From: Methylobacillus sp.
GTDB lineage: Bacteria > Pseudomonadota > Gammaproteobacteria > Burkholderiales > Methylophilaceae
Assembly (NCBI GenBank): GCA_018607785.1
Contig: JABBAU010000008.1
Location: forward strand, 1 to 63,666
Direction: 5' to 3'
DNA length: 63,666 bases
Below the pieces are notes generated by a model. It was not told where the DNA came from. It saw only the letters and a list, made by a program, of their open reading frames with translations, and ran no database searches. A program made the position numbers and the translations under genes. Each line of letters starts with the position of its first letter. The stretch's first letter is position 1. Shown here in pieces: positions 1 through 63,666 of this stretch.

Positions 1-70
1 AACTTACCATTTTTAAAAATAGTTAAAAATTTAACTAAACTCATAATTTATTGTCATAAGAAATATTAAT

Positions 71-1102
71 ATGATTAAAAAACTAATCAAAATATCTGAA
101 AGCCGTCTGCTTCCTGATTTTCTTATCAGGTTTGGCATTAGGCAACTTTTGAAAAAAAGAATAGCTTCGCTCGTCGATAAAGATATTGAAAAGAACCATC
201 AAAAAAAAATGGGCTTTGTTAAGGAAATGAATAATTCCCCTATTGCACTTGTTCCTGAATTAGCCAATGAGCAGCACTATGAAGTGCCCTCAAAGTTCTA
301 TGATTATTGTCTAGGAAGGCAGAAAAAATATAGCTCTTGCTACTGGGATGAAAAAACGAACAACCTTAACCAGTCGGAGAGCTTATCTCTTAAATTAACC
401 TCAGATCATGCATGCCTTGAAAATGGCCAAACAATTCTAGAGCTCGGGTGTGGGTGGGGATCGTTAACGCTTTGGATGGCTAAAAACTTCCCTAAAAGTA
501 AAATCACTGCTGTCTCAAATTCAAAATCTCAAAAATCATATATTCTTAATGAGGCAAAGAAAAGAAAGTTAAAAAATATAAAAGTAATTACCGAAGATAT
601 GAATCAATTTTCTACAAAAGATAAATTCGACAGGGTTGTTTCAGTTGAGATGATTGAACATATGAGAAATCATAAGCAACTCTTTAAAAATATCTCAACT
701 TGGCTCAAACCGAAAGGGATGTTCTTCATGCATATATTTGTGCATCAATCGCAGCCTTACCTTTTTGAAGTTGAAGGCGATGATGATTGGATGAGCCAAT
801 ATTTTTTCTCTGGTGGCATGATGCCATCTAAGGACTTACCCCTTTATTTTCAAGAAAACTTGAAACTGATTAATCAGTGGGATTGGCCTGGTATACATTA
901 TGAAAAAACAGCAAATGCATGGCTAGCAAACCTTGATAAGAATGAAGCTAAAGTATTGCCAGTTTTAAAAACAACTTATGGTGAAAAAGCGGGTGAAATG
1001 TGGTTTCAAAGATGGAGAATCTTCTTTATGGCTTGTGCAGAATTATGGGGATTTAAAAATGGAGCCGAATGGCGTGTTGGTCATTATTTATTCAAAAAAT
1101 GA
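71..1102 (+). CDS. CFA-synthase-like SAM-dependent methyltransferase (343 aa)
   Basis: Class I SAM-dependent methyltransferase of the cyclopropane-fatty-acyl-phospholipid synthase superfamily (COG2230). The SAM-binding motif I ELGCGWG is at residues 124-130, followed by a Rossmann-type core with a VSVEMIEHM segment. At 343 aa it is shorter than true CFA synthases, and it differs from the longer paralogue at 5835-7028. It is the first gene of a tight ten-gene operon and its stop overlaps the next ATG (ATGA). Relatives beside DUF2878, DUF1295, desaturase and DUF1365 genes are presumed to methylate unsaturated acyl chains; the substrate here is inferred, not shown. The 70 bases upstream contain no promoter I could identify. 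Confidence 0.85.
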   Translation: MIKKLIKISESRLLPDFLIRFGIRQLLKKRIASLVDKDIEKNHQKKMGFVKEMNNSPIALVPELANEQHYEVPSKFYDYCLGRQKKYSSCYWDEKTNNLNQSESLSLKLTSDHACLENGQTILELGCGWGSLTLWMAKNFPKSKITAVSNSKSQKSYILNEAKKRKLKNIKVITEDMNQFSTKDKFDRVVSVEMIEHMRNHKQLFKNISTWLKPKGMFFMHIFVHQSQPYLFEVEGDDDWMSQYFFSGGMMPSKDLPLYFQENLKLINQWDWPGIHYEKTANAWLANLDKNEAKVLPVLKTTYGEKAGEMWFQRWRIFFMACAELWGFKNGAEWRVGHYLFKK

Positions 1103-1611
1103 TATTTAAGATAACAAATTTCATTCTTTTTCAAGCCGCATGGTTTATCTGTGTATTAGGGGCAGCGTATGATCAAACTTATCCTGCCCTCGCGATTTCT
1201 TTAGTGATATTACTTATACATTTTGCACTCATAAAAAATAGATTATTAGAATTAAAACTTATTGTAATTGCAGGTATATTCGGGCTTTTGTTTGATGGGG
1301 CACTTCTAAATTTTAACTTAATTTTATATAACGATCCGGGACTCCCCTACCCACTTACGCCAATTTGGATCGTAATGTTGTGGATGATTTTTGCAATGAC
1401 TCTTAATCATAGCTTAGCTTGGCTCAGTCAAAAAATATATTTGTCCATCCTCTTTGGAGCTTTAGGTGGTCCATTGGCCTATATTGCTGGTGAGAAATTA
1501 GGTGCAATCTCTTTATTAAGTACAAATTCGATTATTTCTCTAAGTATAGGTTGGGCGGTAATTACACCTATATTATTAATTATCGCAAACAAGTTGAATA
1601 AAAATGCTTGA
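1099..1611 (+). CDS. DUF2878 family integral membrane protein
   Basis: Small, very hydrophobic protein (170 aa) with about five membrane segments, matching DUF2878, a family of unknown function found beside CFA-like methyltransferases and DUF1295. I start it at the ATG at 1099 (protein begins MIFKITNF) because this forms an ATGA overlap with the preceding stop; an upstream in-frame start at 1069 would lie inside the previous gene. Its 3' end overlaps the next gene by 8 nt, implying translational coupling. It probably acts in the inner membrane with the lipid-modifying enzymes of this operon. No catalytic residues are recognisable. Confidence 0.75.
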   Translation: MIFKITNFILFQAAWFICVLGAAYDQTYPALAISLVILLIHFALIKNRLLELKLIVIAGIFGLLFDGALLNFNLILYNDPGLPYPLTPIWIVMLWMIFAMTLNHSLAWLSQKIYLSILFGALGGPLAYIAGEKLGAISLLSTNSIISLSIGWAVITPILLIIANKLNKNA

Positions 1612-2362
1612 TACATATATTACGATTGTTATGTATTTTCTTGCATTCGGCCTAGTTGGATGGGCACTAAGTCTGTATTTAAAAAATGTGACTCATGTTG
1701 ATAGTATGTGGGCTCTTTTCCCACTATTAGGATCAGTGGTTTGTATTCAAAAATTTCCTTTAAACTCAATAGAATTAATTTTTTCATTTTTTATAATTTT
1801 ATGGTCATTGAGACTATTTCTATATCTGACTAAAAGAAATTGGGGAAAGCAAGAAGATAAAAGATATCAGGTGATTAGACAAAATAATGAGCCTTTTTTT
1901 AAATATAAAAGCCTTTATATAATTTTCTGGTTACAAGCGATGATGGCATCAGTCCTGATGATATCAATTATTCCAATCTATACGGATAATTTATCGATCA
2001 ACCCTATATCCATTATCGGGATTTCAATTGCCTTTTTTGGTTTAGCTTATGAAGCGATTGCTGATTGGCAACTTTCAAGATTTCTCAAAAACAATAAAAA
2101 CCAAGTTATGGATCAAGGATTATGGTATCACTCGAGACACCCCAATTATTTTGGTGAATTTTTGGTTTGGTGGGGTATTTATCTAATTTCATTTAATGGA
2201 CTATATTCTTTTACTATTTTATCTCCTTTACTTATGAGTCTGCTATTATTTAAGGTATCCGGTGCGGAACTATTAGAAAGCACAATCGTCAGTAGAAGAC
2301 CAGGGTATGAAAAATACATACAAGATACCTCGATGTTTTTCCCTTGGTTTAAGAAAAAGTAA
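1604..2362 (+). CDS. DUF1295 membrane protein (steroid 5-alpha-reductase C-terminal-like)
   Basis: Polytopic membrane protein of 252 aa. The C-terminal motif RHPNYFGE at residues 178-185 is the signature of DUF1295, related to the steroid 5-alpha-reductase C-terminal and isoprenylcysteine methyltransferase folds. These families bind NADPH or SAM near that motif and act on lipid substrates within the membrane. The start overlaps the DUF2878 gene by 8 nt. In many proteobacteria DUF1295 travels with DUF2878, a CFA-like methyltransferase and a flavoprotein, so a reductase or methyltransferase step in fatty-acyl modification is the likely role; the reaction is unproven. Confidence 0.82.
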   Translation: MLDTYITIVMYFLAFGLVGWALSLYLKNVTHVDSMWALFPLLGSVVCIQKFPLNSIELIFSFFIILWSLRLFLYLTKRNWGKQEDKRYQVIRQNNEPFFKYKSLYIIFWLQAMMASVLMISIIPIYTDNLSINPISIIGISIAFFGLAYEAIADWQLSRFLKNNKNQVMDQGLWYHSRHPNYFGEFLVWWGIYLISFNGLYSFTILSPLLMSLLLFKVSGAELLESTIVSRRPGYEKYIQDTSMFFPWFKKK

Positions 2363-2401
2363 GATTCTAAATTAATATTTAACTTTAAATAAATTTTATA
2401 A

Positions 2402-2917
2402 ATGACTATTATTAAACAATTTTTTTTAATTTTTATCTTAAGCGGATGTGCAATGAAATCAACTCAGATTAAAACAGTCGATTATGTGGATATCGATAAA
2501 TTTATGGGCGATTGGTATGTGCTCGCACACATTCCGTCCTATGTAGAAAAAAATGCCTTTAACGCAATCGAATCATATAAACTGAATGAAGACGGATCAA
2601 TCTCTACGACATTCACTTTTAACGAAGGGTCAGTCAATGGGCCAGTTAAAACTTATCATCCGAAAGGTTTTGTGATTCCTGATACAAATAATGCTGAATG
2701 GGGAATGCAATTTATATGGCCAATTAAAGCGCAGTATAAAATTGCTTACCTTGATAATGACTACCAGGTGACTATAGTTGCCAGAGATAAACTTGACTAT
2801 GTTTGGTTGATGTCCAGAACAAAAAGTTTGCCTCATGACGAAATGATTAAATTTAGAGAGATGATAGAGCAAATGGGTTATAACTTAGATGATTATAGAG
2901 AAATAGAACAAGAATGA
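2402..2917 (+). CDS. blc: Lipocalin family lipoprotein (Blc-like)
   Basis: Bacterial lipocalin of 171 aa. The N-terminus is a lipoprotein signal ending in the lipobox LSGC (Cys16), so the protein should be lipid-anchored, probably in the outer membrane. The lipocalin signature GDWYVLAHIP follows near residues 36-45, and a long beta-rich body matches Blc length (about 170-177 aa). Blc binds lysophospholipids and fatty acids, which suits its place between DUF1295 and the fatty-acid desaturase, where it may carry or bind modified lipids. The stop overlaps the desaturase start by 4 nt. Confidence 0.9.
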   Translation: MTIIKQFFLIFILSGCAMKSTQIKTVDYVDIDKFMGDWYVLAHIPSYVEKNAFNAIESYKLNEDGSISTTFTFNEGSVNGPVKTYHPKGFVIPDTNNAEWGMQFIWPIKAQYKIAYLDNDYQVTIVARDKLDYVWLMSRTKSLPHDEMIKFREMIEQMGYNLDDYREIEQE

Positions 2918-3858
2918 GGCTCATAAAATACTTTCTAGGTCTAATTGATAACAGAATCGTTGAAAATAAATACCAAAAAATAAATTTTGGAGAGTATGAG
3001 GTCGATTGGCTCAGGGTAATACCATTCATATTGATCCATTTAGCAATTTTTACAGTTTTTTTTGTAGGTTTTAGTTACACAGCTTTTTTTGTATTCGTCG
3101 CAATGTATGGTCTCAGAATGTTTGCCATCACCGGATTCTACCATCGTTATTTTTCCCATAAAGCTTTCAAGACAAGTCGAATAGTACAATTTATTTTCGC
3201 TGTTATTGGAGCCTCGGCGGTACAAAGAGGTCCTATTTGGTGGGCTGCACATCATCGCGGACATCACGTCCATTCGGATACTGAACATGATAAACATTCA
3301 CCTAAATCACATGGTTTTTTTTGGAGTCACGTCGGTTGGTTTTTATCTAAAGCAAACTTTATGACACACCAAAAACTTGTAAAAGAATTGATTAGATTCC
3401 CTGAACTAAGACTCATTGATAGGTTTGATATTCTAATTCCAATCATTACTTGTATAGGTCTGTTCTTTTTCGGACAGTATTTAGGTACAAATTTTCCGCA
3501 ATTGATGACAAATGGATGGCAACTTGTTGTTTGGGGATTTATTCTTTCCACTGTATTGCTTTATCACACCACATTTTTAGTAAATTCAGTAGCTCATATT
3601 TGGGGGAAAAAAAGATATAAAACGAAAGATTCTAGTAAAAATAATATGCTGATCGCCCTTCTCACATTTGGAGAGGGTTGGCATAACAACCACCACCATT
3701 TCCCTGGATCAGCTAATCAAGGATTTTATTGGTGGGAAATTGATATTACCTACTACCTCTTAAAATTTATGTCTTTCTTAGGTTTGATATGGGATATAAG
3801 AAAAATTTCTCCTGTTTTGCGCGAATCTAATAAGATTAATCAAAAACCCTCCCCTTAA
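2914..3858 (+). CDS. Acyl-CoA/acyl-lipid delta-9-type fatty acid desaturase
   Basis: Integral-membrane di-iron desaturase of 314 aa. The three histidine boxes are visible: HRYFSH (77-82), HHRGHH (113-118) and HNNHHH (257-262), with a further NSVAH histidine at 228. Two pairs of hydrophobic segments flank the boxes as expected. It would insert a cis double bond into a saturated acyl chain using O2 and an electron donor, and the product would suit the CFA-like methyltransferases of the same operon. It overlaps blc by 4 nt and precedes the flavoprotein by 3 nt. Confidence 0.92.
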   Translation: MRLIKYFLGLIDNRIVENKYQKINFGEYEVDWLRVIPFILIHLAIFTVFFVGFSYTAFFVFVAMYGLRMFAITGFYHRYFSHKAFKTSRIVQFIFAVIGASAVQRGPIWWAAHHRGHHVHSDTEHDKHSPKSHGFFWSHVGWFLSKANFMTHQKLVKELIRFPELRLIDRFDILIPIITCIGLFFFGQYLGTNFPQLMTNGWQLVVWGFILSTVLLYHTTFLVNSVAHIWGKKRYKTKDSSKNNMLIALLTFGEGWHNNHHHFPGSANQGFYWWEIDITYYLLKFMSFLGLIWDIRKISPVLRESNKINQKPSP

Positions 3859-3861
3859 TCT

Positions 3862-5097
3862 ATGAAGGTCGCAGTCATTGGCTCAGGGATCTCAGGAAAC
3901 ACCCTTGCCTACCTTTTAAATAAAAATCATGATGTAACTTTATATGAAAAAGAAAAGCGCATAGGCGGCCATTCTCATACGCACAGTATAGTAATTAACA
4001 ATAGAAAGATAAATGTTGACACAGGATTTATCGTATTTAACAAAAAAACGTATCCCTTATTTACCTCATTACTCGATAACCTTGGAGTAAAGTATGAAAA
4101 TAGTAATATGAGCTTTAGCGTTTTTTCAAAAAAGAACAATTTTGAATACAATGGAACATCACTCAATAGCCTATTTTCTCAAAGAAAGAACATTTTAAAT
4201 TTTAAATTTATAAGGATGATTTTTGAAATTTTAAGGTTTAATAAAGAGGCCATTAAACTTAAATCAAAAACTATTCTTCTTAATCAATATCTTAAAAAAA
4301 ATAATTATTCTGAGTATTTTTGTGATAATTATATTCTCCCGATGGGGGCAGCTATCTGGTCATCAGATATCAAAACGATTCTAAATTTTCCTGCACATTT
4401 TTTTATATCTTTCTTTAAAAATCACGGCATGCTTTCTATAAATGATCGTCCCCAATGGCTCACAATAAAAGGTGGTTCTCAAGAATATGTTAAAAAATTA
4501 ACTAGTTACTTTAAAAATAATATTAGATTGAATAGTAAAATAAAAAGTGTAGTGAGAAATAAAGATTATATTGAGATTGAAGATAATCAATCTAAAGAGA
4601 AATATGATTACGTTTTTTTTGCTTGCCATAGCAATGAGGTGCTTGAAATTCTAGAAAAACCAACAACCAATGAGGTTGAAATTCTTAAAGCCTTACCCTA
4701 TCAACAAAACAATGTCATTCTTCATACCGATAGCACTGTGATGCCTAAAAATAAATTATCTTGGGCTGCATGGAATTACAATATAGATAGCCAAAAAGAA
4801 TCACCCGTTACACTTACTTACAACATGAATATTCTACAAAATATTAAGTCCAAAGATGATCTTTTAGTGACCTTAAATCCAAAAAATCCTATACCAAAAG
4901 AAAAAATAATAAAAAAATTAGAATATGGGCATCCAAAATTTTCTAAAGAAAGTATTTTTGCTCAAAAAAATAATAAAAAGATTTCAGGTAAAAATCGATC
5001 TTTTTATGCAGGTGCATATTGGGGGAAAGGTTTTCATGAGGATGGTGTTAAAAGCGCCTACGAAGCAGTCAAAATTTTTGAAGGAATTATAAAGTAA
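3862..5097 (+). CDS. NAD/FAD-binding amine-oxidase-like flavoprotein (COG2907 type)
   Basis: FAD-dependent oxidoreductase of 411 aa with an N-terminal Rossmann motif GSGISG (residues 7-12) and the flavin amine-oxidase family C-terminus (YAGAYWGKGFHEDG), typical of the COG2907 proteins found directly before DUF1365 and a CFA synthase. In Alphaproteobacteria, flavoproteins in comparable clusters act as acyl-chain desaturases in furan or methylated fatty-acid synthesis; this role is inferred from context. It follows the desaturase with a 3-nt gap and is followed by DUF1365 after 4 nt. Confidence 0.88.
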   Translation: MKVAVIGSGISGNTLAYLLNKNHDVTLYEKEKRIGGHSHTHSIVINNRKINVDTGFIVFNKKTYPLFTSLLDNLGVKYENSNMSFSVFSKKNNFEYNGTSLNSLFSQRKNILNFKFIRMIFEILRFNKEAIKLKSKTILLNQYLKKNNYSEYFCDNYILPMGAAIWSSDIKTILNFPAHFFISFFKNHGMLSINDRPQWLTIKGGSQEYVKKLTSYFKNNIRLNSKIKSVVRNKDYIEIEDNQSKEKYDYVFFACHSNEVLEILEKPTTNEVEILKALPYQQNNVILHTDSTVMPKNKLSWAAWNYNIDSQKESPVTLTYNMNILQNIKSKDDLLVTLNPKNPIPKEKIIKKLEYGHPKFSKESIFAQKNNKKISGKNRSFYAGAYWGKGFHEDGVKSAYEAVKIFEGIIK

Positions 5098-5101
5098 TCA
5101 A

Positions 5102-5833
5102 ATGCATTCAATATATAAAGGGACTATTTCTCATTCAAGAATAAAGGACGCCCATCACTCCTTTACCTATAAAACGTCAATGTTATTTCTTGACATTGAT
5201 GATATTGAAAGTGCTTTTAGCAAAAATTTTTTTTGGAGTTACGAAAAATTTAATGTAGCAGCATTCTATAGAAAAGATTTTTTTGGAGATCCAGCTAAAC
5301 CCCTTAAAGATGAGATTGTTAAATTAGTTTCAAAAAAACTTAATTATAAAGTGAATGGAAAAATCTTCCTTCTTACCACCATCAGATTTTTTGGTTACTG
5401 CTTTAATCCAGTTAGTTTTTATTACTGTTTCGATAACAATAAAAAACTAATAACAATCGTTTCACACATAACAAATACCCCATGGGAGGAAACTCACGCA
5501 TATGTTCATGACTGTAAGAAAATAAGGGGAGGCACAAAAAACTTTGTATTTAAAAAAGCCTTTCACGTCTCTCCTTTTCTTCCGATGGATCTTGAATATA
5601 ATTGGAGGTTTACTGAGCCCAAAGATTTTTTATTTGTATCAATGGAATGCTTCAAAGACCAAAAAAAATATTTCAATGCTTCATTGAGATTAACCAATCA
5701 AGCATGGAGCACTTATGCATTAAATAAGCTTTTATTTCTATCATTTCCGATGAGCTTAAAAGCGATTATCAGTATTTATTGGAATGCATTAATATTATAT
5801 TTTAAAAAAGTAAAGTTTTATCCTCATCCATAA
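5102..5833 (+). CDS. DUF1365 family protein
   Basis: A 243-aa protein of DUF1365 (COG3496), a family found almost always between a COG2907 flavoprotein and a CFA synthase, exactly as here. The conserved central block FGYCFNPVSFYYC and a following ETHAY segment are visible. The biochemical role of the family is unknown; an accessory function in making cyclopropane, methylated or furan fatty acids is inferred from the recurrent gene order. One nucleotide separates it from the next gene. Confidence 0.88.
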   Translation: MHSIYKGTISHSRIKDAHHSFTYKTSMLFLDIDDIESAFSKNFFWSYEKFNVAAFYRKDFFGDPAKPLKDEIVKLVSKKLNYKVNGKIFLLTTIRFFGYCFNPVSFYYCFDNNKKLITIVSHITNTPWEETHAYVHDCKKIRGGTKNFVFKKAFHVSPFLPMDLEYNWRFTEPKDFLFVSMECFKDQKKYFNASLRLTNQAWSTYALNKLLFLSFPMSLKAIISIYWNALILYFKKVKFYPHP

Positions 5834-5834
5834 T

Positions 5835-7028
5835 ATGAATCAATTTTATAAAAAAGTCATTCATCAAAAACTCAGTCAAATTGATGATGCGCATGTAATC
5901 ATAGAGGACGGTGAATCAATAAAGAGGTATGGTAACCCCAAACTGCTCACAGCAAAAATTATTGTCTTAAATCCCAACTTTTATAAAAGTATTTTTTTTG
6001 GTGGGTCTATTGGGGCAAGTGAATCTTTTATCAGAAGAGAATGGAGCAGCCCAAACCTGACAAAAGTTATCCGAGTTTTAGCACGGAATACTGAGGCCCA
6101 AGATAAGCTTGAAAACTTTTTTAGTTTTCTCTTTCAGCCTATCTTAAAAGTTATTCATAAATTAAATGAAAATACAGTCAAAGGCAGTAAAAAAAACATA
6201 TCCCGCCATTACGACTTGAGTAATAATTTTTTTAAATTATTTTTAGATAAAAGGATGATGTATTCATCAGCAATATATAAAACAAAAAGTACAACTTTAG
6301 AAAATGCTGCAGCGCATAAGTTGGATGTTATATGTAAAAAACTTCACCTTAGTAAATCTGACCATGTTATTGAAATAGGTTCGGGATGGGGTGGCTTTGC
6401 GATATATGCCGCGAAAAATTATGGCTGTAAAGTAACAACCACTACGATATCCATTGAGCAATATAATTATACAAAAAATAAAATTAAGGCTATGGGCCTT
6501 AGTAAACAAATAAAGGTTTTACTAAAAGATTATCGATTACTTAATGGGAAATACGACAAGCTTGTTTCAATTGAAATGATTGAAGCTGTGGGCCACCAAT
6601 TTTATGATGAATATTTCAAAGTAATCAGTCGGCTGCTCAAAAAAGAAGGTGATGCATTAATACAAGCAATTACTATCAAAGACCAAAGATATTCACATTC
6701 AATTAAATCAGTTGATTTTATTCAAAAATATATTTTTCCAGGAAGCTGCATTCCTTCCCTTACTGCAATCCAAAATAGCCTCACAAACTCAACTGATTTA
6801 GTAATCAATGAGATAAGAGATATTGGGTGTCATTACGCAAGAACACTTGCAGATTGGAGAAAAAACTTTATAAAAAATAAACAAAAAATTCAAAAATTAG
6901 GATTTGATGATGAATTTTTAAGAATGTGGCTATTTTATTTTGCCTACTGTGAGGGAGGCTTTGAAGAGAAGGTTATTAGCGATGTTCACCTACATATTAC
7001 TAAGCCAGGCTATAGAAATTCTTTATGA
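5835..7028 (+). CDS. cfa: Cyclopropane-fatty-acyl-phospholipid synthase
   Basis: Full-length CFA synthase family protein of 397 aa. The block RHYDLSNNFFKLFLD (residues 124-138) and SAM motif I EIGSGWGG (180-187) are characteristic. It would transfer a methylene or methyl group from SAM to the double bond of phospholipid acyl chains at the membrane surface. Placed after DUF1365 it completes the classic flavoprotein-DUF1365-Cfa trio, and with the shorter paralogue at 71-1102 gives this operon two CFA-like enzymes. The last codons overlap the next gene by 4 nt (ATGA). Confidence 0.9.
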   Translation: MNQFYKKVIHQKLSQIDDAHVIIEDGESIKRYGNPKLLTAKIIVLNPNFYKSIFFGGSIGASESFIRREWSSPNLTKVIRVLARNTEAQDKLENFFSFLFQPILKVIHKLNENTVKGSKKNISRHYDLSNNFFKLFLDKRMMYSSAIYKTKSTTLENAAAHKLDVICKKLHLSKSDHVIEIGSGWGGFAIYAAKNYGCKVTTTTISIEQYNYTKNKIKAMGLSKQIKVLLKDYRLLNGKYDKLVSIEMIEAVGHQFYDEYFKVISRLLKKEGDALIQAITIKDQRYSHSIKSVDFIQKYIFPGSCIPSLTAIQNSLTNSTDLVINEIRDIGCHYARTLADWRKNFIKNKQKIQKLGFDDEFLRMWLFYFAYCEGGFEEKVISDVHLHITKPGYRNSL

Positions 7029-8215
7029 GTATTGACAATAAAACAGCTCTAATCGTGGGAGCAGGCATTGCGGGCTCTAGTCTAGCTTTTCAATTAGCTA
7101 AGAGAGATTATCAGGTAACGTTGTTAGATGATAATAATCATGATGAGATAGAAATTTTTTTCAATAAAGCTGTTGAGGTGTCACCTCATTTTATGTTAAA
7201 CAATACAAGTTATAACGCTCTAATGACCAAAGCCTCTAAATTCTCATACCAACTTATAAAGGACTTTAATTTCTCAAAAAAGGACTCTCTTATGGATGGA
7301 GTTGTAAAACTTTATGAAGAAAATGAGTCAGAAAAACTAATAGAAAAAGTTGCTTCCCTTGATATTGAAAAATCTGCTTTTAAATACTTACAAAAAGAAA
7401 TTATTAAAAAAAAATATCGTATTGATGATAAAGCTGGTATCTATTTTAAATATGGTGGTTGGGTTTCACCAAAAAAGCTCTGCTCAACTCTCATTAAACA
7501 TAAGAATATAAAATTTATTCCGAAATCAAGTGTTGTTAAAATTGGTCAAAAAAAAGCTCAATGGATTATCAGTTGTCAAAATTCAAATAATTACAATGCC
7601 TCAAACCTTATATTTTGCAATTCATTTTCAATTAATAAGATTGATTTATTTAAAGATATATATCTTAAAAAAAATAGAGGCCAAATTAATTGGCTTCCCA
7701 GTAACGGAAATACTAAATACAAAGAAATTATCTCTGATAAAGGATATTTAATTCCTAATGTCGAGGGGTTAGATATTTTTGGATCGACTTATGAAAGAGA
7801 TAATGAAAATAAAGAATTATCAGTAAGTGATTTTGAAAAAAATCTCAAAACTTATAAAAAATTAGGTGGGGAACGCTTTGATCAAAATAAATCTATTGTT
7901 AAGGGTTGGGTTGGTATGAGAGCTGTTACTCATGATCGAAATCCTATTGTGGGTAAGGTACTTGATAATTCAAATGATCTAAATAAAAAACCTCATTCAC
8001 TCAATGAATTAAGTTACTACCCTAATCTTTTTATAAATATTGGATATGGATCACGAGGTTATACGCTTGCTCCCTTTATTTCAAAGTCATTGGCCTCAAT
8101 GATTGATTCGACTGAATCATCTGAAGATGAATTTTTTTTAAATTATCTAAACCCATATAGGAGTTGGTTTAAAAAAATTGGGCTCAGAAAACAAATGCTT
8201 TTAAATACCATATGA
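7025..8215 (+). CDS. DAO-family FAD oxidoreductase resembling the MnmC C-terminal domain
   Basis: FAD-dependent oxidoreductase of 396 aa with GAGIAG at residues 12-17 and a D-amino-acid-oxidase fold. The late motifs GMRAVTHDRNPIVG and GYGSRGYTLAP match the C-terminal oxidase domain of MnmC, which removes the carboxymethyl group from cmnm5U34 in tRNA. The N-terminal methyltransferase domain of bifunctional MnmC is absent, so it would need a separate methyltransferase, or it may oxidise another substrate, since it sits in a lipid operon. It overlaps cfa by 4 nt and the following gene by 4 nt. Fold confident; substrate uncertain. Confidence 0.68.
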   Translation: MSIDNKTALIVGAGIAGSSLAFQLAKRDYQVTLLDDNNHDEIEIFFNKAVEVSPHFMLNNTSYNALMTKASKFSYQLIKDFNFSKKDSLMDGVVKLYEENESEKLIEKVASLDIEKSAFKYLQKEIIKKKYRIDDKAGIYFKYGGWVSPKKLCSTLIKHKNIKFIPKSSVVKIGQKKAQWIISCQNSNNYNASNLIFCNSFSINKIDLFKDIYLKKNRGQINWLPSNGNTKYKEIISDKGYLIPNVEGLDIFGSTYERDNENKELSVSDFEKNLKTYKKLGGERFDQNKSIVKGWVGMRAVTHDRNPIVGKVLDNSNDLNKKPHSLNELSYYPNLFINIGYGSRGYTLAPFISKSLASMIDSTESSEDEFFLNYLNPYRSWFKKIGLRKQMLLNTI

Positions 8216-10068
8216 CAAGTAAATTAATTAAAGCAGCGCAAGCTAAAGAGAAAAATGGGGAAATACATGCTGCCATAGAGCTTTATAAAGCAGCTTGGCG
8301 GGAAGATTCGAGAAATATATTTCTCCAAATTGAAATTGGCAACCTATATGCTTCGATCGAAGATTATGAAGAGGCAGCTGGTTTTTTTAGAAGAAGCCAT
8401 TATGCGTTAAAAGATAATAGCCATGTTATTGAAGCTTTAAGTTTTTGTTTAAACAAAATTGGTAATGCTTATTTTCGTGAGAGAAAGTTTGATATGGCTA
8501 CTAGCGCATTTGAGGAAGCGATTAGCTATAGTGAGCATAATGCCTCATATCTTTTTAATCTTGGGAACGCCCTATTCCATCAAGATAAATATAATGAGGC
8601 AATAAAAGTATACGAAAAATCTATTAAGCTAAATGAAGACCCTAATACCTTCAATAATCTAGGTAATGCTTTACAAAGAATCTATAAAACTGAAGAAGCC
8701 ATTAATGCTTATGAAAAGGCACTTTCAATAAATCCAAGTTTGACTCATACATTCATCCAACTAACCCATCTTAAGCAAAGCATTTGTTCATGGAATGGTA
8801 TTGAAGGCATGTTTTTAAAAATTAAGGAGATGACTGAAAATAAAATTAATGGAAAAATATCTCCCTTTGCTCTATTTTCAATGCCAGAAATTTTAAATAA
8901 AAATCATTTAAATGTTGCAAACGCGTGGTTAGAACAATCAAAAATTGAGATACTTAAGAAGTCAGATTTTAATAACAGAAAAAAAATTACCATTGGTTAT
9001 CTTTCTTCTGATTTTCGATTACACCCTCTTTATTATTTAATAAAAGATGTCTTAATAAATCATGACCGAGAGAAGTTTACAGTTAAGCTTTTTTACTCTG
9101 GGTTACAGGATGGCTCAGATCAATTAGAGGAATTTAAAAAAATAAGTGATGCTTATTTCAATATAACAGCAATGAATGATGAGAAAGTTATAGGCTTAAT
9201 GAAAGAGGAGATGGTTGATATATTAATTGATCTCACAGGGTATACACAAAATAGTCGATCATTTTTAGCTGCACAAAGACCAGCAAAATTTCATATAAAT
9301 TGGCTAGGGTATCCAGGCACTATGGGTGGGCTTGATAAGAAACCATTATATGACTATTTATTGGCGGATAAGTATGTCATCCCTGACTCAGAAAAGAGTA
9401 ATTATGCGGAAGATATTATGTATTTGAGCGGATGCTACCAACCCAATATTGCAAATAGGCCTTCACTTAGAGATGTTACAAAAAAAGATTATGGATTTAA
9501 AAATAGTGAACTTATCTTTGCATCATTTGGACAATCATTAAAAATTACAAAAGATATGTTTTCAGTATGGATGAGATTATTGCAAAAGGTTCCAAATTCA
9601 ATTTTGTGGCTTCTAACCACAAATAATGCTTGTGAAACTAACCTTCGCAGATTTGCTAAAGATGAATTTCAGATTACAGAGGATAGAATTATTTTTGCTA
9701 AAAAAGTAGATTTTGATGAGCATATCCAGCGACACCAAATCATTGATTTATTCCTTGATACATTCCCATATAATGCACATACTTCGGCAAGTGATGCGCT
9801 ATGGGCGGGTTGTCCTATCATCTCTCTTTCTGGGGAAACTTTTGCAAGTAGAGTTGCTGGTAGCATTCTTACTGAAATTGGTTGCCCAGAACTAATTGTT
9901 TCATCAATTGCTGAATATGAAGAAATGGCAATCGATTTAGCTATACATCCAGATAAACTCTCAGGATTGAAGCAAAAGATTTTAGCTCAAAAAGAAAGTA
10001 GTAATTTATTTAAGCCAAAAAATTTCACTTTAGACTTTGAAAGAAAATTAATAAATCTAATGGGCTAA
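8212..10068 (+). CDS. TPR-containing GT41 (O-GlcNAc-transferase-like/SPINDLY) glycosyltransferase
   Basis: A 618-aa protein. Roughly residues 5-190 form about five tetratricopeptide repeats, including an NLGNALFHQDKYNEAIKVYE unit. From about residue 255 a GT41 catalytic region follows: IGYLSSDFRLHPL, DILIDLTGYTQNSR and INWLGYPGTMG are family hallmarks. GT41 enzymes glycosylate Ser/Thr (or, in the HMW1C branch, Asn) of protein acceptors using UDP-sugars in the cytoplasm. It overlaps the previous gene by 4 nt and ends convergently with miaA, sharing CTAA. The acceptor is unknown, and no flagellin or adhesin gene is nearby. Confidence 0.85.
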   Translation: MTSKLIKAAQAKEKNGEIHAAIELYKAAWREDSRNIFLQIEIGNLYASIEDYEEAAGFFRRSHYALKDNSHVIEALSFCLNKIGNAYFRERKFDMATSAFEEAISYSEHNASYLFNLGNALFHQDKYNEAIKVYEKSIKLNEDPNTFNNLGNALQRIYKTEEAINAYEKALSINPSLTHTFIQLTHLKQSICSWNGIEGMFLKIKEMTENKINGKISPFALFSMPEILNKNHLNVANAWLEQSKIEILKKSDFNNRKKITIGYLSSDFRLHPLYYLIKDVLINHDREKFTVKLFYSGLQDGSDQLEEFKKISDAYFNITAMNDEKVIGLMKEEMVDILIDLTGYTQNSRSFLAAQRPAKFHINWLGYPGTMGGLDKKPLYDYLLADKYVIPDSEKSNYAEDIMYLSGCYQPNIANRPSLRDVTKKDYGFKNSELIFASFGQSLKITKDMFSVWMRLLQKVPNSILWLLTTNNACETNLRRFAKDEFQITEDRIIFAKKVDFDEHIQRHQIIDLFLDTFPYNAHTSASDALWAGCPIISLSGETFASRVAGSILTEIGCPELIVSSIAEYEEMAIDLAIHPDKLSGLKQKILAQKESSNLFKPKNFTLDFERKLINLMG

Positions 10069-10997
10069 TTTTCAAGAAATTTCTTTATTTTATTTATCAC
10101 TAAGGCGTCTTTTTTTTTATCAAATGGATCATAGAGAAGTAATCCATTCATACTTCTCATCCAAGTTAATTGCCTTTTAGCTAGCTGTCTTGTTGCAATT
10201 ACAATCATCTCTGTTAATTCCTCTATTTTAATTTTTTGATTTAGGGTATTAAATATTTGCCTATACCCAACAGATCTCATTGATGCATGATTTTTATTTA
10301 AATCTGGGTATTTTTCTACCAGGGCCTTAACCTCATTCAAAAAACCCTTTTCAAACATTTTCTCTGTTCTTAATTTAATTTTTTTATGAAGCTCATTCCT
10401 GTCTTTCGGCATTAAGCCTATTTTTAAAAAATTAAACTCAGACTGAGGTATTTTATTTTTATTATGAAAAGATGAAATTGGTTTACCACTTAAATAATAA
10501 ACCTCCATTGCTCTCGTGAGCCTTTGTTTATCATTTGGCATAATTTTTTTTGAGGATTCCGGATCTATTTTTTGTAACTTTTTATATAAATTATTTAGGC
10601 CAGATTGCTCTACCTCCTCATCTACCCTTTTTCTTATATCATCAGATGAGGATGGGATATCATCCATTGGATACTCTAAAGAATTAAAATAAAGCATCGT
10701 GCCACCGACAAGCATGGGTATATTTTTATTTTTAATAATCCCTTTTGAGACCTTAGATTCATCTTCTTTAAATCTGCTGACTGAGTAATTCTCTGTAGGT
10801 TTTATCAAATTTATTAAATGATGTGGATATTTTTTTAATTCAGATACACTTGGTTTTGCAGAGCCGATATCCATACCTTGATATATTTGTGCTGAATCTA
10901 CACTAATAATTTCGGTATTAAAATGATCATTTATGGTTTTTGCAAGTTCCGTTTTGCCTGAAGCAGTTGGACCTATGATAAATATCTTTTTGTTCAT
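10065..10997 (-). CDS. miaA: tRNA dimethylallyltransferase MiaA
   Basis: MiaA of 310 aa (usual length about 310-316). P-loop GPTASGKT is at residues 9-16, followed by the VDSAQIYQGMDIGSAKP block that places the catalytic Asp and substrate-binding residues. It transfers dimethylallyl from DMAPP to A37 of UNN-reading tRNAs, the first step of ms2i6A synthesis. It lies 4 nt after amiC, so it is cotranscribed with tsaE-amiC. In many proteobacteria mutL lies between the amidase and miaA; it is absent here. Confidence 0.96.
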   Translation of the reverse strand: MNKKIFIIGPTASGKTELAKTINDHFNTEIISVDSAQIYQGMDIGSAKPSVSELKKYPHHLINLIKPTENYSVSRFKEDESKVSKGIIKNKNIPMLVGGTMLYFNSLEYPMDDIPSSSDDIRKRVDEEVEQSGLNNLYKKLQKIDPESSKKIMPNDKQRLTRAMEVYYLSGKPISSFHNKNKIPQSEFNFLKIGLMPKDRNELHKKIKLRTEKMFEKGFLNEVKALVEKYPDLNKNHASMRSVGYRQIFNTLNQKIKIEELTEMIVIATRQLAKRQLTWMRSMNGLLLYDPFDKKKDALVINKIKKFLEN

Positions 10998-11001
10998 TTA
11001 A

Positions 11002-12222
11002 TTAATTATCAGGATCATTTGTTGAGGCAATGGAAACTCCAGACTTAATATATTCTTTGGTACCAAGATAAATTGCTTTAGCTAATTTATTTTGAAATTT
11101 AGCTGTTTTAAGTTGCTTTTCCTCTTGTGGGTTACTTAAGAAAGCAGCTTCAATCAGAATAGATGGGATATCCGGAGCCTTCAATACTGCAAATCCTGCT
11201 TGTTCTGGATACTTTTTATGAAGGTTATTAACTTTTTTAATTTCTTTTAAAACAAAGTTTGCGAGCTTGAGGCTGTCATTAATAGTTGCTGATTGTGAAA
11301 GATCTAATAAAGTTTTAGCTAGCAAAGGGTCTTTATCATCAATACTCACGCCCCCAATCAAATCTGCTTCATTTTCTTTATTGGCAATAAATTTAGCAAA
11401 AGCACTAGTGGCCCCCTTTTCTGAAAGTGCAAATACCGAAGAACCACTGACATTTCTTTTCCTAAAAGCATCGGCATGGATAGAAATAAAAATATCTGCT
11501 TTAACCTTTCTCGCTTTAGAAACTCTTTTCTTCAATGGGATAAAATAATCACTATCTCTCACTAAGTATGCTTTCATTTTAGGGTCAGCATTGATTAATT
11601 TACTTAATTTTTTTGCAATTTGAAGTACGATTTTCTTTTCCTTTGTTCCATATTTACCAATGGCCCCGGGGTCTTCTCCTCCATGACCAGCATCAATTGC
11701 AACGACAACTTGTTTTTTCTTTTTTGGCTTTTCTTTTATTACTGGTGTTTTCTTTTGTTCAATTTGTTTTTTTTCTATTTTATTTAGGAGGTTAGATAAT
11801 TTATCATTTGACGCAGGATAAACATCAATAACCAACCTATCTTTATAGGGAGCAACTGGAGGTAGTGAGAAAATCTTTACCCTGGCAGACTTTTTTAGGT
11901 CAATAACTATCCTCGAAACTTTTGGTGTGAACTGCCCAACACGTATATTTAAAATATTTGGATCATTTTGCTTTAACTTTGAAGAGAGATCTTTTAAAGC
12001 TTTATTCACAGATATCCCTTTTAAATCAATTACGATTCTTTCAGGGTTCTTTAGCATCATCTGGTCATTGTTTATTTTGGCAGATGATTCAATCGTTATT
12101 CTAGTGTAATCTGGAGCGGGCCATAAGCGAGTTTCTTTGACTTCATTTGCTGAAAAGCTATTAAATGAGCTAATTAATAATAAAATAAATAAAATACAAT
12201 GTTTCAAACTAATCCTCTGCAA
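11002..12222 (-). CDS. amiC: N-acetylmuramoyl-L-alanine amidase (AmiC type, AMIN + Amidase_3)
   Basis: Periplasmic zinc amidase of 406 aa that cleaves septal peptidoglycan during cell separation. An N-terminal signal peptide (about 1-25) is followed by an AMIN domain (about 30-135), a Lys-rich linker (150-170) and the Amidase_3 domain. Zinc and catalytic residues visible are H180 (IDAGHGG), E195, H249 (SIHADA) and E358 (LIEAAF). The start overlaps the end of tsaE by 19 nt. The AMIN domain should direct it to the septum or to peptidoglycan; activation usually needs an EnvC/NlpD-type protein, not seen here. Confidence 0.94.
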   Translation of the reverse strand: MQRISLKHCILFILLLISSFNSFSANEVKETRLWPAPDYTRITIESSAKINNDQMMLKNPERIVIDLKGISVNKALKDLSSKLKQNDPNILNIRVGQFTPKVSRIVIDLKKSARVKIFSLPPVAPYKDRLVIDVYPASNDKLSNLLNKIEKKQIEQKKTPVIKEKPKKKKQVVVAIDAGHGGEDPGAIGKYGTKEKKIVLQIAKKLSKLINADPKMKAYLVRDSDYFIPLKKRVSKARKVKADIFISIHADAFRKRNVSGSSVFALSEKGATSAFAKFIANKENEADLIGGVSIDDKDPLLAKTLLDLSQSATINDSLKLANFVLKEIKKVNNLHKKYPEQAGFAVLKAPDIPSILIEAAFLSNPQEEKQLKTAKFQNKLAKAIYLGTKEYIKSGVSIASTNDPDN

Positions 12223-12668
12223 ATTACCTCACCCTTTTTTGATTTTGCTCTAATAAACGCCGTTCTACTAATCTCATTATCGTAAATCATTTCAATCTCG
12301 ATATCAGGAGAACATAAGATACCATCAGCTTTTTCTGGCCACTCTATAATTGTTATATCATGTTCATTTATATACTCATTAAATCCTGCAGAAAGCCATT
12401 CCTCTGGAGTTTGAAATCGATATAAATCAAAATGGTTAAAATTCATAGCTCCAATATTGTAATGTTCAAACAAACTGTATGAAGGACTTTTAACTTTACC
12501 TTTGTAGCCCAGGCCAAAAAATATTGACCTTACAAGATGTGTTTTTCCTACCCCCAAATCTCCTTTAAGAAAAAATAATAATCCTGGGGAGAGTATTTTT
12601 GATAGTTTTAAACCTAATTCTGATGTATTTTTTTCATTTTCTAAAAAAATTGAAATCTCTTTATTCAT
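12204..12668 (-). CDS. tsaE: tRNA t6A synthesis ATPase TsaE
   Basis: Small ATPase of 154 aa with Walker A GDLGVGKT at residues 36-43 and the typical FDLYRF and IIEWPE motifs of YjeE/TsaE. It drives the TsaB-TsaD complex that transfers threonylcarbamoyl to A37 of ANN-decoding tRNAs. It is the first gene of the minus-strand tsaE-amiC-miaA operon and lies only 24 bp from the divergent queG start, so both promoters must share a tiny intergenic space or lie inside coding sequence. The tsaE-amidase-miaA order is conserved with gammaproteobacteria. Confidence 0.95.
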   Translation of the reverse strand: MNKEISIFLENEKNTSELGLKLSKILSPGLLFFLKGDLGVGKTHLVRSIFFGLGYKGKVKSPSYSLFEHYNIGAMNFNHFDLYRFQTPEEWLSAGFNEYINEHDITIIEWPEKADGILCSPDIEIEMIYDNEISRTAFIRAKSKKGEVICRGLV

Positions 12669-12692
12669 GTTTTTAGTTTATTATTTTTAACT

Positions 12693-13766
12693 ATGAATGA
12701 ACAGATAATCATGAAGAGAATTGCAAAAAAAATTAAAAGCATTGGTTTGGGCTTAGGATTTGATCAGATTGGTATATCTGATATTAATTTAGAACATGCA
12801 AAAAAACCTTACCAAGATTGGATAAAATCAAACTTTCAGGGGGATATGAGTTATTTAAAGCGGCATAGTGATCTTAAATTTAATCCAAAAAAATTAGTCC
12901 CAAACACTTTAAGAGTGATTAGTGCAAGAATTGATTACTTTCCAAACGACAGAAACACAAGGTCAACTTTAAAGAATAAAGACAAGGCTTACATATCAAG
13001 GTATGCATTAGGAAGAGATTATCATAAGGTGATCAGATCCAAATTAAAAAAACTGAGTGAAAAAATAAAAGCTGAGGTTAAAGAACATTCAGTTGAGTTT
13101 AGAGTTTTTACAGATAGCGCCCCTGTTTTAGAGGTTGAGTTAGCAGAAAAAGCAGGCTTGGGTTGGCGAGGAAAGCATACGTTGTTAATAAATAAAGATC
13201 ATGGGTCTTGGTTTTTTTTGGGTGAAATTTTTATTAATCTTCCGCTTCCCACTGATAGTAAATTAAGTAATCACTGTGGTTCATGTAAAGCATGTATTGA
13301 TATATGCCCAACAAAGGCAATTATCGCTCCATATAAGCTTGATGCAAGAAAATGCATCTCTTACCTAACAATCGAGCACAAAGGTGTTATACCGTTAGAG
13401 TATAGAAAGGCTATTGGTAATCGAATTTATGGTTGTGATGATTGCCAATTAATTTGCCCCTGGAATAAATATAGTAAAGTAACAAACGAGCATGATTTTT
13501 TAATCAGAAAAAACTTGCACACCATTTCATTGATAGAAAGCTTTAAATTATCAAAGGAAAAATTTGAAACGCTATTTAATGGAAGTGCTATTCTCAGATT
13601 GGGCTACGAGCGTTGGTTAAGAAATATTGCCATAGGCTTAGGTAATGCAAAAAAATCAAAAGAGATTTTATTATTACTTAATAAAAGATTATCAGATACC
13701 TCTCCAATGGTTAAAGAACATATTAATTGGGCTATAAAAGAACAATCAGATAAAAACTTGCAATAA
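12693..13766 (+). CDS. queG: Epoxyqueuosine reductase QueG
   Basis: QueG of 357 aa, the cobalamin- and Fe-S-dependent enzyme that reduces epoxyqueuosine to queuosine in the wobble position of GUN-decoding tRNAs. The catalytic FTDSAP motif (D141), a first 4Fe-4S ligand set (C195, C198, C201, C205) and a second CDDCQLICPWN set are visible. The HEAT-like C-terminal extension is consistent with the family. Two ATG codons (12693 and 12711) could start it; neither has a good Shine-Dalgarno. QueD is also in this window (23269), supporting a functional queuosine pathway. Confidence 0.95.
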   Translation: MNEQIIMKRIAKKIKSIGLGLGFDQIGISDINLEHAKKPYQDWIKSNFQGDMSYLKRHSDLKFNPKKLVPNTLRVISARIDYFPNDRNTRSTLKNKDKAYISRYALGRDYHKVIRSKLKKLSEKIKAEVKEHSVEFRVFTDSAPVLEVELAEKAGLGWRGKHTLLINKDHGSWFFLGEIFINLPLPTDSKLSNHCGSCKACIDICPTKAIIAPYKLDARKCISYLTIEHKGVIPLEYRKAIGNRIYGCDDCQLICPWNKYSKVTNEHDFLIRKNLHTISLIESFKLSKEKFETLFNGSAILRLGYERWLRNIAIGLGNAKKSKEILLLLNKRLSDTSPMVKEHINWAIKEQSDKNLQ

Positions 13767-13817
13767 AAATTAAGCAAAGTTTGGTACAATACTGCCCATC
13801 GAAAAAAAAAATATCAT

Positions 13818-15470
13818 ATGGCCGAAATAACAAAAACAGCTGAGTGGCGCGCACTAGAAAATCATTTTAAAGATATAAAAAACTCTCATATGAGAGATTT
13901 GTTTATGAGCGACCCTGAAAGGTTTGATAAAAATCATCTTCAGTTAAATGATTTTTTGTTTGATTTTTCTAAAAATCGAATTACGGACGAAACGAAAAAA
14001 TTACTCATCGCACTTGCAGAAAAAGCTGGCCTTCAAGATTGGCGAGGTCGTTTATTCTCAGGTGAAAAAATAAACTTTACTGAAAATCGAGCAGCACTTC
14101 ATATAGCCTTAAGAAACCGTGCGAATAAACCTATCAAGGTTGACGGTGAAGATGTAATGCCCTTAGTAAATCACGAACTTTCAAAGATTAGAAAGTTATC
14201 TGAAGAAATAAGGAGTGGAGTTTGGAAGGGATTTAGCGGAAAAAAAATAAAGTCTATTGTAAATATTGGAATTGGTGGATCAGACCTTGGTCCGTCGATG
14301 GTTTGCGATGCACTAAGACCTTTTGGATCTGAGGACATATCTCCTTATTTTGTATCTAATGTGGATGCAGCAGACTTATCACAAACTCTTGAAAAATGTG
14401 ACCCTGAAACAACACTATTTATAGTTGCTTCAAAAACTTTTTCTACTCAGGAAACTATGACTAATGCATTTTCCGCAAGAGACTGGTTTATAAAAAAAGC
14501 TAAAAATAATGAGTTTATAAAAAATCACTTTGTTGCTATTTCAAGTAATGAGAAAGCCGCTGAAGACTTTGGAATTCATGCTGAAAATGTATTTGTTTTA
14601 TGGGATTGGGTTGGTGGTCGATATTCTATGTGGTCATCAATTGGATTGTCGATAGCTATTTTTATTGGAATGGAAAATTTTGAACAAATTCTTGAGGGAG
14701 GTTATGAAGCTGATAATCATTTCATATCTGCACCCTTAGAAGAAAATATTCCTGTAATGATGGCACTTATTGGTATTTGGTATATCAATTTTTTTAATTT
14801 TTCTACTTTTGCAGTTCTACCATATGATCATTGTTTAGCTAAATTACCCTCTTATCTTCAACAAGCAGATATGGAAAGCAATGGGAAATTTATTGGGCGT
14901 GATAACAAAAAAGTATGTCAAAAGACCGGGCCTATTCTTTGGGGTGAAGCTGGAACTAATGGGCAGCATGCTTTCTATCAGCTTCTTCATCAAGGAACTC
15001 AAATTACTCCTTGTGATTTTATTATGCCTTTGCACTCGAACTATAAGCTAGCAGATGACAAAAATGATCATCATAAAATTCTTCAAGCTAATTTTATTGC
15101 TCAAACACAATCTTTAATGATCGGTAAAAGTATATCTGATGTAGAAAATGAAATGAAAAATGAAATTATGGATAACCCTAGTTTAAAGAATCTAGTTTCT
15201 CATCGTATATTTGAAGGAAATAGGCCCTCAAATTCGATATTATTTGAGTCCTTATCTCCTAAATCTTTAGGAAGACTAATTGCAATTTATGAGCATAAAA
15301 TATTTACCCAAGGCATTATTTGGAATATCAACTCGTTTGATCAATGGGGTGTTGAATATGGAAAACAAATAGCCAAACTTGTTTTGCCAAAACTTGAATC
15401 AAAACAGCATTCAGAAACATTCGATTCATCAACTAATAATCTAATAAACTACATAAATAATAATACTTAA
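13818..15470 (+). CDS. pgi: Glucose-6-phosphate isomerase
   Basis: Pgi of 550 aa, matching the long bacterial form. Family signatures NIGIGGSDLGP, GGRYSMWSSIGLS and TNGQHAFYQLLHQG (active-site His) are visible. In a RuMP methylotroph it converts the fructose-6-phosphate made by Hps/Hpi to glucose-6-phosphate, feeding the oxidative cycle and the Entner-Doudoroff branch as well as envelope sugars. It starts about 50 bp after queG and converges on sppA with a 4-bp gap. Confidence 0.97.
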   Translation: MAEITKTAEWRALENHFKDIKNSHMRDLFMSDPERFDKNHLQLNDFLFDFSKNRITDETKKLLIALAEKAGLQDWRGRLFSGEKINFTENRAALHIALRNRANKPIKVDGEDVMPLVNHELSKIRKLSEEIRSGVWKGFSGKKIKSIVNIGIGGSDLGPSMVCDALRPFGSEDISPYFVSNVDAADLSQTLEKCDPETTLFIVASKTFSTQETMTNAFSARDWFIKKAKNNEFIKNHFVAISSNEKAAEDFGIHAENVFVLWDWVGGRYSMWSSIGLSIAIFIGMENFEQILEGGYEADNHFISAPLEENIPVMMALIGIWYINFFNFSTFAVLPYDHCLAKLPSYLQQADMESNGKFIGRDNKKVCQKTGPILWGEAGTNGQHAFYQLLHQGTQITPCDFIMPLHSNYKLADDKNDHHKILQANFIAQTQSLMIGKSISDVENEMKNEIMDNPSLKNLVSHRIFEGNRPSNSILFESLSPKSLGRLIAIYEHKIFTQGIIWNINSFDQWGVEYGKQIAKLVLPKLESKQHSETFDSSTNNLINYINNNT

Positions 15471-15474
15471 ACTA

Positions 15475-16431
15475 TTATTTTATAACAGTATTATTTTTTA
15501 TTTTATTAATAATAGTACTACTAAAAGAAGTCCCAATACCGGCACCAAATTTCTCTGCGAGTCTTTCTCCAAACGAGGCTTTAGTTGTAAAGTCAATGAT
15601 ATTTTCATTGCCTACAATATCACGAGCAACCGACCTAATAGAACCTAGGTTATCTACTAAACCTAATTTAATTGCTGAATTACCATCCCAAAACAAACCT
15701 GAAAATATTTGAGGATCATTTGCTAGGCGCTCGCCTCTCCCTTCTTTAACTACCGCGATAAATTGTTCATGAATTTCATTTAAGAGGTTTTGAACAAATT
15801 CTTCTTGCTCTGGAACGATGGGGAGAAAAGGATCTAGCATGCCTTTGTTTTTACCTGCTGTTAACAAACGACGCTCCACACCAATATTCTTTATTAATTC
15901 TTCAAGACCAAAACCATCCATGCGAACCCCTATAGACCCTACAATACTTGCTTTATTTACAAATATTTGATCTGCAGCTACGGCTATATAGTAGCCACCA
16001 GATGCACAAATATCCTCTACCACTGCGTATATTGGAATATCTGGATAAGTTACTTTATATCTTTTAATTTCATCATTTATAATTCCTGATTGAACAGGGC
16101 TTCCACCAGGGCTATTGATTGACAAAATAACAGCCTCTGTTCCCTGATGATCGTAAGCTTCCTTTAACCCTTTAATTACATCATCTGCATTTACCTCTAG
16201 ATTTGATCCAATAACACCGTCAAGCTTCACAAGGGCGGTGATTTTTTCATTTGAAGGTATACCTGTAGGTGAAATTGAATTAAATCCATAAATAATGATG
16301 CCAATATATAAAAGCGTGATTAGTTTAAAGAATATACCCCAGCGCCTTGCCCTTCTCTGCTCTATTAGTGAATTTGATGCAATCTTTTCAATTGTCTTTT
16401 GTTCCCAATTATCTTTCTTATTTTCAGCCAT
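15475..16431 (-). CDS. sppA: Signal peptide peptidase SppA (S49 family, short form)
   Basis: Membrane-anchored serine protease of 318 aa. One N-terminal transmembrane segment lies at about residues 33-52, then the S49 domain with ICASGGYY (nucleophile S144) and a general-base Lys at 194-196 in TAGKNKG. This is the short single-domain form rather than the 618-aa E. coli form. It degrades leftover signal peptides at the inner membrane. It is the last gene of the rluC-HAD-Rieske-sppA string, 16 nt after the Rieske gene, an order common in Betaproteobacteria. Confidence 0.94.
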   Translation of the reverse strand: MAENKKDNWEQKTIEKIASNSLIEQRRARRWGIFFKLITLLYIGIIIYGFNSISPTGIPSNEKITALVKLDGVIGSNLEVNADDVIKGLKEAYDHQGTEAVILSINSPGGSPVQSGIINDEIKRYKVTYPDIPIYAVVEDICASGGYYIAVAADQIFVNKASIVGSIGVRMDGFGLEELIKNIGVERRLLTAGKNKGMLDPFLPIVPEQEEFVQNLLNEIHEQFIAVVKEGRGERLANDPQIFSGLFWDGNSAIKLGLVDNLGSIRSVARDIVGNENIIDFTTKASFGERLAEKFGAGIGTSFSSTIINKIKNNTVIK

Positions 16432-16447
16432 ATTTTTTATATCCTTA

Positions 16448-16789
16448 CTAATCTAAAAAAACCACTACTTCATTTTTTTTTTCTAACACTTTTAGTTCAA
16501 TTAAACTTTTTCCTTTACACGGTCCAGAGATACATTCGCCTGTGGATGGCAAGTAAACTGCTCCATGAGTTGCGCAAACAATAAATTTTTTATCCTCATC
16601 AAAAAATTCATTTGGTTGCCAATCAAGGCAAACATCCATATGCCTGCATTGATTTAGGTAAGCTTTAAATTCACCGTCAAACCAAACCAAAAAACCCTGC
16701 TCTTTGTTTTCTGCAGAGGGAATATCAAATAAAATTGTATCCGCAGATTTTTTAAAATTATTTTTATTAATAATAACAGAGTTATCCAT
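16448..16789 (-). CDS. Rieske [2Fe-2S] domain protein
   Basis: Small soluble protein of 113 aa with one Rieske centre: C48-x-H50 and C72-x2-H75, spaced as in ferredoxin-like Rieske proteins. No transmembrane segment or catalytic domain is present, so it resembles a Rieske ferredoxin-type electron carrier. It overlaps the upstream HAD phosphatase by 8 nt and precedes sppA. This HAD-Rieske-SppA arrangement recurs in Betaproteobacteria, but the electron-transfer partner is unknown. Confidence 0.9.
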   Translation of the reverse strand: MDNSVIINKNNFKKSADTILFDIPSAENKEQGFLVWFDGEFKAYLNQCRHMDVCLDWQPNEFFDEDKKFIVCATHGAVYLPSTGECISGPCKGKSLIELKVLEKKNEVVVFLD

Positions 16790-17438
16790 GCCTTCTTATC
16801 CAATCAAATATTAGATTTGCATGGTCAACGAAACCTATTGGACTATATACTGATAATGCATCTTTATTATGGGCTCCATAGGTAACTGCAAGAGATGCAA
16901 TCCCCGCATTTTTTGCCATCTGTAAATCATGAATTGAATCTCCAATTAATATACTTTTTTCCGGCTCAATAATTAATTCATCCATAATTTCTTTACACAT
17001 TTGAGGATGAGGCTTTGAAAAACAATCATCAGAGGTCTTTGTAATACTTATATTATCTTTAATTGAAGTTTGCTTAAGGCAACTATCCAAGTAGTTTCTT
17101 CCGCCCCCTGTTGCGATTGCAATTTTATATCCCGATCTAAATAGCTCTTTAATGCCTAACTCAACTCCATCAAATAATTTAAGTGTATTACAATTTTTAT
17201 TGTATAAGTTGATGTATGAATTTAAAATTGATTCACTAGCGCTTTGATCCTTCTCTCTTAAGAGAATATCAAAAGCTTGGCTAAGCTTAATTCCAAGAAT
17301 ATCAGCAACTTCACCTCTTGTCGGTGGTTTTATATTATGAAGAATGAAAGACTGGATCATTAGATCAGTTATATGGCCAACTGAATCGGATAATGTCCCA
17401 TCCCAATCAAAAATAATTAATTCAAATCGTGATTTCAT
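16782..17438 (-). CDS. HAD-superfamily phosphatase, phosphoglycolate-phosphatase-like
   Basis: HAD hydrolase of 218 aa with the nucleophile and acid residues D11 and D13 (FDWDGTLSDS), an alpha-helical cap and the third and fourth motifs SKPHP and LIGDSIHDLQMA. The fold is that of Gph/PGP-type phosphatases. Cytoplasmic dephosphorylation of a small phosphorylated metabolite, such as 2-phosphoglycolate or a nucleotide, is likely, but the substrate cannot be read from sequence. It lies 34 nt after rluC and overlaps the Rieske gene by 8 nt. Confidence 0.88.
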   Translation of the reverse strand: MKSRFELIIFDWDGTLSDSVGHITDLMIQSFILHNIKPPTRGEVADILGIKLSQAFDILLREKDQSASESILNSYINLYNKNCNTLKLFDGVELGIKELFRSGYKIAIATGGGRNYLDSCLKQTSIKDNISITKTSDDCFSKPHPQMCKEIMDELIIEPEKSILIGDSIHDLQMAKNAGIASLAVTYGAHNKDALSVYSPIGFVDHANLIFDWIRRHG

Positions 17439-17472
17439 AAAATATTTATTTTAATAGCTATTTTGCTTAAGA

Positions 17473-18435
17473 TTATTTTAAATTCACAAAGTTTAATAAC
17501 TCTTCTGGAAGAGGTGCAGAAATTAAGACTTTTTCTTTACTTTTAGGATGAATAAATCCATATTCAAGTGCATGTAAAAACATTCTCTTAAATCCATTTT
17601 TTTGTAACTCTTTATTTATCTTAAAGTTACCGTACCTATCATCTCCTAAAACAGGAAACCCTAAATGAGATAAATGAACTCTAATCTGATGAGTTCGGCC
17701 TGTAATTAATTTGACATCCAATAAGCTATATTTTCTGAAATGTTTGTTTAAGAAAAAAACAGATCTAGATTCTTTTGAATTAAGTACTTCTTTATTATTT
17801 TTAGTCACAATTACTTTTTGCCCATCACCCTTTGATATCTTAAGTAAATTTAAATCAACTATCTTCTGTTTTTCCTTCCATATACCTGAGATACCAACTT
17901 GGTATTTTTTGTGAATTCTTTTTTCTCTAATCTGTTTCTGGATTTCGACCAAGGCAACCCTTTTTTTTGCAACTAATAGCACCCCGGAAGTTTCTTTATC
18001 AAGACGATGAATAAGCTCTAAAAATTTTTCACTAGAATAAATCTGTCTTAGTAATTCAATAACGCCATAACTTAAGCCACTACCTCCATGAACTGCAAGA
18101 CCAAAAGGTTTGTTGATTACAAGGAGGAAATCATCCTCAAATAAAATATTGTTTGTGATTGAATTTTTTGTATGTTTATCAATTTTTAAATTTTTCGGGG
18201 AAATTTTTTCTTTGAAATCTACTGGTGGAATTCGAACTATGTCATCTTGGCAGAGCTTATACTCAGTTTTAACCCTTTTTTTATTTACCCTTATCTGTCC
18301 AGTTCTTAAAAGTTTGTATATATGTCCTTTAGGTACACCCTTAAGAATCTTGATTAAATAATTATCTATTTTTTGGTCAACGCTACTTTCGTCAATATTT
18401 TTATACGTTACCTGTTTTTCTATAAAGTTATCCAT
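17473..18435 (-). CDS. rluC: 23S rRNA pseudouridine synthase RluC
   Basis: Pseudouridine synthase of 320 aa with an N-terminal S4 RNA-binding domain (about 20-80) and the RluA-family catalytic motif HRLDKETSG at 143-151 (catalytic D146). The RTHQIRVH motif follows. By family, length and position divergent from rne it is RluC, which modifies U955, U2504 and U2580 of 23S rRNA. Its start lies beside the rne leader, with which it shares a promoter region. Confidence 0.93.
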   Translation of the reverse strand: MDNFIEKQVTYKNIDESSVDQKIDNYLIKILKGVPKGHIYKLLRTGQIRVNKKRVKTEYKLCQDDIVRIPPVDFKEKISPKNLKIDKHTKNSITNNILFEDDFLLVINKPFGLAVHGGSGLSYGVIELLRQIYSSEKFLELIHRLDKETSGVLLVAKKRVALVEIQKQIREKRIHKKYQVGISGIWKEKQKIVDLNLLKISKGDGQKVIVTKNNKEVLNSKESRSVFFLNKHFRKYSLLDVKLITGRTHQIRVHLSHLGFPVLGDDRYGNFKINKELQKNGFKRMFLHALEYGFIHPKSKEKVLISAPLPEELLNFVNLK

Positions 18436-18438
18436 TGT

Positions 18439-18467
18439 TTGTTTTCATTTAAATTATAACTTATACT
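18439..18467 (+). promoter_or_regulatory. Candidate sigma70 promoter for rne
   Basis: TTGTTT at 18439-18444, a 17-bp spacer and TATACT at 18462-18467. The -10 box matches five of six consensus positions; the -35 box is weak. Transcription would begin near 18474, giving a leader of about 305 nt. Confidence 0.4.
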
Positions 18468-18695
18468 TAAAGCATAGATTAGCTATGCAATAGTGTAAAA
18501 ATGCTATTATGATCTGAATTATACATAAACAAAGAATTCGAGGTTTGGTCTGCGCACCTATTTAAAAAAAATATAAAAGAAGCAGACAACAAAAAAGATT
18601 TTAAAAAAAAATATAGTAGAAAGATTTAATTAGAATAAAAAATATTATAAGTAATGTTATATATAACTTAAAAAGTAATTAGTTTATTGTTGGAT

Positions 18696-18714
18696 GACTC
18701 AAAGAATTTGAGTC
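18696..18714 (+). other. Stem-loop in rne leader
   Basis: Perfect 8-bp inverted repeat GACTCAAA / TTTGAGTC around a GAA loop, ending 64 nt before the rne start codon. No T-run follows, so it is not an intrinsic terminator. A structural element sensed by RNase E is possible. Confidence 0.5.
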
Positions 18715-18778
18715 CATTATTTATATTTTCGCCTATATTCTTTTATATAAAATCTTCAAACATAAATTGGAGATTAAA

Positions 18779-20992
18779 ATGAAAAGAATGCTATTTAATG
18801 CTACTCAATCTGAGGAGCTTAGAGTTGCAACAATTAATGAAAACAAACTTGAGGACCTTGACTTTGAAAGAGGAAATCAAGAACAAAGAAAAAGTAATAT
18901 ATACAAAGCTGTAGTCACCCGAATAGAACCTTCACTTGAGGCTGCGTTTGTCAATTATGGAGTTGATAGGCATGGGTTTCTCCCTTTCAAGGAAATATCA
19001 CCTGATTTATATTCAAAAAAATCTAGAAAAAAAAGTATTTCAATTAAAGATGTAATAAATGAGGGTCAAGAGCTAGTCGTTCAAGTAAGTAAAGATGAAA
19101 GAGGTAACAAAGGTGCAGCCTTAACAACCTATTTGTCTCTTGCTGGAAGATATATTGTGTTAATGCCAAATAATAATGATGGCGGAGGTATCTCAAGAAG
19201 AGTTGAAGGGGATGAGCGAGTTCAATTTAAAGAAGTCCTTTCACAAGTAAAAGTAAAAAAAGGTATGAGCATTATTGGTAGAACAGCTGGGATTGGTGCT
19301 TCAGTAGAGGAAATTCAATGGGATCTAGATTACTTAAATCAATTGTGGACTGCAATTGCGGGAGCTGCAGAGGCTCAATCTGGTGCCTTTTTAATTTACC
19401 AAGAGAGCAACTTGGTGGTACGTGCTATTCGAGATTACTTTAATACTGATATTGAAGAAATCATTATTGATAAACAATCAATTTATGACCAAGCACATCA
19501 ATTTATGTCACATGTTATGCCTAATTATGCAGATAGAATTAAGTTCTATGATGAAGAAATATCTCTTTTTACAAAATATGGTATTGAAAACCAAATTGAA
19601 TCAGCATTTCTAAGAGAGGTTCAGCTTCCTTCTGGGGGTGCCATTGTCATTGATCATACAGAAGCACTAGTATCAGTTGATGTCAATTCAAGTAGATCAA
19701 CAAAAGGAAGAGATATCGAAAGTACTGCCTTCAATACAAATATTGAGGCTGCAATAGAAATTTCAAAACAATTAAGACTTAGAGATATCGGTGGTCTTAT
19801 AGTGATTGATTTTATTGATATGGAAAATCAAAAAAATCAAAGAAGTGTCGAAAATAAAATGCGGGATGAATTAAAGCATGACAAGGCAAGAATTCAAACA
19901 AATAAAATTTCACGATTTGGTTTGCTAGAAATTTCAAGGCAAAGACTAAGGCCAAGTCTTGGAGAATCTATAAGTGGAGTATGCCCTAGATGTGAGGGAA
20001 CAGGACGTGTAAGAGACATTCAATCAACTGCAATATCAATGTTACGAACAATTGAGCAGGAATGTAATAAAGAAAAATTACAAAGTGTATCAATTCAATT
20101 ACCAATCGAAGTAGCCACCCTTCTTCTAAATGAAAAGAGAAGTGATATTAAAGAGATAGAAACTAAATCAGAGTGTGAGATTGTAGTTATACCCAATAGA
20201 TATTTTGAAATTCCAAAATTTCACATTGAGCGCTCGGCTCAAAATGTTGGAAAAGCGAGTTACAAAATTGTAGAACAACCTCTCGAAGAAGAGATTGAAG
20301 ACAACAGTAAGTCTAGGACTAAACAAGAAAAATTAGAACCTGTAGTAAAACAAATAGTGCCAAATCAATCGGGCAAAAAGAACAAATCAATTTTTGGTTT
20401 TATAAAAGATCTTATTGCTCCAAATAACGAAAGTGAAGAAATTAAAAATATAGACAAGGAAATTTCAACAGAAAATATTTCTGACGAGGAAAATACTAAA
20501 GATTTAAGGCAAGATAATCGCCAAAGAAATAATCGGAATAGAAGGAATAATCGTAATAGGAAATCCAACTATAAAGATAAATCTTCTAAAGATGTTATGC
20601 CAAATAATTTAACTACTAAATCTGATAACAAAATTTCAGAAAAATCATCAAAGGAAATTTCACCAAAGGATAGTAAGATTTCAGAAAAACCTGTTTTAGC
20701 AGACAAACCTGCTGCAGCTAAACCCAAGAAAAAAGCTGAAAAATTACCAAAGGTTGATTTAAATAGTGTGGGCCTTAAGCTAGTAGAAACATCAAGTAAA
20801 CCAGTTGCTGAACCACAAAAAGAAAAGCCTAAAAAAGCTTCTCCTAAAAAGACAGCTGATTGGCAAAAACAAAAATCGGATAAGAAAGAAACAAAAGCAT
20901 TGGTAATGGTTGAAACTAAACAAACAAAAGTGGCAAAACCAAAAGCTACTTCAAAGCCTAGAAAAAGTAAGGCTACCTTAAAAAAAGGTTAA
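18779..20992 (+). CDS. rne: Ribonuclease E
   Basis: Endoribonuclease E, 737 aa from the ATG at 18779, preceded by the ribosome site GGAG and matching the usual MKRMLFNAT N-terminus; an ATG four codons upstream is rejected. The S1 domain (about 33-115), the DNase I-like catalytic region and the Zn-link CPRCEGTG (C402, C405) are present. The C-terminal third is low-complexity and Lys/Ser/Asn-rich, as expected of a degradosome scaffold, and shorter than in E. coli (1061 aa). It cleaves single-stranded AU-rich RNA in mRNA decay and rRNA/tRNA processing. The last 20 nt overlap fluC on the other strand. Confidence 0.96.
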   Translation: MKRMLFNATQSEELRVATINENKLEDLDFERGNQEQRKSNIYKAVVTRIEPSLEAAFVNYGVDRHGFLPFKEISPDLYSKKSRKKSISIKDVINEGQELVVQVSKDERGNKGAALTTYLSLAGRYIVLMPNNNDGGGISRRVEGDERVQFKEVLSQVKVKKGMSIIGRTAGIGASVEEIQWDLDYLNQLWTAIAGAAEAQSGAFLIYQESNLVVRAIRDYFNTDIEEIIIDKQSIYDQAHQFMSHVMPNYADRIKFYDEEISLFTKYGIENQIESAFLREVQLPSGGAIVIDHTEALVSVDVNSSRSTKGRDIESTAFNTNIEAAIEISKQLRLRDIGGLIVIDFIDMENQKNQRSVENKMRDELKHDKARIQTNKISRFGLLEISRQRLRPSLGESISGVCPRCEGTGRVRDIQSTAISMLRTIEQECNKEKLQSVSIQLPIEVATLLLNEKRSDIKEIETKSECEIVVIPNRYFEIPKFHIERSAQNVGKASYKIVEQPLEEEIEDNSKSRTKQEKLEPVVKQIVPNQSGKKNKSIFGFIKDLIAPNNESEEIKNIDKEISTENISDEENTKDLRQDNRQRNNRNRRNNRNRKSNYKDKSSKDVMPNNLTTKSDNKISEKSSKEISPKDSKISEKPVLADKPAAAKPKKKAEKLPKVDLNSVGLKLVETSSKPVAEPQKEKPKKASPKKTADWQKQKSDKKETKALVMVETKQTKVAKPKATSKPRKSKATLKKG

Positions 20993-21362
20993 ATAAATAC
21001 CAACCAACAAAGCAAAAAAGCAATGCTCCTATTACATTAAGAAGAGCATAAAAAATTCCTAAGGCTATTTCACCTTTAAGAAAAAAGTTGAGTAGTTCTA
21101 TGGAATAAGCTGAAAATGTAGTAAGTGCGCCTAAAAATCCAACATTTAAAATTAATTTTACTTCTTCTGAAACCTCGATTGTGGAGCTTTGTATTGCAGC
21201 GAAAGATACACCGATTATCAGACCGCCAATTAAATTTACTGCAAGTGTTCCATGCGGTAAGGTTGGATCTACTGTCGAAAAATAATAAGTTAATACCCAC
21301 CTAAGCCAGGCTCCAATCGCAGCACCTAAGCCAACATATATAAAATTTGAAAAAGTAAACAT
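20973..21362 (-). CDS. crcB: Fluoride ion channel FluC/CrcB
   Basis: Four-helix inner-membrane protein of 129 aa with the FluC signatures GAAIGAWLRW near the N-terminus and NLIGGLIIGV and GFLGALTTFSAYS further on. It exports fluoride as a dual-topology dimer. It follows orn by 4 nt and overlaps the 3' end of rne by 20 nt. No fluoride riboswitch precedes it, so expression probably depends on the orn transcript. Confidence 0.93.
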   Translation of the reverse strand: MFTFSNFIYVGLGAAIGAWLRWVLTYYFSTVDPTLPHGTLAVNLIGGLIIGVSFAAIQSSTIEVSEEVKLILNVGFLGALTTFSAYSIELLNFFLKGEIALGIFYALLNVIGALLFCFVGWYLFNLFLR

Positions 21363-21366
21363 AAGA

Positions 21367-21912
21367 CTATATTTTTATGAAATGCTCTCTGTAGTATTTT
21401 AATTCCTCAATAGATTCTCTTATATCCGCCAAAGCTTCATGCTTACCACCCTTTTTAAACCCATCAATTAGTTCTGGCTTCCATCGCTTAGCTAGCTCCT
21501 TAAAAACACTCACATCTAAATTCCTATAATGAAAATAAGATTCAAGATCAGGCATATAATTAGCTAAAAATCTTCTGTCTTGGCAAATTGAATTTCCACA
21601 CATTGGTGATCTATTTTTTCCTACAAACTTAGAAATAAACTCAATTAATTGATGAGTAGCAGCCTCTTCATTAATAGATGAATTTTTAACTTTTTCAATT
21701 AACCCAGATTTTCCATGAGTCGACTGATTCCAAGCGTCCATTTTTGCTAGCACATCATCTGCTTGCTTTAATACAAGAACCGGACCCTCTTCAAGGATAG
21801 TTAAAAAAGGATCTGTAATAATAATTGCAATCTCAAGGATTTTATCTGTCTGTGAGTTTAGGCCACTCATTTCCATATCAATCCAAATTAAATTATTATG
21901 ATTTTTGCTCAT
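21367..21912 (-). CDS. orn: Oligoribonuclease
   Basis: DEDDh-family 3'-5' exoribonuclease of 181 aa that degrades di- to oligoribonucleotides at the end of mRNA decay. The IDMEMSGL motif gives the first catalytic acids and [14 protein letters not shown] the last. I use the ATG at 21912, which gives 181 aa as in E. coli; ATGs at 21915 and 21924 are alternatives. It is followed by fluC after 4 nt and is divergent from the M48 protease. Confidence 0.95.
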
Positions 21913-22021
21913 CATGATTTCCATTAAAATTTTAATGTAATACTTAGAATTAGTATTTCTTTCTTACTTTTAGCTTAATTTTACTGCACAATACTATTTT
22001 TACTATTATAGAGTATAAGTT

Positions 22022-23269
22022 ATGGCTGAAAGCTATCAATTTGCTTTTATTTTTTTATTAATCTTTACAACAGCTGTTGAACTTTTTTTAGGACAAAGGC
22101 AAAAAAATTTCGTTGTTAAAAATAAGAAAAGGGTACCAGCTGCGTTCAATAAAATTATTAAATTAGCTGATCATAAAAAAGCAGCCGATTACACGGTAAC
22201 AAAAATTAGTTTCAACTCAATTGAGCTTATTTTTGGCGCAATAATTTTATATTTTATAACTTTAGGTGGTGGTATAAATTTTATAAGTAACACGGTTGGT
22301 CAATATTTTGAAAATCAAATATTTAATGGTGCTCTAATCATTACTATTATTTTTGTTGCACTTCATCTCATAAACATACCTTCTTCTTTATATCAAACAT
22401 TCGTAATTGAAGGAAAGTATGGTTTTAATAAAATAACACCAAAATTATTTTTTACTGACCAATTGAAATCTATTTTTGTTGTAATGATCCCTCTTATCTT
22501 TATTACTTCCTCAGCAGCGCTTTGGATTCTCTCAGAACTAGGGAAACAATGGTGGTTGTGGCTTTGGGTTTTCTTAAGTGTTTTTTCTATTGCAGGAGTT
22601 GCGTTGGCCCCTGTTCTTAAACAACTCTTTAATAAATATACACCCCTCAAGGATAATAATTTAAAGAAAAATATCGAAAAGCTTTTAAAAAAATGTGGTT
22701 TTGAATCTAGTGGTTTATTTGAGATGAACGGTTCCTTAAGGAGTACCCATGGTAATGCTTTTTTTGGTGGATTTGGCAAAACAAAAAGAATTATATTTTT
22801 TGACACCCTACTTGAAAAATTAAACACTAAAGAAATAGAAGCGGTTATAGCTCATGAGCTAGGTCACTTTAAAAGAAATCATGTTAAAAAATTGCTGTTA
22901 ATACAGATTTCTTTAATCTTTTTGAGTCTATATTTTTTTAGTGGTCTAAAAGATACTCAAGCATTTTATGTCGGGCTTGGTGTTGAGTCCTTAAGTGATG
23001 CCAACTTTCTAATTCTATTTACTTTAGTTCTATTGCCGTTTGTCATGTTTTTTGTCGCCCCCCTAATAAGTTGGCTTCAAAGGAAGTATGAGTTTGAGGC
23101 GGATGAATATGCATGTGAATTTGCCAAACCTTCTGATTTAAAACAATCTTTGATTAAATTGTATCGTGATAATGCCTCTACATTAACGCCAGATCCATTA
23201 TATTCAGCGTTCTATCATTCCCACCCACCTGCATCTATTCGAATTCAAGCTATTGATAAGAACAAATAA
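22022..23269 (+). CDS. M48 family membrane metalloprotease (Ste24/CAAX protease-like)
   Basis: Integral-membrane zinc protease of 415 aa. The HELGH motif places H278, E279 and H282 at the active site, and the downstream EFEADEYACEFA gives the third zinc ligand. Several transmembrane segments flank the catalytic region, as in Ste24/CAAX protease 1 relatives rather than short HtpX. Bacterial members are thought to act in membrane protein quality control. The stop codon overlaps the queD start by one nucleotide. Confidence 0.9.
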   Translation: MAESYQFAFIFLLIFTTAVELFLGQRQKNFVVKNKKRVPAAFNKIIKLADHKKAADYTVTKISFNSIELIFGAIILYFITLGGGINFISNTVGQYFENQIFNGALIITIIFVALHLINIPSSLYQTFVIEGKYGFNKITPKLFFTDQLKSIFVVMIPLIFITSSAALWILSELGKQWWLWLWVFLSVFSIAGVALAPVLKQLFNKYTPLKDNNLKKNIEKLLKKCGFESSGLFEMNGSLRSTHGNAFFGGFGKTKRIIFFDTLLEKLNTKEIEAVIAHELGHFKRNHVKKLLLIQISLIFLSLYFFSGLKDTQAFYVGLGVESLSDANFLILFTLVLLPFVMFFVAPLISWLQRKYEFEADEYACEFAKPSDLKQSLIKLYRDNASTLTPDPLYSAFYHSHPPASIRIQAIDKNK

Positions 23270-23712
23270 TGGAAATCACGACAAGAATGGAATTTGATGC
23301 AGGTCACAGAATTCCAAATCATAAGAGTGTATGTAAGAATCTCCATGGGCATCGATATGCCATTGAGGTCACTGTTAAAGGAGAGATTGTAGAAGAAACT
23401 TCTGAATCAGATTTTGGAATGGTAATGGATTTTAAGGATGCAAAAAACCTAATTAAAAAAGTAATTGTTGACGAATGGGACCATGCATTTATTGCTTTTG
23501 AAAAAGATCTTGAAGTAATTGATTTCCTAAATTCACTTAAAAATCATAAAACTGTAATCCTTGAAAGGGTCCCGACAGCAGAAAATATGGCAGTTACGGC
23601 CCTTGAACTGCTCTCTAGCGCATTTAATGCTGAGTTTGGAGATTCCATAAGGCCGATTAAAGTAAGGCTCTATGAGACACCCAATAACTGGGCAGATGCA
23701 CTAGAAAGTTAA
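23269..23712 (+). CDS. queD: 6-carboxytetrahydropterin synthase QueD
   Basis: QueD/PTPS-family enzyme of 147 aa. Zinc ligands H13, H26 and H28 and the catalytic C22 (SVCKNLHGHRY) are in place, and the end has the conserved VRLYETPNNWA stretch. It converts 7,8-dihydroneopterin triphosphate to 6-carboxytetrahydropterin in the queuosine/7-deazaguanine pathway. The start overlaps the M48 stop (TAATGG). The gene converges on dnaQ with a 19-bp gap. QueG at 12693 acts last in the same pathway. Confidence 0.93.
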   Translation: MEITTRMEFDAGHRIPNHKSVCKNLHGHRYAIEVTVKGEIVEETSESDFGMVMDFKDAKNLIKKVIVDEWDHAFIAFEKDLEVIDFLNSLKNHKTVILERVPTAENMAVTALELLSSAFNAEFGDSIRPIKVRLYETPNNWADALES

Positions 23713-23731
23713 AGCCTAATACTTATCCTAG

Positions 23732-24400
23732 CTACCATGATGATTTAGTTTGTATCTTTTCTAAGTAGGCCTCATGAGAGGATATATCTTCCTCATTTGC
23801 ATGAACAACTTTTAATTGATTCTGATTAACTTTACCTAAATTTAATTTCTTCTCATCTTGAGAAAAATTAATCGCAATATCCTCTTGCCCCCTTGTCATG
23901 TTCAAATAAACTTCACTTAATAATTGGGCATCTAAGAGTGCGCCATGCTGACTCCTCTTTGAGTTATCTACTTTATATGCTCTGCATAAGGCATCCAAGT
24001 TGTTTCTTTGTCCAGGCCTTAACTCTCTTGCCATCACTAATGAATCAGTCACTTTTTCAATATGATCCTCAACATTTGAAAGCCCCATTCGCCCTAACTC
24101 CATATTAAGAAAACCAATATCGAATGGAGCATTATGGATAATAAGCTCACTTCCTCGGATAAAGCTAAGAAAATCTTCTGCTATATCTTTAAAAAAACTT
24201 TTGTCTTTTAAAAATTCTAAAGTAATGCCATGAACTTCTTGGGCAGCTGCATCGATATCTCTCTCTGGATTAACATACATATGAAATTGATTTTCAGATA
24301 ATTGACGATTATTAATTTCAACAGCAGCAATTTCAATTATTCTGTGGCCTTGGTTGGGGTCGAGGCCTGTTGTTTCTGTATCTAAAAAAACTTGTCTCAT
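23732..24400 (-). CDS. dnaQ: DNA polymerase III epsilon subunit (proofreading exonuclease)
   Basis: DnaQ of 222 aa. Exo I motif FLDTETTGL gives D7 and E9, and the Exo III motif with HGALLDAQLLSEVY supplies the catalytic His and Asp. The C-terminal tail would bind the polymerase alpha subunit. It is the 3'-5' proofreading exonuclease of the replicative holoenzyme. It overlaps rnhA by 4 nt; the rnhA-dnaQ pair is conserved widely among proteobacteria. Proofreading is therefore retained although mutL is missing from its usual locus. Confidence 0.95.
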   Translation of the reverse strand: MRQVFLDTETTGLDPNQGHRIIEIAAVEINNRQLSENQFHMYVNPERDIDAAAQEVHGITLEFLKDKSFFKDIAEDFLSFIRGSELIIHNAPFDIGFLNMELGRMGLSNVEDHIEKVTDSLVMARELRPGQRNNLDALCRAYKVDNSKRSQHGALLDAQLLSEVYLNMTRGQEDIAINFSQDEKKLNLGKVNQNQLKVVHANEEDISSHEAYLEKIQTKSSW

Positions 24401-24834
24401 AATTTATCCATCATTGAGATGACCCCTTTATTAGCTAACTCATCAGCCTTCTCATTTCCCTCATTGCCTGCGTGTCCCTTGACCCATTCCCAATTTATTT
24501 TTCTTGCGTATGATGCCTCATCTAATTGCATCCATAAATCCTTATTTTTAACTGGCTTCTTGTTGCTAGAGCGCCAGTTATTAAGCTTCCAGTTTTTAAT
24601 CCATTCACTTATGCCCTTTTGAACATATGTAGAGTCTGTATATATAGTCAATTCTTCTGAGGGTGACATCTCCTTGAGCGCCATTATGACGGCCATTAAT
24701 TCCATCCGGTTATTTGTTGTCTCATTTTCTCCACCAAATAACTCTATGTTTTTATCATCCTGAAGAATGAGCGCACCCCACCCGCCTACCCCAGGATTAC
24801 CTTTACATGCTCCATCAGTATATATTTTAATCAT
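24397..24834 (-). CDS. rnhA: Ribonuclease HI
   Basis: RNase HI of 145 aa with the TDGACKGNPG motif carrying the first catalytic Asp (D7), the ELMAVIMAL Glu and a TDSTYV Asp. It degrades the RNA strand of RNA-DNA hybrids in the cytoplasm. It lies between an upstream methyltransferase (8-nt overlap) and dnaQ (4-nt overlap), reproducing the enteric yafS-rnhA-dnaQ arrangement. Confidence 0.96.
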   Translation of the reverse strand: MIKIYTDGACKGNPGVGGWGALILQDDKNIELFGGENETTNNRMELMAVIMALKEMSPSEELTIYTDSTYVQKGISEWIKNWKLNNWRSSNKKPVKNKDLWMQLDEASYARKINWEWVKGHAGNEGNEKADELANKGVISMMDKL

Positions 24835-25501
24835 ATGATTTAGTTACAACCACTTTCCTTTGTTTAATTTTATTCCATTTCTGTTTTTTTGGAATTTTAG
24901 AGACAGTTACCTTCTCAGCAACTAAAAAATAAATATTTCCAAAAAGAGGAAACCACCTATTTCCAATTTTTTCTAATTTTTGATTGATATTAGATTTATT
25001 ATCAAAAAATAAAGGTTGAAAATGCTCTAGCTTTGATTCCCTTAATGTAAACCCAGATTGTTTTAATAAATTCTGAATTTTAGTGATACTTAAAAAACTT
25101 CCATTCCAAGGAAAGTAATTATCAAATTTTACTGTTTTTCTCAAACCAGCAAAGCTTAAAAGATTGAAACCACAAATAATTACATAACCACCTGAAACTG
25201 TCACCCTAAACAATTCATCCATTAATTTTTGAGGATTACTCGCCTTTTCAAACAAATGAAAACATAAAATCAAATCGATTGAATCAAAATTAAAAGGTAA
25301 CCACTCAGCGTCTAAATCAATATTTTTTTCTTTGCCTCTTGATAGGATATGATGCTTTACCTTTGCATTTCTAATTAAATTTTGCTGATGTTCACCCAAC
25401 TGCAAAGCGTAATAACCAAACTTTTGATCAAGATAGCTCTGAACTACTTTTTGCTCAAAATCGACAAGACTTTTTCCTGATTCACTTTCAAACCAATTCA
25501 T
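24827..25501 (-). CDS. SAM-dependent methyltransferase (YafS-like)
   Basis: Class I SAM-dependent methyltransferase of 224 aa with a Methyltransf_11-type core (SIDLILCFHLFEKASNP, then VTVSGGYVIICGF). The glycine-rich motif I is degenerate here, as in YafS relatives. It is divergent from gloB and upstream of rnhA, the same place as yafS in E. coli. The substrate is unknown. The C-terminal tail is very Lys-rich. Confidence 0.82.
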   Translation of the reverse strand: MNWFESESGKSLVDFEQKVVQSYLDQKFGYYALQLGEHQQNLIRNAKVKHHILSRGKEKNIDLDAEWLPFNFDSIDLILCFHLFEKASNPQKLMDELFRVTVSGGYVIICGFNLLSFAGLRKTVKFDNYFPWNGSFLSITKIQNLLKQSGFTLRESKLEHFQPLFFDNKSNINQKLEKIGNRWFPLFGNIYFLVAEKVTVSKIPKKQKWNKIKQRKVVVTKSYD

Positions 25502-25544
25502 TTTTAAAATATTCCATAAATCTATAGTAAAATTTTAACTATAT

Positions 25545-26270
25545 ATGCGATTCAGTTTACCAAAAAATTCTAATTTATCTATAAAACCAATAAAATCCTT
25601 TACAGACAACTACATATGGATGATAAAGAAGAACAAAGATGTTGTTGTTGTCGATCCTGGGGACGCAATACCTGTTTTAAATTTCCTTAAAGAGAAAAAT
25701 CTCAATCTAAAAAGCATCTTAATTACACACAAACACGCAGATCATATAGGCGGCATAGAAGATTTACTTAGCCATTACCCAAATATAAAAATTTATGGTC
25801 CAAAGAATAATTTTAATTTTATTTATACGATTGTTAATAATGATGAACTTCTAAAGATTAATGAGCTTAATATAGAATTTAGAGTGATTGCAACACCAGG
25901 GCACACACTTGATCATGTTGTTTTTGCAGATCAAGATCATTTATTTTGTGGAGATACATTGTTTGGATGTGGCTGTGGAAAATTATTTGAAGGAAGTTAT
26001 TCACAAATGCATTCGTCCTTGAAGACATTATCTAAACTTCCTACATCAATTAAAGTATATTGTGCGCATGAATACACCAAAAAAAATATTGAATTTGCTC
26101 TTACTCAGGATAAAGATAATCAATACCTCATCGATAGAAAAAGGAACTTGATTGGCAAGGATATAACTTTACCCTCAACGTTAGGGGAAGAGCTTAAAAC
26201 AAACCCATTCCTTCGATCAAAGGATGTAACGCAATTTAAAGAACTTAGACAAAGAAAGGATAATTTTTAA
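25545..26270 (+). CDS. gloB: Hydroxyacylglutathione hydrolase (glyoxalase II)
   Basis: Metallo-beta-lactamase-fold thiolesterase of 241 aa. The binuclear metal motif THKHADHIGG gives H62, H64, D66 and H67; later ligands lie in TPGHT, FCGDTLF and CAHEYT. It hydrolyses S-lactoylglutathione to lactate and glutathione. A typical C-terminal KTNPFLR glutathione-binding segment is present. It is divergent from the methyltransferase-rnhA-dnaQ set and 2 nt before mltD. Confidence 0.95.
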   Translation: MRFSLPKNSNLSIKPIKSFTDNYIWMIKKNKDVVVVDPGDAIPVLNFLKEKNLNLKSILITHKHADHIGGIEDLLSHYPNIKIYGPKNNFNFIYTIVNNDELLKINELNIEFRVIATPGHTLDHVVFADQDHLFCGDTLFGCGCGKLFEGSYSQMHSSLKTLSKLPTSIKVYCAHEYTKKNIEFALTQDKDNQYLIDRKRNLIGKDITLPSTLGEELKTNPFLRSKDVTQFKELRQRKDNF

Positions 26271-26272
26271 AA

Positions 26273-27667
26273 ATGAGTTGGTTTACAAAATATATTCATT
26301 TCATTGTTTTTGGAATTTTTCTTAGTAGCTCAATTAATCTTAAAGCAGAAACATCTGATGATCATTGCCACTGTGTAAATGCACAACAACAAATTTTTGA
26401 ATATGTTGATGAAGTTGAAGATAGCGAAATTACTCAAAGTACCAGCGAAGCTAGAACCTCCCCAAGAGAAATACTGATTCAAGAAAAGCCAGAAAATATT
26501 TGGAAGGTAGTAAACAAGGGCTATGGAATTCCTGACCCAAAAAAGAAATGGGCAAAGAAGGTAGTTAAAAAATATGAGCGTTGGTACAGCGAACACCCTG
26601 TATACACTTACCGAATGTTCGAAAGGACTAAGAGATATATTTACTACGTTGTTCAGGAAGTAAAAAAAAGAAATATGCCAATGGAGATAGCATTACTGCC
26701 AATAATTGAGAGTGCTTATAACCCAATTGCAAGATCAAACATGAAAGCTGTGGGTCTTTGGCAATTTATTCCGTCAACTGGAAAAAACTATGGTCTTAAA
26801 CAAAACTGGTGGAAAGATGAAAGAAGTAACGTCATTTTATCAACAAATGCATCCCTTAATTACCTCGAAAAACTATATAAACAATTTGGCACATGGGAAC
26901 TTGCACTCGCCGGTTACAATGCAGGAGAAGGAAAAGTTGCAAGAGAAATCAAAAAAAATAAAAGACGAAAAAGGCCTACCGACTACTATACAATCAGCTT
27001 GCCAAGAGAAACAGATGAATATGTTTCAAAATTAATTGCTATGAAACATATTATACAAAACCCATCAAAATTTAATGTAGATGTGCCTTACATACCAAAT
27101 GCTCCATATTTTGGGGAAGTTACATTAACAGAGCAAATGGATATAGATCTTATTTTAAAATTAGCTGACATATCATCTGAGGAATTTGAATTATTAAATG
27201 CCCATCATAAGAGACCCCTTATTCCAAAAGAACAGGAGCCCACCATCATTTTATTGCCTAAATATAAAATTGAGACTTACAATAAAAATCTTGCTGAGCA
27301 TAATGAACCCTTATCAAATTGGGTTTTATACAAACCCAAAAGAAAAGAATCGATCATGAAAGTAGCAAAAAGATTTGATATTAACCTTAGTACATTCAAG
27401 AGAATTAACAGTCTAAATGGTAGGGTAACGTTTAGAAAAAACAGTACGGTATTAATCCCAAAAAGCAATGCATTAAAAAGCAAATACACTCTCAAAGGCA
27501 CGGGTGATTATAATTACACATCGGTTGGCACACACCATGTATCTAAAGGAGACACCCTTGGTGGTATCGCAAGAAAATATAAAGTCTCAATAGAAGATTT
27601 AAAAGAGTTTAATGAACTTGATTCTCATATCATAATCATAGGAACAACAATAGATATTCCCCAATAA
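26273..27667 (+). CDS. mltD: Membrane-bound lytic murein transglycosylase D with LysM repeats
   Basis: Periplasmic lytic transglycosylase of 464 aa. A signal peptide (about 1-25) is followed by a goose-lysozyme-like SLT domain in which E146 (LPIIESAYNP) is the catalytic acid and AVGLWQFIPSTG follows. Two LysM modules lie at the C-terminus, one degenerate (about 345-395) and one clear (HVSKGDTLGGIARKY). No lipobox cysteine is evident in the signal, unlike E. coli MltD, although Cys residues occur at 32 and 34. It cleaves glycan strands and directly follows gloB. Confidence 0.93.
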   Translation: MSWFTKYIHFIVFGIFLSSSINLKAETSDDHCHCVNAQQQIFEYVDEVEDSEITQSTSEARTSPREILIQEKPENIWKVVNKGYGIPDPKKKWAKKVVKKYERWYSEHPVYTYRMFERTKRYIYYVVQEVKKRNMPMEIALLPIIESAYNPIARSNMKAVGLWQFIPSTGKNYGLKQNWWKDERSNVILSTNASLNYLEKLYKQFGTWELALAGYNAGEGKVAREIKKNKRRKRPTDYYTISLPRETDEYVSKLIAMKHIIQNPSKFNVDVPYIPNAPYFGEVTLTEQMDIDLILKLADISSEEFELLNAHHKRPLIPKEQEPTIILLPKYKIETYNKNLAEHNEPLSNWVLYKPKRKESIMKVAKRFDINLSTFKRINSLNGRVTFRKNSTVLIPKSNALKSKYTLKGTGDYNYTSVGTHHVSKGDTLGGIARKYKVSIEDLKEFNELDSHIIIIGTTIDIPQ

Positions 27668-27685
27668 ATTATTAAGAGAGCGACC

Positions 27686-29314
27686 TTGAAACAATTTTAC
27701 ACATTATTATTTTCACTTATTTTCTTAATAAGTTGCTCTAATAATAATTCAGAAGTTATTGATTATAATGATAATAAAATATCTGCTGGGGGAACTCTCA
27801 TTAATGCAATGTCTGCCGAACCGAGCAATCTTATCTCAATGATAGCCGGGGATGGTGCTTCAAGTGCTATCGCTAGTAAAATTTTTAATTCCCTTATTAG
27901 GTACGATGAAAACCTGAATTTTACTGATGATATAGCTGAAAGTTGGGAAATATCAGATGATCAGAAAACCATTACCTTTAACATAAAAAAAGGTCTGAAG
28001 TGGGAAGACGGAATGCCGTTGACAAGCTCCGACGTTTATTTTACTTGGAAATTAATAACTGATCCTAAAACAAGAACACCTTATGGGTCTGACTACACAA
28101 TTGTAAGTGAAGTTGAAATTCCAGATGAACACACTTTTATTGTTACCTACGAAGATAATTATGCCCCTGCTTTAGATACTTGGGCTTCCCTGGAAATTCT
28201 TCCAAAACATATTTTAAAAGATGAAGATATTAATAGTACTTTCTTTTCAAGAAATCCAACTGGATCTAATTATTATAAGTTAGGAGATTGGGTTAGCGGG
28301 CAACAAGTAAATCTTATTAAAAATAAAAATGGTATTCTTGGAGTTCCATTTATTAATAAATTAACTTCTAGGATTATCCCAGACACCTCCTCACAGTTTT
28401 TAGAGCTCTCGGCGGGTAATATTGATTTAATGAATATCAATCCAATTCAATTTAAGAGAGTTTTTCCAGCCAAACCAAAGCTTAAAAATAAAACAAGTCT
28501 TTATAAGGAAATGGGGAATGGTTATACATACTTAGGTTTTAATCTAAAAAGAAAGCCTTTTAATAACAAAAAAATTAGGCAGGCAATTAACTACGCGATA
28601 AATAAACAAGAGGTAATCAAAGGTGTTTTATTAGGGCTTGGAGAACCAATATCTAGCCCCTACAAGCCTGGAACTAGATGGAACAATCCTTCTCTTAAGC
28701 CATACGCTTATGACCCTGAAAAGGCGCTTGATTTGCTCAAGGAAGCTGGATATGAAATGTCATCAGAAAATTACTTAACTAAAGATGGAAAAATACTAGA
28801 GTTTGAGATTATTACTAATCAAAATAAACAAAGAGAAATGACGGCAGTTTTAATTCAACGTAGACTAAAAGAAATTGGAATTAAAGTTACTATTAGAGTT
28901 ATCGAATGGGCCAGCTTTGTGAATCGATTTATTAAAACAGGGAATTTTGATGTTGTTGTTTTAGGTTGGAGTTTGTCACTAGACCCAGATCAATTTAATA
29001 TTTGGCACTCTTCACAACAAGGACCAGGTCAATTTAATTTTGTAGGCTATGAAAATAAAAAGGTTGATATGCTTTTAGAGGAAGGAAGGAGAGAGTTAGA
29101 TTTAGATAAAAGAGAAAAAATTTATCACGAGTTCTCAAAGTACCTATTGGAAGATTCACCTATAGTTTACCTTTATGCGGGTTATGGACTGACTGCAGTT
29201 AATAAAAGAATAAAAGGTATTAAATCACCTGCGCCACCAGCAGGTATTTATCATAATAGCTATGATTGGTATATCCCTAAAAGCCTAAGAAGAAACGAGT
29301 TATCAGATAAATGA
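27686..29314 (+). CDS. Peptide/dipeptide ABC transporter substrate-binding lipoprotein
   Basis: Extracellular solute-binding protein family 5 (DppA/OppA type), 542 aa. A lipoprotein signal ends with LISC (Cys17). The body has typical family blocks such as ESWEISDDQKTITFNIKKGL and RQAINYAINKQEVI. The start is TTG at 27686, with GAGAG upstream. It should capture peptides or a related amphipathic solute in the periplasm for the two permeases that follow, with overlaps of 4 nt. No ATPase gene is in the window, so DppD/F-type subunits must be encoded elsewhere. Confidence 0.92.
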   Translation: MKQFYTLLFSLIFLISCSNNNSEVIDYNDNKISAGGTLINAMSAEPSNLISMIAGDGASSAIASKIFNSLIRYDENLNFTDDIAESWEISDDQKTITFNIKKGLKWEDGMPLTSSDVYFTWKLITDPKTRTPYGSDYTIVSEVEIPDEHTFIVTYEDNYAPALDTWASLEILPKHILKDEDINSTFFSRNPTGSNYYKLGDWVSGQQVNLIKNKNGILGVPFINKLTSRIIPDTSSQFLELSAGNIDLMNINPIQFKRVFPAKPKLKNKTSLYKEMGNGYTYLGFNLKRKPFNNKKIRQAINYAINKQEVIKGVLLGLGEPISSPYKPGTRWNNPSLKPYAYDPEKALDLLKEAGYEMSSENYLTKDGKILEFEIITNQNKQREMTAVLIQRRLKEIGIKVTIRVIEWASFVNRFIKTGNFDVVVLGWSLSLDPDQFNIWHSSQQGPGQFNFVGYENKKVDMLLEEGRRELDLDKREKIYHEFSKYLLEDSPIVYLYAGYGLTAVNKRIKGIKSPAPPAGIYHNSYDWYIPKSLRRNELSDK

Positions 29315-30330
29315 TTAAGTACTTAATTAAAAGAATTTTGTGGATGATTCCGATGCTAATTGGCATCAGCCTCATTTCATTTTTTATTATGCATTTAGCA
29401 CCAGGCGATATTACATCATCCGAGGCGTCTTTTAATCCAAAAGCCTCTGAAGAATCAAGGCAGAAATTAAGAGAACTATATAATTTAGACAAACCCGTCA
29501 TCGTACAATATGGATTATGGTTAAAAAGAATAGTTAGTTTAGATTTTGGTAATTCATTTGCATCTCATCAAAGACCCGTCTTGTGGCAAACTAAAGATAA
29601 AAATGGCAATATAATCAAGGGATTAATTCAAGAATCACTTCCAATCACACTGCTCATTAACCTGATTGGTATTTTTTTAATTTTTTCTATTTCGATTATT
29701 CTAGGAACTATTTCTGCCGTTAAACAAAATTCCATTGTTGACCGATCAATTACCTTTTTTATTTTTGTTGCATTTGCTATTCCTGGATTTTGGCTCGCAC
29801 TTCTTTTGATGTATTGGACTGGAGTAATGAACCAATGGCTGCCAATATCAGGTCTTCATTCACTTGACTACAAAAGCTTTTCTCAAGTTGGTCAATTTTT
29901 TGATCTTTTGAAACATTTAATATTGCCCGTCTCTATTTCTATGTTAAGTGGTCTAGCTGGAATATCTTTATATGTTAGGAATGGTATGCTTGATGTTCTC
30001 CATCAAGACTTTATTACAACAGCTAGATCAAAAGGCCTCAAAGAAAAAAATATTATTTTTACACATGCGCTTAAAAATGCCATTCTCCCCTTAATAACTA
30101 TCATAGGACTTTCTATCCCAGGCTTAATTGGCGGTTCAGTTATAGCTGAATCTATTTTTGCAATCCCTGGAATGGGAAAACTTTTCTATGACTCTGTCTT
30201 AATGAGAGATTTTCCTGTAATTATGGGCATACTGACTATTGGTTCAGTTCTCACGTTAATTGGAACATTAATTGCTGATATTGGTTATGCATGGGCTGAT
30301 CCAAGAATAAGAAAAGGTTTAGTCAAGTGA
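29311..30330 (+). CDS. Peptide ABC transporter permease (DppB type)
   Basis: Inner-membrane permease of 339 aa with about six transmembrane segments. It starts with the LIKRILWMIPMLIGISLISF segment typical of DppB/OppB and has the EAA-type loop ARSKGLKEKNIIFTHALKNA for ATPase contact. It overlaps the binding-protein gene by 4 nt and the next permease by 4 nt (GTGA), so the three genes form one operon. Confidence 0.94.
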   Translation: MIKYLIKRILWMIPMLIGISLISFFIMHLAPGDITSSEASFNPKASEESRQKLRELYNLDKPVIVQYGLWLKRIVSLDFGNSFASHQRPVLWQTKDKNGNIIKGLIQESLPITLLINLIGIFLIFSISIILGTISAVKQNSIVDRSITFFIFVAFAIPGFWLALLLMYWTGVMNQWLPISGLHSLDYKSFSQVGQFFDLLKHLILPVSISMLSGLAGISLYVRNGMLDVLHQDFITTARSKGLKEKNIIFTHALKNAILPLITIIGLSIPGLIGGSVIAESIFAIPGMGKLFYDSVLMRDFPVIMGILTIGSVLTLIGTLIADIGYAWADPRIRKGLVK

Positions 30331-31142
30331 GCATATTCAAAGGGAACCCCCTAACACTTATTGGTTTTATCATAATCACAATAATTTTGTTTATAGCTGT
30401 TTTTGCTTCTGTGCTGAGCCCTTATGACCCAAATTATATTGATATAAACTCGATTCTGTTGCCACCTTCTTTTGAACATTTAATGGGTACAGATGGATTA
30501 GGAAGAGATGTTCTCTCAAGAATGCTTTATGGAGCCAGAATTTCGCTTTTTGTTGGATTTGTAGCTGTAGGTATAGCAACATTAATTGGAATCGTTCTTG
30601 GCTCAATTGCGGGCTTTTATGGAGGCTGGGTAGACTCTATTATTATGCGCTTAGTCGATATAATGTTATCAATACCTACTTTCTTCTTAATTTTAGCTGT
30701 AATTGCATTTTTAACGCCTTCAATATGGAATATCATGATTGTTATTGGTCTAACATCATGGATGGGTGTTACCAGGCTAGTTAGAGCAGAATTTTTAAGC
30801 TTAAGGCAAAGAGATTTCGTGCTTGCTTCCATTGTGATGGGGACAAGCAATAGAAAAGTCATTACAAAACATCTCCTTCCTAATAGCCTTACACCGATAA
30901 TCGTAAGCTCTGTTCTTGGGATAGCAAGTGCTGTGTTGATAGAGTCTGGCCTTAGCTTCCTGGGTTTAGGTGTTCAGGCACCAACAGCCTCCTGGGGTAA
31001 TATACTCACTGATGGAAAGGAGTATATACAGTTTGCATGGTGGCTTTCACTGTTTCCGGGCTTAGCTATTCTAATTACTGTATTAGGTTATAATCTTCTG
31101 GGAGAAGGCTTAAGGGATGTGCTTGATCCTAAAAATAAATAA
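30327..31142 (+). CDS. Peptide ABC transporter permease (DppC type)
   Basis: Second inner-membrane permease of 271 aa; its GTG start overlaps the previous TGA. About six transmembrane segments, the early HLMGTDGLGRDVLSRMLYG block and the late ESGLSFLGLGVQAPTASWG block are hallmarks of DppC/OppC. It pairs with the DppB-type subunit to form the translocation channel. Twenty-three bp downstream is fabI, probably on the same transcript. Confidence 0.94.
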   Translation: MSIFKGNPLTLIGFIIITIILFIAVFASVLSPYDPNYIDINSILLPPSFEHLMGTDGLGRDVLSRMLYGARISLFVGFVAVGIATLIGIVLGSIAGFYGGWVDSIIMRLVDIMLSIPTFFLILAVIAFLTPSIWNIMIVIGLTSWMGVTRLVRAEFLSLRQRDFVLASIVMGTSNRKVITKHLLPNSLTPIIVSSVLGIASAVLIESGLSFLGLGVQAPTASWGNILTDGKEYIQFAWWLSLFPGLAILITVLGYNLLGEGLRDVLDPKNK

Positions 31143-31165
31143 TAATATTTTAAGAAAGGAATTTC

Positions 31166-31948
31166 ATGGGGTTTCTAAAAAATAAAAGAGTCCTTATCCT
31201 GGGCTTATTAAGCGATCGATCTATAGCATATGGAATTGCTAAAAGTATGAGAGAGCAAGGAGCTGAATTAGCCTTTACTTACCAAATGGAAAAACATAAA
31301 GGTCGTGTTGAAAAATTAGCTAGTGATTTTGATTCAAGTATCGTCTTGCCTTGTGATGTTTCATCAGACGAGGATATAGATAAAATTTTTCCCCTACTTT
31401 CAGAGCATTGGAAAACTTTTGATACTATCATCCACTCCATTGCCTTTGTTCCTAGAGACGCCCTCACAGGGGATTTTGTTGATGCTACCACCAGAGAAAA
31501 TTTTAAGATTGCTCATGATATAAGCTCTTATAGCTTTACGGCATTAGCAAAATCAGCGCTCCCCTTCTTGAATGATAATGCTAGCCTGCTTACTGTGAGC
31601 TATCTTGGTGCTGAAAGAACCATGCCTAATTACAACGTCATGGGACTTGCTAAAGCGAGTTTGGAGGCAAATGTTAGATATATGGCTCATAGTTTAGGTG
31701 CAAAAAATATCAGAGTAAATGCAGTTTCTGCTGGGCCAATAAAAACACTCGCCGCATCGGGTATTGCAAATTTTGACAAAATGTACGACTTCAATCAGAA
31801 ACATGCGGCGCTAAAAAGAAATATCACAACTGAGGAGGTAGGGAATGTGGCTGCTTTTTTATGTAGTGATTTGGCTTCAGGTGTTACTGGAGAAATAACT
31901 TATGTGGATGCGGGGATGAATATTACCGCAGCTGGAACAGTAGATTAA
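31166..31948 (+). CDS. fabI: Enoyl-[acyl-carrier-protein] reductase (NADH) FabI
   Basis: FabI of 260 aa. The catalytic Y146, Y156 and K163 fall at the same numbers as in E. coli, and the cofactor-binding N-terminus [13 protein letters not shown] is typical. It catalyses the last reduction in each type II fatty-acid elongation cycle and is the classical target of triclosan. The ribosome site AAAGGA lies just upstream. Its stop overlaps the convergent ppiD stop (TTAA). Confidence 0.97.
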
Positions 31949-33837
31949 TTCCTAAATTGAATTACTTGCGGATTGTATTCTATATCTGCTAATGACCTTA
32001 AATCGTCCACATAAGCGTTATCAATTTCTTTTTTTAAAGCCGAAACATATTCATCACGGTAGATATCCTTAGACAGATTATCAGTAATCTCATCACTTAT
32101 AACATCATTTAATCTAACAATAATGTACTCATCATTTGCTGGATCATAAATACCCTCAAATGTTGGAAGATTATCTTGATTCATGCTGAATATTGCTCGT
32201 ACAATTGGTTTGGATACACCTTGTGGGTCAACTTTGTCTATAACTAACTCATCAATCCACTCAACTTTTTCTGATTTAGATTCTAATTTTTCTATCATAG
32301 CTTCGCCATCAGAAACCATTAGCTTTTGTGCGTTTGTTCTGGTGAGAAACTCTTTAATTTCTTCTTTAGCATCTTCCAAGGACCTGGGTGCGCTTGGCTT
32401 AAACTCAATAACTTGTGCTGAAATTAAATTGTTAGGTGAAACCTCAATCGCATTAATATTAGTTTTTAACTCAATTGCTTCTGGATCAAATACAGCTTGA
32501 GCAAAGGCTTCATTGTTAAAAAATTTAGTTGCTGTATCCAATGTAAGCCACTGGCTTTCTTGAATCGTTAAATTAAACCGATCAGCGGCAGGCTGCAATG
32601 AATCGGACTTTTCATATATCAGATTTGCAAATTCTTCGGCACCTTCGGCATAAATTTGTTGAGCTTTTGCATATAATATTTCGCCTTTTATTTGTGCTTT
32701 GACTGAATCAAAAGTAACCTCTTCCCCCTTAATTTCAGTTAAATTAATGATATGAAAACCAAATTGCGTTTTAACTAATGGTGACACATCACCCACTTTC
32801 ATATTAAAAACTGTTTCATCAAATTCCTTAACCATCATACCCCTAGTAAAGAATCCTAAATCACCACCATTTTTTGCAGACTCAGTATCCTTTGAAAATT
32901 CTTTGGCGAGATCATCGAATTTTTTAGGATTTTTAATTGCCTTTTGTCTTACCGATTCAGCTAATTTCTTTACCTCAGAGAGCTCCTCATCAGTCATATC
33001 TGAATCTGTTAAAAACAAAATATGTTTAGCACGTCGTTCTTGTGCCCCTTCAAATTGCGCCTTATTTTCTTCGAAATACTGCTTCACTTCATCGTCTGTT
33101 ATTTTTACTTTCGGTAAAATTTCTGCAACAGAGTAAAGTAAGAACTTCACTTTAACCTGATCGGGCATGATGAAGTTATTAGGGTTTGCCTCATAATATT
33201 TTTTTATCTCATCATCAGAAACTTTCACCTTCTTGAGGTAATCATCTAATCTAAGTTCTAACATGCTTATATCTCTTTTTTGATAAGCAAGATTTACTAG
33301 ATTTTGAATTTTCTCTTTAGTCACAAAGACATATTTATTTAAACTATCCTTAACTTGCTGCTTTGCAAGGTCTTTTCGAATAAGCTCATCAAGTTTCTTG
33401 GGTGTTAAATTTTGTCTCATTGCTAGATTGTCGTAGGCCTCTTGATCAAATTTTCCATTCCTTTGAAAGCCTGGCATCCCTAATATATACTGACTCAGTT
33501 GGTTGTCACTGATTACAAAATTAGCTCTTGAAGCTTCTTGAGCCACTAGCTTTGACGCTATCATGCCATCTAGGACACTTTTTCTAAATTCTGATGTTTC
33601 AAAGATAGCTGGATCAGGGGGTGTGCTTTGGTTAAGAAATTGATCTTTTACTCGATTAAGGGCATTTTGATAGCTTTGGATGGAAATCGATTCTCCGTTG
33701 ACCTTTGCTGCGTATACATCATCTCCTATCGAGCTTAAATATGAATCTATTCCGAATAAAGCAAATGGAATAATAATTATTACAAGAACAACTTTAGCGA
33801 ATTTTGATTGTGTGTTATTTCTTATTTTATCTAACAT
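31945..33837 (-). CDS. ppiD: Periplasmic folding chaperone PpiD (SurA/parvulin family)
   Basis: Membrane-anchored periplasmic chaperone of 630 aa. A single transmembrane anchor lies at about residues 14-34, then a SurA-N-like chaperone region and a parvulin-type domain (about 265-365) with RAKHILF at its start and [11 protein letters not shown] at its end. It assists release and folding of newly exported proteins at the Sec translocon. Its position after lon and two tRNA genes and converging on fabI is standard for Betaproteobacteria. Confidence 0.93.
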
Positions 33838-33930
33838 AATATTATTTCAATTTTCTCTTAGGACTAATTTCCATTTATTTAGTTCTTGCTTATCAATCGT
33901 AAACTAATTAAATCTAGTTTGCGAAATAAT

Positions 33931-34007
33931 TGGCGGAGTGGACGGGACTCGAACCCGCGACCCCCGGCGTGACAGGCCGGTATTCTAACCAACTGAACTA
34001 CCACTCC
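33931..34007 (-). tRNA. tRNA-Asp (GUC)
   Basis: A 77-nt cloverleaf on the minus strand with the CCA end encoded. The acceptor stem GGAGTGG pairs with CCACTCC, the anticodon stem-loop CGGCCTGTCACGCCG contains GTC, and the T-arm has GGTTCGAGTC. It lies 5 bp downstream of tRNA-Val and was probably transcribed with it. Confidence 0.97.
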
Positions 34008-34012
34008 TAAAC

Positions 34013-34088
34013 TGGTGGGTGCTACAGGGTTCGAACCTGTGACATTCGCCTTGTAAGGGCGACGCTCTACCAACTGAGCTAAGCACCC
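34013..34088 (-). tRNA. tRNA-Val (UAC)
   Basis: A 76-nt cloverleaf on the minus strand with encoded CCA. The acceptor stem is GGGTGCT/AGCACCC, the anticodon loop CTTACAA carries TAC, and the T-arm has GGTTCGAACC. It lies downstream of lon; the 69-bp gap includes a TAAAAT box followed by a GC-rich stretch, which may be its promoter. Confidence 0.97.
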
Positions 34089-34157
34089 AAATTGTCAAAT
34101 TTGAGCTCGGCAATTTTACAATAAAGTTTGTAACAATGCTAGTAAAATGCTGACTTG

Positions 34158-36542
34158 CTAATGGGCGGTTGGCTTATTCATTTCAACAAACTTTTTTTGC
34201 GGCCCATGTCCTGATTTAGCTCCCGCTTTATTCTTGCTTGGTTGTTTCGTAAGGGCTAATTCGATGACTTGATCTATCCATCTTACTGGGATGATCTTCA
34301 ACGCATTTTTTACATCTGTAGGAATATCCACCAAGTCCTTTAAGTTCTGCTCAGGTATCAAAATCTTTTTGAGGTTTCCTCTGTGAGCTGCTAGTAATTT
34401 TTCCTTTAAACCACCAATAGCCAATACCTCTCCTCTTAGTGTAATTTCTCCAGTCATGGCTACATCATTAAAAACAGGTATATTTGTTAAGCTTGAAATT
34501 ATAGCGGTTGTTATTCCAATACCAGCGCTTGGACCATCTTTTGGTGTAGCACCTTCTGGAAAGTGAATATGTATATCCTTTGTTTCATAAAAATCTTTAT
34601 CTATACCAAGAATATCTGCCCTACTTCTAACAACACTCATCGCTGCATGAATTGATTCTTGCATTACGTCGCCCAGCTTACCAGTTATGATTGTTTTTCC
34701 TTTTCCTGGAACAACTACTGTCTCAATAGTAAGAAGCTCGCCTCCAACTTGAGTCCAGGCTAAACCTGTTACTTGACCGATCTGGTTTTTTTTATTTGCA
34801 AGACCAATATCGAAAATTTTAACGCCTAAGAATTCTTGTATATTTTTATTGCTGATGGTTATATTTTTAATTTTTTTATTGGTTAGCAGTTTTTTAACAA
34901 CTTTTCTGCATATCTTCGATATTTCTTGCTCAAGTTTACGGACTCCTGCTTCTCTTGAATAATATTGAATAATATCCTTGATAGCTTTCGGAGTTATCTT
35001 AACTTCCGATTTTTTTAAGCCATGAGCAGTTAATTGTTTGGGGAGAAGATGTTTATTTGCAATATTTGCTTTTTCTGCTTCTGTGTAACCTGGCAACCTA
35101 ATAATTTCCATACGATCCAAAAGAGGTTCAGGTATATTCATTGAATTTGCAGTTGCAACAAACATTACATTTGATAAATCATATTCAATTTCAGCATAGT
35201 GATCATTGAATGTATGATTTTGTTCTGGGTCGAGTACTTCAAGAAGAGCAGAAGATGGGTCTCCTCTAAAATCTTGTCCCATTTTATCGACTTCATCGAG
35301 AAGAAAAAGAGGATTTGTAACTCCTGCTTTTGTCATATTTTGAAGAATTTTTCCAGGCATAGATCCTATGTAGGTTCTTCGATGACCCCTTATTTCGGCT
35401 TCATCCCGAACTCCACCGAGTGCCATTCTAATAAATTTACGATTAATTGCCTTTGCAATACTTTGACCTAAAGATGTTTTCCCAACACCTGGAGGGCCTA
35501 CTAGACATAAAATTGGGGCTTTAAGTTTATCAACTCTTTGCTGTACAGCAAGATACTCAATAATACGTTCTTTGACTTTATCCAGACCATAATGATCATT
35601 ATCCAATGTGATTTCAGCACTGCTTAAATCATGATTAATTTTTGTACTTTTACTCCAAGGTAAATTCACTATTGTTTCAATATACGTTCTAACTACAGAT
35701 GCTTCAGCAGACATTGGTGACATCATTTTAAGTTTTTTTAGCTCAGAGACACATTTTTCTTTAGCATCGGTGGACATTTCAGTGTTGTTGATCTTATCTT
35801 GAAGTTCATCAAACTCTGCTCCCTCATCAGAATCACCTAATTCCTTTTGAATAGCTTTAACCTGTTCATTCAAATAATATTCTCTTTGTGATTTCTCCAT
35901 TTGTTTTTTGACACGGCCTCGAATTTTTTTCTCGACCTGAAGGATATCAATTTCTGCCTCCATTAGTTCCAGTAACAAATTGAGGCGTTTTTTTACCTCA
36001 AATGTCTCTAATATTTTCTGTTTTTCAGAAAGTTTCAATGAAAGATTTGCTGCAATCGAATCCCCTAATCTTCCAGGCTCAGTGATAGATGTTAGTGAAG
36101 ATAGTATTTCAGGTGGAATTTTTTTATTAAGTTTTACATACTGATCAAATTGAGAAAAAACAGACCTCATAAAAGCCTTGGTATTTTTATCTTTAGGCTC
36201 ACGAATTTTAACGATAGATGCCTCTGCGGTCCAATAGTCATCAATCTCTATCAATTTTTTTATAGTTACTCTTTGAAGACCCTCTACTAAGACCTTTACA
36301 GTTCCATCTGGTAATTTAAGTGTTTGTATGATGGTTGCTAACGTACCAATTTTGTATAAATCTTTTGCTTTTGGCTCATCCTGGTTGGCCGATTTTTGTG
36401 CAACAAGAAGAATTTTTTTGTCACCATTATTTGCTTTTTCAATAGCAGAAATAGATTTATCTCTTCCAACAAAAAGCGGTATGACTAAGTGAGGATATAC
36501 AACAACATCGCGTAAAGGAAGCATCGGGTATGATTTATTCAT
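34158..36542 (-). CDS. lon: ATP-dependent protease Lon
   Basis: Lon of 794 aa with an N-terminal substrate domain (about 5-200), a coiled middle region, an AAA+ module with Walker A GPPGVGKT (349-356) and a C-terminal protease domain with nucleophile S672 in DGPSAGIG. It degrades misfolded and regulatory proteins in the cytoplasm. The tig-clpP-clpX-lon order is the usual one. It lies 74 bp downstream of clpX and upstream of tRNA-Val. Confidence 0.97.
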
Positions 36543-36616
36543 ATTTTCTTATCTATCTTTTTAAATTGGATTTATTTAATTATGGTGTTGATTTTTTTAA
36601 AATCAAGTAATTAAGA

Positions 36617-37900
36617 TTATTTAAACTGATTATTTTTTTTCTTATCTTCTGAGTACACAAAATAAGGTTTAGTTTTATCTTTAATGGTAGCCCTATCTAT
36701 CACAACAGCTTTCAAACTATTTACGCCCGGTAATTCAAACATGATTTCTTTAAGCGATTCTTCCATAATTGACCTTAACCCTCTGGCTCCTGTTTTTCTT
36801 TCGATAGCCTGTGAGGCAATCTCATCAATGGCATCAGGACGAAACTCAAGTTCTACGCCTTCCATATTAAATAATTTCTTAAACTGTTTGGTAAGCGCAT
36901 TCTTTGGATCAGTAAGTATCTTGACAAGAGCTTCTTTATCAAGAGAGTCCAAAGAGGCAATGACTGGAAGTCGTCCAATAAATTCTGGAATTAAACCATA
37001 TTTAATGAGATCTTCTGGTTCAACATTGGCAATTATTTTTCCTATCTCTTTATTTTCCGCCTCCCCGTGCACATCCGCGCCAAAACCAATACTATTTTTT
37101 TCTGTTCTCTGCTGAATTATTTTTTCAAGGCCATCAAAGGCACCTCCACATATGAAAAGAATGTTTGTGGTATCCAATTGAACGAATTCTTGATTAGGGT
37201 GCTTTCTGCCCCCCTGAGGAGGAATTGAAGCTACTGTCCCCTCTATAAGCTTAAGTAAGGCTTGTTGAACCCCCTCACCTGAAACGTCTCTAGTGATTGA
37301 GGGGTTTTCACTTTTTCTTGATATTTTATCAACCTCATCGACATAAATTATCCCTCGTTGCGCCCTTTCAACATCATAATCACATTTCTGCAGAAGTTTT
37401 TGCATTACATTTTCAACGTCTTCACCAACATAACCAGCCTCAGTTAGAGTTGTTGCATCAGCCATGACAAAAGGTACATCCAGAAGCTCTGCAAGCGTTT
37501 GTGCTAAAAGCGTTTTACCAGAACCTGTGGGTCCTATGAAAAGCACATTACTTTTTGAAATTACAACGGGGTCTTCTTTATCATTTTCCTCAATCGAGCT
37601 TAACCTCTTGTAGTGGTTATAGACCGCAACAGCCAAGCTTTTTTTTGCTTCATCTTGACCAATTATATGCTCACTCAGCTTTGAAAAAATTTCTTTTGGC
37701 GTTAGGCGTTTATTTTCTTTTTTTGTTTGTTCAGAGCTGTCTGTATTAATGTCATTTTCCTCGACAATAATATCATTGCAAAGATCGACACATTCATCAC
37801 AGATAAAGACTGATGGCCCAGCAATTAATTTTTTAACCTCTGATTGATTCTTTCCACAGAATGAACATAACAATGTTTTTTCTTTAGAGTCTTCAGCCAT
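36617..37900 (-). CDS. clpX: ClpXP protease ATPase subunit ClpX
   Basis: ClpX unfoldase of 427 aa. The N-terminal zinc-binding domain has C12, C15, C34 and C37; the AAA+ domain follows with Walker A GPTGSGKT and Walker [11 protein letters not shown]. It recognises, unfolds and feeds substrates to ClpP. It lies 9 nt downstream of clpP and is almost certainly cotranscribed with it. Confidence 0.97.
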
Positions 37901-37909
37901 ATCTAAATC

Positions 37910-38548
37910 TTATTTTAAATTAGATCTACTATTAATAACTTTGTCTACAATTCCATAAGTCACGGCATCTTCAGAGCTCATGAAATTATCTCTATCTGTA
38001 TCTTCAGCAATTTTCTTAACTGACTGTTTTGTATGGTGGGCCAGGATGTCGTTTAATTTAGATTTGAGGTATAAAATTTCTTTTGCGTGAATCTCAATAT
38101 CAGATGCTTGCCCTTGAAAGCCTCCAAGAGGCTGGTGAATCATAACCCTCGAGTTAGTCAAACAAAATCTCTTCCCTTTTGCCCCTGAAGTTAGTAATAA
38201 TGCCCCCATGCTTGCAGCCTGACCGATACATAACGTACTAACGTCTGGTTTGATGAATTGTATTGTGTCGTATATTGCCATTCCAGCTGTAACGGAACCA
38301 CCAGGTGAATTAATATACAAGGAAATATCTTTGTCTGGATTTTCTGCCTCTAAAAATAATAACTGTGCAACAACTACATTGGCCATAATGTCATCGATAG
38401 GTCCAACTAAAAAAATTACCCTTTCTTTAAGAAGCCTTGAATAAATGTCATAAGCCCTCTCGCCACGACCACTTTGTTCGACAACCATAGGAATGTAGCC
38501 TAGGTTATTTGCTGAAAATTTACTAATCGAATCCAAAGTTTTACCCAT
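37910..38548 (-). CDS. clpP: ATP-dependent Clp protease proteolytic subunit ClpP
   Basis: ClpP of 212 aa with the serine nucleophile S113 (GQAASMGAL) and the catalytic H138 (IHQPLGG); the Asp lies further on. It forms the tetradecameric barrel that partners ClpX. The first 8 nt overlap the end of tig, indicating translational coupling of chaperone and protease. Confidence 0.97.
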
Positions 38549-39854
38549 TTGGTTGAAGCTCCATCAATTCATCAACTGTAATATTTTTTTTGGTCTTTTT
38601 ACACTTTGTTGATACCCACTCAACTACATTATCCTCAGTTGCAAGGGCAGCTGGCTCACTTAACCTCTGCTTATCCTCATAGAACCATTTAATGGCTTTC
38701 TCAGGATCATCATAATTACCAGCAAAACTTTTCACTTTTTCTTTGATTTGTTCATCATTTGCCTGAAGTTTATTTTTATCAACTAGGTTTGCTAATACAA
38801 GCCTCAACGTAGACGTTTCCCTAGCTCTGGCTTCAAACATTTCAGGCTGGAAGTTAATATCTTTAGCGCTTCCCCCCTGTCTTTCAATATTTTGTTGCAT
38901 GGTCTGCATCATTCTATTAATTTCCATGGTAACAAGAGACTTAGGAAGCTCAATTTTAGAAATTTTAACTATTTCAGCAAATATTTGTCTCTTGAGAGAG
39001 GCTTTTTTTCGTACAATGACCTCATCGACCAATGAAGCCTTAATTTCCTTATTCATCTGTTTTATATCCCCTGAATCTACACCTAAACTCTTGGCAAATG
39101 CAGCATCAATTTTTGGCATCAATGGTTCACCTACCTCTAACATCTTTATATGGTACTTCACCGATTTATTAGCCAGCTGTGAAGGTTCATGATCTTTTGG
39201 GTACTTAACCTCAAAATCTTTTTCTTCGTTTACTTTCAGCCCAACAATTTCTTGGTCAATCTCCTTTACTCTTTTAGGGTCTCCTAAAACGAACTCTATG
39301 TTTTCATTGCCTGTATCTTCAATCTTTTCACCATCAAGGAATGATTCCATTTGAATTTTTACTTTGTCTCCCATCTTGGATGCTCTTTTAACAGATTTAA
39401 AAGTGCATCTTTGGACAGCAATTGTATCAATTGTTTTTTTTACGTCGGAGTCCTTAACTTCTGCTTCATAATCTGTCACTTTAATTTTCCCTACATCAAT
39501 ATCTTTCACTTCGGGGAAGATTTCAAACGTAGCTGTAAACTCAAAATCATCATTAATGTTTGCTAATGGCTCATGCTGTATATCAGGCATACCTGCAACC
39601 TGAACCTTATTTTCTTCAATAACAGTTCCAAATTTATCTTCAATGGCTTTTGAATAAACTTCGGTTTTAATATCAGGTCCAAACTGTCGTTTAATTATAC
39701 TCAAAGGTACTTTTCCAGGTCTAAAGCCCTGTACTCGCGCAGTTTTCGTTAGTTGTTTAAAACGTTGATTTATTTGATCTTGAAGAGGTCCCACGGGCAC
39801 TGTTGCCCTAACCCTTCTTTCTATATTGCTAATTTTTTCTAAAGCTTCGGCCAT
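38541..39854 (-). CDS. tig: Trigger factor
   Basis: Ribosome-associated chaperone and peptidyl-prolyl isomerase of 437 aa. The N-terminal ribosome-binding domain contains [16 protein letters not shown], close to the signature FRKGKVP; the FKBP-like PPIase domain (about 160-250) and long helical C-terminal arms follow. I start it at 39854 ([10 protein letters not shown]); an upstream in-frame start at 39902 would run into tRNA-Leu. It is the first gene of tig-clpP-clpX-lon. Confidence 0.96.
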
Positions 39855-39872
39855 TAAATTTATTCCTAAAAT

Positions 39873-39957
39873 TGGTGCGAAAGGAGAGACTCGAACTCTC
39901 ACGCCTTGCGGCGCTGGTACCTAAAACCAGTGCGTCTACCAATTCCGCCACTCTCGC
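39873..39957 (-). tRNA. tRNA-Leu (UAG)
   Basis: An 85-nt class II tRNA on the minus strand with encoded CCA and a long variable arm (CGCCGCAAGGCG). The acceptor stem GCGAGAG pairs with its 3' partner CTTTCGC allowing one mismatch; the anticodon loop TTTAGGT carries TAG. It ends 18 bp before the tig start codon, so it is probably processed from a tRNA-Leu-tig transcript. Confidence 0.96.
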
Positions 39958-39991
39958 TTGATTTAGTAAACATGTATTATAACAAGCGCGT

Positions 39992-39997
39992 ATTATA
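39992..39997 (-). promoter_or_regulatory. Candidate -10 box for tRNA-Leu/tig
   Basis: On the minus strand TATAAT is followed directly by ACGCGC, a GC-rich discriminator like those of growth-rate-controlled stable-RNA promoters. A second TATAAT lies at 39976-39981. No convincing -35 box was found. Confidence 0.35.
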
Positions 39998-40117
39998 TCA
40001 ACTTTAGTCTTAAAAGGGACTGAAAAATTCAATCTAAATTATATCTTGGAAGTTCTCTGAAAATTACATTAAAATTGATGGCTTACATCATAAATATAAA
40101 AATTTAAATTAATCAAC

Positions 40118-41533
40118 GTGAAAATTGAAATTACATCAAAATTAAGTCAGATTTCACTCGTTATATTAGTATTTTTTTTGAATGCATGTAGCTTCATTGA
40201 GTATGAGGAAAAACCCCTCAATATTAATGAAGTTCATCAAGCAACTAAACAAACAAATCTAAACGACCCTGAATTCATACTGTTTTTAAAAAAAAATAAC
40301 TTTGATGAAGTAAATATACCCTTTAAAAGCTGGGGTATTGATGAGCTCTTGATTACTCAAAAATACTTTAACCCCCAACTAAAAACTGCTGACTTAGAGA
40401 TGGAATATATAAAAAGTAATGAAGAAATTGCCTCTTTGCGGCCATTGTCATCAGTTGGAGCAAAATACGAACGAGGAGACGTTGGTGACCCAAGTGAAAA
40501 TTTCTTTAAATTTGACTATACGTTCACCTACGAGACTGCGAATAAGAGATTAATAAGGTATGAGCTTGCATTTAACGAAACCCAGTCAGCCCTTCTTGAT
40601 AAAGAATTAATCCACTGGAATTTGCGGGCCAGTCTTATTTCAAGTTTGACGGAATATATTAAAAATCAAGATTTAATCCAAATTCTAAAGAACAAAATTC
40701 GCCTGCAACAATCCATCGTTCATATGATTAAAAAGAGGCTTAATTATGGCCTAGTCTCAAATGTTGATCATATGAGAGAAAAGATAAAGTTTAATTCTAT
40801 CCAAAAGGAATTAATTAAACATCAAAATTTGCAACTCAATATTACAAAAAATTTAGCGACTCTTGTTGGTCTTTCCCTTGAACAATTTAACCTATTGGCT
40901 ATCGATGTTAAAAAAACAAGGGATAAAATACTCACAAGTCTAGCTACATTTTTTGAAAATGCTGACCAAGATAAAATGCACTCAACTGCAATAATTAATA
41001 GAATTGATTTAAGACAAAAGCTTGCACGCTATGCCATAGCCGAAGCAAATCTCAAACTTGAAATTGCAAAACAGTATCCTGATATGACATTTACACCTGC
41101 GTATATTTATGACTTTGGTTATAATGTTTGGGGGCTTGGCATTCGAACACTTCTTAAAACACCCGAAAGAAATAAGGCCTATATAGATCGCGCATCATTG
41201 TTTCGCGAGCTTGAGGCAAGTAAGGTTATAAATTTTGAGCTCGAGATCAATAATCAAGTGGAGGAGCTAACTTTGTCTATTCAAAAAAACAAAGAACATG
41301 AAGAGGCTGTTAAAAAATCTTTTGCATCAAAAGACTCACTCGTTAAACAGCTTCAGGATAGATTTCATCAAGGCCAGATTGACCGAATGCAGCTTGAGAA
41401 GGAAATGTTTAGTTTACTGGATATTGACTTAGAAGTTCATCGCGCTACTCATGCTTCAATTGAGTTAGGAGTTGTTGCTGAGGGTGTCCTACAGGATCAA
41501 TTATTTCCAACCTCAATTAATTATGGCTTATGA
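40118..41533 (+). CDS. TolC-family outer-membrane efflux lipoprotein
   Basis: Outer-membrane efflux protein of 471 aa, starting at GTG. The signal peptide ends with the lipobox LNAC (Cys24), so it is lipid-anchored like CusC/OprM. The rest is mostly long amphipathic helices, as expected of the TolC periplasmic tunnel, including a second-half repeat around RIDLRQKLARYAIAEANLKLE. It overlaps the next gene by 4 nt and forms a tripartite RND system with the next two genes. The transported substrate is not evident. Confidence 0.82.
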   Translation: MKIEITSKLSQISLVILVFFLNACSFIEYEEKPLNINEVHQATKQTNLNDPEFILFLKKNNFDEVNIPFKSWGIDELLITQKYFNPQLKTADLEMEYIKSNEEIASLRPLSSVGAKYERGDVGDPSENFFKFDYTFTYETANKRLIRYELAFNETQSALLDKELIHWNLRASLISSLTEYIKNQDLIQILKNKIRLQQSIVHMIKKRLNYGLVSNVDHMREKIKFNSIQKELIKHQNLQLNITKNLATLVGLSLEQFNLLAIDVKKTRDKILTSLATFFENADQDKMHSTAIINRIDLRQKLARYAIAEANLKLEIAKQYPDMTFTPAYIYDFGYNVWGLGIRTLLKTPERNKAYIDRASLFRELEASKVINFELEINNQVEELTLSIQKNKEHEEAVKKSFASKDSLVKQLQDRFHQGQIDRMQLEKEMFSLLDIDLEVHRATHASIELGVVAEGVLQDQLFPTSINYGL

Positions 41534-42612
41534 AGAATAAAACAACAATTTTCATCGTTGCACAAATCATAATTATCATTGTTTTAATCTGGGTTATTGT
41601 TTTACTGGCCAACAAAGATATTTTAGGTAACCATTCTGATGAAGGGGAATCTGAAGAAGAAATAATTGTTGACTATACGACCATAGTTGATGGTATCAAA
41701 CAAATTCAACTTCCAAGCGCAGTTGAAAAAAACAGTAACATCCAGTACAAGAAGCTGGAAGAAACAAAAACTAATCAAAAGAAATTGAACTATGGGATAG
41801 TTCAGAACATTTCAACACTTATCTCGGCCAAAGCAAATTTTACAAGAGTAAATTATTCAATTAAAAAGTTAAAGAATCAGATTAAAAATGAGAAGAAACA
41901 TTTAGAAGCCTTAATAATTCTTAACGAAGATAATAAAAATGTTTCTGATCTTGCTATAAATAAAAAACAAATTGAGATAAGTGATTTAAATAATCAGGTT
42001 AATATTTATGAAAATGAAAAAGTTAATATAATGAGTTTAGTTCAGCAACAATGGGGTGAAGTTTTTGTTGCTATCCTTAAAAATACAAATGATCCCTTAA
42101 ATAAGCTGCTAAGCAATCAAAACCAACTTGTCAGTTTATCTATAACTCAAATCGAGCGCGAGGCATTACCCCCTCAAAATATTGTAATAATTCCATCTAT
42201 CTCAAGCGCATCGGAGATAAAGGCAAAATACCTATCCCCCTCCCCAATAGTTAATCAGTCAATTGTAGGTAAAAACTTTTTCTACTTAACGAATAACAGT
42301 AAATTGATTGTAGGTGAGAGGGTTTCTGCCTATATTTCAAAATTTAATGATAAGAAAAAATACCTTCTTGTTCCAAACTCTTCTGTTGTATGGAGCAATG
42401 GACAACCTTGGGCTTTCATAAGAATAAAGGAAAATGGAAATTTTGTGAGACGCTCTCTCCAGGGTATGCGTGAAGCTGAAAATGGTTCTGAAAATGGATG
42501 GATTGTTCCAGATGATAAAATTAAAATTGACGATGAGATAGTTACAAACGGTGCACAATTACTTCTTTCTGAAGAGTTTAAGTATCAGATCAAAAACGAA
42601 AACGAGGATTAG
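41530..42612 (+). CDS. Atypical RND periplasmic adaptor (membrane-fusion-like) protein
   Basis: A 360-aa protein with one N-terminal membrane anchor (about 6-27), an acidic stretch, a long helical coiled-coil-like region (about 65-175), then a C-terminal half with VPNSSVVWSNGQPWAFIRI and a final GAQLLLSEE, which resemble the membrane-proximal domain of RND adaptors. I cannot see the usual paired half-lipoyl motifs flanking the hairpin, so the adaptor is divergent. It lies between the outer-membrane protein (4-nt overlap) and the pump (8-nt gap), which fixes its role by context. Confidence 0.72.
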   Translation: MKNKTTIFIVAQIIIIIVLIWVIVLLANKDILGNHSDEGESEEEIIVDYTTIVDGIKQIQLPSAVEKNSNIQYKKLEETKTNQKKLNYGIVQNISTLISAKANFTRVNYSIKKLKNQIKNEKKHLEALIILNEDNKNVSDLAINKKQIEISDLNNQVNIYENEKVNIMSLVQQQWGEVFVAILKNTNDPLNKLLSNQNQLVSLSITQIEREALPPQNIVIIPSISSASEIKAKYLSPSPIVNQSIVGKNFFYLTNNSKLIVGERVSAYISKFNDKKKYLLVPNSSVVWSNGQPWAFIRIKENGNFVRRSLQGMREAENGSENGWIVPDDKIKIDDEIVTNGAQLLLSEEFKYQIKNENED

Positions 42613-42620
42613 TTTTTAAG

Positions 42621-45600
42621 ATGGGATCAGTTATTCGTTTTTCAATTCGTCATCCTGGGGTAATAATTGGATTAGCTTTTATTATCATAGCCTATGGTAT
42701 TTACCAGATAAAGCAGAGTCCTTTGAATGTATTTCCTGAATTTTCTCCAACTCAAGTCATTATTCAAACTGAAGCACCAGGCTTCTCCTCTAGTTTGGTT
42801 GAGACAGTTATTTCTAAACCAATAGAACAGGCGATATCAGGAACAATTGGCATCAAACAAACACGATCGCAGTCTATCCCAGGACTTTCTGTAGTAACTG
42901 TCATCTTTGATGAAAAAACAGATATTCATAAAAATAGACAGGCCGTTTCTGAAAGTCTTTCAAAATTAATAAGATCTTTACCTACAGGGATTATTCCAAC
43001 AATTGCCCCGCTAACCTCATCAGCATCAAGTGTTCTAGGTATTGGTATTTACTCAGACAATAAGACCCTAACAGAGCTAAGAACAGTCGCGGAAACCCTT
43101 ATAATCCCCCAATTAATGGCTGTATCTGGCGTGGCTGATGTAAATAGGTTTGGTGGTAAAGTCAAACAAATTCACATAGAAGTTATCCCTAAAAAGCTTT
43201 ATCAATACAATATTTCAATAGGGGAAATACTTCATGCTGTAGAAAATTCGACACTTGTTATGGGTGGGGGTTATATCGAAAATGCCAACCAGAGAATAAT
43301 AATAAATACAGACGGTCAATCAAAGACTTTAAAAGAAATTGAAATTGCTCCTATCAAAAGTGTAAATAATAGTGTCATTAAGATTAGGGATGTTGCAAAT
43401 GTAAAGGAAAGTTTTGAGCCATCAATTAGTGCAGCCTCAATCAATGGAAATCCTGGAGTCTATTTATCAGTTCAAGGTCAATTAAATGCAGATTCTTATA
43501 AATTAACTCAGGAACTAGAAATTGCTCTTGAATTAATTGAGCCTTTGCTAAAAAATCAAAATATTGAACTCATTCCAGATTTATTTAAACCATCAAATTT
43601 TATTGATGCATCTATTAAAGGATTGAGAATTGATATTGTCATTGGTGCTTTTTTTGTTATATCTATTCTTTACCTCTTCCTATTTAACTTTAAAACTGCT
43701 TTTATTTCAGCCGTTGCAATACCTCTATCACTCCTATCTGCAATCTCAGTAATGAGTTATTTTGATATTGGTCTAAACGTAATGGTCATTAGCGGATTGG
43801 CAATTGCTTTAGGTGAAGTTGTTGACGATGCAATTATTGACGTTGAAAATATATTTCGAAGAATGCGGCAAAACAAACAAAAAAAACAACCATTGCCGCT
43901 CTATCAGGTGGTCTTTAGCTCTTCAATGGAGGTAAGAAAGTCTGTCGTGTTTGCAACAGTAATCATTGTCCTTGTTTTTCTTCCATTATTATCACTTTCT
44001 GGGGTTGCTGGAAAGCTCTTTGGGCCTTTAGCAATTGCATATATCTCTTCAATCACGGCATCTCTATTTGTTGCCCTCACCATCACCCCTGCTCTGTGTT
44101 ACTTGATGATTGGTTATTCAGATATAAAAACAGAAGACTCCCCAGTAGTTAAATTCCTTAAACATAAATATGAAATTATTTTACTGGGAATAGAAAAACA
44201 ATCTAAGTTAATAATTTTTTCGTCTTTATTTGTAATTGCAATTGGTTTATCTTTTTTACCTTTTCTTAAGACACAATTTATCCCCCCTCTTCACGAGGGA
44301 CATTTTATTATGCATATGACTTCATTCCCTGGTACCTCTGAGGAAGAATCAATCAGGGTAGGTAATCTCGTGACAAAAAAATTAGAAAAAATTGAAGGTA
44401 TAAAATCGATTGCACAATGGGTAGGAAGATCACCTTTAGGTGCTGATACATTTGGTACACACTATAGTGAATTTGAAATTGAGCTGGATGAAGGATTGGG
44501 TGGCCCAGAGCAAGATGAGATTTTAGAACAAATAAAATCTATTTTACATGGAGATGAGAGTAAAGAGCTTGATGCTGGGTTTGTGGGAGTTAACTTTGCA
44601 ATCAATACCTTTCTTACCGAAAGGATTGAAGAAACTATTTCTGGATATAATGCATCCGTAGTTATAAACCTGTACGGTGAAAATCTTGATCTAATTGATC
44701 AAGACGCAGCACTGATTAGTTCAACGTTGAATACTATTAATGGGATAAAAGATATTACACTTCAATCACCTCCAGGCTCACCTGAGGTATTCATTAAACT
44801 TAGATCAGAGAAAATGAGCTCTCTTGGAATAAATAAAGCAGATGTTTTAAAGTTTATAAGAGCTGCTTATGATAATTATCCTGTAACAAAAATTTACAAT
44901 GGAATTATCCCCACAACAGTTGCCTTGACCCTTAATAAGGAGTCAAGAGATGACATACTTGATATAAAAGAATTGCCGATCATGAATGCCCAAAATCAAA
45001 TAATACCGCTGTCTGAAATAGCTGACATAACTCAGAAAAACGGTAGATCAAAAATTCTTCATCAAAACGGTAAGAGAGTTCAAACGGTAACCGCTAATAT
45101 AGGTGACGTCGATATAGACATGTTCACAAAGAGCCTAAATACAAAATTAAAAGAATTAAAGCTTAATGACGGTAACTATTATGAAGTTACAGGATCAGCT
45201 CAAGAAAATAGACAAGCTAGAAATGAACTCATAACCCAATCTCTCTTAGCTGGGGGCGTTGTCTTGCTTTTACTTTACATTGCTTTTGGTTCATTTTCTA
45301 ATTTATGTTTGACTGTTCTGAACCTTCCCTTCGCACTGATAGGCGGTGTTTTGGCTGCCACTTTTACTGGGGGCTGGATTTCAATTGGATCACTCGTTGG
45401 ATTTGTAACGTTATTTGGTATTACCTTACGAAATACAATTATGCTTATATCACATTATCAATTTTTAATTAATGAGGAGAATTGTATTTGGGATACCAAA
45501 ACATGTATACGGGGCGCTAAAGAAAGGCTGCCATCAATCTTAATGACAGCGCTTGTTGCAGGTCTTGCATTGACTCCCATTGCCTTTGGCTCGGATCAGC

Positions 45601-45734
45601 CAGGAAAAGAGATTGAGGGACCCATGGCAATGATTATTATTGGCGGCTTATTTACTTCAACTATCCTTAATCTTCTAATACTGCCGACAATTTTATTAAA
45701 TTACGGCTCCTTTAAAAAATTAATTCAAAGATAA
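42621..45734 (+). CDS. RND efflux pump, CusA/CzcA-like (heavy-metal-efflux family)
   Basis: Inner-membrane RND transporter of 1037 aa with the N-terminal FSIRHPGVIIGLAF segment and NVFPEFSPTQVIIQTEAPG typical of CusA/CzcA relatives. The TM4 proton-relay motif reads GEVVDDAIIDVEN, retaining acidic residues. Twelve transmembrane segments and two large periplasmic loops are present. No clear metal-binding methionine cluster was noticed, so metals are only one possibility. The last 15 nt overlap phhB on the opposite strand. Confidence 0.86.
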   Translation: MGSVIRFSIRHPGVIIGLAFIIIAYGIYQIKQSPLNVFPEFSPTQVIIQTEAPGFSSSLVETVISKPIEQAISGTIGIKQTRSQSIPGLSVVTVIFDEKTDIHKNRQAVSESLSKLIRSLPTGIIPTIAPLTSSASSVLGIGIYSDNKTLTELRTVAETLIIPQLMAVSGVADVNRFGGKVKQIHIEVIPKKLYQYNISIGEILHAVENSTLVMGGGYIENANQRIIINTDGQSKTLKEIEIAPIKSVNNSVIKIRDVANVKESFEPSISAASINGNPGVYLSVQGQLNADSYKLTQELEIALELIEPLLKNQNIELIPDLFKPSNFIDASIKGLRIDIVIGAFFVISILYLFLFNFKTAFISAVAIPLSLLSAISVMSYFDIGLNVMVISGLAIALGEVVDDAIIDVENIFRRMRQNKQKKQPLPLYQVVFSSSMEVRKSVVFATVIIVLVFLPLLSLSGVAGKLFGPLAIAYISSITASLFVALTITPALCYLMIGYSDIKTEDSPVVKFLKHKYEIILLGIEKQSKLIIFSSLFVIAIGLSFLPFLKTQFIPPLHEGHFIMHMTSFPGTSEEESIRVGNLVTKKLEKIEGIKSIAQWVGRSPLGADTFGTHYSEFEIELDEGLGGPEQDEILEQIKSILHGDESKELDAGFVGVNFAINTFLTERIEETISGYNASVVINLYGENLDLIDQDAALISSTLNTINGIKDITLQSPPGSPEVFIKLRSEKMSSLGINKADVLKFIRAAYDNYPVTKIYNGIIPTTVALTLNKESRDDILDIKELPIMNAQNQIIPLSEIADITQKNGRSKILHQNGKRVQTVTANIGDVDIDMFTKSLNTKLKELKLNDGNYYEVTGSAQENRQARNELITQSLLAGGVVLLLLYIAFGSFSNLCLTVLNLPFALIGGVLAATFTGGWISIGSLVGFVTLFGITLRNTIMLISHYQFLINEENCIWDTKTCIRGAKERLPSILMTALVAGLALTPIAFGSDQPGKEIEGPMAMIIIGGLFTSTILNLLILPTILLNYGSFKKLIQR

Positions 45735-46016
45735 AATTAATATCTCAATTTTATTGGCAAGATCAATATCCTTAATTGTTATCGCATTTTTATCATGCGT
45801 TAGGAGGTCTACTGATATACCTTTGTATCCAAGAATTATATCAGGGTGATGGTTGGCTTCTTCTGCAAGATCCCATATCTTACTCACTACCCCCCCTAAT
45901 TCAGTAGAAACTTCTCTCGAAATCCACCGATTAATCCCATTTGTAGATAGCTTCCACTCAGGGAGATCCGTTTTAAGCTTTTCCTTTAAATCATCAGAAA
46001 TATCTATCATACTCAT
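45720..46016 (-). CDS. phhB: Pterin-4a-carbinolamine dehydratase (PCD/DCoH)
   Basis: Small protein of 98 aa with the PCD signature: H56 and H57 followed by PDI, then H74 after YKGISVDLLT. It dehydrates 4a-hydroxytetrahydropterin. No phenylalanine hydroxylase gene lies in the window. Its start overlaps the pabB stop by one nucleotide, so it is coexpressed with a folate-pathway gene. PCD-like proteins in bacteria without phhA have been linked to pterin or molybdopterin metabolism; the role here is open. Confidence 0.88.
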   Translation of the reverse strand: MSMIDISDDLKEKLKTDLPEWKLSTNGINRWISREVSTELGGVVSKIWDLAEEANHHPDIILGYKGISVDLLTHDKNAITIKDIDLANKIEILILSLN

Positions 46017-47371
46017 TACTCCTTGAAATAATTAATGGTTTTTTTAATAATTCTCACCTTATCCTCAATTTCCTGAAATTCATCTTTATCATTTGATGCA
46101 ATTGTTAAAGCCCCGCCAGAATAAAAATATAATTCATTGCCTTTCCTAAATAAGCTTCTAATTGCAATATTACTGTCCATAGATCGATTAAAGCTAAAAT
46201 AAACAACGGAACCGCAATATAATTCCCTGTTATGATCTTCAAGCTCTCTTATAATCTCCATAGCTCTTATTTTTGGAGCACCCGTAATTGAACCCCCAGG
46301 AAAAGAGTCAGAAAAAAGCTTTAACATGTTTGATTCATTTTTTAAATTTCCAGAAATAGTGCTTACCAGATGATGGACATTTGGGTAAGATTCTAATTCA
46401 AATAATTCGCTTACTTTAATTGAGCCAATGTCACAGTTTTTACTTAAATCATTTCTTAAAAGATCAACGATCATTAAGTTTTCTGATTGATCTTTAACAG
46501 ATTCTTTTAGAGCTAATGCATTCTTTTTATCTCTATCATGATTTTTATCTCTTCCGATTGTTCCCTTTATTGGCCTTGTATTCACTTCATTACCTCTTAC
46601 CTGAATGAATCTTTCGGGTGAACCTGAAAGTATTTCAAAATCTGTAAAATCTAAATAAGCCATATATCTTGATTTATTTGAATTTCTAAATATCTTATAA
46701 AATTGCCAACTATCTCCCTCAACTAAAACTTTATATTGTTTTGAGAGATTAATTTGATAACAATCACCTTCCTTTAAGTAATCCATAACTAATTTGAATT
46801 TATTACGATAGTCCTCAAAGTTTGAATTATCTTCTATTTCACTCTTCACAATAAATTTTTGGCTTTTATCAGAAGTTGAAGTACTTAATAACTTAATGTA
46901 CTTTGACCAATTTTTTTTTGTTTCTTCATCAACATTTGTAGTTACCAAATATGCTTCTTGGAGAAAATGATCAACGATTAGTGCCCAGTCATAAATTCCC
47001 ATCGAAATCTTGGGTAAATTACAATTATCAATTTTCTTTTCATCCATCTCGTAAGAACAATATCCAATTGCTCCCCCAATGAATGGAATTTCTGAATAAG
47101 GCCTTGAGTACTTGTTGATGTAGTTCTGCACGATCTCTAAGCCATCATCATTAGAATGAAAGGTTTGATTTTTTTCACATACTTTTATCGAATTTAAATT
47201 TGAGTAAATTTTAACAAAAGGATCAGCGGAAATAATATCATAGCGGGCATACTGACTTTTTTCTCTATCTGACTGATAGCAGCTATCAAAAAAAACAGGC
47301 CAATCTAAATGACGAATTTGTTCATAGTAAGTCGTGGTATCAACTTTATATGGAATCTTTGAAATCAGCAT
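46016..47371 (-). CDS. pabB: Aminodeoxychorismate synthase component I PabB
   Basis: Chorismate-binding enzyme of 451 aa. The motif RPIKGT with K269 marks PabB rather than TrpE (which has PIAGT), and FPGGSITGAPK lies in the C-terminal catalytic half. With a glutaminase partner (PabA, not in the window) it makes 4-amino-4-deoxychorismate on the way to folate. It is followed immediately by phhB and is separated from upstream hpi by a strong hairpin terminator. Confidence 0.94.
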   Translation of the reverse strand: MLISKIPYKVDTTTYYEQIRHLDWPVFFDSCYQSDREKSQYARYDIISADPFVKIYSNLNSIKVCEKNQTFHSNDDGLEIVQNYINKYSRPYSEIPFIGGAIGYCSYEMDEKKIDNCNLPKISMGIYDWALIVDHFLQEAYLVTTNVDEETKKNWSKYIKLLSTSTSDKSQKFIVKSEIEDNSNFEDYRNKFKLVMDYLKEGDCYQINLSKQYKVLVEGDSWQFYKIFRNSNKSRYMAYLDFTDFEILSGSPERFIQVRGNEVNTRPIKGTIGRDKNHDRDKKNALALKESVKDQSENLMIVDLLRNDLSKNCDIGSIKVSELFELESYPNVHHLVSTISGNLKNESNMLKLFSDSFPGGSITGAPKIRAMEIIRELEDHNRELYCGSVVYFSFNRSMDSNIAIRSLFRKGNELYFYSGGALTIASNDKDEFQEIEDKVRIIKKTINYFKE

Positions 47372-47407
47372 TTATTGTTTTTTACAAACCTCACTTATCT
47401 TAAAGAA

Positions 47408-47436
47408 TAAAAAAAGACACCAAGGTGTCTTTTTTT
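47408..47436 (-). terminator. Intrinsic terminator after hpi
   Basis: AAAAAGACAC-CAAG-GTGTCTTTTT forms a ten-pair hairpin with a tetraloop and an A/T-rich flank on each side, so it can work in both directions. It lies 20 bp past the hpi stop on the minus strand, and insulates hpi from pabB. Confidence 0.85.
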
Positions 47437-47455
47437 AAAAACCTATATACCCATG

Positions 47456-47992
47456 TTACTCTAGGTTAGCATGAATAGCTCTCATACCCTCTTCGGTGAG
47501 GTCTTTATCAAAGACAATCTCGCCAATTATTGCTTCTAAATAAACTAATGTTGAAAGCTCAAATGAAGTTCCCATTGGCAGTCCTTTCGTAAGTGCAAAG
47601 ACATCATCATTACCCATTTTTATCGTTAAATCAGCTAAGTCGGCCATCGCTGAAGAAGCCTTCATTGAGACAACCGCAATCTTTGCTCCCTTAGATTTTG
47701 CAGTTTCAAGGGTAGGAAGAAGCGTTTTAGTTCCACCAGAGCCTGAGATAACAATATATAAATCTCCATCTTTCAATGCTGGCGTAACAATCTCACCTAC
47801 CATGCTCACATTATAGCCACAATGGACTAACCTCATTGCTAAAAAACTTGATACTAATTTTGATCTTCCAGCACCTGCTACGAAAATGTGACCTGCTTGA
47901 TCAATCAGTTTTTTTAGCTCCGAAGACTGATTTTTATCTGTCGAATCCAGCACAGCTTGAATTTTATCAACAATTAATTTTTGTGTATCCAT
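47456..47992 (-). CDS. hpi: 6-phospho-3-hexuloisomerase
   Basis: SIS-domain isomerase of 178 aa (also called PHI or HxlB). The SIS core is visible from VAGAGRSKLVSSFLAMRL to a conserved ISGSGGTKTLLPTLE stretch. It converts D-arabino-3-hexulose-6-phosphate to fructose-6-phosphate, the second step of formaldehyde fixation in the RuMP pathway. It lies 98 bp downstream of hps, separated from it by a strong terminator, so its expression may depend on partial readthrough or its own promoter. Confidence 0.96.
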   Translation of the reverse strand: MDTQKLIVDKIQAVLDSTDKNQSSELKKLIDQAGHIFVAGAGRSKLVSSFLAMRLVHCGYNVSMVGEIVTPALKDGDLYIVISGSGGTKTLLPTLETAKSKGAKIAVVSMKASSAMADLADLTIKMGNDDVFALTKGLPMGTSFELSTLVYLEAIIGEIVFDKDLTEEGMRAIHANLE

Positions 47993-48027
47993 ACTAAAGT
48001 TAACTCCTAATCAATAATTATGTTGTA

Positions 48028-48036
48028 ATCATACCA
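48028..48036 (-). promoter_or_regulatory. Candidate extended -10 promoter for hpi
   Basis: On the minus strand TGGTATGAT (TGn plus a -10 box matching five of six positions) sits directly after the T-run of the hps terminator and 36 bp before the hpi start. No -35 box is evident, as often for extended -10 promoters. Confidence 0.35.
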
Positions 48037-48066
48037 AAAAAAACCCGGCAATAAGCCGGGTTTTTT
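48036..48066 (-). terminator. Intrinsic terminator between hps and hpi
   Basis: Six G:C-rich pairs CCCGGC / GCCGGG around a five-base loop, with eight T residues downstream on the minus strand and six T residues on the plus strand. This is a textbook Rho-independent terminator 25 bp past the hps stop and before hpi. Confidence 0.92.
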
Positions 48067-48090
48067 ATATAAGCAATCTACTGTCAAAAT

Positions 48091-48720
48091 TTAGTGAGCA
48101 ATAGATGTAATCTCAGCAGCAGCAGCAGCTGGATCAGCAGCACCGTAAATAGCAGCACCCGCAACAATAATCGCAGCACCTGCGTCTTTTACTTCTTGTG
48201 CTGTAGCAGCTTTAACACCACCAGCAACAGAAATTTTAGCGCCAGTGTTTAGAGCAGCAATTGCAGCAAGATCAGCAAATGGTGTATGACCAGCAGCTTG
48301 TGCATCAAGACCTGTATGAACACCTATGATATCAGCACCTGCAGCTACAGCTTCTTTTGCTAAAGATTCTTTATCGTCAACGTTAATCATGTCAACTTGG
48401 CATTCTTTACCATACTTCTTAGCAGCAGCAATAACGCCTTTGATTGTAGCAATTCCAGAAGCGCCTAGCACTGTACAGATATCTGCACCTGCTTTATAAA
48501 AAGGCTCAGCTTCATATTCACCCGCATCCATTGTTTTAAGATCAACAAGGATAAGGTTATTTGGAAATTTTGCTTTTAATGTTTCAAGTAATTTAATACC
48601 GTTGTGTTTGATACATGGTGTACCAATTTCTAAGATATCAACGTGAGGAGCAACTGTTTCTGCTAATGCTACTGTTGCGTCAAAATCTAATGAATCTAGT
48701 GCCATTTGTGTTAATGCCAT
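48091..48720 (-). CDS. hps: 3-hexulose-6-phosphate synthase
   Basis: Hps of 209 aa, an orotidine-5'-phosphate-decarboxylase-fold aldolase (also called HxlA). Typical blocks ILEIGTPCIKHNG, LVDLKTMDAGEYEA and VAGGVKAATA are visible. It condenses formaldehyde with ribulose-5-phosphate, the entry step of carbon assimilation. Codons are strikingly uniform (GCT/GCA for the many alanines), as for a very highly expressed gene. The ribosome site GGGAG (48729-48733) lies 8 nt before the ATG, and a near-consensus promoter lies about 100 bp upstream. Confidence 0.97.
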   Translation of the reverse strand: MALTQMALDSLDFDATVALAETVAPHVDILEIGTPCIKHNGIKLLETLKAKFPNNLILVDLKTMDAGEYEAEPFYKAGADICTVLGASGIATIKGVIAAAKKYGKECQVDMINVDDKESLAKEAVAAGADIIGVHTGLDAQAAGHTPFADLAAIAALNTGAKISVAGGVKAATAQEVKDAGAAIIVAGAAIYGAADPAAAAAEITSIAH

Positions 48721-48815
48721 GGTTTAATCTCCCATATTTAAAATTACTTTATTAATAAACATCTACGCTAAAAACTCGTAAAACTTTTTTCTCATTTAGG
48801 TCGAGTAGACCGAGG

Positions 48816-48844
48816 ATAATATAACTTCAGTTAAATATTGTCAA
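48816..48844 (-). promoter_or_regulatory. Near-consensus sigma70 promoter of hps
   Basis: On the minus strand TTGACA (-35, plus-strand 48839-48844) is separated by exactly 17 bp from TATTAT (-10, 48816-48821). This is a perfect -35 and a five-of-six -10. Transcription would start near 48808, giving an 85-90 nt leader that opens with a GGTC/GACC hairpin (48799-48811). Confidence 0.75.
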
Positions 48845-48862
48845 TTAACGAAGTTGTATCTC

Positions 48863-49813
48863 TTAAAGTTTTTGACTTAGTGCATCCTCTAATTTATTTT
48901 GATCAATAACAAAGTTTCTGATACCCTCTGCTAGCTTCTCAGTGGCCATAGCATCTTCATTATGATCGAATCTAAATTGATCCTCCTCAAGTTTGGATGG
49001 CTTTTCTTTGCTTGCTCCATTATCTTTTAGATGTTGTGGAAGATCTCCCTCGGTTGCATCTAATTCCTCAATCAGAGCTGGACCAATTGTTAAACGATCA
49101 CAACCAGATAATGCTGTAATTTCACCAATATTTCTAAATGATGCACCCATTACGACTGTTTTGAATCCATGTTCCTTATACCAGCTATATATATTTCTAA
49201 CTGAAACAACGCCTGGGTCAGTTTCTGAGGTGTATTCTTCGCCTGTGCTTGCTTTATACCAATCTAAAATCCTTCCTACAAATGGAGATATTAGGAAAAC
49301 ACCTGCTTCCGCACAAGCTCTTGCCTGCGCAAAACTAAATAGTAAAGTTAAATTACAGTTAATACCCTCTTTTTCAAGAATTTCACCGGCCTTAATACCT
49401 TCCCATGTTGATGCTAGTTTAATTAAAACCCTATCTTTTGTTAAGCCAGCCTCTTCATATAGAGAGATAATTTTTTTACCCTTAGCGACCATTTTGTCAA
49501 TATTGAAAGAAAGGCTAGCGTCAACTTCGGTAGATATTCTTCCAGGAATATGTTTAGATATTTCTAATCCAACAAGAACAGCTAACTTATCTGCAGCATC
49601 TTCGATTTGTTGGGCTTTATCAGAGCTCTTAGCTTTTGCGTATGCTATAGCCTCTTCAATCATGGGTTCACATTGTGGCAGCTTACTTGCCTTCAATAAT
49701 AAAGAAGGGTTCGTTGTAGCGTCTACAGGTTTTAAAGATTTAATTGCATCAACCTCCCCTGTATCTGCAACAATTGTTGTCATTGTTTTTAGTTGTTCGA
49801 GTAATGAAGCCAT
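48863..49813 (-). CDS. tal: Transaldolase
   Basis: TalB-type transaldolase of 316 aa. The Schiff-base lysine K132 in [11 protein letters not shown] has the same number as in E. coli, and the N-terminal [10 protein letters not shown] motif is intact. It exchanges dihydroxyacetone units between sugar phosphates and helps regenerate ribulose-5-phosphate for the RuMP cycle. It lies upstream of hps on the same strand but hps has its own promoter 3' of tal. A 280-codon open frame on the opposite strand is a shadow. Confidence 0.96.
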
Positions 49814-49887
49814 TAATTTCTCCGTATTTTTTTAAATAAGTATTATGTAATTTCGATCCTAGTTTTTAAAAACAGACCGGGCTGAAC

Positions 49888-49917
49888 ATTTTAACAAAAT
49901 TTATCAAATAACAACAA
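49888..49917 (-). promoter_or_regulatory. Candidate promoter for tal
   Basis: On the minus strand TTGTTG (49912-49917), an 18-bp spacer, then TAAAAT (49888-49893), followed by a GC-containing stretch. This would start transcription about 80 bp before the tal ATG. The boxes are moderate matches. Confidence 0.35.
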
Positions 49918-50016
49918 TATTTCTACTAAATATAAAATGTTTAGTTAAATTAGAATTAAATTTAATATCTAATTAACAAGTTTATTTAAGAAAACGTTTA
50001 AGTCGACAACTAATCC

Positions 50017-50022
50017 TATAAT
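50017..50022 (+). promoter_or_regulatory. Candidate -10 box of ppsA
   Basis: A perfect TATAAT lies 50 bp before the ppsA start. The expected -35 area is not a consensus hexamer but contains the palindromes AAACGTTT (49992-49999) and GTCGAC (50002-50007), which could bind a regulator. The tal-ppsA intergenic region (49814-50071) holds no gene. Confidence 0.4.
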
Positions 50023-50071
50023 GTGGCAAAATTACGTTCTTTACAGATATTGATTATTCCAAAGGTAACTC

Positions 50072-52435
50072 ATGACTCAAAGTATAATTTCTTTCGAAAA
50101 GCTCAGAAATAAAGATGTCGCTGTTGTAGGCGGCAAAAATGCATCGCTAGGTGAAATGATATCTCAACTTAAGGCAAAAGGTGTGAGAGTCCCAACAGGT
50201 TTTGCAACGACTGCGGATGCCTTTAACGACTTTTTGAGTCAAAATCAGTTAGGCACAAAAATTGAAGAAGAATTAAAAGATCTTGATATTAACGACGTTG
50301 TAAAGCTTGCTGAAAGTGGAAAGAAAATTCGAAAATGGATTCTAGACACCCCATTTTCAAAAGAGTTAGAGACAAATATAAAAAGTCACTATGAAAATTT
50401 ATTAGATAAGTCACCTAACGGTACTACATTTGCAGTTCGGTCATCAGCAACAGCAGAAGATTTACCTGATGCATCATTTGCTGGACAACAAGAAAGTTTT
50501 TTAAACATTCATGGTATCGATAATATCAAACAAGCGATTAAAGAGGTATTTGCTTCTTTATATAACGATCGTGCAATTTCATATCGGGTCCATAAAAACT
50601 TCATTCATTCTGAAGTGGCTATTTCAGCTGGGATACAACAGATGGTGAGAAGTGATATGGGTTCATCAGGTGTTATGTTCACAATTGATACAGAATCAGG
50701 TTTTAAGGATGTGATTTTTATTACCTCATCCTATGGGCTTGGTGAGACAGTGGTTCAGGGAGCGGTAAATCCAGACGAATTTTATGTACATAAATCACTT
50801 CTAAAATTGAAAAAAAATGCCATTGTTAGAAAATCTATCGGATCCAAAAAAATAAAAATGGTTTTTAGTGAAGATACGAAAGCGGGGCTTAGTACAAACA
50901 CAGTAGATGTTGAAGAAGATTTATCAAATCAATTTAGTATTAACGAAAGTGACGTAAAAGAGTTAGCTGAATACGCCATGATTATTGAATCTCATTACGG
51001 ATGTCCAATGGATATCGAGTGGGGGAAAAATGGACTTGATGGTAATTTATACATACTTCAAGCAAGACCTGAGACAGTTAAATCGCAGAATCAAAATACC
51101 ACTGAAACTTATTCTTTAAAAGAAACAAGTAAAGCATTGGTTGCTGGGAGAGCGGTCACACAAAAAATTGGTATAGGGCCTGTAAAAATTGTTAAAGATC
51201 CGTCAGAAATGCATACCGTCCAACCAGGTGATGTTCTTGTAGCTGATATGACTGATCCAAATTGGGAGCCTGTTATGAAAAGAGCCTCGGCATTAGTTAC
51301 AAATCGCGGTGGCAGGACATGCCATGCAGCAATAATTGCTAGAGAGCTCGGTATTCCTGCAATTGTGGGGAGTGTCAATGCAACAGAACTTCTCACCGAG
51401 CAGGAAACTGTAACAGTATCATGCTCTGAGGGAGAAACGGGCATAGTCTATCAAGGTAAATTAGATTTTGATATTAAAGTTCAAGATGATGGCGATTTAC
51501 CAAAAATACCCATCAAGCTAATGATGAATGTGGGGAATCCAGATATGGCTTTTACCTTCGCACAAATCCCTAACGACGGTGTAGGTTTGGCAAGGCTTGA
51601 GTTTGTAATTAATAATATGATAGGCATTCATCCGAAAGCCATATTGAATTATGATGCGATGCCTGAAGATATCCAAAATGCAATTGACTATAAATCTAGA
51701 GGATATGCTTCCCCTAAAGACTTTTATGTAAATAAAGTGACTGAGGGAGTTGCCACTATTGCGTCAGCATTTTTTCCAAAGCCAGTAATTGTGAGAATGT
51801 CAGACTTTAAATCAAACGAGTACAAGAAGTTAGTCGCTGGTGATATTTACGAACCTGATGAAGAAAACCCAATGATTGGTTTTAGAGGTGCTGCAAGATA
51901 TATATCCGATCAATTTAAAGATTGCTTTAAGCTTGAATGTGAAGCTATGATAAAAGCAAGAAATGAAATGGGTTTAACTAATATTGAATTGATGATTCCT
52001 TTTGTGAGGACATTAAAAGAAGCTGAAGCTGTGATTGATTTACTCGAGGAGAATGGTCTTAAGCGCGGGGTAAATGGATTGAGACTTATTATGATGTGTG
52101 AAGTCCCATCCAACGCTATTTTAGCAAAAGAATTCCTAAAATACTTTGATGGATTCTCAATCGGATCAAACGATTTAACTCAATTGACACTGGGGACTGA
52201 TAGAGATTCAGGTATTTTAGCAGATGGTTTTGATGAAAGAGACCCTGCAGTTATGAAGTTAATTGAATTAGCAATCTCTGGGGCTAAAACAAATAAAAAA
52301 TATGTGGGCATCTGTGGACAAGGCCCTTCGGATCACCCAGATTTTGCAAAATGGCTACTAGACCAAAAAATGGATTCGATGTCATTAAATCCTGATACAG
52401 TAATAAGTACATGGAAAAGTTTAAGCAAAAAATAA
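50072..52435 (+). CDS. ppsA: Phosphoenolpyruvate synthase
   Basis: PpsA of 787 aa (E. coli 792). The N-terminal ATP-grasp-like pyruvate/ATP domain starts with VVGGKNASLGEM, the swivelling phosphohistidine domain has GGRTCHAAIIAREL with H418, and the C-terminal PEP-utilising barrel contains FSIGSNDLTQL. It makes PEP from pyruvate with ATP going to AMP and phosphate. It is immediately followed by ppsR, which identifies it as PEP synthase rather than pyruvate phosphate dikinase. In a RuMP organism it links pyruvate from the Entner-Doudoroff branch to gluconeogenesis. Confidence 0.96.
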   Translation: MTQSIISFEKLRNKDVAVVGGKNASLGEMISQLKAKGVRVPTGFATTADAFNDFLSQNQLGTKIEEELKDLDINDVVKLAESGKKIRKWILDTPFSKELETNIKSHYENLLDKSPNGTTFAVRSSATAEDLPDASFAGQQESFLNIHGIDNIKQAIKEVFASLYNDRAISYRVHKNFIHSEVAISAGIQQMVRSDMGSSGVMFTIDTESGFKDVIFITSSYGLGETVVQGAVNPDEFYVHKSLLKLKKNAIVRKSIGSKKIKMVFSEDTKAGLSTNTVDVEEDLSNQFSINESDVKELAEYAMIIESHYGCPMDIEWGKNGLDGNLYILQARPETVKSQNQNTTETYSLKETSKALVAGRAVTQKIGIGPVKIVKDPSEMHTVQPGDVLVADMTDPNWEPVMKRASALVTNRGGRTCHAAIIARELGIPAIVGSVNATELLTEQETVTVSCSEGETGIVYQGKLDFDIKVQDDGDLPKIPIKLMMNVGNPDMAFTFAQIPNDGVGLARLEFVINNMIGIHPKAILNYDAMPEDIQNAIDYKSRGYASPKDFYVNKVTEGVATIASAFFPKPVIVRMSDFKSNEYKKLVAGDIYEPDEENPMIGFRGAARYISDQFKDCFKLECEAMIKARNEMGLTNIELMIPFVRTLKEAEAVIDLLEENGLKRGVNGLRLIMMCEVPSNAILAKEFLKYFDGFSIGSNDLTQLTLGTDRDSGILADGFDERDPAVMKLIELAISGAKTNKKYVGICGQGPSDHPDFAKWLLDQKMDSMSLNPDTVISTWKSLSKK

Positions 52436-53242
52436 ATGGCCAAAAATAAAAGGACAGCCTTTTTTATATCAGATGGAACTGGTATTACGGCTGGTTCACT
52501 AGGAGGTTTATTAGCACATTTCCCCGAAACTGAATTTGATCAAATTAGGATTCCATTTACAGACTCAATTGAAAAAGTTGAGGACGCTCAAAAGAGAGTT
52601 GCCAATGCAAAAATGATGACTGGGTCAAGACCTATCGTTATTATGTCAATTGGTAATCAAGTGTTAAGAAATGAGCTAAAAGCTGTTGATGCTTATTATA
52701 TTGATCTATTTGATTCTTTCATTCACCCTCTTGGGGTTGAGCTTAATGAGTCAGCCTTGACAACACCCGGCGTTTCTCACAGTATAAAAACAAATCAATA
52801 CGGCTCGCGAATGGAAGCGATAAATTTTGCTTTAGGTCATGATGATGGAATGACTCACACCGGTCTTAATCAAGCACAAGTTATACTTGTGGGTGTTTCT
52901 AGAAGTGGAAAAACTCCAACGAGTATCTATTTAGCAATGCAGTTTGGTATTAAAGCTGCAAACTATCCACTTATTCCTGAAGATTTCGAAAGAGGAAAGC
53001 TTCCACCTATTCTTGAAGGTTACCTTGATAAAATATTCGGACTTACGATTAAGGCTGAACGATTACATTCTTTAAGAAGTGAAAGAAGACCGGACAGTAA
53101 CTATGCATCTCTCTCAAACTGTAGACATGAGATTGGTCAGGCAGAAGAATTAATGAAAAAGGTTGGTATCCCAACCGCAGATTCAACCTCAAAGTCGGTT
53201 GAAGAGCTTTCAGCCATCATCATACAATTTATGAAAAATTAA
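52436..53242 (+). CDS. ppsR: PEP synthase regulatory protein (kinase/pyrophosphorylase, DUF299)
   Basis: Bifunctional regulator of 268 aa with P-loop GVSRSGKT at residues 153-160 and the DUF299 N-terminus FFISDGTGITA. It uses ADP to phosphorylate and inactivate PpsA at a Thr near the catalytic His, and phosphate to reactivate it, sensing cellular energy state. The start codon directly follows the ppsA stop with no gap. It ends convergently with the glutathione peroxidase gene, sharing TTAA. Confidence 0.95.
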   Translation: MAKNKRTAFFISDGTGITAGSLGGLLAHFPETEFDQIRIPFTDSIEKVEDAQKRVANAKMMTGSRPIVIMSIGNQVLRNELKAVDAYYIDLFDSFIHPLGVELNESALTTPGVSHSIKTNQYGSRMEAINFALGHDDGMTHTGLNQAQVILVGVSRSGKTPTSIYLAMQFGIKAANYPLIPEDFERGKLPPILEGYLDKIFGLTIKAERLHSLRSERRPDSNYASLSNCRHEIGQAEELMKKVGIPTADSTSKSVEELSAIIIQFMKN

Positions 53243-53784
53243 TTTTTAAAGTAAGGCTCAAGAAGTCCCATAATCTCAGAAGACTCAGGACCTACGGTAC
53301 TTGGAAAAACAAAAGCTGTTTCAGCATTTGGCATCACAATAAACTTATAAAAATTCCACATGGGCGCTTCCCCTGTCATTTTTTTTAAATTCCTATAAAC
53401 AGGATTTACATTTGGACCAACAACGTTCGATTTACTCATCATAGGAAAATCTACAGCATAGGTTAACTTGCAAAAGTCTTGAATTTCCTTGTCTGTTTTG
53501 AATTCTTGATTAAAATCGTTTGAGGGAAATCCTACTATCAATAAATCTTTACTATGTTGCTTATAAAGCTTCTCAAGTCCCTCAAACTGGGAGGTAAAGC
53601 CACATTTACTTGCTGTATTTACAAAAAGAATTGGTTTCTCTTGATATTCACACAAGTTAAACTTTTCTCCCTGCAGAGTTTTTAAATCTTGATTATAAAA
53701 ATCCATACAAGCAGAATATACTGGGTTAACGAAAAGTAAAAACAAAAAGGTAACAAAAATATTATTTTTCAAAATGGGCCTCAT
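53239..53784 (-). CDS. Exported glutathione peroxidase (Cys type)
   Basis: Glutathione peroxidase family protein of 181 aa with an N-terminal signal peptide (about 1-25), hence probably periplasmic. The peroxidatic residue is cysteine, C61 in NTASKCGFTSQ, rather than selenocysteine; NPVYRNLKKMTG and WNFYKF (Trp of the active site) follow. It would reduce hydroperoxides, including lipid hydroperoxides, probably with thioredoxin-like donors. It may form an operon with the upstream nuclease gene, 23 bp away. Confidence 0.9.
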   Translation of the reverse strand: MRPILKNNIFVTFLFLLFVNPVYSACMDFYNQDLKTLQGEKFNLCEYQEKPILFVNTASKCGFTSQFEGLEKLYKQHSKDLLIVGFPSNDFNQEFKTDKEIQDFCKLTYAVDFPMMSKSNVVGPNVNPVYRNLKKMTGEAPMWNFYKFIVMPNAETAFVFPSTVGPESSEIMGLLEPYFKN

Positions 53785-53807
53785 TTTTAATAGTTAGATT
53801 CTTAGAT

Positions 53808-54323
53808 TTATTTTCGTATTTTACGCCATTTCCAAGGAGCTATTGGTTTTTTTTCTTCCCAAAGACCCAGTTGATTTTTTTTTGCATTTTTTTCAGCATA
53901 ATCATATGCCTTTTGATCTGAAGGACTTTGTTGATTTTGATATCTCTTAAAATGCCATGCATATCCACTTGAAATCTGTAACAAATTAATATCAGCCCCA
54001 TTCAAAATAACCTTTGCTAAGACTCTTTTATAACGATCGACTGTATATGGCTTACCTTCATTTGGTTTCGATTCTAAAAAAACCCACCTATTATTAATCG
54101 CTTCACTTAATTGATTTTTTGATTCCAATCCATAAGCTTGATTTTTTTCAGGAGCGTCGATACCTGTCAGTCTTATTTTGAATTGATTTCCATATTTATC
54201 AACGACATGTATCGTATCGCCATCAACTATTTTACGAACTTTTGCTGTAAAATCTGCTCTTACAAAATTAATATTTATCGCAAAAATAATGATGACATTC
54301 ACAAAAAAAAGTTTATTTTTCAT
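53808..54323 (-). CDS. Secreted thermonuclease (SNase-like) family protein
   Basis: SNase-fold nuclease of 171 aa with an N-terminal signal peptide (about 1-24). KIVDGDTIHV and IRLTGIDAPEKNQAYG are the family signatures (calcium and catalytic residues), followed by an arginine in VDRYKRVLAKV. It probably degrades nucleic acids in the periplasm or outside the cell. Its first 35 nt overlap, head to head, the start of the plus-strand gene at 54289, so the two signal peptides are encoded on opposite strands of the same DNA. Confidence 0.88.
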   Translation of the reverse strand: MKNKLFFVNVIIIFAININFVRADFTAKVRKIVDGDTIHVVDKYGNQFKIRLTGIDAPEKNQAYGLESKNQLSEAINNRWVFLESKPNEGKPYTVDRYKRVLAKVILNGADINLLQISSGYAWHFKRYQNQQSPSDQKAYDYAEKNAKKNQLGLWEEKKPIAPWKWRKIRK

Positions 54324-54846
54324 TTTTTCTCTTTTAATATCAAACGTTTTGAATGCTGCAAATCTTCAATACTTTGTAAACCAATCTAAGCAACAATACC
54401 TATCCATGCCTTACGACAGTTATGTCTATTATCCATCCCCAATGATGGATAAAGCAATCATAAATTTACCATCCTATTCGAATGTTAAAAAGTGTGCTTC
54501 TGATAATGTTACAGATGCAATTATTATCCTTAACCCAGTTTTAAGTTATCAGGCGCAAAGTACTATCTTATATGGCGATTTAAATGTAAAAATTTACCAG
54601 TCAAGGTCTGATAAAGAAACACATCCAGACAATTTCATCAAGGAAATGAAGATATCACTTTGGGAGGTTGTTAAGTTTGATAGGGTTACCATGGATTATT
54701 ATGTAAATGATATCTACACAAAACTACTTAGTAAGCTTTCTGTTGAGATTGAAAACGCTCAATTGAATTCGGACTACCCAACGAACGGCTCTTATTGTGA
54801 TCTACTAAATACTCTTAAAGAATCAAAAATAAACCTGAGATATTGA
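54289..54846 (+). CDS. Putative secreted protein of unknown function
   Basis: A 185-aa protein not recognised. A signal peptide ending near ALNAA (about residue 23-25) predicts export. The mature part has two cysteines (in VKKCASDN and SYCDLL) that could form a disulphide and a mixed alpha/beta pattern. The start could be either of two adjacent ATGs (54289 or 54292). It overlaps the nuclease gene head to head and converges on the membrane-protein gene at 54850 with a 3-bp gap. No function is proposed. Confidence 0.65.
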   Translation: MMTFTKKSLFFIFSLLISNVLNAANLQYFVNQSKQQYLSMPYDSYVYYPSPMMDKAIINLPSYSNVKKCASDNVTDAIIILNPVLSYQAQSTILYGDLNVKIYQSRSDKETHPDNFIKEMKISLWEVVKFDRVTMDYYVNDIYTKLLSKLSVEIENAQLNSDYPTNGSYCDLLNTLKESKINLRY

Positions 54847-54849
54847 TCT

Positions 54850-55323
54850 TTACTTATTTTTTGTTTCTAACGCATGGTAGATCTTTGTTAGGAGATACTC
54901 ACCTAATAAGAAAGATATTATTAAGATTATAAATGCTAATAGACCATCAAATAACCCATAAAAATTTATCTTATCCCCAAAAATAAGATTTGCCCCGTGA
55001 AGCATAATTACTTTAGAAAAAAACAATAACGCCCATAATGCAAAGAAGTATTTTAGTTTTAAAAAAAAGCCTTTTTTATCGCCAAAAAATTGTGAAAGTT
55101 TATGCTCTGCCTGCTTTGTTAAAACAATTAATAATTGTAAGAACATAGCAATAAAAATAGTGATAGAAAAAGACTCAACATAAATAGAGTGAGTAAATTC
55201 AGCGTAAACATTGAGTATTGTCATGTCGACAAGTATGCATATTAAATACACAAGAAATAATCTTTGAGAGTTATTTACAAACCTCCCACCAGCTTTAGTT
55301 AATCTTTTTTTATGTGAGGCCAT
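54850..55323 (-). CDS. Four-helix membrane protein of unknown function in an RND operon
   Basis: A 157-aa protein with a basic N-terminus and four predicted membrane helices (about 21-41, 47-68, 89-109 and 121-145). I do not recognise the family. Its start overlaps the stop of the RND pump gene by one nucleotide, so it is the last gene of that efflux operon and may modify or regulate the pump. No catalytic motif is visible. Confidence 0.72.
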   Translation of the reverse strand: MASHKKRLTKAGGRFVNNSQRLFLVYLICILVDMTILNVYAEFTHSIYVESFSITIFIAMFLQLLIVLTKQAEHKLSQFFGDKKGFFLKLKYFFALWALLFFSKVIMLHGANLIFGDKINFYGLFDGLLAFIILIISFLLGEYLLTKIYHALETKNK

Positions 55324-58300
55324 TAAATTTGTTTTGTATTAGGCTTTTTATCATTAAAAAATAATGAATATAAAACAGGGACAACTGCCAAGGTAAGGAA
55401 TGTACCCACACCTAGTCCATATGCAATGATATTGGCGAGCCCATAAAACAATGGGTCATGAGGAATGATTAATGTTAATAAGCCAAGTGTGGTAGTTAAT
55501 GTAGTAATAATGATTGGCCTCAGCCTCTGTTGGCAGGCGCTTACGATTGCATCATATAACTTCTTACCCGCATCTCTTTCGAAATCAATTCTATCAATCA
55601 AAATAATCGCATTATTAATAATAATACCAGCCAAACTATAAAGCCCAAGTGTACCCATAAATCCAAAGTTTGCCCCTGAAACAAGTAATCCCAATACAGC
55701 CCCAATGAATGAGAGGGGAATCGTAATTAAAATGATCAAAGGCCTCCTAAATGAATTGAACTGGGCAACCAGGAGGATGATAATAAGGCCTATCACTAGC
55801 GGTACATTAGCAGAAAGTGAGTCTTTCGCCTCCTTAGACTCTCTGATCACGCCATCGTACCTAATCAAATGATTAGGTGGTAAGTCACCACTCAACTCCT
55901 CAACGATGGGATCTAATTCGTCCTTAAAATCCTCAGCCGTATAATTCATATTTTTTACTTCTACTGAAACTGTTCTGAATAAATCTTGGCGTGCAATTCT
56001 TGAAAATTGATTTTGACCCTCAAAGTCAGCTATCTGAAACAATGGAACATTTGTATTTTTGCTTGATGAGTAGACATTTAATGTCCTCATCCTATCCATA
56101 TTAAATCTTTCCTCATCTTCCGCTCTAAATAAGATTGGGATAATATTGTCTTTCTCACGAAATTGGGTAACCTCTGAACCTTCAAAATATGCATTGAGAG
56201 ATTCGGCAATATCATTGGAAGATACGCCTGCCCTCCTCGCTCTCACTTGATCTACATTAATTAAAATTTTTAAAGTTCTGTTCTGCCAATCTGTTCTGAT
56301 ATCAATGGCACCTGGAATCTCGTGCAATCTATCAACCAACTGTTGGGCTTTGGCGTAAATTACATTGGAATCGGGGCCGACTACTTGTAACTTAATTTCA
56401 CTAGAATCACTTGCCCCCAAAAACATCTTGTTTATTCTAAAAAACATCCCCGGAAATCTATCATTTAAAGTCATTCTTAAATTTTCCATAGAACTATCTT
56501 GGGCTTCAACATCTTCTATATTAATGATAATAAAGCCCATATTGTCTGCCGCATCCTCAGGTGCAAGTGATAAGACAAAACGGGGGCCGCCAAATCCAAC
56601 GTATCCCGAAAATGACTCAATATTAGGAAATAACTCTCTATCATTAAGCGCTTCAAAGACCCCTTTCATTTGCCTTGTCATCTCTCTTTGAGAGGTTCCA
56701 GCAGGAAGTTGCGTATAAACTAATATTTGAGGTCTATCTGAATCTGGGAAAAAACGCTTAGGGACATCTTTGCTTAACATAATCGCAAATACAAACGCTG
56801 CAAACATGCTCGCTAAAAATATAAACCTTATCTTTAAAATACCTTTAAGTAGAAAACCATAGCCTATTGATAATTTATAGAAAATTCCTGATGTTTCTTT
56901 TTCTTTACTTTTTTTCTTATCAATTTTTAAAAAGAAATAACAGAGTATGGGGGTTAAACAAAGTCCCGCAATCCATGAAGTCAACAAAGCCATTGCAATA
57001 ACTAATGAGAGTGACCTTGTATACTCACCTGCGGTTGATTCTGCCAGCATAAGTGGAAGAAAAAATAAAATAGTTGTTAAAGATGAGGTCAGTAACGGAA
57101 TCGTTAATTCTTTGCCTACCCCCTTGAGTGCTTCAATTCTGGAGATACCATTCTCTAACCTTTTCATAAAATCTTCAGCGACAACAATTCCATTATCCAC
57201 CAGCAACCCCAAAGCAATAATGAGTGTTGCAAGGCTCATCCTCTCGAGCTGAAGATCATAAAAATTCATCAATGCGAGTGTAATCAACATGACGGTTGGA
57301 ACGATGGAGCCAACAATAAAGCCTGTTCTAAAACCAAGAAAAATGATAACCGAAAATAGAACAATGACCAGAGTCTGTATTACGTTAATCGATACTCCGT
57401 TAATGGTATCTTGAACAACATCAGCCTGATAGGTGGCGATATCTATATGGTATCCAAAAGGCATAGTTTCTTGAATTTCTGATATCACATTTAGAACTCT
57501 GGGTGAAAATTCTAAGAGGTTATAACCTTCCAGCATTGAAATACCAAAAACAATGGCCGGTTTACCGTTAAAATATGCTGTTTTACTTGGTGGGTCTATA
57601 TATCCTCGTTCAATAACGGCTACATCTCTTAAGGATATAACGTCCTCAGTGTCTGTTTTGTAACCCGACCTGGGTACTGAGATTAATGTATCCCCTAACT
57701 CTTCGATATCTTTAAAATCACCTGTTGGCTCCAAGACAAACGACCTTGCTCCAGTGTCAACTTGACCTCCTGGCATAATAATATTTTGTGAACTGAGCGC
57801 AGCCGCAATCTGACTGGGGTTAACACCTAGCTCTGCAAGCTTTGTTGACTCAAATTTTAAATAAATTCTTTCGTCTTGAATGCCAAATAAGTCAATTTTT
57901 TTTGTGCCCTTTACACCGTAAAGAATGTCTCTAATGTGTTTTGCCATATCGTGCATTTCATTCATACCAAAACCATCTGAGGTTAATGCCATTGTGATGA
58001 CAGCGACATCACCAAATTCATCATTTATGTTTGGAGTCGACGAACCCTTGGGCAGCTCTTTTTCTGCATCCTTAACTTTGTTTCGTAAGTTTTGCCAAAT
58101 ATCGGCTAAGTTGAAGTATTTATCCTCTATTTTGACATGAATGATTGAGGATCCTGTTTGAGAAATTGATGTGAGCATCTTAATCTCAGGGATCTTTCGA
58201 ATCTGTTCTTCTAATTTTTTGGTTATCAGAAGCTCAATTCTTTGTGGTGACATTCCAGGAAAATTCGTTGTAACAATCGCTTCACGGCTTACGATGGAAG

Positions 58301-58412
58301 GGTCTTCTTGGGAAGGCAGGGTAAAATAACTGATGCCGCCATAAAGCATCAGACTTACAACAATAAATAAAAATATTTTCTTATATTTAAAAGCTAACTC
58401 TGAAATATTCAT
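55323..58412 (-). CDS. RND multidrug efflux pump, AcrB/HAE family
   Basis: Inner-membrane RND transporter of 1029 aa. The first transmembrane helix is followed by FTLPSQEDPSI and TTNFPGMSPQRIE, typical of hydrophobe/amphiphile pumps. TM4 reads GLLVDNGIVVAED, with one of the two usual aspartates replaced by Asn, as in several AcrB-like subfamilies. It is the third gene of an operon after a NodT-type outer-membrane protein and an adaptor, with a 13-bp gap to the adaptor. Substrate unknown. Confidence 0.93.
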   Translation of the reverse strand: MNISELAFKYKKIFLFIVVSLMLYGGISYFTLPSQEDPSIVSREAIVTTNFPGMSPQRIELLITKKLEEQIRKIPEIKMLTSISQTGSSIIHVKIEDKYFNLADIWQNLRNKVKDAEKELPKGSSTPNINDEFGDVAVITMALTSDGFGMNEMHDMAKHIRDILYGVKGTKKIDLFGIQDERIYLKFESTKLAELGVNPSQIAAALSSQNIIMPGGQVDTGARSFVLEPTGDFKDIEELGDTLISVPRSGYKTDTEDVISLRDVAVIERGYIDPPSKTAYFNGKPAIVFGISMLEGYNLLEFSPRVLNVISEIQETMPFGYHIDIATYQADVVQDTINGVSINVIQTLVIVLFSVIIFLGFRTGFIVGSIVPTVMLITLALMNFYDLQLERMSLATLIIALGLLVDNGIVVAEDFMKRLENGISRIEALKGVGKELTIPLLTSSLTTILFFLPLMLAESTAGEYTRSLSLVIAMALLTSWIAGLCLTPILCYFFLKIDKKKSKEKETSGIFYKLSIGYGFLLKGILKIRFIFLASMFAAFVFAIMLSKDVPKRFFPDSDRPQILVYTQLPAGTSQREMTRQMKGVFEALNDRELFPNIESFSGYVGFGGPRFVLSLAPEDAADNMGFIIINIEDVEAQDSSMENLRMTLNDRFPGMFFRINKMFLGASDSSEIKLQVVGPDSNVIYAKAQQLVDRLHEIPGAIDIRTDWQNRTLKILINVDQVRARRAGVSSNDIAESLNAYFEGSEVTQFREKDNIIPILFRAEDEERFNMDRMRTLNVYSSSKNTNVPLFQIADFEGQNQFSRIARQDLFRTVSVEVKNMNYTAEDFKDELDPIVEELSGDLPPNHLIRYDGVIRESKEAKDSLSANVPLVIGLIIILLVAQFNSFRRPLIILITIPLSFIGAVLGLLVSGANFGFMGTLGLYSLAGIIINNAIILIDRIDFERDAGKKLYDAIVSACQQRLRPIIITTLTTTLGLLTLIIPHDPLFYGLANIIAYGLGVGTFLTLAVVPVLYSLFFNDKKPNTKQI

Positions 58413-58425
58413 TAAAAGACCAGTC

Positions 58426-59478
58426 TCAGTTAAAGTTAAATATTTCTATATCTTGCTCTTGTAATATCACCTCTTGGTTGTCGCGGAGATAAGGGACTCC
58501 AGCCACGGCAATAATATCACCAGATTTTATGTTGCCTTGAACATAAACATCATTATTTGTAATATTCAGTGGCTTAACCATCACTTTTTTAAGTCTGCTC
58601 GAATTCGGATCATAAACAAAAACAAAGCTTGATTGTTGATTGCCTACCCCTAATGCAGAGTTTGGTATCAATATACTTTCCTCTACGTCTTGATAATAAA
58701 CAAATAAAACTTCTGCTGTCATGCCAGCTCTGAGCTCTGAAGATTGTTCAGTAAGATACAAAACTACTGGGAAAGAATTTGCTCTTGTTGCTTGTGTACC
58801 AATTTCTTTAAGCACCCCCTTCATTTCAAGTCCTTTAGCCGCAGGAAAGGTGACCGTATAAATTTTATCTTGAACTAATTTTTTAATTAGCGTCTCTGGA
58901 ACAAAAACTGACACCTCAAGCCCTTCACCGCCATCAATTTTAAAAAGTGTTTCACCAATAAAAACTTGTTGGGCCTCGTCTACATCTTTAAAGGTGATTG
59001 TGCCGTCATAAGGCGCTCTAAGAACTGTATCATCAAGCCCTTTTTTACTGATTGCTAAATTTGAAGCAGCAATTTCTAATTCTGTTTTGGCATCAGCCAC
59101 ATCCTGTTGTGAGACCGCCTTACTTTCTCGAGCGACCTTCATACGATTGTAATATGACTCTTTGTTCACGTAATCAGATTGTGATGAAAGATAAATACTT
59201 TTAGCATCTCTCTGGGATAGCCTTGCTAAAACTTGACCTTTTTTTACCTTGCTTCCTAAATCAACTTTTACATCTGTGACATAGCCACCACCATTGAAAC
59301 TTAGTGAAGCGCCCTCTCTCGGGTTAAGTTGCCCAGATAGCTTTCTTGTTTGTTCAACTCCTGATAGCTTCACCTCCATCCAAGCAATCTTTGGTATCGG
59401 TGTTTCTTTTACCGGCTCTTCCTTCCCACAGGATGAAATAAAAAAGATTATGAATATTAAAAAAATTATTTTTTTCAT
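58426..59478 (-). CDS. RND efflux periplasmic adaptor (membrane fusion lipoprotein)
   Basis: Adaptor protein of 350 aa. The lipoprotein signal ends with SSC (Cys17). A first half-lipoyl motif (GYVTDVKVDLGSKVKKGQVLARL), a helical hairpin (about 85-145) and the second half-lipoyl (TVLRAPYDGTITFKDV) are all present, unlike the adaptor at 41530. A beta-barrel domain and the conserved IPNSAL stretch follow. It links the inner-membrane pump to the outer-membrane channel and lies 10 bp after the latter gene. Confidence 0.93.
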   Translation of the reverse strand: MKKIIFLIFIIFFISSCGKEEPVKETPIPKIAWMEVKLSGVEQTRKLSGQLNPREGASLSFNGGGYVTDVKVDLGSKVKKGQVLARLSQRDAKSIYLSSQSDYVNKESYYNRMKVARESKAVSQQDVADAKTELEIAASNLAISKKGLDDTVLRAPYDGTITFKDVDEAQQVFIGETLFKIDGGEGLEVSVFVPETLIKKLVQDKIYTVTFPAAKGLEMKGVLKEIGTQATRANSFPVVLYLTEQSSELRAGMTAEVLFVYYQDVEESILIPNSALGVGNQQSSFVFVYDPNSSRLKKVMVKPLNITNNDVYVQGNIKSGDIIAVAGVPYLRDNQEVILQEQDIEIFNFN

Positions 59479-59488
59479 ACGCTATTCC

Positions 59489-60955
59489 CTAAGTATCTTC
59501 ATCGCTAATGTCTTGAACAGGAATTTCTGTGGCATCCCAACCACCGCCCATTGCTTTGTATAGCTGAATTATAAATTGTACTAAATTTCCATCACTTTTA
59601 GCTAACTCATCTTCTTGGAAAAAAATAACTCTTTCTGCATCTTGGACCTCTTGAAAATCAATAAGGCCTGAGGTATACCTAGCCACTGTAATTTTATTTA
59701 CTTTTTTAGCGGCTTTGACCGATGCCGTGAGCGATGTATTTCTTTGCTTTTCCTCTTTGTAAGACTTAAGAGCATTTTCAACTTCCTCAAATGCGGTTAT
59801 AACTTTCTTTTCATAGTTTACACGAGCTTCCTCAAGTCGAGCATCCGCAACCTCAATTCCAGCTTGTGTTGCACCTGCATCAAAAATATTCCATCTAAAA
59901 TTTGGTCCAAATGACCAATATCTGGAGTTCGAGCTGAACTGACTATCAGAGCCTCTTGCATCATAGCCAAAGGTACCGTTCAGATTGAATCTAGGATATT
60001 CTTCAGCAGTTGCAATACCGACCTCAGCTGTTTCTTGGGCCAATCTTCTTTCTGCTCTTCTAATGTCAGGTCGTTGTCTTAAAATTTCCCTTGGTAACTC
60101 AACAACTGTTTTTTCTGACACTTGTGGAATACCTTTATTTCCTCTTAGCTCTTCGTTAAGTGAGCCAGGGTTTTTTCCCAACAGGACTGCAAGGCTATTC
60201 ATTAACTCATCGATATCGGCATGAAAAAGAGGCACATAAGATTCTGCTGCTGCTAAATTTTGCTCTGACTGAAGCGCATCAATCTCTGAAACAAGCTCAG
60301 CCTTAAAGCGCGCATTAACAATCTTTAAAGTTTCTCTTTGTGATTTAACATTCTCAAGTGCAAACTGAAGTCTTTTTTGAGAGGTGCGTAATGCAATGTA
60401 ATTCTTTGCAATTTCTGCGTATAAAATTACCATTACATCTCGATAACTTTCAACGGTTGCCTGATATTGCGCATCCGCTGCTTCAATCGATCTCCTTACA
60501 TATCCAAAGAGATCAATTTCCCAACTTAAATCTAGGCCAATCGAAGTATAGTTATCAGTATTTTTATCTCCAGCAGCAGATTTACTGCTACTTTTTCTTG
60601 ACGCATCACCAACGGCATCAATTTCGGGGAATCTTGTGGCATCAACAATTCTAAAATTTGCTCTAGCCTCTTCAACTCTTGTAAGTGCAATTTTTGCATC
60701 TAGGTTATCGACAGACGCCCTACTTATTAAGTCATTAAGAACTGGATCATCTAAAAGTGTCCACCATTGTTTCTGATAATCACTGTCTTCAACAAATTCA
60801 TTGTTTAACTGGTTGTTCCAATTATCTGGTACATCCATTTCAGGTGAGCCTTCATAATCTGGCCCAACAGCCTTGCAACCAAGAATAAAAAATAAAGCTA
60901 TTAGATGAATAAGAGATTTTATTAAGAAATTGTTTTTATTTTCTTTGGTAATCAT
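59489..60955 (-). CDS. NodT-family outer-membrane efflux lipoprotein
   Basis: Outer-membrane factor of 488 aa with the lipobox ILGC (Cys27) followed by KAVGPDY, the typical NodT/OprM N-terminus. Two homologous helical tunnel regions are visible; RPDIRRAERRLAQETAEVGIA is a conserved block. It is the first gene of the efflux operon OMF-adaptor-pump-membrane protein. It provides the outer-membrane exit channel for the RND pump at 55323-58412. Confidence 0.93.
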   Translation of the reverse strand: MITKENKNNFLIKSLIHLIALFFILGCKAVGPDYEGSPEMDVPDNWNNQLNNEFVEDSDYQKQWWTLLDDPVLNDLISRASVDNLDAKIALTRVEEARANFRIVDATRFPEIDAVGDASRKSSSKSAAGDKNTDNYTSIGLDLSWEIDLFGYVRRSIEAADAQYQATVESYRDVMVILYAEIAKNYIALRTSQKRLQFALENVKSQRETLKIVNARFKAELVSEIDALQSEQNLAAAESYVPLFHADIDELMNSLAVLLGKNPGSLNEELRGNKGIPQVSEKTVVELPREILRQRPDIRRAERRLAQETAEVGIATAEEYPRFNLNGTFGYDARGSDSQFSSNSRYWSFGPNFRWNIFDAGATQAGIEVADARLEEARVNYEKKVITAFEEVENALKSYKEEKQRNTSLTASVKAAKKVNKITVARYTSGLIDFQEVQDAERVIFFQEDELAKSDGNLVQFIIQLYKAMGGGWDATEIPVQDISDEDT

Positions 60956-61008
60956 TAGTGAAAATTATACCTAAAAAAAATTTAATTAGATTATGAGGGT
61001 AGAGTTTT

Positions 61009-62535
61009 TTAGAGAGTATTTAAATTTTTTAAATAAAATTCTGCTTTTTTATTGATTTGTTCTTTTTGAGTTGGATTCATTTTTTTAAGTTGACTATTTA
61101 CAATTCCTAATCTTGGATTTTTTGAAAGCTTATCTTGATGTCTATCAAAAAAATTCCAATAAAGTGAATTAAATGGACAAGCATTTTCTCCCACTTTTTC
61201 CTTAAAATTATATTTACATTTAGCGCAGTAATTACTCATTTTATTAATATAGGATGCAGATGATACATAAGGCTTCGTTGCTAACATCCCACCATCGGCA
61301 AACTGACTCATGCCTAGTGTATTAGGAAGCTCTACCCATTCATATGCATCGATATAAATTCCAAGGTACCATTGATGAACCTCTTTTGGATTAATACCTG
61401 CTAATAAACTAAAATTACCAATAACCATCAGCCTTTGGATATGATGGGCATATGCGTTAGTTAATGATTGCGAAATGCTTTGTGATAGACATCGCATATC
61501 GGTTTTTCCTGTCCAGTACCATTCAGGAAGCTTATTTTTATGCTCAAAAAAATTATGTTGATCATACCCGGGCATATTTGCCCAATAAACTCCTCTAATA
61601 TATTCACGCCAACCCAAAATTTGTCTTATAAACCCTTCAGTTGATGCCAGGGGTAAATCTTTTTTCTTGTATGCATCTTCAGCCTTTTTAATCACTTCAA
61701 TTGGGCTAAGCATTTTAGTGTTTAGTGAAAAAGATAAAAATGAGTGGAATAATCTCCAGTTTTCATCATGAAGGGCGTCCTGAAAATCACCAAAATAAAG
61801 AAGATCTTTTTCAATAAAATTTTCAAGTAATTCAATAGACTCATCCCTACTGATAGGCCAACGAAAATCTGTTGCTTGGCTCTCCCCAAAGTACTCGATA
61901 TTCTCGTCATTTATTTCTAAAAAAATTTTTTCGTGATTATGGGAAGGTCTAAAATCTTGAGTTGAGCTAGGTGAACCATCCCATCTTTTTCGATTGTCTA
62001 CATCATAATTCCACTTTCCTCCAATAGGTTTTTCACCCTCCATTAAAATAGAGAATTTCTTTCTCATGTGTCTATAGAATTCTTCCATCCGCCAATGTTT
62101 CTTTTCAGAAAAAAATTCTTTCGCATAGAGCTTTGGGATTAAGAAATGTTCCGAGTCAACTGGAACCGCTTTTATATCTTCGATTGAATGAAGTTTTTGC
62201 AATTCTGTCATTAACCGATATTCGTCTGGATTTTGATACTCTAGCTGGCTGAAATTTCTTTTTTTAACAATGCTTTTAATGTTCTCATAAAAATTTTGTC
62301 TGTTTTCTTTATCGTTAATTTTTAAATAAATAACCTCAAGGTCTTTTGATCTGAGTTGATTTGCAAAAAAACGCATGGCTGCAAATGTCGCTATAATTTT
62401 TTGAGCATGATGAAGCACATAGTTTGTTTCATCCTTTACCTCCATCATTACATATGTAACTGAAGAGTTCGTCTCTTTAAACCATGAGTGGTTTAAATTT
62501 AATTGGTCACCTAATATTAATCTTAGTCTACTCAT
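61009..62535 (-). CDS. phrB: FeS-type (6-4) photolyase / bacterial cryptochrome (PhrB class)
   Basis: Photolyase-related protein of 508 aa. The N-terminus RLILGDQLNLNHSWF is that of the FeS-BCP class, and four cysteines C349, C437, C440 and C453 match the 4Fe-4S ligands of Agrobacterium PhrB (C350, C438, C441, C454) with identical spacing. These enzymes bind FAD, a lumazine antenna and a 4Fe-4S cluster and repair (6-4) photoproducts with blue light. The gene is divergent from the proteorhodopsin gene across a 292-bp gap. Confidence 0.93.
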   Translation of the reverse strand: MSRLRLILGDQLNLNHSWFKETNSSVTYVMMEVKDETNYVLHHAQKIIATFAAMRFFANQLRSKDLEVIYLKINDKENRQNFYENIKSIVKKRNFSQLEYQNPDEYRLMTELQKLHSIEDIKAVPVDSEHFLIPKLYAKEFFSEKKHWRMEEFYRHMRKKFSILMEGEKPIGGKWNYDVDNRKRWDGSPSSTQDFRPSHNHEKIFLEINDENIEYFGESQATDFRWPISRDESIELLENFIEKDLLYFGDFQDALHDENWRLFHSFLSFSLNTKMLSPIEVIKKAEDAYKKKDLPLASTEGFIRQILGWREYIRGVYWANMPGYDQHNFFEHKNKLPEWYWTGKTDMRCLSQSISQSLTNAYAHHIQRLMVIGNFSLLAGINPKEVHQWYLGIYIDAYEWVELPNTLGMSQFADGGMLATKPYVSSASYINKMSNYCAKCKYNFKEKVGENACPFNSLYWNFFDRHQDKLSKNPRLGIVNSQLKKMNPTQKEQINKKAEFYLKNLNTL

Positions 62536-62780
62536 TTGAATTTATTATAAAGTAGTTCAATGCCCATTCGATATTAAAATAAAACCAACTTTAAATTTTT
62601 AAAGGAACTCCCAAAAAAAAAATATGTCTATAGGGCTTATTTTTAAAAATCTTTTTAAAAATTGTGGTAAATTTAATATTGTTTTATCAGGTGTGCTAAT
62701 AAAGTTCGTTTTTTTAAAATTTATTAGCTCTCTTTTTAAGACATTTTTTTAATCAAAACGTAAACAGTCTAAGGGTGATG

Positions 62781-62825
62781 ATGCTAAGACATTTTTGTTT
62801 AAACGTTTTTATAGGAGGGTTTTAA
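62781..62825 (+). other. Possible 14-codon leader peptide before proteorhodopsin
   Basis: ATG at 62781, five nt after AAGGG, opens a 14-codon frame ending with TAA at 62823-62825, two nt before the rhodopsin ATG. Its last codons contain the rhodopsin ribosome site. It could couple translation, but it is short and could be chance. Confidence 0.2.
62813..62818 (+). promoter_or_regulatory. Strong Shine-Dalgarno of proteorhodopsin
   Basis: A perfect AGGAGG nine nt before the ATG at 62828; it decides the start in favour of MLNPSDYVG over an upstream TTG at 62795. Confidence 0.85.
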
Positions 62826-62827
62826 AT

Positions 62828-63523
62828 ATGTTAAATCCATCAGATTACGTTGGAGTATCATTTTGGCTGCTTTCAGCTGCTATGGTTGCTGCGACATTTT
62901 TTTTCTGGGTTGAGAGAGATCGAGCTGTAGGTAAATGGAAGACTTCACTTACAGTTGCTGCAATGGTTACAGGTATTGCTGCTATTCACTATTTTTACAT
63001 GCGTGGTGTTTGGATTGATACAGGAAGTTCACCTACAGTATTTAGATACGTAGACTGGTTACTTACAGTTCCACTTCAAATTGTAGAGTTCTATTTAATT
63101 CTTGCTGCGATTGCAGTTGTTTCTATATCCGTTTTCTGGCGTTTACTTATTGCTTCTGTAGTTATGTTAGTTGCAGGCTACATTGGTGAAGTAAGTGCAA
63201 TGGGAGACGGTGGTAGCTTATGGTCTGGTTTCTGGATCGGTATGGTTGCATGGTTATATATCATCTGGGAAGTATTTAAAGGTGAAGCTAGCCAGATTAG
63301 TGCAAGCAAAGGTACTGTAGCAAGTAAGAAAGCTTTTAATGCGTTAAGATTAATTGTGACTGTTGGTTGGGCTATTTATCCAATCGGTTACTATCTTGGG
63401 TATACAGGCAGCGCTGATGCCGGTACTCTAAATATCGTATACAACTTAGCTGACTTTGTTAACAAGATTGCCTTTGGTGTTGTAATTTGGGCAGCGGCTA
63501 CATCAGGTACAAAAGCTAAGTAA
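62828..63523 (+). CDS. Proteorhodopsin, blue-absorbing light-driven proton pump
   Basis: Seven-helix type I rhodopsin of 231 aa. In helix C the motif RYVDWLLTVPLQIVE gives D76 (proton acceptor), T80, Q84 (spectral-tuning site) and E87 (proton donor), equivalent to D97, T101, 105 and E108 of green proteorhodopsin; Q at the tuning site marks blue absorption. H54 matches the H75 partner of the acceptor. Helix G has the retinal-binding lysine K213 (DFVNKIAFG). The DTE pattern predicts outward proton pumping. Retinal-synthesis genes (blh, crt) are not in the window. A strong terminator follows. Confidence 0.96.
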   Translation: MLNPSDYVGVSFWLLSAAMVAATFFFWVERDRAVGKWKTSLTVAAMVTGIAAIHYFYMRGVWIDTGSSPTVFRYVDWLLTVPLQIVEFYLILAAIAVVSISVFWRLLIASVVMLVAGYIGEVSAMGDGGSLWSGFWIGMVAWLYIIWEVFKGEASQISASKGTVASKKAFNALRLIVTVGWAIYPIGYYLGYTGSADAGTLNIVYNLADFVNKIAFGVVIWAAATSGTKAK

Positions 63524-63551
63524 TTTTTGAATCTGTAGTGTAATATTAAAA

Positions 63552-63578
63552 ACGCGTCATTTATGGCGCGTTTTTTTT
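63552..63578 (+). terminator. Intrinsic terminator after proteorhodopsin
   Basis: Eight-pair stem ACGCGTCA / TGGCGCGT (one G-U pair) with a TTTA loop, followed by eight T residues. It lies 28 bp past the rhodopsin stop and separates it from the next gene. Confidence 0.88.
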
Positions 63579-63604
63579 AATTCTTTTTTATGATTTAGGG
63601 TGTA

Positions 63605-63666
63605 ATGCAAGTAGCTGACTACAATTTACTCTACAACACTTTATCTTTTGCAATCGCCACATTTGG
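63605..63666 (+). CDS. Start of a second, xanthorhodopsin/gloeorhodopsin-like rhodopsin (partial)
   Basis: Only the first 20 codons and two bases are present; the window ends here. The frame from the ATG at 63605 reads MQVADYNLLYN then TLSFAIATF. This resembles the helix A start of Gloeobacter rhodopsin and xanthorhodopsin (recalled as FNLVYNAFSFAIAAM) far more than proteorhodopsin helix A. TAGGG at 63595-63600 may serve as ribosome site. With so few residues the family call is provisional, but a tandem second rhodopsin fits what is known of some planktonic Methylophilaceae. Confidence 0.6.
   Translation, partial: MQVADYNLLYNTLSFAIATF

Follow-up and report, generated by a model that had tools for sequence, protein, structure and literature searches.

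Type 1 rhodopsin homologs without the helix G Lys are known as Rh-noK. Those of marine betaproteobacteria, described by Yamauchi et al. (2019, doi 10.1111/php.13114) and here taken from the available parts of PMC10308929 and PMC7714340, are xanthorhodopsin-related and occur in tandem with a proteorhodopsin (PR); the available text of PMC7714340 adds that they adjoin retinal-synthesis genes. In the accessible sections of PMC10308929, a betaproteobacterial Rh-noK regained retinal binding and pumping when the Lys was put back, and the Rh-noK authors are said to have speculated about regulation of the neighbouring pump by Rh-noK within a multimer. The same sections describe FArhodopsins, which are flotillin-linked paralogs of the PR family in streamlined aquatic bacteria, most freshwater ones being without the Lys. 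Freshwater twin rhodopsins with Trp at position 156 and Lys in both proteins are reported in the available portion of Salcher et al. (2019, PMC6794327), where marine OM43 bacteria are said to carry the xantho-like gene only, and where no Lys-less, PR-bearing lineage appears. No further account of a Lys-less OM43 opsin was found in the searched listings of open-licence papers.

Here we analyse a window of 63,666 nucleotides (the whole stretch of DNA considered), which is contig C59 of a 1.18 Mb Methylobacillus genome (73 contigs, 91.5% complete), and compare the opsin genes at its end with those of relatives. An original prediction from the window had placed there a blue PR followed by a xanthorhodopsin-like gene cut by the window edge, an arrangement that residues, Pfam, structure matches and the continuation on contig C11 bear out, and had read the pair as two outward pumps.

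Results

The proteorhodopsin and the join between contigs

The first opsin gene (62828..63523, + strand) encodes a PR of 231 aa (Pfam PF01036, 160.6 bits) and is preceded by AGGAGG at 62813-62818. PRs with Gln at the tuning site are blue-absorbing and those with Leu are green-absorbing; the window PR has Gln and is therefore assigned to the blue type. D, T and E are present as well, in line with the DTE PR that had been predicted, and so are the His of helix B and the Lys of helix G. Compared with PRs of four gamma- and alphaproteobacterial loci, the protein shows 75-80% identity, and with two freshwater PRs 57-59%. Between the genomes G000 and G030, synonymous divergence is lower for the PR (0.189; 62828-63523) than for the second opsin (0.457; L005 6648-7376), as would be expected if the PR is more highly expressed.

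The second opsin starts at 63605, and its first 20 codons (63605..63666, + strand) form a frame that runs without a stop to the edge of the window, where the contig ends too. Bases 63612..63666 recur exactly, over 55 bases, at the end of another contig of this genome, C11 (L005, 7,378 bases), in what looks like an assembly k-mer overlap. Contig C11 extends the frame by 242 codons (7376 down to 6648, - strand) to a protein of about 245 aa, followed by crtE, crtI, crtB, crtY and blh, the genes for which a search nearby had been proposed, plus a convergent photolyase gene. A whole-genome Pfam search returned two rhodopsins, the window PR and the one at the end of C11.

Because the window stops where its contig does, one might suspect that contigs were wrongly joined or codons miscalled, but the 55-base sequence has only its two matches in the genome, and three relatives (L084, L095 and L097, the first a single-contig genome, G011) carry the photolyase-related gene, PR, second opsin, crtE, I, B, Y, blh and photolyase unbroken on one contig. 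Residues of the same kind recur in 13 genomes, and the named records among them (L106-L116) come from several projects. The exact overlap and the relatives' gene order across it indicate that the join is sound, and with the independent projects they lead us to reject an artefact, to which we assign a negligible chance.

The photolyase-related gene (PF04244 DPRP, 61009..62535, - strand) is divergent from the PR and is the same neighbour in the Lys-less relatives L084, L095 and L097. Photolyase-type genes thus stand on both sides of the rhodopsin/retinal cassette (PF04244 in the window at 61009-62535, - strand; DNA_photolyase at L005 27-1301, + strand), as they also do in the relatives G011, G021 and G026, perhaps forming an island for light use and light repair.

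The second opsin lacks the residues of a pump

Judged from its sequence, the second opsin is a seven-helix protein of the xanthorhodopsin family. It scores 110 bits with Pfam Bac_rhodopsin (cut-off 24.6), and of the proteins with a solved structure it best matches Gloeobacter rhodopsin, psXR and xanthorhodopsin (XR; E 1e-58 to 5e-57). For L106, a relative with 96% identity, the AlphaFold model (alignment A2, 32 sequences) reaches a mean pLDDT of 87.9 and a pTM of 0.83, the five L106 models ranging from 61 to 88, and its TM of 0.92 to both psXR and Gloeobacter rhodopsin predicts that the seven-helix fold of the family is retained.

We take K240 of XR to be the Schiff-base Lys, D96 the proton acceptor and G156 the site that admits a carotenoid antenna, and make the same kind of assumption for the bacteriorhodopsin (BR) residues named below. 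Gloeobacter rhodopsin and xanthorhodopsin have the Asp, the Lys and the carotenoid-admitting Gly, whereas the second opsin has Gly at XR 96, Ile at XR 240 and Trp at XR 156, and keeps T100 and E107 in the window genome. An alternative Lys for retinal was not seen, and since every Lys position that the 13 Lys-less rows share (near helix ends, as judged from the alignment) is also found in Lys-bearing relatives, none of them appears to be a new anchor. Without the Schiff-base Lys and the acceptor Asp the protein cannot run the known pump cycle.

The original prediction had expected the frame from 63605 to continue into a seven-helix retinal protein; the frame is open and the fold kept, but the retinal-binding Lys is missing. 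Membership of the xanthorhodopsin family in sequence and fold, together with T100 and E107, would suit a functional proton pump driven by light and either tuned to a colour of its own or equipped with a carotenoid antenna, yet this reading is already contradicted by the three substitutions and by the want of another Lys able to serve as anchor. We consequently reject the two-pump reading on the key residues and the antenna on the Trp at 156, and regard a second light-driven pump with a conventional cycle as very unlikely.

As a homolog of type 1 rhodopsins that lacks the Lys in helix G, the protein fits Rh-noK; it also fits the betaproteobacterial type of Rh-noK in being xanthorhodopsin-related and in tandem with a PR. 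The Lys-less opsins described below are probably the same group as that of Yamauchi et al. (2019), and the kind is already in print, to the extent that the partial accounts of that work convey it. FArhodopsins share with the second opsin the streamlined aquatic hosts and, in most freshwater forms, the missing Lys, but according to the available text (PMC10308929) they belong to the PR family and adjoin flotillin, whereas the second opsin is of the xanthorhodopsin family, is linked to retinal synthesis and has PR and crtE as its direct neighbours.

Distribution of the Lys-less opsin

A second opsin occurs in 26 of the 31 genomes of the window's genus. All 13 genus genomes with an adjacent blue-type (Gln) PR carry a Lys-less, Asp-less copy, with Ile (12) or Leu (1) at XR 240 and Gly (11) or Ser (2) at XR 96, and this copy lies beside the PR in every case (for the window genome, as read across the overlap of the two contigs); crt genes follow it in the 10 Lys-less loci that were fetched at length. 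The replacements of K240 by I/L and of D96 by G/S are present in 13/13 loci of one clade and in 0/36 full-length Lys-bearing relatives. Among the 11 named Lys-less records (L106-L116) are a BACL14-labelled FRAM18 assembly and six records labelled AH-*, which are taken to be single-cell genomes.

The 13 genus genomes with a xanthorhodopsin-like gene alone all keep the Lys, and the Asp is kept in the 12 with helix C present; no PR was found in these 13 genomes, five of which are single-contig and some others incomplete. They include the marine OM43 strains KB13, HTCC2181 and LSUCC, whose xanthorhodopsin-like pump is of the same family and operon as the second opsin and 63-68% identical to the window protein, but retains D96 and K240 in a genome where no PR was found. 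Neither search returned a rhodopsin match for G018, a genome of the same genus (1.2 Mb, 92% complete).

In a second genus (g15), the freshwater Methylopumilus, all 13 genomes combine a PR with a second opsin that bears both Lys and Asp, and the PR is green-type (Leu) in the 12 with the tuning site present. The 'Ca. Methylopumilus' xantho-like rhodopsin resembles the second opsin in lying between PR and crtE and in the Trp at XR 156, but differs in keeping D96 and K240 (13/13) and in its green-type PR. Freshwater twin rhodopsins had been cited in support of two pumps; they are indeed reported (PMC6794327, in the part available), but they come from another genus, keep the Lys in 13/13 and sit beside a different PR (57-59% identical in the two compared).

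Outside the family the Lys is kept in 13/13 full-length loci (a set without the truncated L146 and L152 and the PR-type L153), and four of these 13, from Porticoccus, Cellvibrionales, Kordiimonadaceae and Emcibacteraceae, have a blue-type PR beside the Lys-bearing copy. In the loci L128, L129, L130 and L139 (gamma-/alphaproteobacterial), a blue PR, a Lys-bearing xantho-like opsin and crtE-I-B follow in this order. The comparison of the genus with the freshwater genomes and the four outside loci indicates that Lys loss occurs only next to a PR, yet that a PR is not always accompanied by Lys loss; the proposition that PR alone drives the loss is unsupported, given Lys-bearing copies beside a PR in 13/13 freshwater genomes and 4/13 outside loci.

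Some single loci depart from these patterns. In the same family, L079 (G046:C15:2592-3281) is a further rhodopsin beside a PR in which Lys replaces the helix C donor Glu and which has one in-frame TGA. Gln replaces the donor Glu in a single freshwater Lys-bearing copy (L071, G087) and in three Lys-less copies (L094, L019, L105), and in L070 the xantho-like frame is split in two pieces (on the same contig as L150). Near-duplicate rows were collapsed in the first residue table and all rows were used in the second; the opsin conservation table is without L070, L071 (freshwater), L104 and L146 (truncated).

Phylogeny of the opsins and of the cassette

The Lys-less opsins form one clade (100/99, and 100/96 with the trait columns masked), and in 99% of 200 bootstrap trees a single branch separates them from the rest; on these sequences, a single clade fits one loss. 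In the opsin trees, which leave out L070, L104 and L146, this clade stands next to the freshwater clade only weakly (90/46), and HTCC2181-group opsins group with four gamma- and alphaproteobacterial loci (98/98). A first PR tree, without L071, L079 and L153, contains one extreme branch (L080). In the second, from which L072, L076 and L080 (extreme branch, some fragments) were also left out, 8/26 inner branches are well supported, and the PRs of Lys-less genomes need two label changes and are set apart by a single branch in 1% of bootstrap trees.

A tree of the Lon protein, covering 10 of the 13 Lys-less genomes, places these with the HTCC2181 group and apart from the KB13 group (93/94); its base is unresolved, its starred branches force four label changes, and genomes without a rhodopsin match lie among the Lys-less ones. 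In a tree of crtE and crtI (short search, nine Lys-less rows, without L071, L079 and L085), the Lys-less G016 groups with gamma- and alphaproteobacterial cassettes. The placement of G016 and of the HTCC2181-group opsins, together with the higher identity of the window PR to gamma- and alphaproteobacterial than to freshwater PRs (75-80% versus 57-59%), suggests that the cassette moves and recombines, and that it has seemingly been exchanged between classes.

Selection and the retinal pocket

Rates were compared by simple Nei-Gojobori counting, restricted to pairs with 0.02<dS<1. Median dN/dS of the Lys-less opsin is 0.104 (26 of 78 pairs); in the same genomes it is 0.085 for the PR (39 of 78 pairs), 0.102 for crtE of ten genomes (9 of 45), 0.149 for crtB, 0.164 for crtY and 0.191 for blh. 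The Lys-bearing gene gives 0.040 within the genus (31 of 66 pairs) and 0.069 in the freshwater genomes (36 of 78), and since the Lys-less value is about 2.6x the former and 1.5x the latter, constraint on the Lys-less opsin has been relaxed. All 13 Lys-less copies are free of in-frame stops. From these comparisons the Lys-less opsin can be said to be retained under purifying selection and less constrained than a working pump.

It might nonetheless be a decaying relic, an older pump freed by the acquisition of the blue PR. The roughly 2.6-fold dN/dS accords with decay, as do 10/54 non-pocket positions (e.g. P139, E107 and the Gly at XR 173) that are invariant in Lys-bearing relatives and now variable, but the open frames and a dN/dS near 0.1, far from 1, disfavour a pseudogene, and members of the Lys-less clade share as little as 68% identity with the window protein, a divergence that indicates long retention of the gene. 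We therefore consider a relic rather unlikely.

The loss of the Lys is accompanied by changes of XR W155 to Tyr and A239 to Ser (13/13 each) and of A131 to Ile or Val. D236 (BR D212) and the helix B His (H62) are kept in 13/13 Lys-less copies, and in a list of retinal-pocket positions that we assume from bacteriorhodopsin, 16/16 are invariant in the Lys-less clade. Against all positions, pocket conservation as strong as this arose in 1 of 10,000 draws, a control that ignores that pocket positions are conserved anyway. Among positions invariant in all 36 Lys-bearing relatives, 14/14 in the pocket and 44/54 elsewhere stay invariant in the Lys-less clade (one-sided Fisher 0.08, not significant). 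This fairer control leads us to reject pocket conservation as proof of retinal binding; the signal is only suggestive, and hints that the pocket still matters. The conserved residues may serve packing alone.

The absence of a significant pocket signal is compatible with a retinal-free seven-helix regulator, sensor or transporter-like protein, as proposed for fungal opsin-related proteins and other Rh-noK. Such a protein would have less reason to lie beside the PR in 13/13 genomes, to be followed by crt genes in the 10 loci with long flanks, or to keep the counterion D236 and the listed pocket aromatics although no retinal would bind, and we treat it as a possible but minor alternative. The retained pocket would also suit a light-responsive protein with non-covalent retinal, either a dim sensor or a protective trap for free retinal. 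An opsin without a protonated Schiff base is expected to absorb near the ultraviolet, however, and the cassette genes examined include none recognised as a transducer; we consider such a protein quite improbable.

A hairpin between the two opsin genes

A terminator-like hairpin with a T tail lies between the genes (63548..63575, + strand). The region 62500-63666 has two such sites, against 0.8 expected in shuffles, and because this count is weak, the reading of its role leans on conservation: the hairpin is at this place in 10/10 Lys-less loci examined (the window included, 10 of the 13 loci), and a different hairpin separates the two opsin genes in 12/13 freshwater loci. The predicted terminator is thus present, but separate transcription does not follow from it, as only 29 nt separate the hairpin stem from the next start codon and the hairpin may instead attenuate, so that PR would be plentiful and the second opsin and crt enzymes scarcer. 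A promoter scan found no + strand site anywhere in the region; because this includes the sequence upstream of the PR, the scan says little on read-through versus a second promoter.

Discussion

We lean, with modest confidence, towards the view that the second opsin, retained beside the blue PR pump, serves the PR/retinal system as an accessory that does not itself pump. Its position between the PR and crtE-I-B-Y-blh, and beside the PR in 13/13 genomes, argues for this link to the retinal system. In the proposed arrangement, the blue PR would carry out light-driven proton pumping, while the xanthorhodopsin-derived second opsin, in which comparison with its relatives shows both the covalent anchor for retinal and the proton acceptor to be lost, cannot pump in the conventional way. 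It would perhaps be made at a lower level, together with the retinal-synthesis enzymes, by way of an attenuating terminator. The likeliest form of such an accessory would be a partner that holds retinal non-covalently and/or packs with the PR, and that would thereby affect retinal supply, assembly or pumping. A Lys-less partner is evidently not required for a PR pump, since the freshwater genomes and four proteobacterial loci pair the PR with a Lys-bearing copy.

A more specific proposal is that of a dedicated retinal holder or loading chaperone, an ex-pump in which the loss of anchor and acceptor would allow the retinal made by Blh to be bound reversibly in the membrane and passed on to the PR, perhaps much more abundant; on the sequences compared here, this remains doubtful.

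The genus offers a natural comparison for asking how microbial opsins are supplied with retinal and why opsins unable to bind it covalently are kept in many genomes, because in close relatives the same cassette occurs either with a Lys-bearing pump alone or with a blue PR and a Lys-less copy. Counting two pumps at loci such as this one is an easy annotation error, and would overstate the capture of light energy in marine methylotrophs.
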